DNA of 39,551 nucleotides from Clostridiales bacterium (GTDB lineage: Bacteria > Bacillota > Clostridia > Lachnospirales > Lachnospiraceae), in contig JAJBVE010000001.1 of the NCBI GenBank assembly GCA_020859995.1, positions 1-39,551 of the forward strand, written 5' to 3'. Shown here piece by piece: positions 1-39,551 of the stretch (its first letter is position 1; each line of letters starts with the position of its first letter). The position numbers were made by a program, and so were the translations under genes. The notes below the pieces were generated by a model, which worked only from the letters and a program-made list of their open reading frames with translations, ran no database searches and had not been told where the DNA came from.

Positions 1-49
1 CACAGGACTTTGACTCCTGGATTCGCCGGTTCGAATCCGGCTAGCCCAG
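1..49 (+). tRNA. tRNA-Gln (anticodon TTG), 3' part only
   Basis: The 3' two-thirds of a tRNA are readable. The anticodon stem CAGGA/TCCTG (3-7 and 15-19) encloses a 7-nt loop with anticodon TTG at 10-12. A short variable loop follows, then T-stem GCCGG/CCGGC (25-29 and 37-41) with loop TTCGAAT, then the acceptor strand TAGCCCA (42-48) and discriminator G49. The 5' part lies outside the window. The tRNA abuts the serine recombinase gene on the opposite strand, so it is very probably the prophage integration target or its attL-side remnant. Confidence 0.9.
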
Positions 50-1578
50 CTTAAGCCGTCACAGTCGAACACACCCGACGTGGTGGCTTTTTCAGTGTTT
101 TCAGTGCTTTGAATGTCGCTCAGTGATATGGTGGTGGTGTCTCCGCCGTAGTTAAATGCGATTTTTATATAGTCATCATACAGGAAAATGGCATTGATAA
201 ATGTCTTTACCAGACGCTTCTGACAATCTCGATCTTTCAGATCCATCTTTCTGAATTCTTCAAGGAAAAAAAGAATATGTTCTTTTGTCAGCTTAAGCCC
301 TTTCTTTAATTCTATTTCAGAAAGAGCCTTTTTTATTGCCGCTTTCTGGCTGTCCAGCTCTTCCATGCGGCATGTTATTGACTCATTAAGCACACCCGCT
401 TCTATAGCGCGTGTAAGATTTGATGTGCCTTTTTCAACGTCTGCAAGCTGTTTTTGCAGAGCCCTCACCCGTTCTTGATCTGCATCCTGGCTAAGATAGT
501 ATCGCCATGTGCTTTCAGCGATAAATTTTATCAGTTCGTCATTCTGCAATATGTCAGCGATTGTAGTAAGCACCATATTTTCAATATAATCTTGTCGCAC
601 CGGTTTTTTCTGGCAGATGGTATTATCTTTTATATGTGTCCCACAGGCATAATAGCCATATTTTATTTTCTTGCGATTGTATCCGCTCTTTCCGGACATG
701 GGAGATCCGCAGTATCCGCAAAATAATTTATCAGTCAGTAGATAATCGGAGTAACTCCATCTGTGTGACGGCATTCTATGATTTGTCTGCAGCATCTGTT
801 GTACTTTATAAAATAATTCCGGTTCGATAATGGCTGGTACCGCATTCTCATCCCGGATAAGGTCTTTGTATACATATATGCCAATGTACTTTTCATTTTT
901 CAGCAGTGTCGGGAGACTGCTTTTTGTAAATGGCTTTCCTTTACTTGTCCGGTATCCGTTCTCATTCAGATAGTGCATAATTTCAAATGTTGTTTCGCCC
1001 GCTGCGTATTTTTCAAAAATCATTTTGACAACAGGAGCAGTGTCCGGATCAATCTCAAAGGTCTTGTCGGGAGCTACACGATAACCAAGAGGGATCTGAC
1101 CGCCTATGGCATGGTGTTTCTTTGCGCTTTCATAAAGACCGCGCTGGACATTTTGCGACAGTTGCAGACTGTAGTATTCTGCCATGCCTTCCAGTACAGA
1201 TTCCAGAATTACGCCTTCCGGGCCGTCTGCAATATTTTCTGCAACGTACTCCACGCGCACGCCCTGTTTTTTTGCCCGGTATTTATTAAATGTGATTTCT
1301 TCACGATTCCGCCCAAACCGGTCTACTTTCCAGACAATGATCACACTAAACTGTTTTTTCGCACAGTCGGAGAGCATCTGCTGGAATTCGTCTCTATTAT
1401 CATTTCGACCGGTCATAGCTCGGTCAATGTACTCATGGATGATATTGTACCCTTTAGCGTCTGCATATGCCTTTGCGGCTGCAAGCTGCCCCTCAATGGA
1501 TTGTTCACCCTGGTTATGCGATGAATATCGGGCATAGATTACGGCAGTTTCATTTTTAGCTTTTTTCTTTGCACTCAA
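1..1578 (-). CDS. Large serine recombinase (prophage integrase), C-terminus runs off the window
   Basis: Site-specific recombinase that would integrate and excise the prophage. Read on the minus strand from TTG at 1578-1576, with an AAGGAG-type site about 11 nt upstream; no in-frame ATG lies near. The N-terminal resolvase domain (about residues 10-150) holds YARYSS with the catalytic Ser and the VDRFGRNR motif. It is followed by a recombinase domain (about 170-290), a zinc ribbon beginning FCGYCGSPMSG with later Cys in YYACG, and a charged coiled-coil region (about 370-450). The family usually has about 500-550 residues; 526 codons are open here with no stop. The last 17 or so codons are antisense to tRNA-Gln, so the true C-terminus is encoded at or beyond the attachment site. 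It probably shares a transcript with the repressor gene 62 nt upstream. Confidence 0.9.
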   Translation of the reverse strand, partial: MSAKKKAKNETAVIYARYSSHNQGEQSIEGQLAAAKAYADAKGYNIIHEYIDRAMTGRNDNRDEFQQMLSDCAKKQFSVIIVWKVDRFGRNREEITFNKYRAKKQGVRVEYVAENIADGPEGVILESVLEGMAEYYSLQLSQNVQRGLYESAKKHHAIGGQIPLGYRVAPDKTFEIDPDTAPVVKMIFEKYAAGETTFEIMHYLNENGYRTSKGKPFTKSSLPTLLKNEKYIGIYVYKDLIRDENAVPAIIEPELFYKVQQMLQTNHRMPSHRWSYSDYLLTDKLFCGYCGSPMSGKSGYNRKKIKYGYYACGTHIKDNTICQKKPVRQDYIENMVLTTIADILQNDELIKFIAESTWRYYLSQDADQERVRALQKQLADVEKGTSNLTRAIEAGVLNESITCRMEELDSQKAAIKKALSEIELKKGLKLTKEHILFFLEEFRKMDLKDRDCQKRLVKTFINAIFLYDDYIKIAFNYGGDTTTISLSDIQSTENTEKATTSGVFDCDGLSWASRIRTGESRSQSPV

Positions 1579-1590
1579 TTCTTGTGTCGC

Positions 1591-1655
1591 TCCTTTGCTC
1601 TATGTAAAATCGACTTTAATTGTATTTCGTGTCCTTTGCACTATGCGAAATTGAC
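1591..1655 (-). repeat. Imperfect 24-bp direct repeat at the repressor/integrase junction
   Basis: The segments 1591-1614 and 1632-1655 match at about 20 of 24 positions (both contain TCCTTTGC and CTATG on the + strand). On the coding strand one copy covers the repressor's last codons and stop, and the other covers the integrase ribosome-binding site. This looks like a small local duplication. It could also be a protein-binding or RNA element; the sequence does not decide. Confidence 0.5.
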
Positions 1656-2108
1656 TGTCTTTTTCTTATACTTGTCGTTGGTTAAGATGCCTTCGATATA
1701 CGACTCTATGCGCACTTTATCGATGTCATCTAACTGGTCATATAGTTTGATAATTTGGGCATGCCTATCATCTTTTCCTTTTCTTGCATTATCTGCGACA
1801 GCCCTTTCAAAAAATGCCGTTTTTTGAACATCCCCGTTGAAATATTCCATAACCGGTTTTGCAAGATAAGCTATAAGGTCAGGGTCGGTGTAATCGGTCG
1901 GATCATCTGTGCGGCCTAATAGATAATCTGTGGATACACCAAATACTTCCGCAATTAATTTCACAGTTTCACCTCTCGGAGTAGCATTGTTTTTCCCCCA
2001 TGTCGATATGGTGCCTCTGGTGGTATTAAGCGTATTTGCCATCCTTTGGGAGCATGGTTCAATTTTTCTCTGTTCACACAGGTTCACATAGCGTTCATAA
2101 AATGTCAT
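1641..2108 (-). CDS. CI-like phage repressor (XRE-family HTH)
   Basis: Probable lysogeny repressor of 155 residues. The N-terminal helix-turn-helix (about residues 1-65) reads MTFYERYVNLCEQRKIEP, then a TRGTISTWGKNNATPRG recognition-helix region and VFGVSTDYLLGRTDDP, a classic XRE/Cro-CI ending. The acidic C-terminal half has no visible Ser-Lys protease motif, so RecA-type self-cleavage is not indicated. The ATG at 2108 is chosen because AAGGAG lies 7 nt upstream; an in-frame ATG 30 nt further up lacks such a site. It diverges from the rightward promoter at 2164-2192, next to the operator-like repeats it probably binds. Confidence 0.88.
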   Translation of the reverse strand: MTFYERYVNLCEQRKIEPCSQRMANTLNTTRGTISTWGKNNATPRGETVKLIAEVFGVSTDYLLGRTDDPTDYTDPDLIAYLAKPVMEYFNGDVQKTAFFERAVADNARKGKDDRHAQIIKLYDQLDDIDKVRIESYIEGILTNDKYKKKTVNFA

Positions 2109-2149
2109 GATTTGTCTCCTTGTAAAAGTATTTAACATGGTAAAAAAAA

Positions 2150-2210
2150 TTTAACTGAACATCTTGACAAGTTAAAAAACATGAACTATACTGTGTGTAG
2201 TTCAGTTAAA
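2150..2210 (+). promoter_or_regulatory. Rightward early promoter with flanking inverted operator-like repeats
   Basis: A near-consensus sigma-A promoter: TTGACA at 2164-2169, a 17-nt spacer, TATACT at 2187-2192. It is bracketed by a perfect 11-bp inverted pair, TTTAACTGAAC (2150-2160) and GTTCAGTTAAA (2200-2210). A related GTTAA...GAAC element lies within the spacer (2171-2186). Another CAGTT...AACTG palindrome is found downstream at 2301-2320. The position between repressor and Cro-like gene makes this the likely lysis-lysogeny control region. Confidence 0.85.
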
Positions 2211-2363
2211 GATTATTTACTGGCAAGAAAAAATGAACTTTTGGCAGGCCATAATTCTTGCGACACTGGTAAATATTAGTGCAAATTGATTATATCACAT
2301 CAGTTAAAAATCTTCAACTGTGCAGAGTTAAAGTTTTTCATCTTAAGCAAAGGAGGTATGCGC

Positions 2364-2636
2364 ATGAACCTAAACGAGGACTGGACGGCTGAAATCATTG
2401 GTCAGATGCACAAGTACCGGATCACCGGTGTACAGCTGGCAGAAGAGTGCAACAACCCGTATGGGGAGCGGTATGACAAGACCGGGTACTCTTCCGCGTA
2501 TTTGTCTATGGTGCTGAATGGGCGTAAAAAATTTGAATCCGATGAAGCAAAAGATAATACGAAACGCACGATCCAAGCAGCGCTTGACCGGATGATCGAA
2601 AAGATTAAGGGCGAGTCCGATTATGCCACACAGTAA
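2364..2636 (+). CDS. Small Cro-like DNA-binding protein
   Basis: First rightward gene after the repressor, 90 residues. The pattern ITGVQLAEECN...GYSSAYLSMVLNGRKK (about residues 20-60) fits a helix-turn-helix in which LSMVLNGRK resembles the XRE recognition helix and turn. The basic, helical C-terminus follows. The ATG at 2364 is chosen because GGAGG sits 7 nt upstream; the ATG at 2358 is too close to it. By position it could act as Cro or as an early activator; this is inference from context and fold pattern only. Confidence 0.75.
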   Translation: MNLNEDWTAEIIGQMHKYRITGVQLAEECNNPYGERYDKTGYSSAYLSMVLNGRKKFESDEAKDNTKRTIQAALDRMIEKIKGESDYATQ

Positions 2637-2784
2637 CATAGACATTTCTCAGATTCCAGAAGTGGAAGTTCGGAATTTGAGCAGCACATTTCTTGCAGCC
2701 GTCATACGCTACTACGACGACCCGGAACACCTTAAGGCATTTGAGAACTGGCAGCGTGAGAGAAAGGGGCAGAAAAACGGGTAA
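2623..2784 (+). CDS. Small early phage protein, function unknown (53 aa)
   Basis: A 53-residue acidic/basic helical protein starting MPHSNIDISQIPEVEVRN and ending KGQKNG. Its ATG lies 14 nt inside the end of the Cro-like gene, so the two are probably translationally coupled. Stop codon at 2782-2784. No domain is recognised. It has no Cys cluster or membrane segment. Confidence 0.65.
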   Translation: MPHSNIDISQIPEVEVRNLSSTFLAAVIRYYDDPEHLKAFENWQRERKGQKNG

Positions 2785-2818
2785 CTATAAAAAATGTAAA
2801 TATAAGGAGGCAAACATC

Positions 2819-3283
2819 ATGGCACAGTTATCAGTAACTATTGAGACCCCGGAACTCGCTAAGGCAATCAACCATCTGGCGGATGCCATAAGCCTTGCAA
2901 GCAAACCACAGGATTATGCGGAATCCCTCGCAGATGCAGCCACACATGCAGAGAAGGCTTTCCCCGCAAGTTCGGCTGACGGAGTATTTACAGGAACGCT
3001 TGCAACACCAGCTTCCACATCCGCTCCAGCTATTTCCACGGAAGCAGCAGCCGCAGCGCCGATGCCTGCTCCAGTGGAACAGGCTACACTACCTGCACAG
3101 ATGGACAAGGTATACACGCTGGACGAGCTTTCCACAGCGTCGGCAGACTTGATTGACAAGGGCAAGATGCAACAGATCATGAGCATTATCCAGAAGTATG
3201 GAGTTAAGGCGATTAACCAGCTTCGTCCGGATCAGTTTGCAGCATACGCGGCGGACATTAGGGGAATTGGCGCGAAAATCTGA
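2819..3283 (+). CDS. Phage protein of unknown function with Ala/Pro-rich middle (154 aa)
   Basis: Starts at ATG 2819 behind a strong AAGGAGG. There are three parts: a helical N-terminus (MAQLSVTIETPELAKAINHL), an Ala/Pro/Thr-rich low-complexity linker (about residues 45-95), and a conserved-looking C-terminal helical domain (about 100-154, YTLDELSTASADLIDKGK to IGAKI). The same kind of protein recurs directly upstream of DUF2800 genes in Clostridia phages, as far as I recall, suggesting a role in the recombination/replication set. It has no catalytic motif that I can see. Confidence 0.75.
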   Translation: MAQLSVTIETPELAKAINHLADAISLASKPQDYAESLADAATHAEKAFPASSADGVFTGTLATPASTSAPAISTEAAAAAPMPAPVEQATLPAQMDKVYTLDELSTASADLIDKGKMQQIMSIIQKYGVKAINQLRPDQFAAYAADIRGIGAKI

Positions 3284-3300
3284 GAGAGGAGGATGCGGGC

Positions 3301-4545
3301 ATGCCAACATTACACGCAAAGTGCTCCGCGTCTGCGTCCCATCGATGGATCAACTGTACAGCGGCTCCTACATATGAGATGCAATTCCCGCAGGGAGAAA
3401 CAAGCATCTATGCACGGGAGGGTACGCTGGCTCATCAGTTCGCGGAGCTAGCAGCGCAGTATAATTTTAATCTGGTCACAAAACGGACGCGGACCACACG
3501 GATCAAAAAGCTCCAGGCGGAAGAGTTGTATAACGAGGAGATGCTTAAGACATCCGAGTTTTATGCGGAGTATCTTTACCAGAAGTCAATGACGTTTCCA
3601 TCTAAGCCACATGTGGCGACAGAGGTGCGAGTGGACTTCTCCGAGTATGTACCGGAAGGATTTGGTACCTGCGACTGTATCATGATCGGCGGGAACACGC
3701 TCCACATTACAGATTACAAGCACGGGAAAGGCGTCCCGGTATCAGCGGAGAACAACTCACAGATGCGGCTTTATGCACTTGGAGCACTGAACCAGTATGC
3801 GATGATCTACGGTGAGACGATCGAAAAGGTATCCATGGCGATTGTGCAGCCGCGGATCACAGAGGATGTGAGCGAAGAGGCTTTGACGGTCGAGGAGCTC
3901 CTGGCATGGGGTGAATGGCTGAAACCGATCGCAAGGGAAGCGCAGAGTGGCCCCGGTACATTTAAGCCAGGTGAGTGGTGCAGGTTCTGTAACGGCCGCG
4001 CCGTATGCGCGGCAAGAGCACAGTATTACATGGAGCTGGAGGCATACGAAAATTCGGTACCGGAAGGGAGCCTGACACCGGAGCAGCTATTTGAGATGGA
4101 CAAGGTAGCGATCCTCCGCGGCGAGAAGCCTACAACTCTGACTGACGCCGAAGTGGGTGATTTGCTCATTCGCGGAAAGGAACTGGCAAAGTGGCTCGGT
4201 GACCTGCAGGACTATGCGCTCAATGCAATTTTGGACGGCAAAGTAATCCCAGGCTGGAAGCTTGTGGAGGGACGCAGCGATCGGAAGTTCACGGATATGG
4301 ATGCAGTGATCGAGAGGTTCAAAGTGGCCGGATATGAAGAGGCTATGCTATACGAGCGCAAGCCGAAGACCCTTACGGCACTTGAAAAGCTGATGGGGAA
4401 GAAGGATTTTGCTGAGAAGATCGGAAGTCCTGGGCAACCGGACAGTCTCGTTATGAAAGCGCCGGGGAAACCTACACTTGTGGAGGTGTCGGATAAGCGC
4501 GAGGCGTACAATTCGGCGGCGGCAGATGCTGCAGGCCTCACGTGA
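3301..4545 (+). CDS. DUF2800 protein, Cas4/RecB-like PD-(D/E)XK nuclease
   Basis: A 414-residue phage recombination-type nuclease. Motifs fit the PD-(D/E)XK fold: Glu108 in a beta strand, Asp125 in GTCDCIMIGG, then ITDYKHGKG with Asp138 and Lys140, and a downstream QMRLYALGAL helix. A cysteine group CRFC...VC (228, 231, 237), possibly with Cys19 upstream, resembles the Fe-S cluster of Cas4/AddB enzymes. DUF2800 proteins sit in phage replication/recombination modules, commonly next to a DUF2815 ssDNA-binding protein, as here. The start is the ATG at 3301 with GAGAGGAGG about 9 nt upstream. Its stop overlaps the next start by 4 nt. Confidence 0.88.
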   Translation: MPTLHAKCSASASHRWINCTAAPTYEMQFPQGETSIYAREGTLAHQFAELAAQYNFNLVTKRTRTTRIKKLQAEELYNEEMLKTSEFYAEYLYQKSMTFPSKPHVATEVRVDFSEYVPEGFGTCDCIMIGGNTLHITDYKHGKGVPVSAENNSQMRLYALGALNQYAMIYGETIEKVSMAIVQPRITEDVSEEALTVEELLAWGEWLKPIAREAQSGPGTFKPGEWCRFCNGRAVCAARAQYYMELEAYENSVPEGSLTPEQLFEMDKVAILRGEKPTTLTDAEVGDLLIRGKELAKWLGDLQDYALNAILDGKVIPGWKLVEGRSDRKFTDMDAVIERFKVAGYEEAMLYERKPKTLTALEKLMGKKDFAEKIGSPGQPDSLVMKAPGKPTLVEVSDKREAYNSAAADAAGLT

Positions 4546-4982
4546 CGTACTTGGACATACGGGAAGAACCGATAGGGCTTTTCTATCCGACAAATGATTA
4601 CAGGAGCGGTCGCATGGAACTATATTTTCCCTGCGCGCTCGACCCGAACAGAGGTCTGACCATGCAGCAGCTACGGAAGTTCTTCAAACTCTGCCTGCGA
4701 TATCAGCACGAGAGGACGGAGAATGAAAAGTCCGTGCATGAGCTGGAGCAGTATCTTGCGGATTACGTACTGGCCTGCAAGAATGCTGCCGAGAGTATGG
4801 AAGACTATCTTAAACGTAATTTGCTGGATCCGAAAAATTTCATCGACAAAGAAGAACGCAGACGCGTAAAAGAACAAAACGCAAGACTGTACAAAGAACT
4901 GAAAAATGCGGGAAAGCTCTATGAGCGTTCCATGAAGATTCTGACAATCTGGGCAGATATGAAAAAACAATATTCTATGTAA
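4542..4982 (+). CDS. Phage protein of unknown function between DUF2800 and DUF2815 (146 aa)
   Basis: A charged, largely helical protein (about residues 50-146 coiled-coil-like, Lys/Glu-rich) of no recognised family. Two starts are possible. GTG at 4542 overlaps the previous stop (GTGA) and would be coupled. ATG at 4614 begins MELYFPCALDPNRG and has AGGAG 7 nt upstream, so it may be the real start (122 residues). The gene probably belongs to the recombination/replication set, judging only by its neighbours. Confidence 0.7.
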   Translation: MTYLDIREEPIGLFYPTNDYRSGRMELYFPCALDPNRGLTMQQLRKFFKLCLRYQHERTENEKSVHELEQYLADYVLACKNAAESMEDYLKRNLLDPKNFIDKEERRRVKEQNARLYKELKNAGKLYERSMKILTIWADMKKQYSM

Positions 4983-5003
4983 ACCACGAAAGGAGATAAC
5001 GCT

Positions 5004-5654
5004 ATGTACAACAATGACCCGAAGAGAGTAGCAACTGGCGAGGTTCGCTTATCGTACGCGCATCTGAATGAGCCGTATGCAAATCCGCAGAATCCCGGCC
5101 AGAAGCCGCGCTATTCTGTTACCATGCTGATCCCGAAAACCGATACAGCGACAAAGCAGGGGATTACAGACGCTATGAATGCATCTTATGAGTACGGTGT
5201 GGAGAATAAATGGAAAGGTGCGCGGCCAAGCATGAAAAGCCCGCTGATCTATGATGGGGACGGTGTCCGCCCGAACGGGCAGCCATTTGGTCCCGAGTGT
5301 AAGGGCTGCTGGGTGATCACGGCAAGCACAGGCCGCAAGCCGCATGTCTGCGACATTAACAATCCAAACACGGAGCTCCTTCCGCAGGACGTCTATTCTG
5401 GCATGTATGCCCGCGTGACGATGAGTTTTTACAATCCTGCGCAGGGTAACCCGGTAGCCTGCTCCTTGGACAATGTCTTTAAGACCCGTGATGGCGAGCC
5501 GCTTTCCGGTGGTCCGTCCGCGATGCAGGATTATGCAGGGCTTGGTGTAACCCCGACACCCACTGGACAGACAGCGATGTATGCCAATGCGCAGGGAGCA
5601 ACGCCGGTATATCCTGTGGGTACGATCAATCCGCTTACCGGTCTTCCGATGTAA
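5004..5654 (+). CDS. DUF2815 ssDNA-binding protein (OB-fold, gp2.5-like)
   Basis: A 216-residue protein of the DUF2815 family, which is placed with OB-fold single-strand DNA-binding proteins. The conserved opening (TGEVRLSYAHLNEPY, then KPRYSVTMLIPK) and a mid-protein block of basic and aromatic residues are visible, ending in a flexible Gly/Pro/Thr-rich tail (about residues 160-216). It probably protects ssDNA during phage replication and works with the DUF2800 nuclease upstream and the polymerase downstream. Start ATG 5004 with AAAGGAGA upstream. Confidence 0.85.
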   Translation: MYNNDPKRVATGEVRLSYAHLNEPYANPQNPGQKPRYSVTMLIPKTDTATKQGITDAMNASYEYGVENKWKGARPSMKSPLIYDGDGVRPNGQPFGPECKGCWVITASTGRKPHVCDINNPNTELLPQDVYSGMYARVTMSFYNPAQGNPVACSLDNVFKTRDGEPLSGGPSAMQDYAGLGVTPTPTGQTAMYANAQGATPVYPVGTINPLTGLPM

Positions 5655-5755
5655 GCGTTCTTTGATAGACGACGCGCTCCCGAACCGGGCAACGGAAATT
5701 GAAAGTAAGCTAAGTCTATAACAGAGATGAATCCCGCACGTGTGTGCAACACAAC

Positions 5756-5792
5756 GGGAACCGGTAGAGGAGCACACGCTGAGCCGGTTCCC
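5756..5792 (+). promoter_or_regulatory. Stem-loop in the leader of the DNA polymerase gene
   Basis: A perfect 9-bp inverted repeat, GGGAACCGG (5756-5764) and CCGGTTCCC (5784-5792), with a 19-nt loop in the 162-nt gap before the polymerase gene. It ends 12 nt before the polymerase ribosome site (AGAGGAGG, 5802-5809). No T-run follows, so it is not a simple terminator; a translational or mRNA-stability role is possible. Nothing else is recognised in this gap. Confidence 0.5.
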
Positions 5793-5816
5793 AAACCACA
5801 AAGAGGAGGCGATATT

Positions 5817-7820
5817 GTGGTGCATCATTTATCAATCGACCTGGAGACTTACTCCGAGGCTCCGATCGCAAAGACAGGAGCGCAGCGGTATGTCGCAGAT
5901 CCGAGTTTCGAAATTCTTCTGTTCGCTTATTCAGTGGACGGTTCCCCGGTACAAATAATCGATATGGCACAGGGCGAGGAAGTACCCCAGGATCTTATTC
6001 GGGCACTTCACAATCCGCAATACATTAAACATGCGTATAATGCACCGTTCGAGTTTGCCTGCTTGTCAAAGTATTACAGCCCCATGAATCCGGCGCAGTG
6101 GCGGTGCACGATGTTCCACGGTCTATACTGCGGTTACACCGCAGGACTGGACGCGACGGGCAAAGCGCTGGGACTTCCGGAGGACAAGCAGAAACTGAAT
6201 ACGGGCAAGGCACTGATCCGCTACTTCTGCGTACCCTGTAAGCCTACAAAGGCCAACGGGGGCCGGACACGGAACTATCCGCATCATGACCTGGACAAGT
6301 GGAAGCTCTTTAAAGAGTATTGCTGTCAGGATGTCGTAACAGAAATGGAGATCGAGCGAAGGCTATCAGCCTTCCCCGTTCCGGATTTTGTGCAAAAGCA
6401 GTGGGAAACAGATCTGACCATCAATACCCGCGGCGTGGCGGTCGATATGCCTTTTGTGCAGGGGGCGCTGAAAATTGGTGACGAAGTACGGACGGAGCTG
6501 ATGAATGAAGCGCGGAGGATAACCGAGCTGGACAACCCAAACAGCGTCAAGCAGATCATGGATTGGATGAACAAGACGTCTGATGATGTTGAGCTGACGG
6601 ATCTCCGGAAAGACACGGTAAGTAAGATGCTACAGAATGATGACATCCCGGAAGGCAGGGATGATGTGCGGAGGATGCTGGAGATCCGGCAGGAGCTGGG
6701 AAAGACCAGTACGAAGAAGTATGACGCAATCTCCACCTGTGTTTGTCCGGACGGACGCGTGAGAGGGCTGCTGCAATTCTACGGAGCAAATCGTACGGGG
6801 CGCTGGGCGGGGCGTCTGGTGCAGGTGCAGAATCTTCCACGGACATACACAAAGGCCATTGAGACGGCGCGTACGCTTGTCAGAAGGGGCAAAAAAGACG
6901 CATTAAGGGTAATTTACGGAAGTGTACCTGATACACTTTCACAGCTCATCAGGACGGCATTTGTGGCGAGCCCCGGCAATAAGTTGGTCGATGCGGACTT
7001 CTCCGCGATAGAGGCGCGTGTGATCTCGTGGCTGGCTGGGGAAGAGTGGAGGCTGGAGGTGTTTCGGACGCACGGCAAGATCTATGAGGCGTCTGCATCA
7101 CAGATGTTTGGAGTGCCAATCGAAAAGATCAAAAAGGGCAACCCGGAATATGCGCTGCGAGCAAAAGGAAAAGTCGCGGAGCTGGCGCTTGGCTACCAAG
7201 GTAGCGCAGGGGCATTAAAAGCAATGGGCGCTTTGGATATGGGACTATCGGAAGAAGAGTTGCCAGAGATTGTAGATAAGTGGAGGACCGCAAATCCGCA
7301 CATTAAATCGTTGTGGTGGGAGATGGATGCAGCAGTGACACGGGTGATACAGACGGGTACAGCGGAACGAGTTCGGTATGTTGTGTTGGCGCGTGAATAC
7401 GATCCGGTACAGGGCGTTGATTGCTTGACTATAACGTTGCCGTCCTGCAGGAAGCTTTTTTACATCAGTCCCCAGATTGGCGAAAACCGGTTCGGTGGTA
7501 CATCTATCACTTATTTAGGGATGGACCAGAGCACAAAAAAATGGAAGCGGATCGAAACATATGGCGGGAAGCTCGTAGAGAACTGTGTCCAGGCAATCGC
7601 GCGAGATGCGTTGGCGGAAGCAATAGAGCGATTAGAAGCAGCTGGCTTTCCGATTGTATTTCATGTACATGATGAGGTCGTAATTGATATGAAGCCATTT
7701 GCTAATGACGGAGCAATGTTGAAAGCAGTAACAGATATTATGACGCAGCCGCTTACATGGGCCCCCGGACTACCGCTTGGCGCAGATGGCTGGGTGGGGG
7801 ATTTCTTTACAAAGGATTAA
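5817..7820 (+). CDS. Family A DNA polymerase with 3'-5' exonuclease domain
   Basis: Replicative phage DNA polymerase of 667 residues. The N-terminal DnaQ-like exonuclease shows SIDLETYSE (Asp8, Glu10). The polymerase domain has motif A DADFSAIEARVISW (about 392-405), motif B RAKGKVAELALGYQG, and motif C VFHVHDEVVID with HDE at about 618-620. No 5'-nuclease domain is present, as usual for this phage subgroup. The GTG at 5817 is chosen because AGAGGAGG lies 7 nt upstream and the exonuclease motif follows at once; an ATG at 5727 would add 30 residues of unlikely sequence across the stem-loop. It likely works with the VirE-family primase-helicase at 16.6 kb. Confidence 0.93.
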   Translation: MVHHLSIDLETYSEAPIAKTGAQRYVADPSFEILLFAYSVDGSPVQIIDMAQGEEVPQDLIRALHNPQYIKHAYNAPFEFACLSKYYSPMNPAQWRCTMFHGLYCGYTAGLDATGKALGLPEDKQKLNTGKALIRYFCVPCKPTKANGGRTRNYPHHDLDKWKLFKEYCCQDVVTEMEIERRLSAFPVPDFVQKQWETDLTINTRGVAVDMPFVQGALKIGDEVRTELMNEARRITELDNPNSVKQIMDWMNKTSDDVELTDLRKDTVSKMLQNDDIPEGRDDVRRMLEIRQELGKTSTKKYDAISTCVCPDGRVRGLLQFYGANRTGRWAGRLVQVQNLPRTYTKAIETARTLVRRGKKDALRVIYGSVPDTLSQLIRTAFVASPGNKLVDADFSAIEARVISWLAGEEWRLEVFRTHGKIYEASASQMFGVPIEKIKKGNPEYALRAKGKVAELALGYQGSAGALKAMGALDMGLSEEELPEIVDKWRTANPHIKSLWWEMDAAVTRVIQTGTAERVRYVVLAREYDPVQGVDCLTITLPSCRKLFYISPQIGENRFGGTSITYLGMDQSTKKWKRIETYGGKLVENCVQAIARDALAEAIERLEAAGFPIVFHVHDEVVIDMKPFANDGAMLKAVTDIMTQPLTWAPGLPLGADGWVGDFFTKD

Positions 7821-7835
7821 TAAGGAGGAGCAATT

Positions 7836-8072
7836 ATGGGAAACGAAGTTTATTCAAAATCATACTGGAACAAATTTTTTACAAAGATGGCAATGTATCT
7901 TGCAATAATTGCAATGGCCGCTATCCTGCTTGGCACTCTGGCTATGCCGGTTGTACTGTCTGTAGTCTACAGTGTTAAATGGATGTTTCTGTATCCGGTC
8001 TATCTCATTCTTTCCATTACAATTTTATGCTTTATTGGGAAATTGGAGCCTAAGGAGGACAAGAAATCGTGA
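7836..8072 (+). CDS. Small two-helix membrane protein (78 aa)
   Basis: A 78-residue protein with two hydrophobic segments (about residues 18-42 and 48-66) and a charged C-terminus EPKEDKKS. Start ATG 7836 with AAGGAGG upstream. It overlaps thyX by 4 nt (GTGA). Function unknown. A small membrane protein inside a replication operon might affect the host envelope or superinfection, but nothing shows this. Confidence 0.7.
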   Translation: MGNEVYSKSYWNKFFTKMAMYLAIIAMAAILLGTLAMPVVLSVVYSVKWMFLYPVYLILSITILCFIGKLEPKEDKKS

Positions 8073-8707
8073 AGATTATTCCTGCAAAAGTGGAGTTTAT
8101 TACCCCGATTGATGGGAATGTGGTTATGAAACGTCTGGAGGAGTGCGGACGTGTCTGCTACAAATCAGAAGATAAGATCACAGAAGACAGCGCGGAGAAA
8201 TTCCTCCGCGGCGTGATCCGACGCGGGCATGAGTCCGTCTTGGAACACTGTTTCTTTACAGTCCGGTTCACAGTAGACCGCGGTATCTCGCATGAGCTTG
8301 TGCGGCACAGGATCGCAAGCTTCTCACAAGAGAGCACCCGCTACTGCAACTACTCAAAGGACGGATTCGGCAATGAGATCACAGTGATCAAACCCTGTTT
8401 TCTGCAAGAGGATACACTTGGCTATGCAATATGGGAAAGCACTTGTGAGCACACAGAAAAATCCTATTTCGATATGTTGGGCTGTGGATGCACTCCGCAG
8501 GAGGCGCGGTCGGTGCTCCCGAACAGCCTGAAAACAGAAGTTGTTATGACCTGCAATATCCGTGAGTGGCGGCACTTTTTGCTGTTGCGCTGTTCGAAGA
8601 CGGCCCATTCGCAGATGCGCGAGGTGGCTACACAGCTACTGGAGATGGTTATGAAGGAGATGCCGGTGCTGTTTGAGGACATAGCGAAAGAGGTGTCGGA
8701 TGGATGA
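8069..8707 (+). CDS. thyX: FAD-dependent thymidylate synthase
   Basis: Makes dTMP from dUMP using methylene-tetrahydrofolate, with FAD and NADPH. The 212-residue length is normal for ThyX. The signature RHRIASFSQESTRY (79-92) is present, and upstream HESVLEH (54-60) and downstream NIREWRHFLLLR fit FAD/dUMP-binding regions of the family. The start is GTG 8069, coupled to the stop of the membrane protein gene; its own stop overlaps the next ATG. Phages carry it to supply dTMP for replication, which fits the polymerase and MazG-like genes nearby. Confidence 0.95.
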   Translation: MKIIPAKVEFITPIDGNVVMKRLEECGRVCYKSEDKITEDSAEKFLRGVIRRGHESVLEHCFFTVRFTVDRGISHELVRHRIASFSQESTRYCNYSKDGFGNEITVIKPCFLQEDTLGYAIWESTCEHTEKSYFDMLGCGCTPQEARSVLPNSLKTEVVMTCNIREWRHFLLLRCSKTAHSQMREVATQLLEMVMKEMPVLFEDIAKEVSDG

Positions 8708-9072
8708 GCAGGGCAGAGATCCGAAGGCAAAAGAGAGAGCAGGAAAAGGTAAAAACCGCTACGTATAATTTAACAAAGGCACAACTCGATCAGATGGTAA
8801 AAGATGCAATCGGGGAACAGATGGAGGAAATAAAGCAGCAGGCGACGGATGATGCGATTAATACGGCTGTGGTCCTGCTACTTACTCTTCCGCTCGAAGT
8901 GCTTATGGATCACTATTGGCCGAAGACTTATGCGAAAAAAATCCCAGAATTCACAAATTATGTTTTGCAGTATTACGAAGACTGGGAAGACGGAAAAATC
9001 GACATCGACGATTTAATTAATGATTTGTGGGAGTACGCAGGTGTAAGGCTGGAAGAAGGAGAACGGGAATGA
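8704..9072 (+). CDS. Phage protein of unknown function (122 aa)
   Basis: A helical, charged protein. A basic N-terminus (MSRAEIRRQKREQEK) is followed by a Lys/Gln-rich helix, a hydrophobic stretch (AINTAVVLLLTLPLEVLMDHYW, about residues 57-78) and an acidic C-terminal half (DWEDGKIDIDDLINDLW). Coupled to thyX through ATGA and to the next gene in the same way. Proteins with the MSRAERRR-type opening are common in Firmicute phages, but no function is known to me. Confidence 0.75.
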   Translation: MSRAEIRRQKREQEKVKTATYNLTKAQLDQMVKDAIGEQMEEIKQQATDDAINTAVVLLLTLPLEVLMDHYWPKTYAKKIPEFTNYVLQYYEDWEDGKIDIDDLINDLWEYAGVRLEEGERE

Positions 9073-9335
9073 GTAGGACACTTAATGATATGTTTAGTGA
9101 GCTTTTTGGTGGCTTGTACAGCGATATGATGAATAATAATGAGCCTCAGTACCCAAAGATCGAGATCCAATTCCGGAAAAAGGAATTTGAAGATACCTTA
9201 AATGAGATGTGGTCCAATTATGGCACGGGAAACGTAGCGCAGCTGCCAGAATACCAGAAACAGGTCAAGATCATCAAAGAAGCAGGCTGCAAGGTGCTGC
9301 GTAACTCGGCAGGAAAGCACAAGATCATCATATAG
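9069..9335 (+). CDS. Phage protein of unknown function (88 aa)
   Basis: Starts MSRTLNDMFSELFGGL at ATG 9069, overlapping the previous stop; AGAAGGAG lies upstream. It has a C-terminal basic segment (IIKEAGCKVLRNSAGKHKII) that could bind nucleic acid. No family recognised. Confidence 0.7.
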   Translation: MSRTLNDMFSELFGGLYSDMMNNNEPQYPKIEIQFRKKEFEDTLNEMWSNYGTGNVAQLPEYQKQVKIIKEAGCKVLRNSAGKHKIII

Positions 9336-9345
9336 GAGGCAGAGC

Positions 9346-9618
9346 ATGAAAAGAGCAGAGGTATTAAAGCAGGCAGAAGTATGTGTTTGTGGTAAGAGGG
9401 AGCAGGACTACGGAAATCCGGAGGATAATTTCAACCAGATCGCGCTGCTGTGGAGTGCTTATATGGGGCACAGCTACACGGCGCAGGATGTGGCAATGAT
9501 GATGGCGCTGTTGAAAGTGGCGCGGATCAAGACAGGCACAGGAACAACAGACAGCTTTGTGGATCTGGCCGGGTACGCGGCCTGTGCAGGTGAGATTACT
9601 ACAGAAAAGGGGCGGTGA
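9346..9618 (+). CDS. DUF6378 phage protein
   Basis: A 90-residue protein matching the DUF6378 pattern: REQDYGNPEDNFNQIALLWSAY, then YTAQDVAMMMALLKVARI and DSFVDLAGYAA. The all-helical layout with conserved Glu/Asp on helices resembles MazG-like nucleotide pyrophosphohydrolases, so a role in nucleotide handling is possible but unproven. Ribosome site AGGAGG at 9332-9337, ATG 9346. Confidence 0.8.
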   Translation: MKRAEVLKQAEVCVCGKREQDYGNPEDNFNQIALLWSAYMGHSYTAQDVAMMMALLKVARIKTGTGTTDSFVDLAGYAACAGEITTEKGR

Positions 9619-9623
9619 GGAAA

Positions 9624-9746
9624 ATGTGGAAAGCGATAGGATACATTATTTTATTCATCATAATTATGCTGGCCAGCATGTGGTTTGTAAAGCTTATATA
9701 CGAATCAGGGATGCCGCTCTGGCTGAAAATCTGGCTGCTAAAATAG
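9624..9746 (+). CDS. Single-pass membrane peptide (40 aa)
   Basis: A 40-residue peptide MWKAIGYIILFIIIMLASMW..., almost all hydrophobic in residues 5-22, with a second partly hydrophobic end (PLWLKIWLLK). ATG 9624 follows GGTGAGG; stop TAG 9744-9746. It sits tightly between DUF6378 and the NADAR gene. Function unknown. Confidence 0.6.
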   Translation: MWKAIGYIILFIIIMLASMWFVKLIYESGMPLWLKIWLLK

Positions 9747-9765
9747 AGGAGAGGGGGGGTACACG

Positions 9766-10203
9766 ATGACAGGATGTATTGATTCTTTTATGGGAAGCTA
9801 TTATTTTCTCAGCAACTACTATCCCTGCCCGGTAAGATATAAAGGCCTTCGGTTTTTAAGCTCGGAAGCTGCCTATCAGGCACAGAAAAGTGCGTCTGAC
9901 AGTGTCCGTCAGATGTTCGTCGGGCTTACACCAGACGAAGCAAAGGCATTGGGGAACCAGGTAAATGCCCGCTCGGACTGGGATACTGCAAAGATCGCAG
10001 TGATGCATGACGTCGTGCGCGAGAAGTTCTGGCAGAATTCGGCGCTTGCAATCCTGCTGGATAATACCGGTGATGAAATACTTAAAGAGGGCAATGACTG
10101 GGGAGACACATTCTGGGGCGTGGACAGTACAACAGGGGAAGGACAGAACCAGCTTGGTATCATCCTGATGCAGATCCGAAACGAGCTGCGGCAGGCAAAG
10201 TAG
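9766..10203 (+). CDS. NADAR-domain protein (YbiA-like)
   Basis: A 145-residue single-domain NADAR protein. Family hallmarks are visible: FMGSYYFLSNYYPCPV (about 7-22), the SSEAAYQAQKSA block (31-43), the ARSDWDTAKIAVMHDVVREKF region (68-88) and the C-terminal DTFWGVDSTTGEGQNQLGIILM (about 113-134). Established work shows NADAR proteins act on ADP-ribose derivatives: YbiA/RibX-type enzymes cleave riboflavin intermediates, and others remove ADP-ribose from guanine in DNA. Phage NADAR proteins have been reported to counter DarT-type defence. A similar counter-defence role, or protection from the phage's own ART-like proteins at 23-25 kb, is inference. Confidence 0.9.
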   Translation: MTGCIDSFMGSYYFLSNYYPCPVRYKGLRFLSSEAAYQAQKSASDSVRQMFVGLTPDEAKALGNQVNARSDWDTAKIAVMHDVVREKFWQNSALAILLDNTGDEILKEGNDWGDTFWGVDSTTGEGQNQLGIILMQIRNELRQAK

Positions 10204-10217
10204 GAGGAGCAGAGTGT

Positions 10218-10904
10218 ATGTTTGCAAAAAAAAAGGAACTGGACACTGACGCCATAACCCGCCTTGCGAACGGGATCGTAGTGCAGGCTGCAGATGATTA
10301 CCGGAGGGCTCTTAAGGTGCTTAAGATACAGCCACGCGACTACAGGACGCGGCTTACATGGGAAAGAGCACTCGCAGATAAGCAAGAGGTTGAGAGGTTC
10401 TTCCGCTCGCAGTGGTACCAGATGCTAAGCAGTATTGATGGCGAGTATATGATCAGACGGCTGTGCAACGAGCTGAAATTTAAAATGGAGGACGAGGATA
10501 TGGACAGTATGTATCACGCATGCAGATGGTGCCGGAACTACGAAAAAGGGAAGTGCATGTGCGACAAAATTGATGAACCGGAGAGCACAGCGGTCGATTA
10601 TGTGTTTGATGTGGCAGAGTCCGGACAGCTTTCGGAAGTGTTGGAAGAAAGCTTACATAGCGCGGATCAGCAGGCTTTTAAGGATACACTGCGTGTAAAG
10701 CTCATTGACTGGAAAATATCGGGAAAGCATATAACAGAATTTACGGAGCTGTTCGATGAGTGCATGATGGAATTTCTGGATACAAAGTGTAAACCGCTCT
10801 GTGATGAGAATGTCTCCCGACTGTATCAGCATATGCCAGAGCCGGAGAGCAAAGGCGCGATAATAAAGGACCCAGAAGAGTTCTGCTGCAAATATTTTGA
10901 GTAG
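10218..10904 (+). CDS. Phage protein of unknown function with a Cys cluster (228 aa)
   Basis: A helical charged protein. The N-terminal part (MFAKKKELDTDAITRLANGIV, then a basic helix with ...RRALKVL) resembles small phage early proteins. A cysteine patch CRWCRNYEKGKCMC (about residues 102-115) may bind metal, and more Cys are near the end (CKPLCDEN, FCCKYFE). Start ATG 10218 behind TAGGAGGAG. No function can be assigned. Confidence 0.75.
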   Translation: MFAKKKELDTDAITRLANGIVVQAADDYRRALKVLKIQPRDYRTRLTWERALADKQEVERFFRSQWYQMLSSIDGEYMIRRLCNELKFKMEDEDMDSMYHACRWCRNYEKGKCMCDKIDEPESTAVDYVFDVAESGQLSEVLEESLHSADQQAFKDTLRVKLIDWKISGKHITEFTELFDECMMEFLDTKCKPLCDENVSRLYQHMPEPESKGAIIKDPEEFCCKYFE

Positions 10905-10916
10905 GAGGGAACGCAA

Positions 10917-11501
10917 ATGAAATTACAGGATCTTGTTTTACCTGTGGCTATTCATTGCAAAAATGAGAAAGAAGCAGAAATATTTTGTAATCATCTGTCA
11001 GAAATTGGAAGGTCCGCCGGATATGTAATCCAGTTTATGGAGTACGAGGAAAACCTGTGTTATTACATAGAAGATAATGTGTACGGCAATATACTGTATG
11101 GCGATGTAGAAACGGCCAAAGAAGAAGGACTTAAAATTGTAGAATTTTCCGATCTGGATTATGAAAAACCTGTGACTTATAAATACGGGCAGATGCTTAT
11201 TTCAAATCAAGACACGGAGATAGAGAATTTCCCAGGTATTGTTTTTAAGATTCACAAAGGCAACAGAGTTGTTGTTGGCTTCGATGGACTGGCGCACCAT
11301 ATGGAAAGTGGTTACGCACAGCCATTCGAAGATGGCATAAGCATAGAGGGATATTCGCACACAGGTGTTGTGGCGATGGTATGGAAGTATCTTAACCAGT
11401 ATCTCCCTATGGAAAAGATGCTGGAAGATTACGGCCTAAAGCCAAAAGACATAACGGATGTGATCAAAAAAGCGCTGGCAGAGATTGGCCTGCACGAGTA
11501 G
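10917..11501 (+). CDS. Phage protein of unknown function, related at its N-terminus to the 13.0-kb gene (194 aa)
   Basis: Starts MKLQDLVLPVAIHCKNEKEA. Residues 10-90 show the same order of features as the protein at 13010: xxIHCxxExEAxxxxxHL, a tyrosine-rich middle, then EFSDL. The two are probably diverged paralogues with different C-terminal halves; here the C-terminal half ends in a helical LKPKDITDVIKKALAEIG. Function unknown. ATG 10917 behind TAGGAGGGA. Confidence 0.75.
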   Translation: MKLQDLVLPVAIHCKNEKEAEIFCNHLSEIGRSAGYVIQFMEYEENLCYYIEDNVYGNILYGDVETAKEEGLKIVEFSDLDYEKPVTYKYGQMLISNQDTEIENFPGIVFKIHKGNRVVVGFDGLAHHMESGYAQPFEDGISIEGYSHTGVVAMVWKYLNQYLPMEKMLEDYGLKPKDITDVIKKALAEIGLHE

Positions 11502-11514
11502 GAGGATAAAGGGA

Positions 11515-12048
11515 ATGAGAATAAAGCGAACGATAGGAATTAAAACTGATGAGTATATGATCGGAGCTGTTATAGCATTTAAGCTGAAAACGGGCGAGAA
11601 AGTACAGGCAATGGCAATGGAGCGAATCGGAAACAGTACGCTGTTCCTACTTGTGGACTGCCTTAATGATGAGGCTCAAATGAACGCCACAAACACTACT
11701 GAGGGCGGATACGAAAAATCTGATTTACGTAAATGGCTGAACAAAGAAGTATTGAGCCAGTTCCCGACTAAAATTAGAAAACGGATGGTTCAACTCGAAA
11801 ATGGAGACTATCTTTCGATTCCTGCAAAGGCAAATATTTTTGGAACAGCTGATAAAGAATGCTGGGAGCCAATGAAGAAGCGCCGTAACCGAATTGCATA
11901 TCATGGAAAAGACGAAGAGCTCGAATGGTATTGGCTGCGGGATGTTGTTTCGGCGTCTGGCTTTGCGAATGTCAGCAACAACGGCAATGCGAGCTACGGC
12001 AGCGCGTCCGGCGTCAATGGTGTGCGCCCGTTTTTCTTAATCTCATAA
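11515..12048 (+). CDS. DUF6273-like protein with a DGR-like variable C-terminus (177 aa)
   Basis: The C-terminal half has the DUF6273 layout: SDLRKWLN (about 64-71), a mid segment with EWYWLRDV (about 141-148), and a terminal GVRPFF (169-174). Residues 154-168 are built mostly from Ser, Asn, Gly and Tyr encoded by AGC, AAC/AAT, GGC and TAC codons. This is the set produced when adenines of AAC codons in a template repeat are mutated, as in diversity-generating retroelement variable proteins. An 8-bp stem, 4-nt loop hairpin starts 4 nt after the stop. ATG 11515 has GGAGG 9 nt upstream. No reverse transcriptase or template repeat is visible in the window, so the DGR role is inference. Confidence 0.75.
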   Translation: MRIKRTIGIKTDEYMIGAVIAFKLKTGEKVQAMAMERIGNSTLFLLVDCLNDEAQMNATNTTEGGYEKSDLRKWLNKEVLSQFPTKIRKRMVQLENGDYLSIPAKANIFGTADKECWEPMKKRRNRIAYHGKDEELEWYWLRDVVSASGFANVSNNGNASYGSASGVNGVRPFFLIS

Positions 12049-12051
12049 TCC

Positions 12052-12071
12052 CCCGCCCCTTTAGGGGCGGG
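12052..12071 (+). promoter_or_regulatory. GC-rich 8-bp hairpin with 4-nt loop after the variable-region gene
   Basis: CCCGCCCC (12052-12059), loop TTTA (12060-12063), GGGGCGGG (12064-12071). The next bases are TTAGAGCGG, with no T-run, so it is a poor Rho-independent terminator. In studied DGRs (phage BPP-1) a hairpin/cruciform with an 8-bp stem and 4-nt loop just downstream of the variable region is needed for efficient target recognition. Size and place match that element. Confidence 0.65.
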
Positions 12072-12122
12072 TTAGAGCGGTTACAAAAATGCGAATAAGA
12101 AGGAAGGAGCAGATAAAGCAAA

Positions 12123-12485
12123 ATGCATGAGTATATAAATAGCGAAGCAGTCAAACATCCGAGTATCACAGAGCTTGTAAAGCAAGCAGGTGAAAATGCA
12201 AGAAAAGCTGGTTTTTATGAGACAGATACAAAGCCTACGGATTATGTGGCGAAGATCCATAGCGAAGTGTCAGAGGTGCTGGAGGAATTTAGGGTAGGCC
12301 ACGAAGCTACACGAGTGTATCACAGAGGCGATGGAAAACCGGAAGGGGTACCTATAGAATTGGCAGATGTTGTTATCGGATGTTTCAGTATGGCAGCATA
12401 TTATGGTATTGACCTGGAAACTGCTATCATCGAAAAACAAGAATTTAATGCCACACGTTCGTATCTGCATGGAAAAGAATTTTAG
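12123..12485 (+). CDS. MazG-like nucleotide pyrophosphohydrolase
   Basis: A 120-residue all-alpha NTP pyrophosphohydrolase-like protein. The metal-binding pattern is seen as EVSEVLEEF (about residues 48-56) followed by ELADVVIG (about 79-86), the EXXE...EXXD arrangement of the MazG superfamily. The family hydrolyses (d)NTPs or related alarmones to monophosphates. In phages it may trim non-canonical dNTPs or interfere with (p)ppGpp. The ribosome site AAGGAGG lies about 15 nt upstream, longer than usual. Confidence 0.85.
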   Translation: MHEYINSEAVKHPSITELVKQAGENARKAGFYETDTKPTDYVAKIHSEVSEVLEEFRVGHEATRVYHRGDGKPEGVPIELADVVIGCFSMAAYYGIDLETAIIEKQEFNATRSYLHGKEF

Positions 12486-12497
12486 AAGGGGCGCAAA

Positions 12498-12782
12498 ATG
12501 AAGATATTCAACATAAACGAGATTGTGAAAGTAAAATTAACGCCGTTTGGTACAGAAATTTACTATCATAAATACGACGAGGTAAATAAAGCTATCATAA
12601 AACGTCACGGAAAACCGATTGAACCGAAAATGCCCAAAATTGACAATGACGGTTTTACAGAGTTTCAACTGTGGGAATTTATTCAGCTGTACGGAGATCA
12701 CATCGGACTGGGAATACCAAACGTCATTGTCGATAATAATTTTTATATCGAAGATAGCAAATTGATGGAGGTTGCAGAATGA
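12498..12782 (+). CDS. Phage protein of unknown function (94 aa)
   Basis: Starts MKIFNINEIVKVKLTPFG at ATG 12498 and ends coupled to the next gene by ATGA. The pattern VKLTPFGxxI...FQLWEFIxLYG...G resembles small phage proteins found in early regions of Clostridia phages; their function is not known to me. No membrane segment or Cys motif. Confidence 0.75.
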   Translation: MKIFNINEIVKVKLTPFGTEIYYHKYDEVNKAIIKRHGKPIEPKMPKIDNDGFTEFQLWEFIQLYGDHIGLGIPNVIVDNNFYIEDSKLMEVAE

Positions 12783-13000
12783 AAGAAGTGATGCATTATT
12801 ATTGTGGAATATGCGGAGAAATGTACAGCGAAAAGAGAAAGTGCCAGATGTGCGAGAAGTCACACATGAAGCCGAAGGGATTTGGTGAGAACGTGAAGTA
12901 TACGCCATATACTCAGCAGTCACCATACAAAGACCGTAATTATCCCAAGTGGTTGGAAATCACTTTTGAGGATGGCACGACAAGGCGGTATCACGAATAG
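12779..13000 (+). CDS. Small zinc-ribbon protein (73 aa)
   Basis: The two CXXC motifs CGIC (9-12) and CQMC (22-25) near the N-terminus form a likely zinc ribbon. The C-terminal half is basic and aromatic, ending WLEITFEDGTTRRYHE. It overlaps the previous stop by 4 nt. Probably a nucleic-acid or protein-binding early protein; no specific role can be stated. Confidence 0.7.
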   Translation: MKEVMHYYCGICGEMYSEKRKCQMCEKSHMKPKGFGENVKYTPYTQQSPYKDRNYPKWLEITFEDGTTRRYHE

Positions 13001-13009
13001 GAGGGCATC

Positions 13010-13804
13010 ATGAAATTTAAAGAGAACGCGATTAAGCCGGGCATGGTAATCCACTGTCCGACAGAAGAGGATGCGAGGGCGTTGTCAGAACATTTGATAA
13101 AACTCGGAGTAGCTAACGCAAATCATATCATGGAATACTATGGATTGAATAATGGCGTTGGAAAAACAGACACGGTATGGATAAAACAGAAAGAGGGATA
13201 TTTGACTGTAGAGTATAGCGACAGAAAATGGTACGAAAAAGACGAATATCAAATGGAAATCACCGAATTTTCCGACCTGATTGAGTCTGATTTAAGTAAT
13301 GCGGAAATCGAAGAAAAAGAATGGGAGAAATTCTGTGAAGAAGAAAAACAATCTGGAATGAGCGCGGAAGAGGCAATGGACTGGTTGTGGGAAAATGTAC
13401 AGAAAAAAGATGTATTATACAGCGTATTTGAGCAAGACTGCGATATGCAAAGCATATTTGTAAAGTACACTCCAGAAGAAATCGTACTGAAAATCGGACA
13501 GTACGAAGCCGAAAAGAAAACGCCGAAGCCTGTAGAGGTTGAGTATGGATGGTGCTGTGAAATATTTTGGGTTGGCGAAACCGGATGGGAACCGATTGAC
13601 GATGAAGAAGTCTGGGGTGTAGATGAAAACGCAGCCAAAGACCATGCGGCGGAAATGGCTCGAAGATTTATTACCTACCATGTAGCAGACAAACAGTATA
13701 TTTCTGGTTGTAAAGAACAGAGAGAAGCGGTGAAAAACGCTCTGGAAGATGGTAAGACTGTATCATATCGGGTATTTGGTATCTGCCGCGCAAAGGAGGG
13801 CTAA
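13010..13804 (+). CDS. Phage protein of unknown function, paralogue-like to the 10.9-kb gene (264 aa)
   Basis: N-terminal half: KPGMVIHCPTEEDARALSEHL, a Tyr-rich middle and ITEFSDL, matching the layout of the 10917 gene. C-terminal half: acidic linker with EEKEWEKFCEEEKQSGMSAEEAMD, then VEYGWCCEIFWVGETGW and a ...VSYRVFGICRAKEG end that may form a small beta domain. Start ATG 13010 behind AGGAGGGC. No enzymatic motif recognised. Confidence 0.75.
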   Translation: MKFKENAIKPGMVIHCPTEEDARALSEHLIKLGVANANHIMEYYGLNNGVGKTDTVWIKQKEGYLTVEYSDRKWYEKDEYQMEITEFSDLIESDLSNAEIEEKEWEKFCEEEKQSGMSAEEAMDWLWENVQKKDVLYSVFEQDCDMQSIFVKYTPEEIVLKIGQYEAEKKTPKPVEVEYGWCCEIFWVGETGWEPIDDEEVWGVDENAAKDHAAEMARRFITYHVADKQYISGCKEQREAVKNALEDGKTVSYRVFGICRAKEG

Positions 13805-13812
13805 ACACGACA

Positions 13813-14250
13813 ATGATTGATACTATACATTATTCTACTACACCGCTTTTGGAGAATGCTCAAAGAGCCGAAAGCCACCGAACTATGCAAATGCTGATCG
13901 AGCAGAACGCAAGAAAAGAAAATGATCAGAAGAAAGAGGAAAAGGCGGAACCGGTACATGGTTGGATTCTATGCAGCGAGAAACTGCCGGAAGTGGAAGT
14001 GCCTGTGCTGATTTACCATAATTTTCGGGAAACCGGATGCTATGAAAAAATAACAATAGGGCATTTACACAAACCCGAAGACCGAAGCAGGAAGCCATTC
14101 TGGCAATGGGTAGCCTGTGACAAAATATATAAAGAGTGGATCAGTGACTATCATAGGGCGGAATTTATCTGCCCTGGCGATGAATATGTAATTGCATGGA
14201 TGCCATTACCGGAGTCACCTAAGATTAAAAGATTGGAGGGTGAATCATGA
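13813..14250 (+). CDS. DUF551-domain protein
   Basis: A 145-residue protein whose second half matches DUF551: GWILCSEKLPEVEVPVLIYH (about 50-69) through VIAWMPLPESP (about 127-137). DUF551 is a small, Trp-rich beta-domain common in phage accessory genes and without known function. The N-terminal 45 residues are a charged helix. The stop overlaps the next ATG. No clear AGGAGG site precedes ATG 13813; the rest of the gene is a convincing frame. Confidence 0.8.
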   Translation: MIDTIHYSTTPLLENAQRAESHRTMQMLIEQNARKENDQKKEEKAEPVHGWILCSEKLPEVEVPVLIYHNFRETGCYEKITIGHLHKPEDRSRKPFWQWVACDKIYKEWISDYHRAEFICPGDEYVIAWMPLPESPKIKRLEGES

Positions 14251-14522
14251 AAGCTGTTTTGGTACTGGATGAAATGCCAGAGAGATGTGAAGAGTGTCCT
14301 TTGTGCAGACGCGATACTTTTGAGCAGTTAGGATGTTCGGCACAAAGCCATGTCATAAATGTCATACTGCGTATGGTTGGGCAGAAGAAGCCCAGATGGT
14401 GCCCTTTGCGCCCGATGCCAGATTATGATTATCGGGATATGTATGAACCTGCTGATTACTGCTATCAAGTTGGGTGGAATAAATGCATTAAGGCAATAGA
14501 AGGGAGCGGAGAAGATGCTTAA
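14247..14522 (+). CDS. Cys-rich small phage protein (91 aa)
   Basis: Starts MKAVLVLDEMPERCEECPLCRR. Cysteines at 14, 17 and 20, another in LGCSAQ and one in RWCPLRPMPDY suggest a small metal site. The opening VLVLDEMPxxCxxCPL and the later WCPLRP block form a recurring phage protein type in Firmicutes. Coupled to both neighbours (ATGA upstream; the next ATG lies 8 nt before its stop). Function unknown. Confidence 0.78.
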   Translation: MKAVLVLDEMPERCEECPLCRRDTFEQLGCSAQSHVINVILRMVGQKKPRWCPLRPMPDYDYRDMYEPADYCYQVGWNKCIKAIEGSGEDA

Positions 14523-15027
14523 ACCTGCACAGCTTTACGCTGACAAATTGCGAAAGGCAGAACTGGAAACATGGTATAAGCCAGAGAACATTTACTGGAA
14601 TGGTTGCTATGGTGACTGCTACATTAACCTGCCGAAAAATAATTATGATGCACACTGTTTTGTATCTGTTGATAAAAATGATGAGGTAATCGGCTACATA
14701 TCCTACGCTGTAAATTGGGCAGCGATGTCCGCAGATAGATTCGGGGCAATCAGTTTCCGAAAAGGCAGTGTCGAATACGCGCGAGACCTGTTTCAGGCGG
14801 TATGCGATATTTTCGGAAAGTACCACATGAACAGAATGCAATGGTGCTGTTTCGCTAATAACCCTGCAATTCGTGGATATCGGAATTTTATAAAAAAGTA
14901 TGGCGGGCGGGAGTGCGGGTATTATCGACAGGTAGCAAAGCTGCAGGACGGTAAGCTACACGATAGTGTGCAGTTCGAGATTCTGGCCAGTGAATTTAAA
15001 GGAGGGGGCGGAGAATATGAACACTGA
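14515..15027 (+). CDS. Probable GNAT-like protein (170 aa)
   Basis: The order of elements resembles GNAT N-acetyltransferases: AHCFVSVDKNDEVIGYISYAV (about 43-63), a central helix (VEYARDLFQAVCDIF), NRMQWCCFANNPAIRGYRNFIKKYGGRECG (about 104-133) and a closing VQFEILASEF strand. The acetyl-CoA loop (R/Q-x-x-G-x-G/A) is not clear, so catalysis is uncertain. Located within the early accessory genes; the substrate is unknown. Confidence 0.65.
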   Translation: MLKPAQLYADKLRKAELETWYKPENIYWNGCYGDCYINLPKNNYDAHCFVSVDKNDEVIGYISYAVNWAAMSADRFGAISFRKGSVEYARDLFQAVCDIFGKYHMNRMQWCCFANNPAIRGYRNFIKKYGGRECGYYRQVAKLQDGKLHDSVQFEILASEFKGGGGEYEH

Positions 15028-15193
15028 CAGCCTGTTGTGCAACCAAAGCAGAGATATTTTTATGCTATGCAATTACTATCTCGATGGAAAATGCTATTTT
15101 GACAGAGATAGTAGCGGAGAGCTGCCATGCGAAGAATACATGGATAACATGATAGATATATACAGGGAGACAGCAAGAGACAGGAGGCGATAG
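15017..15193 (+). CDS. Small Cys-containing phage protein (58 aa)
   Basis: MNTDSLLCNQSRDIFMLC at ATG 15017, with GGAGGGGGCGGAG upstream and 11 nt of overlap with the previous gene. Cys at 8, 18, 26 and 38 could bind metal. Ends in RETARDRRR. No family recognised. Confidence 0.6.
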   Translation: MNTDSLLCNQSRDIFMLCNYYLDGKCYFDRDSSGELPCEEYMDNMIDIYRETARDRRR

Positions 15194-15194
15194 G

Positions 15195-15491
15195 ATGCAT
15201 AAATACATAGATGCGGATGTGCTGAAAGCTGCTATCAAAGAATTAGATTCTGGCGGGGATTACACAGTATATCACTTTTTAGAATTGATTGATGAAATGC
15301 CAGCCGCAGATGTGGAGCCGGTGAAACACGGAAAGTGGATTAAAACGGACGCAGATTTTCACGATATGCCGATGGAAGAATTCAAGTGTTCTGTATGTGG
15401 AAATACAACCTGCAATCTGACGGATACAACTATCCCGCTACCAAAATTCTGCGATGGGTGCGGTTCTAAAATGGATGGAGATAGTGAATGA
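15195..15491 (+). CDS. Phage zinc-ribbon protein (98 aa)
   Basis: N-terminal helix MHKYIDADVLKAAIKEL, then AADVEPVKHGKWI and a C-terminal zinc ribbon CSVCG...FCDGCGSKMDG. This layout (DVxPVxHGxW followed by CXXC...CXXCGxKMD) is widespread in phages of Clostridia. It probably binds zinc; no target is known. Coupled to the next gene by ATGA. Confidence 0.85.
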   Translation: MHKYIDADVLKAAIKELDSGGDYTVYHFLELIDEMPAADVEPVKHGKWIKTDADFHDMPMEEFKCSVCGNTTCNLTDTTIPLPKFCDGCGSKMDGDSE

Positions 15492-15646
15492 AAAACATAA
15501 TCGATATTATGAACGAGCGAAATCCAAAACATCAAATACGCACAGGAATGCCGAAAGACAGAAAAGCCTATCAGCATGATTATTATATGCGAGTGACGAA
15601 GCCAAAAAGACAGGCGGCAAAAATTGACGGAGGTAGCGAATGTTGA
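15488..15646 (+). CDS. Small basic phage peptide (52 aa)
   Basis: MKNIIDIMNERNPKHQIR... with many Lys/Arg, ending DGGSEC. ATG 15488 overlaps the previous stop; its own stop overlaps the next gene. Function unknown. Confidence 0.6.
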   Translation: MKNIIDIMNERNPKHQIRTGMPKDRKAYQHDYYMRVTKPKRQAAKIDGGSEC

Positions 15647-15729
15647 TAGAAAAAATTGTTTGGTATGGCATATGCATTTTGACAGGGGTAGGAATCAATT
15701 TGCTACTGAATGAATGGAAACGGAGGTAA
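15640..15729 (+). CDS. Membrane-spanning micropeptide (29 aa)
   Basis: MLIEKIVWYGICILTGVGIN followed by LLLNEWKRR: one hydrophobic helix and a basic tail. GGAGG lies 7 nt upstream of ATG 15640, which supports translation despite the size. Role unknown. Confidence 0.5.
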   Translation: MLIEKIVWYGICILTGVGINLLLNEWKRR

Positions 15730-15735
15730 CGAAGC

Positions 15736-15891
15736 ATGACATACACAGAAGATGAAATTAAATTATTAATCAAGCGATTACGAGAAAAGGCCGTCAAAAA
15801 GGATACCCCGCTTTCTTGTTCTGGAGATATGTATGGTGCCGCGGATGCGTTGCAGCAATTACTAAAAGAAATGGAGAAAAGTAAAGGATGA
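15736..15891 (+). CDS. Small helical phage protein (51 aa)
   Basis: MTYTEDEIKLLIKRLREKA..., with CSGDMYGAADALQQLLKEME near the end. GGAGG is upstream of ATG 15736. Coupled to the next gene through ATGA. No function known. Confidence 0.6.
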   Translation: MTYTEDEIKLLIKRLREKAVKKDTPLSCSGDMYGAADALQQLLKEMEKSKG

Positions 15892-16058
15892 ACTGTCACG
15901 GTTGCAAATGGCTCGATGAAGTCAAAACGCAAGGGAAAGGATATTGTTGCATGATTGTGCACTCAAAAGGAACTGACAAAGAGAAGTGCCGACTCCCAGA
16001 ATCAGAACGGTGCGAACTGTATGAGGCTGGAGATTGGAACAGAAGGCTTGAAGAATAA
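15888..16058 (+). CDS. Small Cys-rich phage protein (56 aa)
   Basis: MNCHGCKWLDEVKTQGKGYC begins with CXXC; further Cys follow at YCCM, KCRL and RCEL, so a compact zinc site is likely. A common small type in Clostridia phage early regions. Last gene before the 16.1-kb promoter. Confidence 0.7.
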   Translation: MNCHGCKWLDEVKTQGKGYCCMIVHSKGTDKEKCRLPESERCELYEAGDWNRRLEE

Positions 16059-16131
16059 GCAGAGAAATATTGTTCAGAGCAGGCTACACTTGAAAAGATG
16101 GTGATAGAAGCAAAAAAAATTTTGCTATCAG

Positions 16132-16170
16132 TTGAAAAGTTAAGAAAATTTAACTATAATAAGTTCAGTC
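16132..16170 (+). promoter_or_regulatory. Second early promoter with repressor-like operator motifs
   Basis: TTGAAA (16132-16137), 17-nt spacer, TATAAT (16155-16160). The spacer plus edge form the palindromic AGTTAAGAAAATTTAACT (16138-16155), and GTTCAGTC follows at 16163-16170. These resemble the operator repeats around the 2164 promoter. Just upstream is a weak A/T hairpin AGCAAAA-N4-TTTTGCT (16109-16126). Likely drives the primase-helicase operon, perhaps under the CI-like repressor. Confidence 0.75.
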
Positions 16171-16205
16171 AAATATTATAAACTATAAAAGAAAGGAGAC
16201 TTGCG

Positions 16206-16574
16206 ATGGACAACTATACGAAACGGGCAGAAACCGCAAGAAAATATATCGCAGAAGCGGGTATAAAGTTCAGTCCTTTTCAGCTCGCGAAAGTGTTTTC
16301 CGGGCTGGATTTTAGCCGGTACGAAATTCTGGCGCTCATCCCCAAAGGTAACAGTATCGTTATTATCCAGCGATGTAAAGAGCCGGAAAACCTGCATTAT
16401 TGTGTGCAATATGGCGGTTCCGGAAAGTATTTCAGCAAATGGCATGAAGTACGAGACTACTATGAAAAACGCTGGCACGATCACAAGCTGGACGGGACTA
16501 GCGGCAGAGGAAAAAGCCTTGACGACAAAATATGTGCTTTTAATAATGGGCGGCCACAGGAGGTGAGTGCATGA
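16206..16574 (+). CDS. Phage protein of unknown function ahead of the primase-helicase (122 aa)
   Basis: MDNYTKRAETARKYIAEAGI..., a mixed alpha/beta protein with a basic C-terminus (KRWHDHKLDGTSGRGKSLDD). AAAGGAGA upstream of ATG 16206. It is coupled to the VirE-family gene by a 4-nt overlap, so a helper role in replication is plausible but not shown. Confidence 0.72.
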   Translation: MDNYTKRAETARKYIAEAGIKFSPFQLAKVFSGLDFSRYEILALIPKGNSIVIIQRCKEPENLHYCVQYGGSGKYFSKWHEVRDYYEKRWHDHKLDGTSGRGKSLDDKICAFNNGRPQEVSA

Positions 16575-18988
16575 AATTACAGTATGACCGTAAAATAGTA
16601 CTCTCTGTAGCGAGTACGAGATGGTCGAAGTCGTGGCAGCCATGGGATACAACAATAAGCGCATTATATGACAGGCTGGAGCATCCGGTCAAAGGCACGG
16701 AAAGTCTATCGGATTATCTGGCGCTCAAAAAGGCTCAGCAGGATGACTTAAAAGATGTCGGCGGCTTTGTAGGCGGGTCCCTTAACGGCGGACACCGAAA
16801 AGCGAATGCCGTAACCGGACGGGACATTGTGACTCTGGACTTTGATACGATACCACCGTACGGGACGGAGCAGGTGCTTAAGACAGTAGACTCTATGGGA
16901 TGCGGCTACACCGTTTATTCTACCCGCAAACATATGCCGACGGCGCCACGACTGCGGATCCTTTTTCCGCTTGACCGAACCGTAAGTGCGGACGAGTATG
17001 AGCCGATCGCGCGCTATTTAGCCGCACAAATTGGAATCCAGATGGCGGATAAGACCACATTCGAAGCCTGCCGTCTGATGTACTGGCCTTCATGCTCCGC
17101 GGATGCAGAATACGTATTTGAGTATGGAGACAAGCCGCTGGTATCTGCAGATAAGATCCTCGGTACATACAAAAATTGGAAGGATTTCAGCAGTTGGCCG
17201 CAGGTACCGGGCGCAGTGTCTTACCAGAAGCTTGCCATGAAGCAGGGTGAGCCGGAAGAAAAGTCCGGCGTCGTAGGTGCGTTCTGCAGGTGCTATGACG
17301 TGATCAGCGCAATGGACAAGTTTCTGCCTGGTATTTACGCGCAGTGTGATAACGCGCCCGACCGTTATACGTACCTTGGTGGATCCACGGCAGGTGGTGC
17401 GATTATCTATGATAACGGAAAATTCCTTTATTCCCACCATGCAACTGACCCGTGTTCTGGCAGGCTGGTAAACGCGTTTGACCTTGTACGGTTACACAAG
17501 TTTGGGGATTCGGATGATGAAGCAGTAGCAGGCACGCCGGTCAACCGCCTTCCGTCGTACACGGCGATGTGCGCACTCGCGGCACAGGACGCAGCCGTTT
17601 CCGCGCTGATCGCGCAGGAGCGGCACGACCAGGCGATGAAAGATTATGAGGGCCTGGGGCTTCCGACTGTGGCAAATAGTGATCCAAATTGGATAGCGAG
17701 CTCAGGCATCGCCGTTAATAATGACGGTAAGCCGTTCCCTACGATGGCAAATATCGGTAAGCTTCTGGCAAACGACCCGCTCTTACGTGACAAGATAAGG
17801 TATAACGAGTTTGCAGACCGGATTGAGGTACACGGCGCGCTTCCGTGGAACGGAAAGACGGAGTGTCGGCGATGGACGGATACGGACATCAACGGCTTAT
17901 ATCAGTACATGGAAACATTTTACGGCATCACGAAGCGTGTCAATATCGACTCTGCTTTTGACGTATATGCATCGCAGAACGGGTATAATCCGCTTACGGA
18001 TTATCTGAATGGCCTCGAGTGGGATGGAGTGCCGCGGCTGGATACGCTGTTCATCGATTACATGGGGGCAGAGGACGATAGCTACACACGGTGCGTGACT
18101 CGCAAGATTATGGTCGCGGCGGTGGCGAGGGCAATGGAACCGGGCTGCAAGTTCGATAATATGCTTGTACTCTGTGGCACACAGGGACTTGGCAAGAGTT
18201 CCATCCTGGACAAGCTGGCGCTCGGATGGTTCAACGATTCGATTCTCACGTTTGAGGGAAAGGATGCGGCAGAGCTGATACAGGGCGTGTGGATTGTAGA
18301 GATCGCAGAATTGCATGCGATGCGGCGTACCGATGTTACACGTGTTAAGCAGTTCCTCTCGCAGCGCATCGACCGCTTCCGTCCTGCGTACGGACGTAAC
18401 GTCAAGGAGGCCCCGCGCAGCTGCGTATTTTTTGGCACTGCCAACGATAAGGACTTCCTCGATGATATGACGGGTAACCGGCGGTTCTGGCCTGTGGATG
18501 TGGATATACAGGCCGCGAAGAAAGAAGTCTGGAAGGATCTTACGGACGATGAGATTGCTCAGATCTGGGCGGAAGCAAAGGTCCGCTGGCAAATCGGGGA
18601 AAAGCTCTACCTGACAAAGGAAGAGGAAGCAATCGCAGCCGAACGGCAGGAAGCACACAGGGAGGCTTCCCCGATGGAGGGACCCATCATGGAGTTCATC
18701 GAACATGAGGTTCCGGAGGACTGGGACGACTGGTCACTGGTAAACCGTGTCGGGTTCTGGAATAACACGGTCCCCGCAGTGAAGCTTGTCCCGCGGAAAA
18801 AGATCTGCGCGGCCGAAATCTGGCTGGAGTTATACGGTGGAACACGCCAGAATATGGCACGCAATCCGGAATTCAATAAGATCAAGCCGATCCTGCGGAA
18901 GTTGCTTCTAAAGAACGGGTGGCGCGAAACTTCTTCCGTCAGGTATGGTCCCGTATACGGGACGCAGCGGGCATTTGTCCGTGAGTAA
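16571..18988 (+). CDS. VirE-family primase-helicase (PrimPol-like plus AAA+ ATPase)
   Basis: Phage replication protein of 805 residues. The N-terminal PrimPol-like domain has DIVTLDFDTIP (about 85-95, catalytic Asp pair), YSTRKH (about 116-121) and RLRILFPL, plus CRLMYWPSC. A middle linker leads to the VirE (virulence-associated E) ATPase: Walker A GTQGLGKSS (536-544), Walker B-like VWIVEIAEL, sensor FFGTANDKDFLDD and the arginine pair GNRRFW. It probably primes and unwinds DNA for the family A polymerase. The non-coding repeat region immediately downstream is a reasonable origin for it to act on. Confidence 0.92.
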   Translation: MKLQYDRKIVLSVASTRWSKSWQPWDTTISALYDRLEHPVKGTESLSDYLALKKAQQDDLKDVGGFVGGSLNGGHRKANAVTGRDIVTLDFDTIPPYGTEQVLKTVDSMGCGYTVYSTRKHMPTAPRLRILFPLDRTVSADEYEPIARYLAAQIGIQMADKTTFEACRLMYWPSCSADAEYVFEYGDKPLVSADKILGTYKNWKDFSSWPQVPGAVSYQKLAMKQGEPEEKSGVVGAFCRCYDVISAMDKFLPGIYAQCDNAPDRYTYLGGSTAGGAIIYDNGKFLYSHHATDPCSGRLVNAFDLVRLHKFGDSDDEAVAGTPVNRLPSYTAMCALAAQDAAVSALIAQERHDQAMKDYEGLGLPTVANSDPNWIASSGIAVNNDGKPFPTMANIGKLLANDPLLRDKIRYNEFADRIEVHGALPWNGKTECRRWTDTDINGLYQYMETFYGITKRVNIDSAFDVYASQNGYNPLTDYLNGLEWDGVPRLDTLFIDYMGAEDDSYTRCVTRKIMVAAVARAMEPGCKFDNMLVLCGTQGLGKSSILDKLALGWFNDSILTFEGKDAAELIQGVWIVEIAELHAMRRTDVTRVKQFLSQRIDRFRPAYGRNVKEAPRSCVFFGTANDKDFLDDMTGNRRFWPVDVDIQAAKKEVWKDLTDDEIAQIWAEAKVRWQIGEKLYLTKEEEAIAAERQEAHREASPMEGPIMEFIEHEVPEDWDDWSLVNRVGFWNNTVPAVKLVPRKKICAAEIWLELYGGTRQNMARNPEFNKIKPILRKLLLKNGWRETSSVRYGPVYGTQRAFVRE

Positions 18989-19525
18989 CAGGACACGGGG
19001 TTTTGGAAAAACTTTTGAAAATTGAGGTTTTAGGACGAATGTTACAAGATTACACGGTATCCCGAAACTTTTTAAAAATTGAGAAAACAGGCAGGAAATT
19101 CTGTAAACACGGTTGCCGATTTTGTAAACAGGGACGACAACCGTGTTTACAGAGAAATCGGAGGTTGTAAACAGGGTGTAAACAAGAGCTGTTTACGCTT
19201 AAAACCGCTAAACTAAAGGCTTTTTTGACTCTGTAAACAATAAAACAATAAAAAGTAAAGGCAATAAAAAATAGAGAAATAAAGAGTATAATACCCGCCT
19301 ATGCGCCCAAACGCATACGCGTATATAGGGGTACCATAATTGTGTTGACGCTGTTGACAGGGCACCGGCTTTAAATGACTGGAATGCTTTTAGCTCCAAG
19401 TCATTTAATCGATGGTTGGTTAATGATGTGGTAACGTGGCAATTAAGCTGTGAGCAAAAGACGGCGAAAAATGAACGCACTTTACGCGCAGCCGCGCGAA
19501 CGGAAATTTTTGGAGGTTTGGAAAG
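18989..19525 (+). other. Non-coding repeat region, candidate replication origin
   Basis: No credible gene in 537 nt. Contents: a direct repeat AAACTTTTGAAAATTGAG (19009-19026) and its near copy (19065-19083). Six TGTAAAC copies lie at 19102, 19123, 19145 (reverse), 19166, 19177 and 19232, plus one variant at 19191 (reverse). A perfect 15-bp inverted repeat occupies 19101-19115 and 19138-19152, and a second 7-bp pair CCGATTT/AAATCGG (19116-19122, 19155-19161) interlocks with it pseudoknot-fashion. An A-rich stretch (19235-19285) follows, then a 10-bp hairpin (19371-19380/19399-19408). Iterons beside an AT-rich tract next to the primase-helicase suggest an origin; operator use is an alternative. 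Confidence 0.6.
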
Positions 19526-19846
19526 ATGCTGGAAAAAGAGATTGAGAGGAAATTGCGGAAGCGCGTTACGGCAATGGGCGGTCTGTGCGTAAAGTTCGAG
19601 AGCCCCGGCAATGCAGGTGTGCCTGACCGCCTCATCCTACTGCCCGGTGGCATCATGGCATTTGTAGAGCTGAAAGCACCTGGCAAGCACGAGCGGCCTC
19701 TGCAGCGGCACGTGCAGGACAAGCTGCGAGAGCTGGGCTTCACAGTGTTCTCTTCCGTGGACAGCGATGCGCAGATAGATCGTGTCGTTTCCTGGGCGAC
19801 GTTGATGGTTGGAAAAGCTACACGGTTGGAGGGGCTGACAGTATGA
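19526..19846 (+). CDS. VRR-NUC domain nuclease
   Basis: A compact 106-residue VRR-NUC nuclease of the PD-(D/E)XK class. Motifs: SPGNAGVPDRLILLPGG with Asp34, then FVELKAPG with Glu48 and Lys50, and LQRHVQDKL. The family cuts structured DNA; phage versions sit beside SNF2-type helicases and may process replication or recombination intermediates. GGAGG lies upstream of ATG 19526. It overlaps the helicase gene by 4 nt. Confidence 0.93.
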   Translation: MLEKEIERKLRKRVTAMGGLCVKFESPGNAGVPDRLILLPGGIMAFVELKAPGKHERPLQRHVQDKLRELGFTVFSSVDSDAQIDRVVSWATLMVGKATRLEGLTV

Positions 19847-21222
19847 GCAGGTTTGAACCGCATAAATATCAGCGGTATTGTATCGATAAAATTATTGATA
19901 ATCTCAATATAGCTCTATGGCTTGATATGGGCCTTGGGAAGACAGTTATCACACTGACAGCACTATATGAACTGAAATATTATTATTGTTGCATACGCAA
20001 GGCACTTGTGATCGCGCCGAAGAAAGTAGCGGAAAGCACCTGGAGCGCGGAGCAGGGTAAGTGGGTGTATTTAAGGCATTTGCGCGTGTCTGTGGTCCTT
20101 GGCACGGAGGCACAGCGGAAAAAAGCCCTGGCGCAGACAGCGGACGTGTATGTGATCAACCGGGAAAACACACAGTGGATCGCGCAGCTGTACGGGCATA
20201 ATTGGCCGTTTGATGTTGTTGTGTTGGATGAGTCGTCGAGCTTTAAGAGCCATACTGCGAAGCGGTTCAAGGCTTTGAAGGCGATGCGGCCAAAGATCAG
20301 TCGGATGATCGAACTGACAGGCACACCGAGTCCGCACGGACTGATGGATCTGTGGGCGCAGATGTATTTGCTGGATGGCGGCGTGAGGCTGGGACGCACA
20401 ATCTCTACATATCGTGAGATGTTCTTTGTACCGGACAAGCGCAACCGGACAACGATTTTCTCATACGCTCCGAAAGATGGCGCGGCAGATGCGATTTATC
20501 GTTTGATTTCGGATATCTGTATCAGCATGAAGTCAGAGGATTATCTGCAGCTGCCGGATCTGGTTTATGATGATATCCCGGTAAAGCTGGATGACAAGGC
20601 GCAAAAGGCATATGACAGGATGGAGAGGGATATGCTGCTGGAGGTGGATGATGAGATGGTCACAGCAATGACAGCTGCATCATTGACCGGCAAGCTGCTG
20701 CAGCTGTGCAATGGGGCGGTTTACGCAGAGGACGGCGAAGTTGTCCCTGTGCATGACTGCAAGATCGATGCTTTTTTGGAGACGGTTGAACAGCTGAACG
20801 GGCAGCATGCGATTGTATATTATTACTTTAAGCATGACCGGGAGAGGCTGCTGCAGGCGCTCAAGAAGTCAAGCCTGCGCGTGCGCGTGTACACCGGTGC
20901 GCAGGATGAGAAGGACTGGAATGCGGGGAAAATCGATCTGCTGCTTGCGCAGCCCGCGTCATGCGGCTATGGGCTGAACCTGCAGTATGGCGGACATCAC
21001 GCGATATGGTTCGGGCTGACATGGAGTTTGGAAGAGTATCAGCAGGCAAATAAACGTTTGCACAGACAGGGGCAGCCGTATCCGGTAATTATCCACAGGC
21101 TGATTACGCAGAAGGGGACGGATGAGGATGTTGTGCGGTCACTGGAGTGCAAAGATGGGGCACAGGAGAGTTTGCTACAGGCACTGAAAGCAAGGATTGA
21201 TAAGGCTAAAGGGGAGGCATAA
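19843..21222 (+). CDS. SNF2-type DEAD/DEAH-box helicase
   Basis: A 459-residue superfamily 2 translocase. Motif I is DMGLGKT (28-34), motif II DESS (129-132), motif III ELTGTPSPH (about 160-168), and the second RecA domain holds CGYGLNLQYGGHH and the motif VI ANKRLHRQGQ. Phage proteins of this type pair with VRR-NUC nucleases, as here. It likely remodels DNA or displaces proteins during replication. Start ATG 19843 is coupled to the nuclease stop. Confidence 0.93.
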   Translation: MSRFEPHKYQRYCIDKIIDNLNIALWLDMGLGKTVITLTALYELKYYYCCIRKALVIAPKKVAESTWSAEQGKWVYLRHLRVSVVLGTEAQRKKALAQTADVYVINRENTQWIAQLYGHNWPFDVVVLDESSSFKSHTAKRFKALKAMRPKISRMIELTGTPSPHGLMDLWAQMYLLDGGVRLGRTISTYREMFFVPDKRNRTTIFSYAPKDGAADAIYRLISDICISMKSEDYLQLPDLVYDDIPVKLDDKAQKAYDRMERDMLLEVDDEMVTAMTAASLTGKLLQLCNGAVYAEDGEVVPVHDCKIDAFLETVEQLNGQHAIVYYYFKHDRERLLQALKKSSLRVRVYTGAQDEKDWNAGKIDLLLAQPASCGYGLNLQYGGHHAIWFGLTWSLEEYQQANKRLHRQGQPYPVIIHRLITQKGTDEDVVRSLECKDGAQESLLQALKARIDKAKGEA

Positions 21223-21227
21223 GAGGA

Positions 21228-21647
21228 ATGACAGTGAAGGAGTTATCGCAACTGTATTGGTTGAACAAAGAAATTGCAATGGACGAGAAGCGGCTGGCAC
21301 AGCTGGAGGAGCAGGCAAAGAGCGTATCGTCACCAAAGTATGACGGCATGCCGCACTCACACGATGCAGGTAGCATGACAGAGAAGCTTGTGGCGGAGAT
21401 CGTTGACCTGCAGGCGATCATAGCAGCGAAACATATCCAGTGCATCCATGAGAAGCAACGCTTGGAGCGGTATATCGAGCAGATCGACGACGCATACACC
21501 CGGCAGATATTCGAGCTGCGTTTCGTGGAGAGGATGGCATGGGATGATGTCGCTTATGCTGTAGGCGGGGAAGACTGCACGGCCGGAAGCGTGAAGAAGA
21601 AGTGTTACAGGTACGTGGACAGCACGAAGGAGGCGGAGGCAGTATGA
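21228..21647 (+). CDS. DUF1492 / sigma region 4-like late regulator
   Basis: A 139-residue protein with an N-terminal coiled coil (about 1-85) and a C-terminal helix-turn-helix of the sigma-70 region 4 type: YIEQIDDAYTRQIFELRFVE, then MAWDDVAYAVGG and SVKKKCYRYV. DUF1492/ArpU/RinA-like proteins just before the terminase genes act as late-operon activators in Firmicute phages (established for RinA and ArpU). The probable late promoter lies about 450 nt downstream. Confidence 0.85.
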   Translation: MTVKELSQLYWLNKEIAMDEKRLAQLEEQAKSVSSPKYDGMPHSHDAGSMTEKLVAEIVDLQAIIAAKHIQCIHEKQRLERYIEQIDDAYTRQIFELRFVERMAWDDVAYAVGGEDCTAGSVKKKCYRYVDSTKEAEAV

Positions 21648-22096
21648 TGCATGATTTTATAGGCGGAGATATACCACAGAAATGGAAACAGGGAATACAG
21701 GCAGTCAATGACGCAGTTTCTTCACTCGCAGAAATGATAATAAAGAGCAAGGAGGAGTATATACTGGAACGCCTGGAGCAACTGGGCTATAGCCGTGATT
21801 GTGTGAAAGTGTGCAGGTATCGTTTTATTCCGGTACAGTACTCTACCGAGGATAATGATGTACTTGTGATTGTGGTAGATGCCCCATGCGGAGAAATACT
21901 GTTCGCATTTATACAGAGGACAAGACAGGTAGAAGTTGAAGAAACAGAAGGATATGTCGCGCACAAATATGAAGTGGAATTCGACGAGAGGTCAGAGGAT
22001 ACATTGGGGGCTGATATCTGTGCGGGGGCTGTAGAATGTGCGTGGCAAGCATATGAAGATGCGGTGTCCCACATGTCCCTTTCGGATGTGCTATAA
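21644..22096 (+). CDS. Phage protein of unknown function (150 aa)
   Basis: Start ATG 21644 overlaps the previous stop and follows GAAGGAGG. The sequence shows an N-terminal helical part (KQGIQAVNDAVSSLAEMI), a central beta-rich part (CRYRFIPVQYSTEDNDVLVIVV) and an acidic end. No family recognised. The late promoter -10 overlaps its last codons. Confidence 0.7.
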   Translation: MMHDFIGGDIPQKWKQGIQAVNDAVSSLAEMIIKSKEEYILERLEQLGYSRDCVKVCRYRFIPVQYSTEDNDVLVIVVDAPCGEILFAFIQRTRQVEVEETEGYVAHKYEVEFDERSEDTLGADICAGAVECAWQAYEDAVSHMSLSDVL

Positions 22097-22097
22097 T
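22065..22097 (+). promoter_or_regulatory. Probable late promoter with extended -10 and TGTCCC direct repeats
   Basis: TGCTATAAT (22089-22097) is an extended -10 (TG-N-TATAAT). There is no good -35. Instead two TGTCCC copies lie at 22065-22070 and 22074-22079, where an activator could replace the -35 contact. Its place between a DUF1492 regulator and the packaging genes makes activator-dependent late transcription likely. Confidence 0.65.
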
Positions 22098-22102
22098 GCT
22101 AC

Positions 22103-22238
22103 CATGGATTTGTGCAGACTGGAGGCGGGTTTCGCCTCCTTTCCCTGATTCTGGCGTGTTTGCGCTACTCCGGTCTGCATATCGCGGAATCCATAGGCCG
22201 TCCCGTGTTGTTACGGCATCGCATACGGGGCGGCTTTT
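22103..22238 (+). ncRNA. Structured leader RNA of the late operon, ending in a terminator-like hairpin
   Basis: Three pairings are visible. A 10-bp closing stem joins 22113-22122 to 22170-22179 (TGCAGACTGG with CCGGTCTGCA, one G-T pair). Inside it a hairpin pairs AGGCG with CGCCT (22123-22127/22133-22137), which can extend to GGAGGCG/CGCCTCC as an alternative. A 10-bp hairpin GCCGTCCCGT/ACGGGGCGGC (22197-22206/22225-22234) is followed by TTTT, like a Rho-independent terminator. Lying between promoter and first late gene, it could be an attenuator needing antitermination. No ORF is seen in this gap. Confidence 0.6.
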
Positions 22239-22268
22239 CTATGCTCAAAAACGGAGGTAAAGGGGCAG

Positions 22269-22904
22269 ATGTACAGAACGCAGAGAAACTATGAGAATTT
22301 GAACAAGGCCATATTTGAGGGAGTCGGTGAGTATGGGATACCGCAGATAAGGCCGGTCCATACGTGTGACGTTCAGAACTGGATCAGTTTTAATTATGCT
22401 AAAGGCTGTGAGGAACCGGAAGAGCACGGCGTACACTTTTTCATCGACGATTATCAGTTTATCCGGGTATGGAACGATCCGGACAGATATATGAAGATGC
22501 TGCGGAAGTTCAGCGCTGTACTGACGCCGGACTTTTCCACATATACGGACTTTCCTAAGGCGATCCAGCTGTACAACCATTACCGCAAGCACTGGGTGGG
22601 CGCGTATTGGCAGGCAAACGGGGTGTACGTCATCCCGACGATCAGTTGGAGCGATGAGGAAAGCTATAACTGGTGCTTTGACGGGGAGCCGGTCGGCGGC
22701 ATTGTGGCGGTGAGTGCAGTAGGCACGCAGATCAATCCCACGGCAACAAGGTTGTTTGTGCAGGGGTACCGGGAAATGATAGATCGTCTGCAGCCAGAAA
22801 AGGTCATCCTGTACGGGCAGTACATCCCGGACGGCTGCGAGGGCGAGATCATACACGTAAAGCCGTTTCAGATGAAATGGCGCGAGAGGAAAGAGGCGGA
22901 GTAA
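22269..22904 (+). CDS. DUF4417 protein
   Basis: A 211-residue protein with the DUF4417 signature blocks: WISFNYAKGCEEPEEHGVHFFIDDYQF (about 37-63), RVWNDPDRYMKMLRKFSAVLTPDFS (about 65-89), KHWVGAYWQANGVYVIPTISWSDEESYNWCFDG (about 107-139). The family is common in Firmicute phages and mobile elements next to terminase genes; its biochemical role is not established to my knowledge. Start ATG 22269. Its stop is directly followed by the ATG of the first MGGRG protein, so the two are probably coupled. Confidence 0.88.
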   Translation: MYRTQRNYENLNKAIFEGVGEYGIPQIRPVHTCDVQNWISFNYAKGCEEPEEHGVHFFIDDYQFIRVWNDPDRYMKMLRKFSAVLTPDFSTYTDFPKAIQLYNHYRKHWVGAYWQANGVYVIPTISWSDEESYNWCFDGEPVGGIVAVSAVGTQINPTATRLFVQGYREMIDRLQPEKVILYGQYIPDGCEGEIIHVKPFQMKWRERKEAE

Positions 22905-23312
22905 ATGGGAGGCAGAGGCGGAAGCTTTGCAGGATCACGATCAAGCGTTGATACGTCATATCAGGGCAAACAATATGCACGTGCAGCGGGCAGAGGTCAA
23001 ACGGTTGATATGATGGCTGGCGCCTTATCTGGATTGGGAAGTAAGACAATCGCAGGAGCACCGGAAGCGGTACAGCAGATAAACGCCGTTGCCGGGAACC
23101 CGAACGCCACAATCACAATATACCGGGCATCGATTGGAAACTCGATCAATCAGAATGATTGGGTTTTTCTGGATAAAAAACAGGCGGACAAATGGACAAA
23201 GACACCGATGGGGCGTCCTAAGCCCGGGGTGAAGGTTATAACCAAAAAGGTTAAGGCAAAGACAGTTGACTGGACAGGCAAGAATTTAGAGTTTGTCTAT
23301 CTTGGAAAGTAA
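22905..23312 (+). CDS. MGGRG-leader protein 1, ADP-ribosyltransferase-like domain (135 aa)
   Basis: N-terminal leader MGGRGGSFAG shared with two nearby proteins. The C-terminal part (about 68-135) reads ATITIYRASIG, NDWVFLDKKQADKW, GVKVITKKVKAKTVDW and NLEFVY. The IYRA strand (Arg74) resembles the first motif of ADP-ribosyltransferases, and Glu129 could be the acidic residue, but there is no Ser-Thr-Ser motif. I recall this domain type at the ends of phage head proteins. Enzymatic activity is uncertain. Starts right after the DUF4417 stop. Confidence 0.65.
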   Translation: MGGRGGSFAGSRSSVDTSYQGKQYARAAGRGQTVDMMAGALSGLGSKTIAGAPEAVQQINAVAGNPNATITIYRASIGNSINQNDWVFLDKKQADKWTKTPMGRPKPGVKVITKKVKAKTVDWTGKNLEFVYLGK

Positions 23313-23325
23313 AAATAATTAACAG

Positions 23326-23370
23326 GAACAGTTAAAAAAATTTGACTATTCACGCAGGAGGCGGTATAAT
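23326..23370 (+). promoter_or_regulatory. Promoter-like sequence overlapping the start of MGGRG protein 2
   Basis: TTGACT (23342-23347), 17-nt spacer, TATAAT (23365-23370), preceded by GAACAGTTAAA (23326-23336), which shares CAGTTAAA with the early operators. The -10 overlaps the ATG at 23369, so a transcript from it could not express that gene's full frame but could serve the genes after it. It may be chance, because the spacer contains the GGAGG ribosome site. Confidence 0.45.
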
Positions 23371-24088
23371 GGGCGGAAGAGGTAGTTCGAGCGGATTGAT
23401 ACCGCCGGGGAAACAGCCGACTAAGGACAGGATGGGATTCAGCGATACAGATACAGCTGATTTTCATGAGCTGTACAACGGCCGGAACTACTACAATCAG
23501 CAGAATTTTGATATTGATACAGAGATGGCACTGGCTGATTATGTAAATCCGAACGCCACAGCGGGGAGCCTCTACTCTCCGAGCCAACAGCTAAATTATG
23601 CACTGAAAAATGGTGATACGCTGACGGCAAACCAGCAGTTCATGCTTGACTCGATGCAGGCAGGCATGCACAATATCGGGTATAACGTCAAGCTGACACG
23701 ATATGCGAGGGTTGATTTTATGCAGATGCTGGGTGTTCCCAATTTCAGTAATATGTCGGAGGCACAACTGCAAAAAGCGCTGGTAGGGACGTCGTATCAG
23801 GAACGTGGTTTCCTGAGTACGTCACATAACAATTTCAAGAACGCGCCGAACGGCGGCGCACCGTTTACAGATAAAGCCGTAAAGGTTGTATACAAGGCAC
23901 CGGCGAATACGCAGGCGCTGATGGCACCGAACGGAGGCGGCGGGCAACTGGGCGAGGTGGTGATTGATTCGAACAGGCCGAACCAGTGGTACGACATTAC
24001 CGGAGTCCACTTTACCGGAAAGCGCGGACGGTCCGGATCACAGTATTATAACCAGGTGGAATTTGAAGTAACAGTCAGACCAGGCTGA
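23369..24088 (+). CDS. MGGRG-leader protein 2, probable ADP-ribosyltransferase (R-S-E type)
   Basis: A 239-residue protein with leader MGGRGSSSGL. The R-S-E motif order of ADP-ribosyltransferases is visible: Arg in LTRYAR (Arg111), GFLSTS (148-152), and a C-terminal strand QLGEVVID with Glu196 where the catalytic Glu is expected (the usual second Glu/Gln two residues before is Leu). ARTs transfer ADP-ribose from NAD+ to proteins or nucleic acids; T-even phages inject such enzymes to modify host proteins. ATG 23369 is chosen: GGAGG is 7 nt upstream and the leader matches the other two proteins. The target is unknown. Confidence 0.75.
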   Translation: MGGRGSSSGLIPPGKQPTKDRMGFSDTDTADFHELYNGRNYYNQQNFDIDTEMALADYVNPNATAGSLYSPSQQLNYALKNGDTLTANQQFMLDSMQAGMHNIGYNVKLTRYARVDFMQMLGVPNFSNMSEAQLQKALVGTSYQERGFLSTSHNNFKNAPNGGAPFTDKAVKVVYKAPANTQALMAPNGGGGQLGEVVIDSNRPNQWYDITGVHFTGKRGRSGSQYYNQVEFEVTVRPG

Positions 24089-24104
24089 TAAGGAGGATAA
24101 GATT

Positions 24105-24278
24105 ATGGCGACAACAAAAAAGAGTAACACAGGGGCAAGTACAGGAAAGAAGAAGCCGGGCATCGACCAGAACGTGTGGAGTCGTTTCGACGATGACGGT
24201 TATGGGATCCACAATGTCCAGAGGCCAAAGGCAACGGGCAAAGAGAAAAGTACTTCTACAGCGAAAAAGAAAAAGTAA
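24105..24278 (+). CDS. Very basic small protein (57 aa)
   Basis: MATTKKSNTGASTGKKK at the N-terminus, a short structured middle (DQNVWSRFDDDGYGIHNVQR) and a Lys-rich tail ending KKKK. AAGGAGGA upstream of ATG 24105. Sits between MGGRG proteins 2 and 3. It may bind DNA or act as a scaffold or tag partner of its neighbours; unknown. Confidence 0.65.
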   Translation: MATTKKSNTGASTGKKKPGIDQNVWSRFDDDGYGIHNVQRPKATGKEKSTSTAKKKK

Positions 24279-24293
24279 TGGGGTGACGGCCTT

Positions 24294-25085
24294 ATGGGCG
24301 GAAGAGGAAGCGCAAGCGGCCTGATAAGGCCGGGTCCGAAAAGTTCACAGCAAACACAGCCGTCTCAGGTTGCACAGCAGGCACCGGATGCAAATAATAC
24401 GCCGGTGCAGATAAATGCGACTACTCGGTTATCAAATATGACAGACTTTGAATTGACCGATCTTGTAAGGGATTCACAGATTGCAGACATGCCGAACATG
24501 TTGAGCGACATTGACGATGACACGCAGAAATTTGTGTATACTGCAGGAGTAAATGAGAAGGCTACTGTGCTGGATGACGCACAATTTGACCAGTTCATGA
24601 GAGACAATAACATTTCGCAAAGTCAGGTATTGTCCCGGTCAGTTAAGGACATCCAGTACAAGAATAAAGATGGCACGGTCATCAAAATGAGTGCAGACAG
24701 AGTCAGCAGGATGATAAAAGATAGCCGATTTAATTATATTGGCGGAAAGAAAGGCGGGCAGCTCTATGGGGCAGGTACGTATTTTGATATGAACGGTGGT
24801 GGCAATACCGGATATGGCAGCCAGACAATTAATGCAGTGCTGAACCCCAAAACTGCAAAAGTTATTACAGACCGGCAGCTTCGTTCCGCTGCACAGTCGT
24901 TTGCGCAGTCCCATCCCAACTTTAACAGGGTCGTGGGCGGCTACCGCAGCGACTATAAAGGCGGCAAGAACAACATGAGCATATGGGCGCTTGCTATGGG
25001 GTACAATGTCATTAAAGACAGTTCGAGCGGTTATCACAATGTAATTGACCGGAGCGCCCTGGTAATACGCAGAAATGACAGATAG
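24294..25085 (+). CDS. MGGRG-leader protein 3, ADP-ribosyltransferase-like (263 aa)
   Basis: Leader MGGRGSASGL, a Gln/Pro/Ser-rich linker (11-45), a helical region with NMTDFELTDLVRD, then an ART-like domain: VLSRSV (Arg115), GGQLYGAGTYFDMNGGG (about 154-170, like the GxGxYF turn of ARTs), and WALAMGYNVIKD with YHNVIDRSALVI (about 231-258), resembling the final strands of phage head-associated ART domains. The catalytic Glu is not clear. Unlike protein 2 it has no STS motif, so it is a different ART subgroup or a degenerate one. GGGTGA before ATG 24294. Confidence 0.68.
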   Translation: MGGRGSASGLIRPGPKSSQQTQPSQVAQQAPDANNTPVQINATTRLSNMTDFELTDLVRDSQIADMPNMLSDIDDDTQKFVYTAGVNEKATVLDDAQFDQFMRDNNISQSQVLSRSVKDIQYKNKDGTVIKMSADRVSRMIKDSRFNYIGGKKGGQLYGAGTYFDMNGGGNTGYGSQTINAVLNPKTAKVITDRQLRSAAQSFAQSHPNFNRVVGGYRSDYKGGKNNMSIWALAMGYNVIKDSSSGYHNVIDRSALVIRRNDR

Positions 25086-25095
25086 GAGGCAGATT

Positions 25096-25260
25096 ATGGC
25101 GTATAAGGAAGAACATTTTGATAAGGCAGGTGCGAATGCGATCGCACAGGCATTCGCAGATGCGAATGATGCGATTGTTCGCGGAGGAAGTAAGAAAGGC
25201 CGGGGCACGGCCAGAAAGACCGGGAAAACGCCGGTTAAGAAGCAGGCAGGAAAGAAATAG
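25096..25260 (+). CDS. Second very basic small protein (54 aa)
   Basis: MAYKEEHFDKAGANAIAQAF, DANDAIVRGGSKKG and a Lys/Arg/Gly tail ending KKQAGKK. AGGAGG upstream of ATG 25096. It resembles the 24105 protein in composition but not in sequence: a short helical head with a Lys-rich tail. Last gene before the terminator at 25268. Confidence 0.65.
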   Translation: MAYKEEHFDKAGANAIAQAFADANDAIVRGGSKKGRGTARKTGKTPVKKQAGKK

Positions 25261-25267
25261 TACCATA

Positions 25268-25296
25268 CCCTTTGTCATACGGCAGAGGGCATTTTT
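25268..25296 (+). terminator. Terminator-like hairpin before the small terminase gene
   Basis: CCCTTTG (25268-25274) pairs with CAGAGGG (25283-25289) including one T-G pair, with an 8-nt loop, followed by CATTTTT. It would end or attenuate transcription from the MGGRG cluster just before the packaging genes. Confidence 0.55.
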
Positions 25297-25319
25297 ATGC
25301 ATAAAAAGAGGTGAGTCGG

Positions 25320-25814
25320 ATGGCAGGCAGGCAGCCAAAATATACTTGTAAAGAGCAGATAGAGGGGCTTATCGACCAGTATTTCGAAGACTGCGAGGGT
25401 GAGCTTTTAAGAGATGCGGACGGAAGTCCGGTGCTGGATAAGTTCAGCCAGCCGATCTATGTTGGTAAGCATCCACCGACATCTGCAGGCCTTGCTCGTG
25501 CGCTTGGCTTTAATTCCCGCACGTCCTTGTGGAATTACAGGGGAAAGAAAGAGTTTAAGGATACGATCGACGCAGCAATGCTGCGGCTGGAAGAATACAC
25601 GGAGCAGCGGCTGTTTGACCGTGACGGGATAAATGGGGCGAGGTTTTCTTTGCAATGCAATTTTAAACAGTGGAAGCCGGATCCGGAGGACGATGGCGGG
25701 GCACCATCCATCACCATCATCAATGACATACCCCGTGTCGCCTCGGAAGCGACAGCGGCGCAGGAAACTGCTACACCCGCGGAGGTGGTAAAGGATGTCG
25801 GGGAAAGTTCCTAA
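25320..25814 (+). CDS. Terminase small subunit (GP3-package-like)
   Basis: A 164-residue small terminase. N-terminal helix (QPKYTCKEQIEGLIDQYFEDCEG), then PPTSAGLARALGFNSRTSLWNYRGKKEFKDTID, a helix-turn-helix-like DNA-recognition block, LEEYTEQRLFDRDGINGARFSLQCNFKQW, and an acidic/Ala-rich tail. This layout fits the gp3-type DNA-packaging family. ATG 25320 lies about 6-7 nt after AGAGGTG; an upstream GTG at 25311 is inside that site. Overlaps TerL by 20 nt. Confidence 0.88.
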   Translation: MAGRQPKYTCKEQIEGLIDQYFEDCEGELLRDADGSPVLDKFSQPIYVGKHPPTSAGLARALGFNSRTSLWNYRGKKEFKDTIDAAMLRLEEYTEQRLFDRDGINGARFSLQCNFKQWKPDPEDDGGAPSITIINDIPRVASEATAAQETATPAEVVKDVGESS

Positions 25815-27051
25815 TGGCGTCCGGCTGTCATCGCTGATTGCTCCCGCTTTTTATCCGGTATTCTGGGATATCATGGATGAGCGGCATACATATTATGACC
25901 TGTATGGCGGCCGCGGTTCCACAAAGTCATCGTTCATAGGCACTATGATTCCGCTTGGCATGATGCAGGACCCAGACGCGAACGCTGTTGTTTTCCGCAA
26001 GGTGGCAAGCACGATAGGCACGAGTGTGTTTGAGCAAATTGTGTGGAGCCTTAACCAGATGGGTGTTCTGGATGACTGGAAAATTACGACAAGCCCTTAT
26101 AAACTGACATACAAAAAGACGGGGCAGGTGATTTTATTCAGAGGCCTTGATAAGGCCAAAAAGATGAAGTCCATCAAGGTCGCACGTGGATATCTGAAAT
26201 ATTGCTGGTTTGAGGAGCTTGACGAGTTTGCGGGAGATGAAGAGATTCGTTCTGTTCAGCAGTCTGTCCTGCGTGGTGGCCCCAAATTTGTAGTATTTAA
26301 GAGCTTCAACCCGCCAATCAGCAAGTCAAACTGGGCGAATGAGTATGTTTTGACTCCAAAGAGTGACGCGCTTCGGCATAAATCATGTTATCTGGAAGTC
26401 CCGCCAGACTGGCTGGGTGAACAGTTCTTCAATGATGCGGAGGATTTGAAAAATACGAATCCGAGAGCATACGAGCATGAATACCTGGGTAATGCTGTAG
26501 GTACCGGCGGCGAGGTGTTTGACAATCTGGACATACGGCCGATCACAGACAACGAGATATCGCATTTTGCGAACATTTATATGGGGATTGACTGGGGCTG
26601 GTACCCGGATCCGTACCATTGGGGTAAAATGGATTATGACGCTGCACGGAAAACACTTTACATTTACGATGAATTCCGGGCGAACAAAATGAGCAATGCG
26701 GAGACATGGAATACGCTGGTTATGAAAAAAGGTGTAACCGGCAGTGATCTCATCACTGCAGACTCTGCAGAGCCTAAATCTGTAGCAGATTATCGGGAGT
26801 ATGGTTCTTTGTGCAGGCCAGCTATTAAAGGTCCGGACAGCATACGGTATGGTATGAAATGGCTGCAGTCGCTGAGGTCTATCGTAATTGATCCGGCTCG
26901 CTGTCCGAATACGGCCAAGGAATTTACGCATTATGAGTATGAGCGTACTCCGAATGATGAGATTATGAGCTCATTCCCTGATGCAGACAATCATTCTATT
27001 GACTGCACAAGATACGCTATGGAACGAGTGTACAAGAGAAAAGGGCAATAG
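25795..27051 (+). CDS. terL: Terminase large subunit (PBSX-type)
   Basis: ATPase and nuclease that packages phage DNA. The 418 residues show Walker A-like GGRGSTKSS (about 38-46), Walker B with acidic pair YCWFEELDEF, a coupling motif KSFNPP, and the RNase H-like nuclease GIDWGW, LITADSAEPKS and FPDADNHSIDCTRYAME with the three acidic residues. PBSX-type terminases are associated with headful or pac-like packaging. The gene starts inside terS, as is usual. Confidence 0.95.
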   Translation: MSGKVPNGVRLSSLIAPAFYPVFWDIMDERHTYYDLYGGRGSTKSSFIGTMIPLGMMQDPDANAVVFRKVASTIGTSVFEQIVWSLNQMGVLDDWKITTSPYKLTYKKTGQVILFRGLDKAKKMKSIKVARGYLKYCWFEELDEFAGDEEIRSVQQSVLRGGPKFVVFKSFNPPISKSNWANEYVLTPKSDALRHKSCYLEVPPDWLGEQFFNDAEDLKNTNPRAYEHEYLGNAVGTGGEVFDNLDIRPITDNEISHFANIYMGIDWGWYPDPYHWGKMDYDAARKTLYIYDEFRANKMSNAETWNTLVMKKGVTGSDLITADSAEPKSVADYREYGSLCRPAIKGPDSIRYGMKWLQSLRSIVIDPARCPNTAKEFTHYEYERTPNDEIMSSFPDADNHSIDCTRYAMERVYKRKGQ

Positions 27052-27055
27052 CCTG

Positions 27056-27084
27056 TTTACAATATTTTTTCGGAGTGCTATATT
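27056..27084 (+). promoter_or_regulatory. Promoter of the secreted-protein moron
   Basis: TTTACA (27056-27061), 17-nt spacer, TATATT (27079-27084) with an extended TG at 27076-27077. It lies 5 nt after the terL stop and 31 nt before the moron start. Likely gives expression in the lysogen independent of the late operon. Confidence 0.72.
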
Positions 27085-27114
27085 GAGTGCATCACGAAAA
27101 GGGAGGTACGTGCA

Positions 27115-27765
27115 ATGAAAAAAGTATTGTGTATGGTTTTATGCGTATGCCTACTGCTCATGCCGGTCAAGAGCTATGCGCAGGAAACAGAAATCGAAAC
27201 CGAAACAGAAGAGTGGTTTGAAACAGATGGTGTCAATTATACCGCATACACAACAGACAATCAGGTTATTGTGAAGTTCGAAAATACGAATGATGAGGTT
27301 GCCTTCATCTCGAAGACAAATATATCGTTTTATAACGATGCAGGCGAGCTGATTGATACCGAGACGATGGAGGCTGTCTTTGTTGATGCAGGATCCGTGA
27401 ATTATGGTGAAATTACGTATCATGAAGAATACGCGTCCATAAAAATAACGCCTTATGTATATCTGGATAACGATACACAATTTGATTACAATGACGGATT
27501 TGTAACTACAGAGGCTTACGATGAGTTCTATGCGGAGCTGTATATAACCATAACAAATGTAGGTGATAAAGAAGCAAGTGTTATGCTGACTGTCGTATAC
27601 TACAAGGATGACGAGATATTTTACGTCGCGCCGGACATTGGGGAAACATGGCTCTATGCTGGGGACTCGGAAGAAGTAACGACGGACTTACCGCAAGACG
27701 AAAATTATAATTTTCTGGAATACGACAGCTACGAAATTATAATTATGGGCTATTCACTGGAATAA
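27115..27765 (+). CDS. Secreted FxLYD-like protein (moron)
   Basis: A 216-residue protein with a type I signal peptide: MKKVLCMVLCVCLLLMPVKSYA, probable cleavage after SYA. The mature part is Glu/Thr-rich at first (QETEIETETEEW), then two beta-rich segments with NxxDEVAFISKTNISFYNDAGELIDTE and ITNVGDKEASVMLTVVYYKDDEIF, a pattern like FxLYD/transthyretin-type surface domains. Not a head or tail protein by its features. It stands between TerL and portal with its own promoter and terminator, the classic moron layout; GGGAGG lies before ATG 27115. It may alter the lysogen's surface. Confidence 0.8.
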   Translation: MKKVLCMVLCVCLLLMPVKSYAQETEIETETEEWFETDGVNYTAYTTDNQVIVKFENTNDEVAFISKTNISFYNDAGELIDTETMEAVFVDAGSVNYGEITYHEEYASIKITPYVYLDNDTQFDYNDGFVTTEAYDEFYAELYITITNVGDKEASVMLTVVYYKDDEIFYVAPDIGETWLYAGDSEEVTTDLPQDENYNFLEYDSYEIIIMGYSLE

Positions 27766-27768
27766 TCA

Positions 27769-27802
27769 AAAAAGGGGCGGGCAGAGATGTCCGTTCTTTT
27801 TT
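27769..27802 (+). terminator. Rho-independent terminator after the moron
   Basis: A 15-bp stem with wobble pairs: AAAAAGGGGCGGGCA (27769-27783), loop GAGA, TGTCCGTTCTTTTTT (27788-27802). The A-run/T-run ends make it usable in both directions. It closes the moron unit. Confidence 0.82.
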
Positions 27803-27886
27803 GCGGAATTAAAGTTAAATGAAATAATTTTGTAGGGCGCAGTGAAAACACTGTGCTTTTTTTATACCCGGAAATGAGGTGATGGC

Positions 27887-29389
27887 ATGAGCATTTTTTC
27901 ACGGTTCCGGCGGCTGATAGAGGGAGTGATAAGGAAAATGATACCGTACAAGAATATTGAGCAGGTGGAGCACGTGGAGACGCCGCTGTCAACAGAAATG
28001 GAGAACGCGCTGGATACCTGGTATCAGCTGTATCTGAACAAGGCTGACTGGCTGAAACAGGATACAGTAAAATCCATGAACCTGCCCGCGTTTATCAGCT
28101 CCGAGGTCGCTCGGCAGGTAACGCTGGAAATGAAATGGAATATTACGGGCAAAGGCAAGGACGGGGAGAACCAGACCGAGGACGGAGAAGACATTATGAA
28201 TCCCCGTGCGGAGTACTTGAAAGCAGAGTTCGAAAAGCTGATGGACGTCCTGCGCCTGAAACTGGAGCAGGGCTGTGCTGCGGGCGGTATGGTGATAAAG
28301 CCATACCCCAATACGACAGACGGCCATATCTATTTTGACTGGGCAATGGACTGGGCATTGTACCCGATGGCCTTTGACGATGATGGCAACTTGTCAGATG
28401 TCATCATTCCGGATTCTTTTACGGAGGGCAAGACAATTTATACCCGGCTGGAGCGGCACACGGTCGAGGGCAATAATGTCAGGATCACACAGCGGGCTTT
28501 TAAGTCAAACAATAAAAATACGCTTGGCACGGAGATCAGTCTTACCGAGGTGGAGCGCTGGAAGAGCGTGGAGCCCGAAGCACTTGTAAATAACACGGAC
28601 GGTCCGCTGTTCGGGTGGTTTAAGGCAGCGACGGCAAACAATGTTGATGTGGACAGCCCCCTGGGCGCTTCTGTGTATGCGAAAGCAGTGGACGTGATCC
28701 GGGAGGCGGATATGCAGTATTCCCGTCTGCTGTGGGAATTCGAAGGCTCCGAGCTGGCAATCGATGTTGACCCGACCGTCTTGCGGCCAAAGACCACAAC
28801 GGTCAATGGCAAGACTGTGCAGGAGATGCCGAAGCTGAATGAGCGACTGTTCCGTGGCGTGGATCTGGGCGAGGATGACACATATAACGTGTTTGCCCCG
28901 TCAATTCGCGATACAAGCCTTTTAAACGGTCTGAACCAGTTATTGATCCGGGTGGAAGATTTATGCGGGCTCTCCCGCGGGACGCTCTCAGACGCCAACG
29001 TGGACGCGAGGACGGCCACAGAGTTAAAGATCGTCAAGCAGCGTTCCTATGCAACCATCGCAGACAATCAAAAAGCACTTGAGTCATGCCTTAAGAATGT
29101 GATCCGGGCGATGGATAAATATGCGACGATGTACCACCTTGCACCGGAGGGCGAGTATGACGTCTCTTTCGAGTGGGATGACTCGATCATCACAGACACC
29201 GAGCAGCAGATGAATGAGCGGCTCATGCTTTTAAATGCCGGCATCATTGGCAAGGCGGAGTTCCGGGAATGGTACTTTGGGGAGACGAGTGCGCAGGCAC
29301 AGGCGGCGATCGAAGCTCTGACGCAGGAGCAGCTTGCAGGCATGGAGCAGATGATGCCAGCGCTGGATAGCGGGGAACCGGCGCCATAA
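27887..29389 (+). CDS. Portal protein (SPP1 gp6/PBSX-like)
   Basis: A 500-residue portal, the dodecameric DNA gate of the head. Family features: N-terminal helix region (MSIFSRFRRLIEGVIRKM), WYQLYLNKADWLKQD, LPAFISSEVARQVTLEM, the KPYPNTTDGHIYFDW block, and LCGLSRGTLSDANVDARTATELKIVKQRSY near 360-390, which recalls the tunnel/crown helices of gp6-type portals. GAGGTGATGGC before ATG 27887. Followed by the minor capsid gene as expected. Confidence 0.92.
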   Translation: MSIFSRFRRLIEGVIRKMIPYKNIEQVEHVETPLSTEMENALDTWYQLYLNKADWLKQDTVKSMNLPAFISSEVARQVTLEMKWNITGKGKDGENQTEDGEDIMNPRAEYLKAEFEKLMDVLRLKLEQGCAAGGMVIKPYPNTTDGHIYFDWAMDWALYPMAFDDDGNLSDVIIPDSFTEGKTIYTRLERHTVEGNNVRITQRAFKSNNKNTLGTEISLTEVERWKSVEPEALVNNTDGPLFGWFKAATANNVDVDSPLGASVYAKAVDVIREADMQYSRLLWEFEGSELAIDVDPTVLRPKTTTVNGKTVQEMPKLNERLFRGVDLGEDDTYNVFAPSIRDTSLLNGLNQLLIRVEDLCGLSRGTLSDANVDARTATELKIVKQRSYATIADNQKALESCLKNVIRAMDKYATMYHLAPEGEYDVSFEWDDSIITDTEQQMNERLMLLNAGIIGKAEFREWYFGETSAQAQAAIEALTQEQLAGMEQMMPALDSGEPAP

Positions 29390-29403
29390 GGGAGGGCTGA
29401 ATC

Positions 29404-30570
29404 ATGGCAACAACCCAGAAGAAACAGCCTACCATTGATGACCAGATCAGCACCCTGATGGACAAGTTCGATGATGTCAATACTTTTTTCATACACAAGG
29501 TAGCGGAGCAGATCCTTAAGATCGGAGAGATGAACCAGAGCAGCATCAACCGCGTGACGATCATGGCAGAGATGAATTCCAATATGGCACAGATCACCGC
29601 GAGGCTTGCGAAAGCTATCCGGGTGGGCTTACAGGATATGCAGAGGATTTACCAGAAGGCGCTGAACGATACATACACGGATCCACGGTTTGCGCGTGCA
29701 CTGACGAATGCGCCGCTCTCTGATGCAGCCAAAGACCGGCTGGAGCAGTACACCCGTTCCGTAAGCCTCCAGACCGCGGGAACGATGCAGAACCTGTCCA
29801 ACACGACCGCGATCTCCGACATGTATCGACAGACAGTAGACCGGGCGGTGCTGGCAGTTTCGTCCGGGCTGGGAGATTATAAGAGTGCTACACGCGACAG
29901 CATCCGCAGACTCGGTTACAACGGGATGCCAGTCATATATGCGAGCGGGAAGCACAAACGGCTTGACTCTGCGATACGGCAGAACATCATAGATGGCACG
30001 AACCAGATTGCACAGCGCGGCTCCGATATCATGGGCGAGGAGCTGGGCTTTGACGCATTTGAGATATCTGCACACGCACGGAGCGCCCCTGACCATGAAC
30101 CGGTACAGGGCAGGGTATTCTTGAAAGCTGAATTCGAGAAGATGCAGGCAGGGCTCCCGTTCCAGGACGTGGACGGGAAGCAGTATGAGGGCTTCCGCCG
30201 TCCGATCGGGCAGTGGAACTGCATGCACCTTGCTATGAGCTTCTCCACACAGCACTCCGTCCGGCGGTACACGGACGCGCAGCTTGCGCAATGGGCATCA
30301 GACAACGCAAAGGGCTGCGAGATAGACGGTAAGCATTACACGACTTACAAGGCCGTGCAGCTGATGCGGCAGATCGAGACACAGGTCCGCCGGGAAAAGG
30401 ATGTGGCCGTGGCTGCGCAGGCTGCAGATGATGACGTGCTGCGGATGGAATGCCAGGAGCGGATCAATAAGCTGTCCCGGAAGTATACGCAGGTAGCGCA
30501 GACTGCAGGTATCACGCCGCGGCGTGACCGTATGTCGGTCAACGGCTTCAAGGCCGTAAAAGTAAAATAG
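29404..30570 (+). CDS. Phage minor capsid protein (Phage_min_cap2/MuF-like)
   Basis: A 388-residue head protein placed directly after the portal, as MuF/gp7-type proteins are. A helical N-terminal half and the central ISAHARSAPDHEPVQGRVF (about 220-238) with GQWNCMHLAMSFS are typical of the Phage_min_cap2 family, which is distantly related to MuF. It lacks a C-terminal toxin or ART domain. The C-terminal part is a basic coiled coil ending VNGFKAVKVK. A terminator follows. Confidence 0.9.
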   Translation: MATTQKKQPTIDDQISTLMDKFDDVNTFFIHKVAEQILKIGEMNQSSINRVTIMAEMNSNMAQITARLAKAIRVGLQDMQRIYQKALNDTYTDPRFARALTNAPLSDAAKDRLEQYTRSVSLQTAGTMQNLSNTTAISDMYRQTVDRAVLAVSSGLGDYKSATRDSIRRLGYNGMPVIYASGKHKRLDSAIRQNIIDGTNQIAQRGSDIMGEELGFDAFEISAHARSAPDHEPVQGRVFLKAEFEKMQAGLPFQDVDGKQYEGFRRPIGQWNCMHLAMSFSTQHSVRRYTDAQLAQWASDNAKGCEIDGKHYTTYKAVQLMRQIETQVRREKDVAVAAQAADDDVLRMECQERINKLSRKYTQVAQTAGITPRRDRMSVNGFKAVKVK

Positions 30571-30577
30571 ATGACAG

Positions 30578-30598
30578 AGCCCCCGTATGGGGCTTTTT
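30578..30598 (+). terminator. Rho-independent terminator after the minor capsid gene
   Basis: AGCCCC (30578-30583), 5-nt loop CGTAT, GGGGCT (30589-30594), then TTTT. It may set lower levels upstream or mark a transcript end before scaffold and capsid. Confidence 0.75.
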
Positions 30599-30689
30599 CA
30601 TATTGCCCCGGGCAAGGCGTAAAAAGGCACCAAATACCACCAAATCAGCCAGAAAAGGCGTAAAAAATCGTAGAAAGGCAGGTAAAGAA

Positions 30690-31349
30690 ATGAAACGGGA
30701 ATTTTTGAAGGAGCTGGGGCTCGAAAAGGATGTGATCGATAAGATCATGGACGAAAACGGGAACGACATCGAGAGTGCCCGTAGGAGCGAGGCGGATAAG
30801 TTCAGCACCGAGCGTGATACGCTGACCACAAAGGCGAACGACCTGCAGGGGCAGCTGGATGCAAGGGACGCGGACATTAAGGACCTGCAGGGCAAGCTCA
30901 CAGCCGCACAGACGGATGCGGGCAAGCTGACGGAGGCCACACAGCAGCTGAACAGCCTGCAGGCGAAGTATGACACGGAGCGGCAGGAGTGGACACAGAA
31001 GCAGGCACAGCAGGCATATGAGTTTGCTGTGAAGCAGAAGGCGAACGAGCTGAAATTCTCCAGTACGGCAGCACGGAAAGACTTTGTACGGGAAGCGATC
31101 AACGCGCAGCTTAAGATGGATGGCGACACCCTCTTAGGCTACAACGACTTTGTGGATAAGTACAAGGCCGGGGATCCGGGCGCATTTGTGGCAGAACCGG
31201 TAAAGCCGGATGATGGAAATGGAGCCGGAGAAAGCTCCGGGGCAGGAGCGCCGCCGACAATCGTGCTTCCGAAAAATAATCCCAAACCCGCGGATACGGG
31301 GACATTTGGATTCCATTTCAACGGGGTCCGTCCCGCGCCAAAGGAATAA
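30690..31349 (+). CDS. Capsid scaffold protein (Gp20-like)
   Basis: A 219-residue scaffold that guides head assembly. MKREFLKELGLEKDVIDKIMDENG is the family's opening; a long coiled coil follows (about 25-130, with repeated DLQGQLD/DLQGKLT), then a helix ending in FVDKYKAGDPGAF and a Pro/Gly-rich acidic tail. ATG 30690 has AAAGGCAGG upstream; an open frame further up starts at TTG 30603 and gives an unlikely very basic N-terminus. Confidence 0.9.
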   Translation: MKREFLKELGLEKDVIDKIMDENGNDIESARRSEADKFSTERDTLTTKANDLQGQLDARDADIKDLQGKLTAAQTDAGKLTEATQQLNSLQAKYDTERQEWTQKQAQQAYEFAVKQKANELKFSSTAARKDFVREAINAQLKMDGDTLLGYNDFVDKYKAGDPGAFVAEPVKPDDGNGAGESSGAGAPPTIVLPKNNPKPADTGTFGFHFNGVRPAPKE

Positions 31350-31435
31350 GTAACCAATTAATGCCGACTCACAAACTGAAAGTGAGCCGCTGACCCAAAA
31401 TCCCTTTGAAAAATTATGGGTAGAAAGGAAAACAA

Positions 31436-32359
31436 ATGGCAGCACTTAACTATGCTGAACAGTACGCCAGAGAACTGGCACAGGCATATCCGTATGTCCT
31501 GAACTTCGGTGCGCTGTATGCGACCGAGAACAATGGCCGTTACCGAATGGGAGAGGATAGCAAGACTATCTACATCCCGCGTATTTCTACGACCGGCCGT
31601 GTGGATTCTGACCGCGATACGATCGCGATGGCAACCCGCAACTATGACAACAGCTGGGAGCCGAAGACGCTGACCCACCAGAGGAAGTGGAGCACCCTTG
31701 TGCATCCGAAGGATATCGACCAGACCAACCAGGTTGCATCTATCGCCAACATCACCAAGGTGTACAACGAAGAGCAGAAGTTCCCGGAGATGGATGCGTA
31801 CACGATCTCCAAGCTTTATGAGCTGTGGACCAGCACCGACGCGAACGACGCAGATAAGACAGCAATGACCGCGGATACCACGGAGCTGACCGTCGATACT
31901 GTGCTTGAAGTGTTCGACAACCTGATGCTGAACATGGATGAAGCGCGTGTACCCGCGAACGGCCGTATCCTCTACGTGACTGCGGCAGTGAAGAAGCTGC
32001 TGAAAAACGCGGAAGGTCTGACCCGCAACATCGACGTGGAGAACTCGGTTTCTTCCGTAAACCGCGTCGTATCCCGTCTGGACGAGGTGGAGATCATCGC
32101 GGTACCGTCCACGCTGATGATGACCGCATATGATTTTACCGAGGGCTGGGCTGCCGCGGATGGCGCTGCGCAGATCAATATGTTCCTGGTTCATCCGGGG
32201 GCTGTGATCACGCCGGTGTCCTACGAGTTTGCGCAGCTGGATTCCCCGTCCGCAGTGACCGAGGGCAAGTACATCTACTTCGAGGAGTCCTACGAGGACG
32301 TATTCATCCTCAACAAGAAGCAGGATGCGCTGCAGTTTAACATCACGGCGGGGGAATAA
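31436..32359 (+). CDS. Major capsid protein
   Basis: A 307-residue capsid subunit. Blocks such as YAQAYPYVLNFGALY, KTIYIPRISTTGRVDSDRD, LTHQRKWSTLVHPKDIDQTN and the C-terminal half with VEIIAVPSTLMMTAYDF and INMFLVHPGAVITPV match the HK97-fold capsid family found after Gp20-type scaffolds in Clostridia phages. GAAAGGA precedes ATG 31436; the preceding 86 nt hold a small CTCAC/GTGAG hairpin. Its last codons contain a run of five G, and an Ig-like domain lies in the -1 frame across the stop. Confidence 0.92.
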   Translation: MAALNYAEQYARELAQAYPYVLNFGALYATENNGRYRMGEDSKTIYIPRISTTGRVDSDRDTIAMATRNYDNSWEPKTLTHQRKWSTLVHPKDIDQTNQVASIANITKVYNEEQKFPEMDAYTISKLYELWTSTDANDADKTAMTADTTELTVDTVLEVFDNLMLNMDEARVPANGRILYVTAAVKKLLKNAEGLTRNIDVENSVSSVNRVVSRLDEVEIIAVPSTLMMTAYDFTEGWAAADGAAQINMFLVHPGAVITPVSYEFAQLDSPSAVTEGKYIYFEESYEDVFILNKKQDALQFNITAGE

Positions 32360-32679
32360 ATGCCGTTAGCCTGACTGCTCTGGCGGGTGAGTCTTCCGAT
32401 AACGGGAGCCGCCTGAGCGGCCTGACTATCGGCACGCTGGCTCTGACACCGGAGTTTGACGCTGAGGTGATGAGCTACACGCTGGAGACAACGAACGCGA
32501 CCAACAAGGTGACCGCGACCGCTGCAGATGATGCGGTGATCGTGGTCGAACTTAACGGCGCGACCGTCGAGAACGGCACAAGCGTTACCTGGGCATCGGG
32601 CGAGAACACACTCACTGTGACTGTGACCGAGGATGGCAAGGAGTCAACGACATACACCGTGATTGTCACGAAGTCGTAA
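32353..32679 (+). CDS. Cadherin/Ig-like domain, likely translated as a -1 frameshift extension of the major capsid protein
   Basis: An open -1 frame across the capsid stop codes about 107 residues with a complete cadherin-like beta-sandwich pattern: SGLTIGTLALTPEFDAEVMS..., VTATAADDAVI, GENTLTVTVTEDGKE and TTYTVIVTKS. The domain begins upstream of the first possible starts (GTG 32467, ATG 32470), and neither has a ribosome site; the ATG at 32360 in the other frame hits a stop after four codons. The capsid end reads GCG GGG GAA TAA, so the P-site GGG can re-pair perfectly one base back. The long form would be about 412 residues. Such Ig-like extensions are established capsid decorations. Confidence 0.78.
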   Translation, partial: GINAVSLTALAGESSDNGSRLSGLTIGTLALTPEFDAEVMSYTLETTNATNKVTATAADDAVIVVELNGATVENGTSVTWASGENTLTVTVTEDGKESTTYTVIVTKS

Positions 32680-32689
32680 GGAGGTGCGG

Positions 32690-33097
32690 ATGATGGCATA
32701 TCTGACTTACGATGAGTATACGGAGCTGGGCGGTACACTGAACGAAGCGGACTTTACGCTCGCGGAGTTCAAAGCCCGGAAGCGCGTGGATTATCTTACG
32801 GATTCACGCGTGGCGGCCATGAGCGAAGTTCCGGAGGCCGTCAAGCTCTGTATCATGGCGATCATGAAAGCGGAGGCGCTGGTAGGCACGGAGGCGCAGA
32901 TCCAGAGCCCTGTAGCGACATCGTTCAACACGGACGGCTACTCGGAGAGCTATGGAAATGCGCTGAGCGTGGAGGACGCGGAAACATCGCTGAATAAGCT
33001 GGTTAAGAGCTATCTGACCGGGGAAGTTGATGATTATGGTGTCCCGCTGCTTTACCGGGGCTTAAACGCGCCGCAGTATTTCATGACGCAAAGTTAA
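32690..33097 (+). CDS. Head-tail connector protein (gp6-like adaptor)
   Basis: A 135-residue all-helical protein: MMAYLTYDEYTELGG, FKARKRVDYLTDSRV, VPEAVKLCIMAIMKAEA, LNKLVKSYL. The place straight after the capsid and the helical layout are typical of gp6/gp15-like adaptors that sit under the portal. AAGGAGG precedes ATG 32690 by 5 nt; the next codon pair ATG 32693 (8 nt) is equally possible. Confidence 0.85.
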   Translation: MMAYLTYDEYTELGGTLNEADFTLAEFKARKRVDYLTDSRVAAMSEVPEAVKLCIMAIMKAEALVGTEAQIQSPVATSFNTDGYSESYGNALSVEDAETSLNKLVKSYLTGEVDDYGVPLLYRGLNAPQYFMTQS

Positions 33098-33143
33098 TGT
33101 TTCGTTTCACAAAGATAATGTTCAGAAAGTGGAGGTGGCGGAA

Positions 33144-33548
33144 ATGTATCTGTGTAATGAAACGATCACTGTTTTCAATGCATCGTATGATGCGGATACC
33201 GGCTATGACGTGTATACGGGAACTGTGGTTACAGGGGCATCATGGCACTGCGGCATCGAGTCTACCGTCGATACTTCCGGACTTAAGGCAGCAAATAAAT
33301 TCACAATCCGCATCCCGGAGGGCGCGGATTTTTCAGGCAAAGCGTATGCGGACCCTGTCGCATACGCGGGAGGTGATCCTGCCAGTCTATTCACCCTGCA
33401 GAACGGTGACATTATCGTAAAGGGCGAAGTAACGGAAACAAGCTCGAAACCGGCTGACCTGCTTAAAAATTATGAGTCCTTCACAATTTTAGGCGTGACT
33501 GATAATCGGCGAGCAAAGGCACCTCACTGGAAGGTGGTGGGGGCATAA
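33144..33548 (+). CDS. DUF6751-like head completion protein
   Basis: A 134-residue beta-rich protein, MYLCNETITVFNASYDADTG..., with VVTGASWHCGIESTVDTSGLKAANKFTIRIP and DNRRAKAPHWKVVGA at the end. The pattern agrees with DUF6751, found at this position in many Clostridia phages; the place suggests a stopper/head-closure role. GGAGG lies 8 nt before ATG 33144. Shares one base with the next gene (TAATG). Confidence 0.82.
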   Translation: MYLCNETITVFNASYDADTGYDVYTGTVVTGASWHCGIESTVDTSGLKAANKFTIRIPEGADFSGKAYADPVAYAGGDPASLFTLQNGDIIVKGEVTETSSKPADLLKNYESFTILGVTDNRRAKAPHWKVVGA

Positions 33549-34006
33549 TGGCAAAGACCATCATAAGTGCGGGCTTTGACTTTGATCCAGACGGCCTTCT
33601 TGCAGCAAAAAATCTGGAAGAAGGCGGGCTTGTCCAGCAGGCGATTGACAAATCTGTGATTGACTGGGATCTGCAGTATGTGCCGTGGGAAACCGGAACG
33701 CTGGGGAAGAGCGCTTACTCTGTTACCAAAATCGGAAGCGGGGAAGTTGTGTATCCTGGTCCTTATGCCAGGTATCAGTATTACGGCGAAGTCATGGGGC
33801 CAAATATCCCCGTGTTCGAGGATGACTCTGGTGAGCCGACACGGTTTTTTTCGCCGCCGGGGCAGAAGAAGAGCTTGACAGGGAAGAAGCTGCAGTACAG
33901 CACGGACGTCAACCCGCTTGCAGGTTCGTTCTGGTTCGAACGGATGAAAGCCGACCATCTGCAGGATATCATACAGGAGGCAAAGAATGTCGCAGGAGTC
34001 AAGTAA
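33548..34006 (+). CDS. Minor capsid/tail completion protein (Minor_capsid_2-like)
   Basis: A 152-residue protein with the family pattern: VDKS-like helix (AIDKSVIDWDLQYVPWETGTLGKS), VVYPGPYARYQYYGEVMGPN and NPLAGSFWFERMKAD near the end. It corresponds to gp10/neck-type proteins that join head and tail. Ends inside the next gene by 20 nt. Confidence 0.85.
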   Translation: MAKTIISAGFDFDPDGLLAAKNLEEGGLVQQAIDKSVIDWDLQYVPWETGTLGKSAYSVTKIGSGEVVYPGPYARYQYYGEVMGPNIPVFEDDSGEPTRFFSPPGQKKSLTGKKLQYSTDVNPLAGSFWFERMKADHLQDIIQEAKNVAGVK

Positions 34007-34448
34007 TGTGACGGCGCTGCGGAACTGGTTCCGTACCTGTCCGGCAATATCCTCCAGTAACCGGTTTCGTATCGACTATCTGGCGGAGAACCCAACGGAG
34101 TACTCCATTTACGCAGTACCATCAACACTAAAGTATCACGAAAACATTCTGGGCAATGAGGTATTAGACGATATCCAGACTCAGAATTTTATTTTTGCTT
34201 CAAAGGAAAGCTACGGTGCGGACATCCAGCAGAATCTCGCGAATCTGGGATTTTATGATGAGATTGTGGCATGGATTTTGGAGCAGAATCTCGCACGAAA
34301 TTTCCCGGAATGGACGCTTGAAGTCTCTGACTGCGAAAACGTGCATATTAAGTCGATTGTCCCCACACTGACTGCGTACGTCGCACAGGGTGGGAGCGAT
34401 GCGGCAAAGTATCAAATTCAGTTAAAAATCACGTACAGGAGGAATTAA
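33987..34448 (+). CDS. Tail terminator-like minor capsid protein
   Basis: A 153-residue protein following the gp10-like gene. TALRNWFRTCPAI, STLKYHENILGNEVLDDIQTQNFIF and AKYQIQLKITYRRN match the minor capsid/tail completion family sometimes wrongly named chloramphenicol resistance protein. Place just before the tail tube gene fits a tail terminator. ATG 33987 has CAGGAGG upstream. Confidence 0.85.
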   Translation: MSQESSNVTALRNWFRTCPAISSSNRFRIDYLAENPTEYSIYAVPSTLKYHENILGNEVLDDIQTQNFIFASKESYGADIQQNLANLGFYDEIVAWILEQNLARNFPEWTLEVSDCENVHIKSIVPTLTAYVAQGGSDAAKYQIQLKITYRRN

Positions 34449-34451
34449 ATC

Positions 34452-34949
34452 ATGGCTAATACCAAAATTGAACGGAAGTATATGGCCCACTATCTGGATA
34501 CTTCTTTCGGTGGCGATACGGCATCATGGTATCGTATCGGCGAAGATCTGGAAGAGTACAACGTCGAGATGAATCCGGACACCGAGGTTAAGAAAAACAT
34601 TCTCGGCAACTCCACATTTATTCACAACGGCTATGAGCCGTCTGCAGATTCTGATCCGTTTTATGCCCGCGTCGGCGACGCACTCTTCGAGCAGCTGCAG
34701 ACGATTGTGGATACGCAGGCGACCTATGACGGCTTGGAAACAAAGTCTCTGGAGGTGCACCTCTGGGATGGCGACGCAACTGCCGGTTATAAGGCGTTCC
34801 AGCAGACCTGCTATGTCGTACCGCAGAGCTATGGCGGGGATACATCCGGCTATCAGATCCCGTACAGCGTAAACTACGTCGGTGAGAAGACGGAGGGAAC
34901 GTTCGTACCGGATAGTGCTGGCGGCGGTACATTCACTGCGGCGTCATAA
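34452..34949 (+). CDS. Major tail tube protein
   Basis: A 165-residue tail tube subunit. Typical blocks: MAHYLDTSFGGDTASWYRIGEDLEEYN, then VKKNILGNSTFIHNGYEPSADSDPFYA and IPYSVNYVGEKTEGTF. The beta-rich fold and the place before the tail chaperones fit. Preceded by AGGAGG; a hairpin terminator follows. Confidence 0.92.
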   Translation: MANTKIERKYMAHYLDTSFGGDTASWYRIGEDLEEYNVEMNPDTEVKKNILGNSTFIHNGYEPSADSDPFYARVGDALFEQLQTIVDTQATYDGLETKSLEVHLWDGDATAGYKAFQQTCYVVPQSYGGDTSGYQIPYSVNYVGEKTEGTFVPDSAGGGTFTAAS

Positions 34950-34980
34950 GCTACACAGCGTAAATAAAGCATAAACAACG

Positions 34981-35012
34981 AGGGGACATCTGCAGCAGGT
35001 GCTCCCTTTATT
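34981..35012 (+). terminator. Hairpin after the major tail gene
   Basis: AGGGGACATCTG (34981-34992) pairs with CAGGTGCTCCCT (34996-35007) with one A-C mismatch and two wobble pairs, loop CAG, then TTATT. A weak terminator, perhaps lowering expression of the downstream tail genes relative to the tube protein. The rest of the 85-nt gap holds nothing else recognised. Confidence 0.5.
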
Positions 35013-35034
35013 ATGAATGAGGAGGCAATAGGGA

Positions 35035-35520
35035 ATGGCAGAAGTAAAGGAAATGGCGTTAGAGATTCAGGTTGATGATGGTATCCGGAAGGTGCCGATA
35101 AAAAACATGGAGGGAGAGGAGATCGGCGTATTTTATTTCCGCCCGACAGACGTCGGTATCATCGACCGGTATAACCGCATGATCGATAAGTTCGACACGA
35201 TCACAGAACCGCTTGAAGGCGTCTCTATCGCGTCAGATGGCACCGCAGACGAACTTGCGACCGATGAGGAGATAAAAGCCCTGCATGAATCGGAGAAACG
35301 CCTGTACGACGTTCTGAACGAAATGTTCGGGGGAAATATGGCAGAGGCATTTTTTGGGAAGATGAATCCGTTCTCACCGGTTAATGGAAACTTCTACTGC
35401 GAGAACGCGATCGAGGCAGTAGGGAAATTTATTTCCGCGCAGTTCGACGCGGAAACGAAGAGGATGAGCAAGAAAGTAAATAAGTATACGCAGGATTATA
35501 AAAAGGGCAGGAGAAAATGA
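35035..35520 (+). CDS. Tail assembly chaperone (gpG-like)
   Basis: A 161-residue protein between tail tube and tape measure, where gpG-like chaperones are found. IQVDDGIRKVPIKNMEGEEIGVFYFRPTDVGIIDRYN, AEAFFGKMNPFSPVNGNFYCENAIEAVGKFI and the basic tail are typical for this Firmicute family. GGAGG lies before ATG 35035. Coupled to the next gene by ATGA. Confidence 0.85.
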   Translation: MAEVKEMALEIQVDDGIRKVPIKNMEGEEIGVFYFRPTDVGIIDRYNRMIDKFDTITEPLEGVSIASDGTADELATDEEIKALHESEKRLYDVLNEMFGGNMAEAFFGKMNPFSPVNGNFYCENAIEAVGKFISAQFDAETKRMSKKVNKYTQDYKKGRRK

Positions 35521-36071
35521 TCTGGGAACTTCCTGACAGTCTGATGATAAACGGGACGGAAAGGGCAATCCGGACGGATTTTCGGGATATTCTGAAAATC
35601 CTTGTGGCGTTTGAGGATCCGGATCTGGAACCGGAGGAAAAAGAGTACATCTGCCTGTACATCCTGTATGCAGACTATGACGATATACCAAAAGAGGATT
35701 ATGCAGCCGCCTATAAGGCGGCTATTTCATTTATCGACAACGGAGCAGAGAATGACACGCCTTCTCCGCGGACGATGGACTGGGAGCAGGACGCAAATAT
35801 CCTGTTTCCGGCAGTGAACCGTGTTGCCGGGTTCGAGGTGCGGTCCGTGGAGTACCTGCACTGGTGGACCTTTACCGGGTACTTTCTGGAAATCCGGGAC
35901 AGCGTTTACGCGAATGTCCTAAGCATCCGGCAGAAGAAAGCAAAAGGGAAAAAACTGGAGAAGTGGGAAAAGGAATTCTGGAACACAAATAAAAAAATAT
36001 GCGTCCTGAACGCAAAGCTTACCGAGGAGGAAAAGGCTGAAAAAGACCAGTTGAAAGCTTTACTCGGGTAG
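35517..36071 (+). CDS. Gp15-family tail assembly chaperone
   Basis: A 184-residue Phage_Gp15 protein: MIWELPDSLMINGTERAIRTDFRDILKIL, a YADYDDIPKEDYAAAYKAAISFID helix, and the VRSVEYLHWWTFTGYFLEIRDSVYANVLSIRQKKAKGKKLEKWEKEF block. It fills the place of gpGT in other siphoviruses. It starts at its own ATG; a frameshift from the previous gene is unlikely because a TAA lies in this frame at 35499-35501. Confidence 0.9.
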   Translation: MIWELPDSLMINGTERAIRTDFRDILKILVAFEDPDLEPEEKEYICLYILYADYDDIPKEDYAAAYKAAISFIDNGAENDTPSPRTMDWEQDANILFPAVNRVAGFEVRSVEYLHWWTFTGYFLEIRDSVYANVLSIRQKKAKGKKLEKWEKEFWNTNKKICVLNAKLTEEEKAEKDQLKALLG

Positions 36072-36090
36072 TGGGAATGGGGTGAAATAT

Positions 36091-39000
36091 ATGGCTGGAA
36101 ATAGCTCGGATGGTTCCATCACACTTGATACTAAAATGGATAACAACGGCTTTAAAAAAGGATCACAGGAACTGTTAACTGCTATCAAATCCCTTAGCCA
36201 GCAGATTGATCAGCTGGGGAAAAACCTGCAGTCTGCATTTACCGGCTACGGGAAAACAGCCGAAAACTCCAATGCAAAAATGCGGCAGGTTGACAGTTCT
36301 GTCCGCCAGACACAAAAGTCCGTAAGTTCCCTTAGCAGGGATATCAATAAGCTGGGGGCAGATATCGACAGGATGGGATCCACGGCCGAAGCTGCGATCA
36401 GCGGCGATGAAAAAGCCATTGATAAATTCACGGAGCAGTCCGGAGCTGCTGACGAGAAAATCGCACAGCTGCGCGATGACCTTGCGGAATTTGGCAACAC
36501 AGAATTTGAAACGGAAGATTATACATGGCTGAACCAGCAGATTGAAAAAACAGAGGCGACTCTGGACAAGCTGCTGGAGAAGCAGGACAAGATGCAGGCT
36601 ATGGGCGCTGACCAGTCATCGAAGTCATGGCAGACTTTGCAGTATGATATTGAGCAGACAAGCGGTCAGCTTGACTCATACAAGACGAAGCTTGCAGAAA
36701 TGCAGCAAGGCGGCATGAACCATTTCAAGGCGGAAGAATATCAGGGCGTTACTCAGCAGATTGAGCAAGCGGAGAATGCCCTGAACAAGCTGCTTACAAA
36801 ACAACAGCAGATGGAAGATACCGGGGTTAAGACAAGCTCAAAGGCCTGGAAAAATCTGGAATACAGCATTGAACAGGCACGACTTCGTCTCAATACATAT
36901 AAATCTGACCGCGACGAGATGGATGCATCTGGTGTTACGCAGGCCGAAGCGAATCAGTACCTGCAGTTGGAGCAGCAGATTGAAAAGACGCAGGCAACAC
37001 TGGATAAGCTGCGCGAAAAAGAAACAAAGATGCAGGCCACAGGCGGCGACCAGGAATCAAAGTCATGGCAGAGCCTGCAGTACGATATCCAGCAGACGAC
37101 ACAGCAGCTGGAGGCATACAAGACGGAACGTGCAGAAATGGAAGCCTCCGGGGAATCCCATTATACGGGTGCGGATACGAATGAGTTTACGCAGGCCGAA
37201 GCGGATCTTAACTCTTACGAGGCGTCCCTGCAGCAGATGGAGACAGAGGTAGGACAAGCTACACAGTATCAGAGCAGGTTTACGATTGCAACAAATGCTG
37301 CAAAAATTGCTCTGGCGGGGCTCGCCTCAAAACTTGGCGGCGCTGTTTTTTCGGGTCTCCGCTCAGTAGCCAGCGCTGCAAAATCAGCGGCATCGAGCCT
37401 TGCTTCCATGGTGGGGAGCGGGATTAAAAGAGGGCTGACCAGCATCGTTTCTGGTGCGAAAAAGGCCACATCTGCGCTGCTGGGATTAAATAAATCGAAT
37501 AAATCACTAAATGGAAGCATGAGTGGCGGATTTAAGACGATTCTGAAATATGGTCTTGGAATCCGTTCCCTGTATGTCCTGTTTAATAAATTACGGAGCG
37601 CAATCACAGAAGGTTTTGAGTCACTGGCGCAGGAATCCACGTCAGTAAACTCTGCAATATCCTCCATGAAATCCGCACTCTCGACGCTGAAAAACAGTCT
37701 GACATCGGCATTTGCTCCGATTGTGACAGCCGTAGCACCGGCTATCACATACCTGATCAACCTGTTAAGCAACGCGATTTCGTACATCAGCATGTTTATT
37801 GCAGCGCTTACGGGGCAATCAACGTACATGAAAGCGACAGCGGTACAGGAGGACTACGCCGCAGGTTTAAGCGACACGGCGAGCTCTGCAAGTGATGCGG
37901 CTGATGCGGTCGAAGACCTTAACCGGCAGACAGCAGGTTTTGATGATCTGGAGATCCTTTCTGACTCGTCCAGCAGTTCAGATAGCGGCTCGGGCGGTGG
38001 AAGCGGGAGCGGTTCCGATGCATCCGATCTTTGGGAAGAGGTCGCTATTGACAGCTCCATCATTGACTGGATCGGCCAGATCAAAGAGATGTTCGCAAAC
38101 GGCGATTATGAAGCCATCGGGGAAGTCATCGCGGAGGGAATTAATACAGCATTCGCAAAGGTAAAAGAGCTGATCGCTTGGGATAATGTCGGGGATGTTA
38201 TCACTGAATATGTTGATGCATTCTGCCGGATTTTTAACAGCCTGGTAGATAACATTGACTGGGATCTAATCGGCAGCACATTTGCGGAGGGCATCAATAC
38301 AGTCCTGCATACAGTAGATTTGCTTTTAACCGGTATAGACTGGTCGGGGCTCGGGACAGCGCTTTCTGACGGGCTGAACGGTCTTGCGCGGGATGTAGAC
38401 TGGGATTTACTCGGTAAAACGATCGGGGATTATTTCTCCGCGCGTCTGGAGCTCATCACATCCGCGATAATTGGCTTCAACTGGGTAGATGCAGGAGCAC
38501 GATTATCGGAGGGGATTAATTCTCTGGTGGATACGCTGCAGGAGACGATCAACGACATCAGCTGGACAAATATCGGATTGAGGTTTGCCTTTGGTTTGAA
38601 TTCTCTGATATCCGATATCAGCTGGTCAGATATTGGTGCTTTATTGGGCTCATATTTTAACAGCGTTTTAGATGTTATTTACGGTGCTGTTACCGGTTTT
38701 GACTGGGGGGCCGCAGGCTCTGCATTTGCAAGTGGCGTAAACGGGCTGATCGATAAGATAGACTGGGTTACACTGGGAAAAACGATCAGCACTGCGGTGA
38801 AAGGTGCTCTGGACAGCATCGGAACCGCGATTGCGGAAATAGACTGGTGGCAGCTCGGAGAAGATATAAAGACCTGTCTTGTAAACATTGACTGGGCGGG
38901 TATTGTGCAATCACTAGCTACGGCCTTTGGTAACGCACTTGGTGGCCTTGGCGCCCTGATCGGCGGGCTGCTCGGGGATGCATTTACTGGCATAGAGACA

Positions 39001-39551
39001 TATTTTGCAGACCAGATTGATGCGGCAGGCGGAAACGTTGCGCAGGGTATCCTGAACGGCATCGTGAACGGCTTAAAGAATATTGGCACATGGATTGTAG
39101 ACAATATTTTCACACCGTTCATCGAGGGATTCAAAAGTGTATTTGGCATCGCTTCCCCGTCGACCGTCATGGAAGAGCAGGGCGGGTATCTGATTCAGGG
39201 CTTGCTGGAGGGCATCATCAGCTGGATGAGCAATATCGGTACATGGCTGTATGAACATATTCTGCAGCCGATTATTTCATGGTTCAATGAAACATTTGTC
39301 GAGCCGATTGGGGAGTTTATCGTTGGCGTAAAAAACACTGCATCCGAATGGTGGAGCAACACTAAGAGCTGGTGGAGCGAAAAAGTCGGTGACGTCAAAG
39401 AATTCACTACGAATGTGTCTAATGATGCAAAGACATGGTGGAAAAACACAAAAACGTGGTGGAAAAAGAAAGTCGATAACGTACAGGAATTCACTACAGC
39501 TGTAAAAGACCAAGCAACCACATGGTGGAACAATACGAAGTCATACTGGAA
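36091..39551 (+). CDS. Tape measure protein, C-terminus beyond the window
   Basis: Sets tail length and passes through the tail tube. At least 1153 codons are open to the window end. N-terminal part: coiled coil with three exact-length 73-residue tandem repeats (144-362). Then Ala/Ser-rich helices (about 390-600) with a hydrophobic stretch around TIATNAAKIALAGLA, a Gly/Ser linker SSSDSGSGGGSGSGS, a set of I(D/S)W..(I/L)G units spaced about 35-45 residues, and finally 29-residue Trp-rich repeats. GGGGTGA lies 8 nt before ATG 36091. Confidence 0.9.
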   Translation, partial: MAGNSSDGSITLDTKMDNNGFKKGSQELLTAIKSLSQQIDQLGKNLQSAFTGYGKTAENSNAKMRQVDSSVRQTQKSVSSLSRDINKLGADIDRMGSTAEAAISGDEKAIDKFTEQSGAADEKIAQLRDDLAEFGNTEFETEDYTWLNQQIEKTEATLDKLLEKQDKMQAMGADQSSKSWQTLQYDIEQTSGQLDSYKTKLAEMQQGGMNHFKAEEYQGVTQQIEQAENALNKLLTKQQQMEDTGVKTSSKAWKNLEYSIEQARLRLNTYKSDRDEMDASGVTQAEANQYLQLEQQIEKTQATLDKLREKETKMQATGGDQESKSWQSLQYDIQQTTQQLEAYKTERAEMEASGESHYTGADTNEFTQAEADLNSYEASLQQMETEVGQATQYQSRFTIATNAAKIALAGLASKLGGAVFSGLRSVASAAKSAASSLASMVGSGIKRGLTSIVSGAKKATSALLGLNKSNKSLNGSMSGGFKTILKYGLGIRSLYVLFNKLRSAITEGFESLAQESTSVNSAISSMKSALSTLKNSLTSAFAPIVTAVAPAITYLINLLSNAISYISMFIAALTGQSTYMKATAVQEDYAAGLSDTASSASDAADAVEDLNRQTAGFDDLEILSDSSSSSDSGSGGGSGSGSDASDLWEEVAIDSSIIDWIGQIKEMFANGDYEAIGEVIAEGINTAFAKVKELIAWDNVGDVITEYVDAFCRIFNSLVDNIDWDLIGSTFAEGINTVLHTVDLLLTGIDWSGLGTALSDGLNGLARDVDWDLLGKTIGDYFSARLELITSAIIGFNWVDAGARLSEGINSLVDTLQETINDISWTNIGLRFAFGLNSLISDISWSDIGALLGSYFNSVLDVIYGAVTGFDWGAAGSAFASGVNGLIDKIDWVTLGKTISTAVKGALDSIGTAIAEIDWWQLGEDIKTCLVNIDWAGIVQSLATAFGNALGGLGALIGGLLGDAFTGIETYFADQIDAAGGNVAQGILNGIVNGLKNIGTWIVDNIFTPFIEGFKSVFGIASPSTVMEEQGGYLIQGLLEGIISWMSNIGTWLYEHILQPIISWFNETFVEPIGEFIVGVKNTASEWWSNTKSWWSEKVGDVKEFTTNVSNDAKTWWKNTKTWWKKKVDNVQEFTTAVKDQATTWWNNTKSYW
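36520..37176 (+). repeat. Three tandem 219-bp repeats in the tape measure gene
   Basis: Units 36520-36738, 36739-36957 and 36958-37176, each coding 73 residues. Shared frame: Y...QQIE(K/Q)(T/A)(E/Q)(A/N)(T/A)L(D/N)KL, then K(M/Q)(Q/E), S(S/E)K(S/A)W(Q/K)(T/N/S)L(Q/E)Y, then (Q)L..YK(T/S)..(A/D)EM. A decayed fourth unit starts at about 37177. Such unit gain or loss changes tail length in known phages. Confidence 0.85.
39349..39551 (+). repeat. 87-bp tandem repeats coding Trp-rich 29-residue units, cut by the window end
   Basis: TGGTGG-starting units at 39349, 39436 and 39523 (spacing 87 each; the third is cut off). Protein unit: WW(S/K)NTK(S/T)WW..KV..V(K/Q)EFTT.V......T. The first two differ in many bases though the frame is kept, so the duplication is not recent. 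Confidence 0.8.

Follow-up and report, generated by a model that had tools for sequence, protein, structure and literature searches.

An early-region gene of a Clostridiales prophage is very probably a remote second target of the prophage's own DGR

We wanted to know how a gene in the early region of a phage genome could carry a DGR-type variable repeat (VR) when the DNA around it holds neither a reverse transcriptase (RT) nor a template repeat (TR). The gene lies in a stretch of 39,551 nucleotides from a Clostridiales bacterium (hereafter the window), which is the entire contig C12 of a draft genome of 4.4 Mb in 239 contigs. In a Pfam search, its 177-aa product matched DUF6273 with 55.5 bits against a cut-off of 23.5, and this was the sole Pfam family above cut-off in the protein; among PHROG families, the gene matched phrog_21980. 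The initial annotation had read a DGR-like region of AAC-derived codons in the last third of the gene and a GC hairpin behind it, and had supposed that the gene is either served in trans by a host or downstream DGR or is a stranded target.

The surroundings of the gene can be described briefly. A NADAR-domain gene (PF08719, 89 bits) at 9766-10203 of the early region precedes the target by about 1.3 kb, and the neighbors at 10218-10901, 10917-11498, and 13010-13801 matched no Pfam family. Two genes flanking the target (10917-11501 and 13010-13804) had been called paralogues; a likeness is present but weak (27% over 74 aa, E = 0.001). The gene downstream of the target that had been called MazG-like is a pyrophosphatase (MazG-like) by PHROG as well. 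Elsewhere in the window, three adjoining genes (22905-23312, 23342-24088, and 24294-25085) have a common MGGRG(S) N-terminal motif, and Rfam matched the window only once, to a partial tRNA with which the contig begins (1-49, 32.8 bits), a possible attachment site.

When the window VR was searched against its own genome, two further strong matches were returned, both on contig C126 and both beside an RT, and a 32-nt pattern run over the whole genome with up to 3 mismatches likewise gave these three copies of the repeat and no further one. As shown in Table 1, the end of a tape-measure gene comes first on C126 and is followed by a large tail gene, the tail target gene with its own VR (VR1), an Avd-like gene, the TR, and the RT. 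The RT has the motifs IGNQTSQ and YMDD, which we take to be marks of DGR-type RTs. The Avd-like gene matched no Pfam family above cut-off, and NCBIfam gave nothing for three proteins and, for a fourth, RT matches that all lay below cut-off.

Table 1. Positions of the features discussed, on the window (contig C12) and on contig C126
Feature	Contig	Position	Strand	Remarks
Early-region gene, very probable DGR target	C12	11515-12048	+	177 aa, DUF6273 (PF19789)
Window VR	C12	11932-12035	+	Codons 140-173 of 177; pairs with TR C126:8904-9007
IMH-like 3' end of window VR	C12	12018-12035	+	GC-rich stretch, then Ts
GC hairpin	C12	12052-12071	+	8-bp stem, 4-nt loop TTTA, 3 nt past stop
Open-ended tape-measure gene	C12	36055-39549	+	phrog_1535, E = 8.6e-54; terminal tandem repeat
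Tail target gene	C126	7411-8232		DUF6273 slightly under cut-off
VR1 (tail VR)	C126	8104-8219		Inside tail target gene
Avd-like gene	C126	8315-8869		phrog_3206 Avd, E = 8.1e-7
TR	C126	8892-9007		Between Avd-like gene and RT
RT	C126	9055-10263		PF00078, 48.4 bits; open frame, 402 aa

The window VR and the TR differ at 10 of 104 nt, and all 10 mismatches fall at template adenines (P = 1.9e-7, given 25 adenines in 100 nt). The same holds for the 18 mismatches between the TR and the tail VR and for the 14 differences in 100 nt between the two VRs. One mismatch, at 12031, is common to both VRs, where ATTTT in the TR reads TTTTT; this is probably a fixed difference between IMH and IMH*, and when it is left out, the window VR still has 9 of 9 mismatches at template adenines (P = 7.6e-7). 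At the codon level, AAC in the TR has become GGC or AGC at codons 149, 154, 160, 162, 163, and 166, in agreement with the derivation from AAC that had been read from the gene, and ATT has become TTT at codon 173. The motif GVRP, taken earlier for the end of the protein, is present but not terminal, the protein ending in GVRPFFLIS.

We conclude that the window gene is very probably a DGR target and, with equal confidence, that it is the remote second target of the DGR in its own prophage. The reported absence of RT and TR thus holds for the window and fails for the genome, where both lie on C126 of the same assembly, together with the Avd-like gene and the tail VR; of the suppliers that had been considered, it is the downstream DGR that was found. 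The near-copy of the VR that the initial annotation had proposed to look for beside a YxDD-type RT is the TR, with its mismatches at adenines and its YMDD neighbor, and neither observation named there as contrary to the idea (a genome lacking TR and RT, and evenly spread substitutions) was made.

Three other RT loci of the genome were considered as the source. The RTs of C150 (QGGILSP, YADD) and C21 resemble, by eye, those of group II introns. C205 (G000, L162) bears a second, unrelated DGR, with an RT frame at 5580-6743 on the minus strand, a TR at 6884-6957, and a VR at 7541-7614, in which 14 of the 15 TR/VR mismatches lie at A; it has a TR and VR of its own, and the window VR is unmatched there. 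There is accordingly no need to invoke a host DGR elsewhere.

The placing of the early VR and the template in one prophage follows from the contig ends. The window closes in an open tape-measure gene with a terminal tandem repeat, C126 starts in a tandem repeat similar to it, and these two contig ends are the only places in the genome that match the repeat (E ≤ 0.001). Further, in Acutalibacter phage Fontainebleau, the early target, terminase, tape measure, and tail target come in turn within one record, followed after the tail target by a small gene at the place of Avd, a TR, an RT, and lysis genes. The repeat at both ends and the order in Fontainebleau indicate that the early VR and the template are probably in one prophage, and we infer that C12 and C126 are probably its two halves, broken in the tape-measure repeat. 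The early VR would then be at least 36 kb from the TR (27.5 kb up to the end of the contig, and a further 8.9 kb). A contig break of this kind can conceal a DGR, so that a target which is in fact served appears orphaned. The window and C126 also have a repeated element in common (window 19155-19359, 16132-16198, and 2140-2202; L017 14838-15138), the longest pair of which spans 205 bp with 36 mismatches and is a further hint that the two belong to one phage.

The early gene and the tail gene resemble each other in how they end. The hairpin behind the early VR (CCCGCCCC-TTTA-GGGGCGGG) has the GC stem, the loop size, the position, and the lack of a T-run that had been described, its distance from the stop codon being 3 nt and not 4. 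The same hairpin stands behind the tail VR of C126 and is absent behind the TR. Window VR and tail VR are identical over the 37 nt past the TR homology (12036-12072, hairpin included), and past the hairpin their likeness drops, with 12 mismatches over the following 30 nt; the shared 37 nt suggest that the hairpin cassette was probably transplanted once. Among related DGRs, 38 of the 40 VRs listed (one entered twice) have a GC hairpin in the 60 nt that follow them, compared with 0 of 22 TR entries, which come from 18 phages with some entered twice, and 4.7% of 3,400 random 60-mers; under a stricter definition (stem of at least 6 with at least 5 GC), the figures are 26 of 40, 0 of 22, and 1.4%. 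Loops of 5 nt beginning with C are found behind 35 of the 38 listed hairpin-bearing VRs. BPP-1, as described in PMC3240598, shares with the window the adenine rule, the VR at the 3' end of the gene, and a GC hairpin of 8 bp and 4 nt near the stop. The comparison with the BPP-1 cruciform made earlier therefore stands for size and place; it does not extend to the loop, which is TTTA in the window compared with the GRNA consensus of that paper. Unlike in BPP-1, the second target of the window is remote. Guo et al. (2011) report that IMH and hairpin suffice to put a foreign gene under BPP-1 homing (PMC3240598), so that the window cassette resembles a natural transplant of the same kind.

To see the locus in its family, we surveyed 397 genomes, with E ≤ 1e-10 for the early gene and E ≤ 1e-20 for the RT. 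A homologue of the early gene occurred in 10 (this genome counted) and a relative of the RT in 22, the RT being present in 8 of the 10 genomes with the early gene compared with 14 of the 387 without it (p = 9.5e-10). Seven pairs of early gene and RT in other genomes each lie on one contig and the same strand, about 24 to 51 kb apart. The early gene was also present in 29 viral records, 12 of which had an RT match; the 17 without one are mostly fragments, though two exceed 50 kb. When the window protein was used as the lone query, no viral contig matched. The TR was in view in 11 of the 12 RT-bearing viral records, and the early gene is a VR in every one of these 11, which include several duplicates.

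In 11 of the first 12 sets, a single TR pairs with a tail VR as well as with the early gene; the exception is G136, whose RT has an in-frame stop and in which a TR was looked for and none was found. After dropping G397, G409, G400, and G401 as duplicates and G411, whose TR is out of view, 18 non-duplicate sets including the window prophage remained; G149 and G247/C10 are similar to each other and were both counted. In these sets, 291 of 303 mismatches fall at template adenines in the early VRs (21 VRs) and 284 of 298 in the tail VRs (18 VRs), figures that favor DGR pairs in that only pairs with at least 75% of their mismatches at A were retained; among the pairs listed without this filter, the non-DGR repeat pairs of the same loci have mismatches scattered across bases. 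Two relatives have a lower share of mismatches at A (G402, 16 of 20; G414, 19 of 22), the VR match of G247/C10 covers 51 nt, below the first length limit, with 12 of 12 at A, and G135 has a distal VR with 13 of 13 at A. G130 and G264 have related DGRs with a tail VR only, no RT match was obtained in the 5.7-kb contig of G192, which contains masked bases, and the locus of G220 is truncated at its contig end.

The early target is not always single. G247/C5, G315, and G420 have two early targets per phage, and paired early VRs, with mismatches nearly all at adenines, are seen at L058 7923-10423, L057 8071-10602, and L101 7531-10530. Each of the two targets in L057 and L058 has behind it a gene clustering with a DUF6353 protein, as if target and neighbor had been duplicated jointly. 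The early targets at L063 8956-9834 and L066 9136-10002 extend beyond the VR into a charged, coiled-coil-like tail of 90-100 aa. As to gene neighborhood, the early gene stands by DNA polymerase/helicase genes or by methylase and recombinase genes in two of three synteny groups, and in group II its neighbors encode DUF6353 and cell-wall hydrolase proteins rather than replication proteins.

A scan of 11 of the 30 RT-matching phage records (Lelie and Dulem 37 to base 50,000) gave a distal second VR in seven (Fontainebleau, Shimadzu, Lelie, nd12, Dulem 37, Dulem 34, and MT835491) and a single VR in four (MT835543, MT835569, MT835552, and MT835664). Both targets of Dulem 37 are FGE/CalU17 type-like, slightly under cut-off, and not DUF6273. 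A close parallel to the window gene is orf43 of Roseburia phage Shimadzu (LR596903), which is homologous to it (29% over residues 16-148), is early, adjoins an Erf recombinase gene, and has a VR with 15 of 15 mismatches at adenines of a TR that also feeds the tail fiber; the Shimadzu genome differs in being of myophage type. Two proteins of this phage are reported to be diversified, one belonging to the tail and the other of unknown function (PMC11792537), and orf43 would be the second of these.

Two-VR phages are on record (PMC11792537). In four gut prophage species, a second VR is described as distal to the RT and near counter-defense genes (PMC12629997); that paper has already tied such VRs to the phage-host arms race and hints at the counter-defense idea, and its set is four species, with no family-wide comparison stated in the part available. 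In nd4/nd12 and Lelie/CP11, one TR likewise serves two C-lectin targets with DUF6273 (PMC10743442, PMC11792537), and our scan recovered the distal VRs of nd12 and Lelie. The second targets of these phages were taken as receptor binders or left open (PMC10743442, PMC11792537), those of nd4/nd12 being supposed to serve receptor or mucus binding (PMC10743442). The first target of nd4/nd12 is a tentaclin (PMC10743442); the window protein does not follow the tentaclin plan of an N-terminal C-lectin domain and then Ig-like domains. In nd12 (L119 31285-32178), the distal target is a fusion of DUF3310 and DUF6273 with DUF3310 N-terminal, a motif like DUF3310 having already been noted there (PMC10743442). 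Distal second VRs are therefore already in print, one of them apparently in orf43 of Shimadzu. The family-wide layout, the loop variant, and the change of early targets in near-clonal phages (described below) were not seen in the accessible parts of the open-license literature, nor were they seen stated in those of PMC8144416, PMC5883640, PMC10053308, and PMC6563222.

We propose that RNA of the TR (C126:8892-9007) would be copied by the adjoining RT with the Avd-like protein, that random bases would enter the cDNA at template adenines, and that the cDNA would replace the 3' end of the tail gene (VR1) and that of the early gene. Recognition of the early VR would rely on its GC-rich 3' end and GC hairpin, which form a cassette that is identical at the ends of both genes. 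Homing into the early VR is what we infer from these sequence patterns.

As to what the early protein does, we tentatively propose a cytosolic lectin-fold binder whose variable loop would track a variable intracellular partner; candidates for the partner would be a host defense factor or a protein of a competing prophage. The location of the gene, the lack of an export-like segment, and the one fusion with DUF3310 point to a possible cytosolic function. In a hydropathy scan, the window protein reached a KD19 maximum of 1.04 and had no membrane or signal-like segment, and such segments were absent from 12 of 12 early proteins. The AF2 model of the window protein has a pLDDT of 71 and a pTM of 0.73. 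Fold matches were obtained for the protein; Foldseek alone returned no PDB entry at E ≤ 0.001 for it, the best being 9qa6 at 2.3e-3.

It is rather unlikely that the early product is a part of the virion instead, a tail or capsid accessory lectin for receptor or mucus binding. DGR targets are systematically C-lectin-folded around the VR (PMC8144416), early and tail VRs share a similar residue mix, and within one phage their likeness slightly exceeds expectation (0.39 compared with 0.33, P = 0.003 within groups; P = 0.057 when restricted to mutated sites), as such a role would allow. However, the gene is tens of kilobases from the tail module and, in synteny groups I and III, has early genes around it; the N-terminal part of the tail target is missing from its product; and the nd12 copy bears DUF3310. 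A role in superinfection exclusion or self-recognition, in which the early protein of a lysogen would bind the tail tip or its ligand, appears improbable. That one template feeds both VRs, and that the two VRs of a phage show a weak excess of likeness, would accord with it, but the protein has no export-like segment, the window VR and the tail VR differ at 14 sites, and the likeness is weak and loses significance when mutated sites are taken by themselves (P = 0.057). The coupling of early and tail VRs is weak by other counts as well: 338 of 791 sites are the same compared with 257 expected under a null of context only, with position ignored, and by column 155 of 413 compared with 138.8 expected (P = 0.034).

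Near-clonal relatives bear on whether early VRs are still being written. Four IMG/VR contigs (L091, L093, L096, and L098) are near-identical over alignment columns 2625-9570; columns 1-2624, a two-allele mosaic holding 146 of the 175 variable columns, were left out. The early VR of these contigs has 22 variable columns in 59 nt, compared with 7 in 6,887 elsewhere, and all 22 are at TR adenines (P = 1.8e-17). As the four contigs do not include their TR, that of the close prophage G247 served as reference, from which they also show two fixed T>C differences. Judged from these alignments, diversification of the early VR is recent in the near-clonal relatives. It is accordingly very unlikely that the window gene is a stranded or decaying target, formerly served and no longer so, as the initial annotation had allowed. 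No strain variation was seen for the window prophage, for which no second strain was found (masked-TR patterns gave 0 matches in viral contigs and genome contigs), as would suit a stranded target, but the RT frame is open, the TR is present, the 3' end and hairpin are intact and the same as those of the tail VR, no mismatch lies outside adenines, and near-clonal phages show ongoing change in the homologous early VR. Least probable of all is that the DGR does not write the early VR and that ordinary recombination copied it a single time from the tail VR: the 37 nt shared past the TR homology would fit, but the two VRs hold different adenine changes, and in the relatives recent change has occurred independently.

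The switching of tail-tip tropism is the usual explanation for phage DGRs. The phage described here very probably diversifies its tail tip plus a protein that may work inside the infected cell, and a homologous second target that recurs across phage types, away from the tail genes, suggests that hypervariation also pays for a protein that may be intracellular. We put forward, as a tentative suggestion, that clostridial gut phages have a conserved class of early, cytosolic, DGR-written counter-defense binders, written from one template that also diversifies the tail tip. The binding partner of the early protein thereby becomes a testable question, and, if the suggestion is true, an intracellular lectin-fold binder would track fast-changing proteins of host defense or of rival phages.
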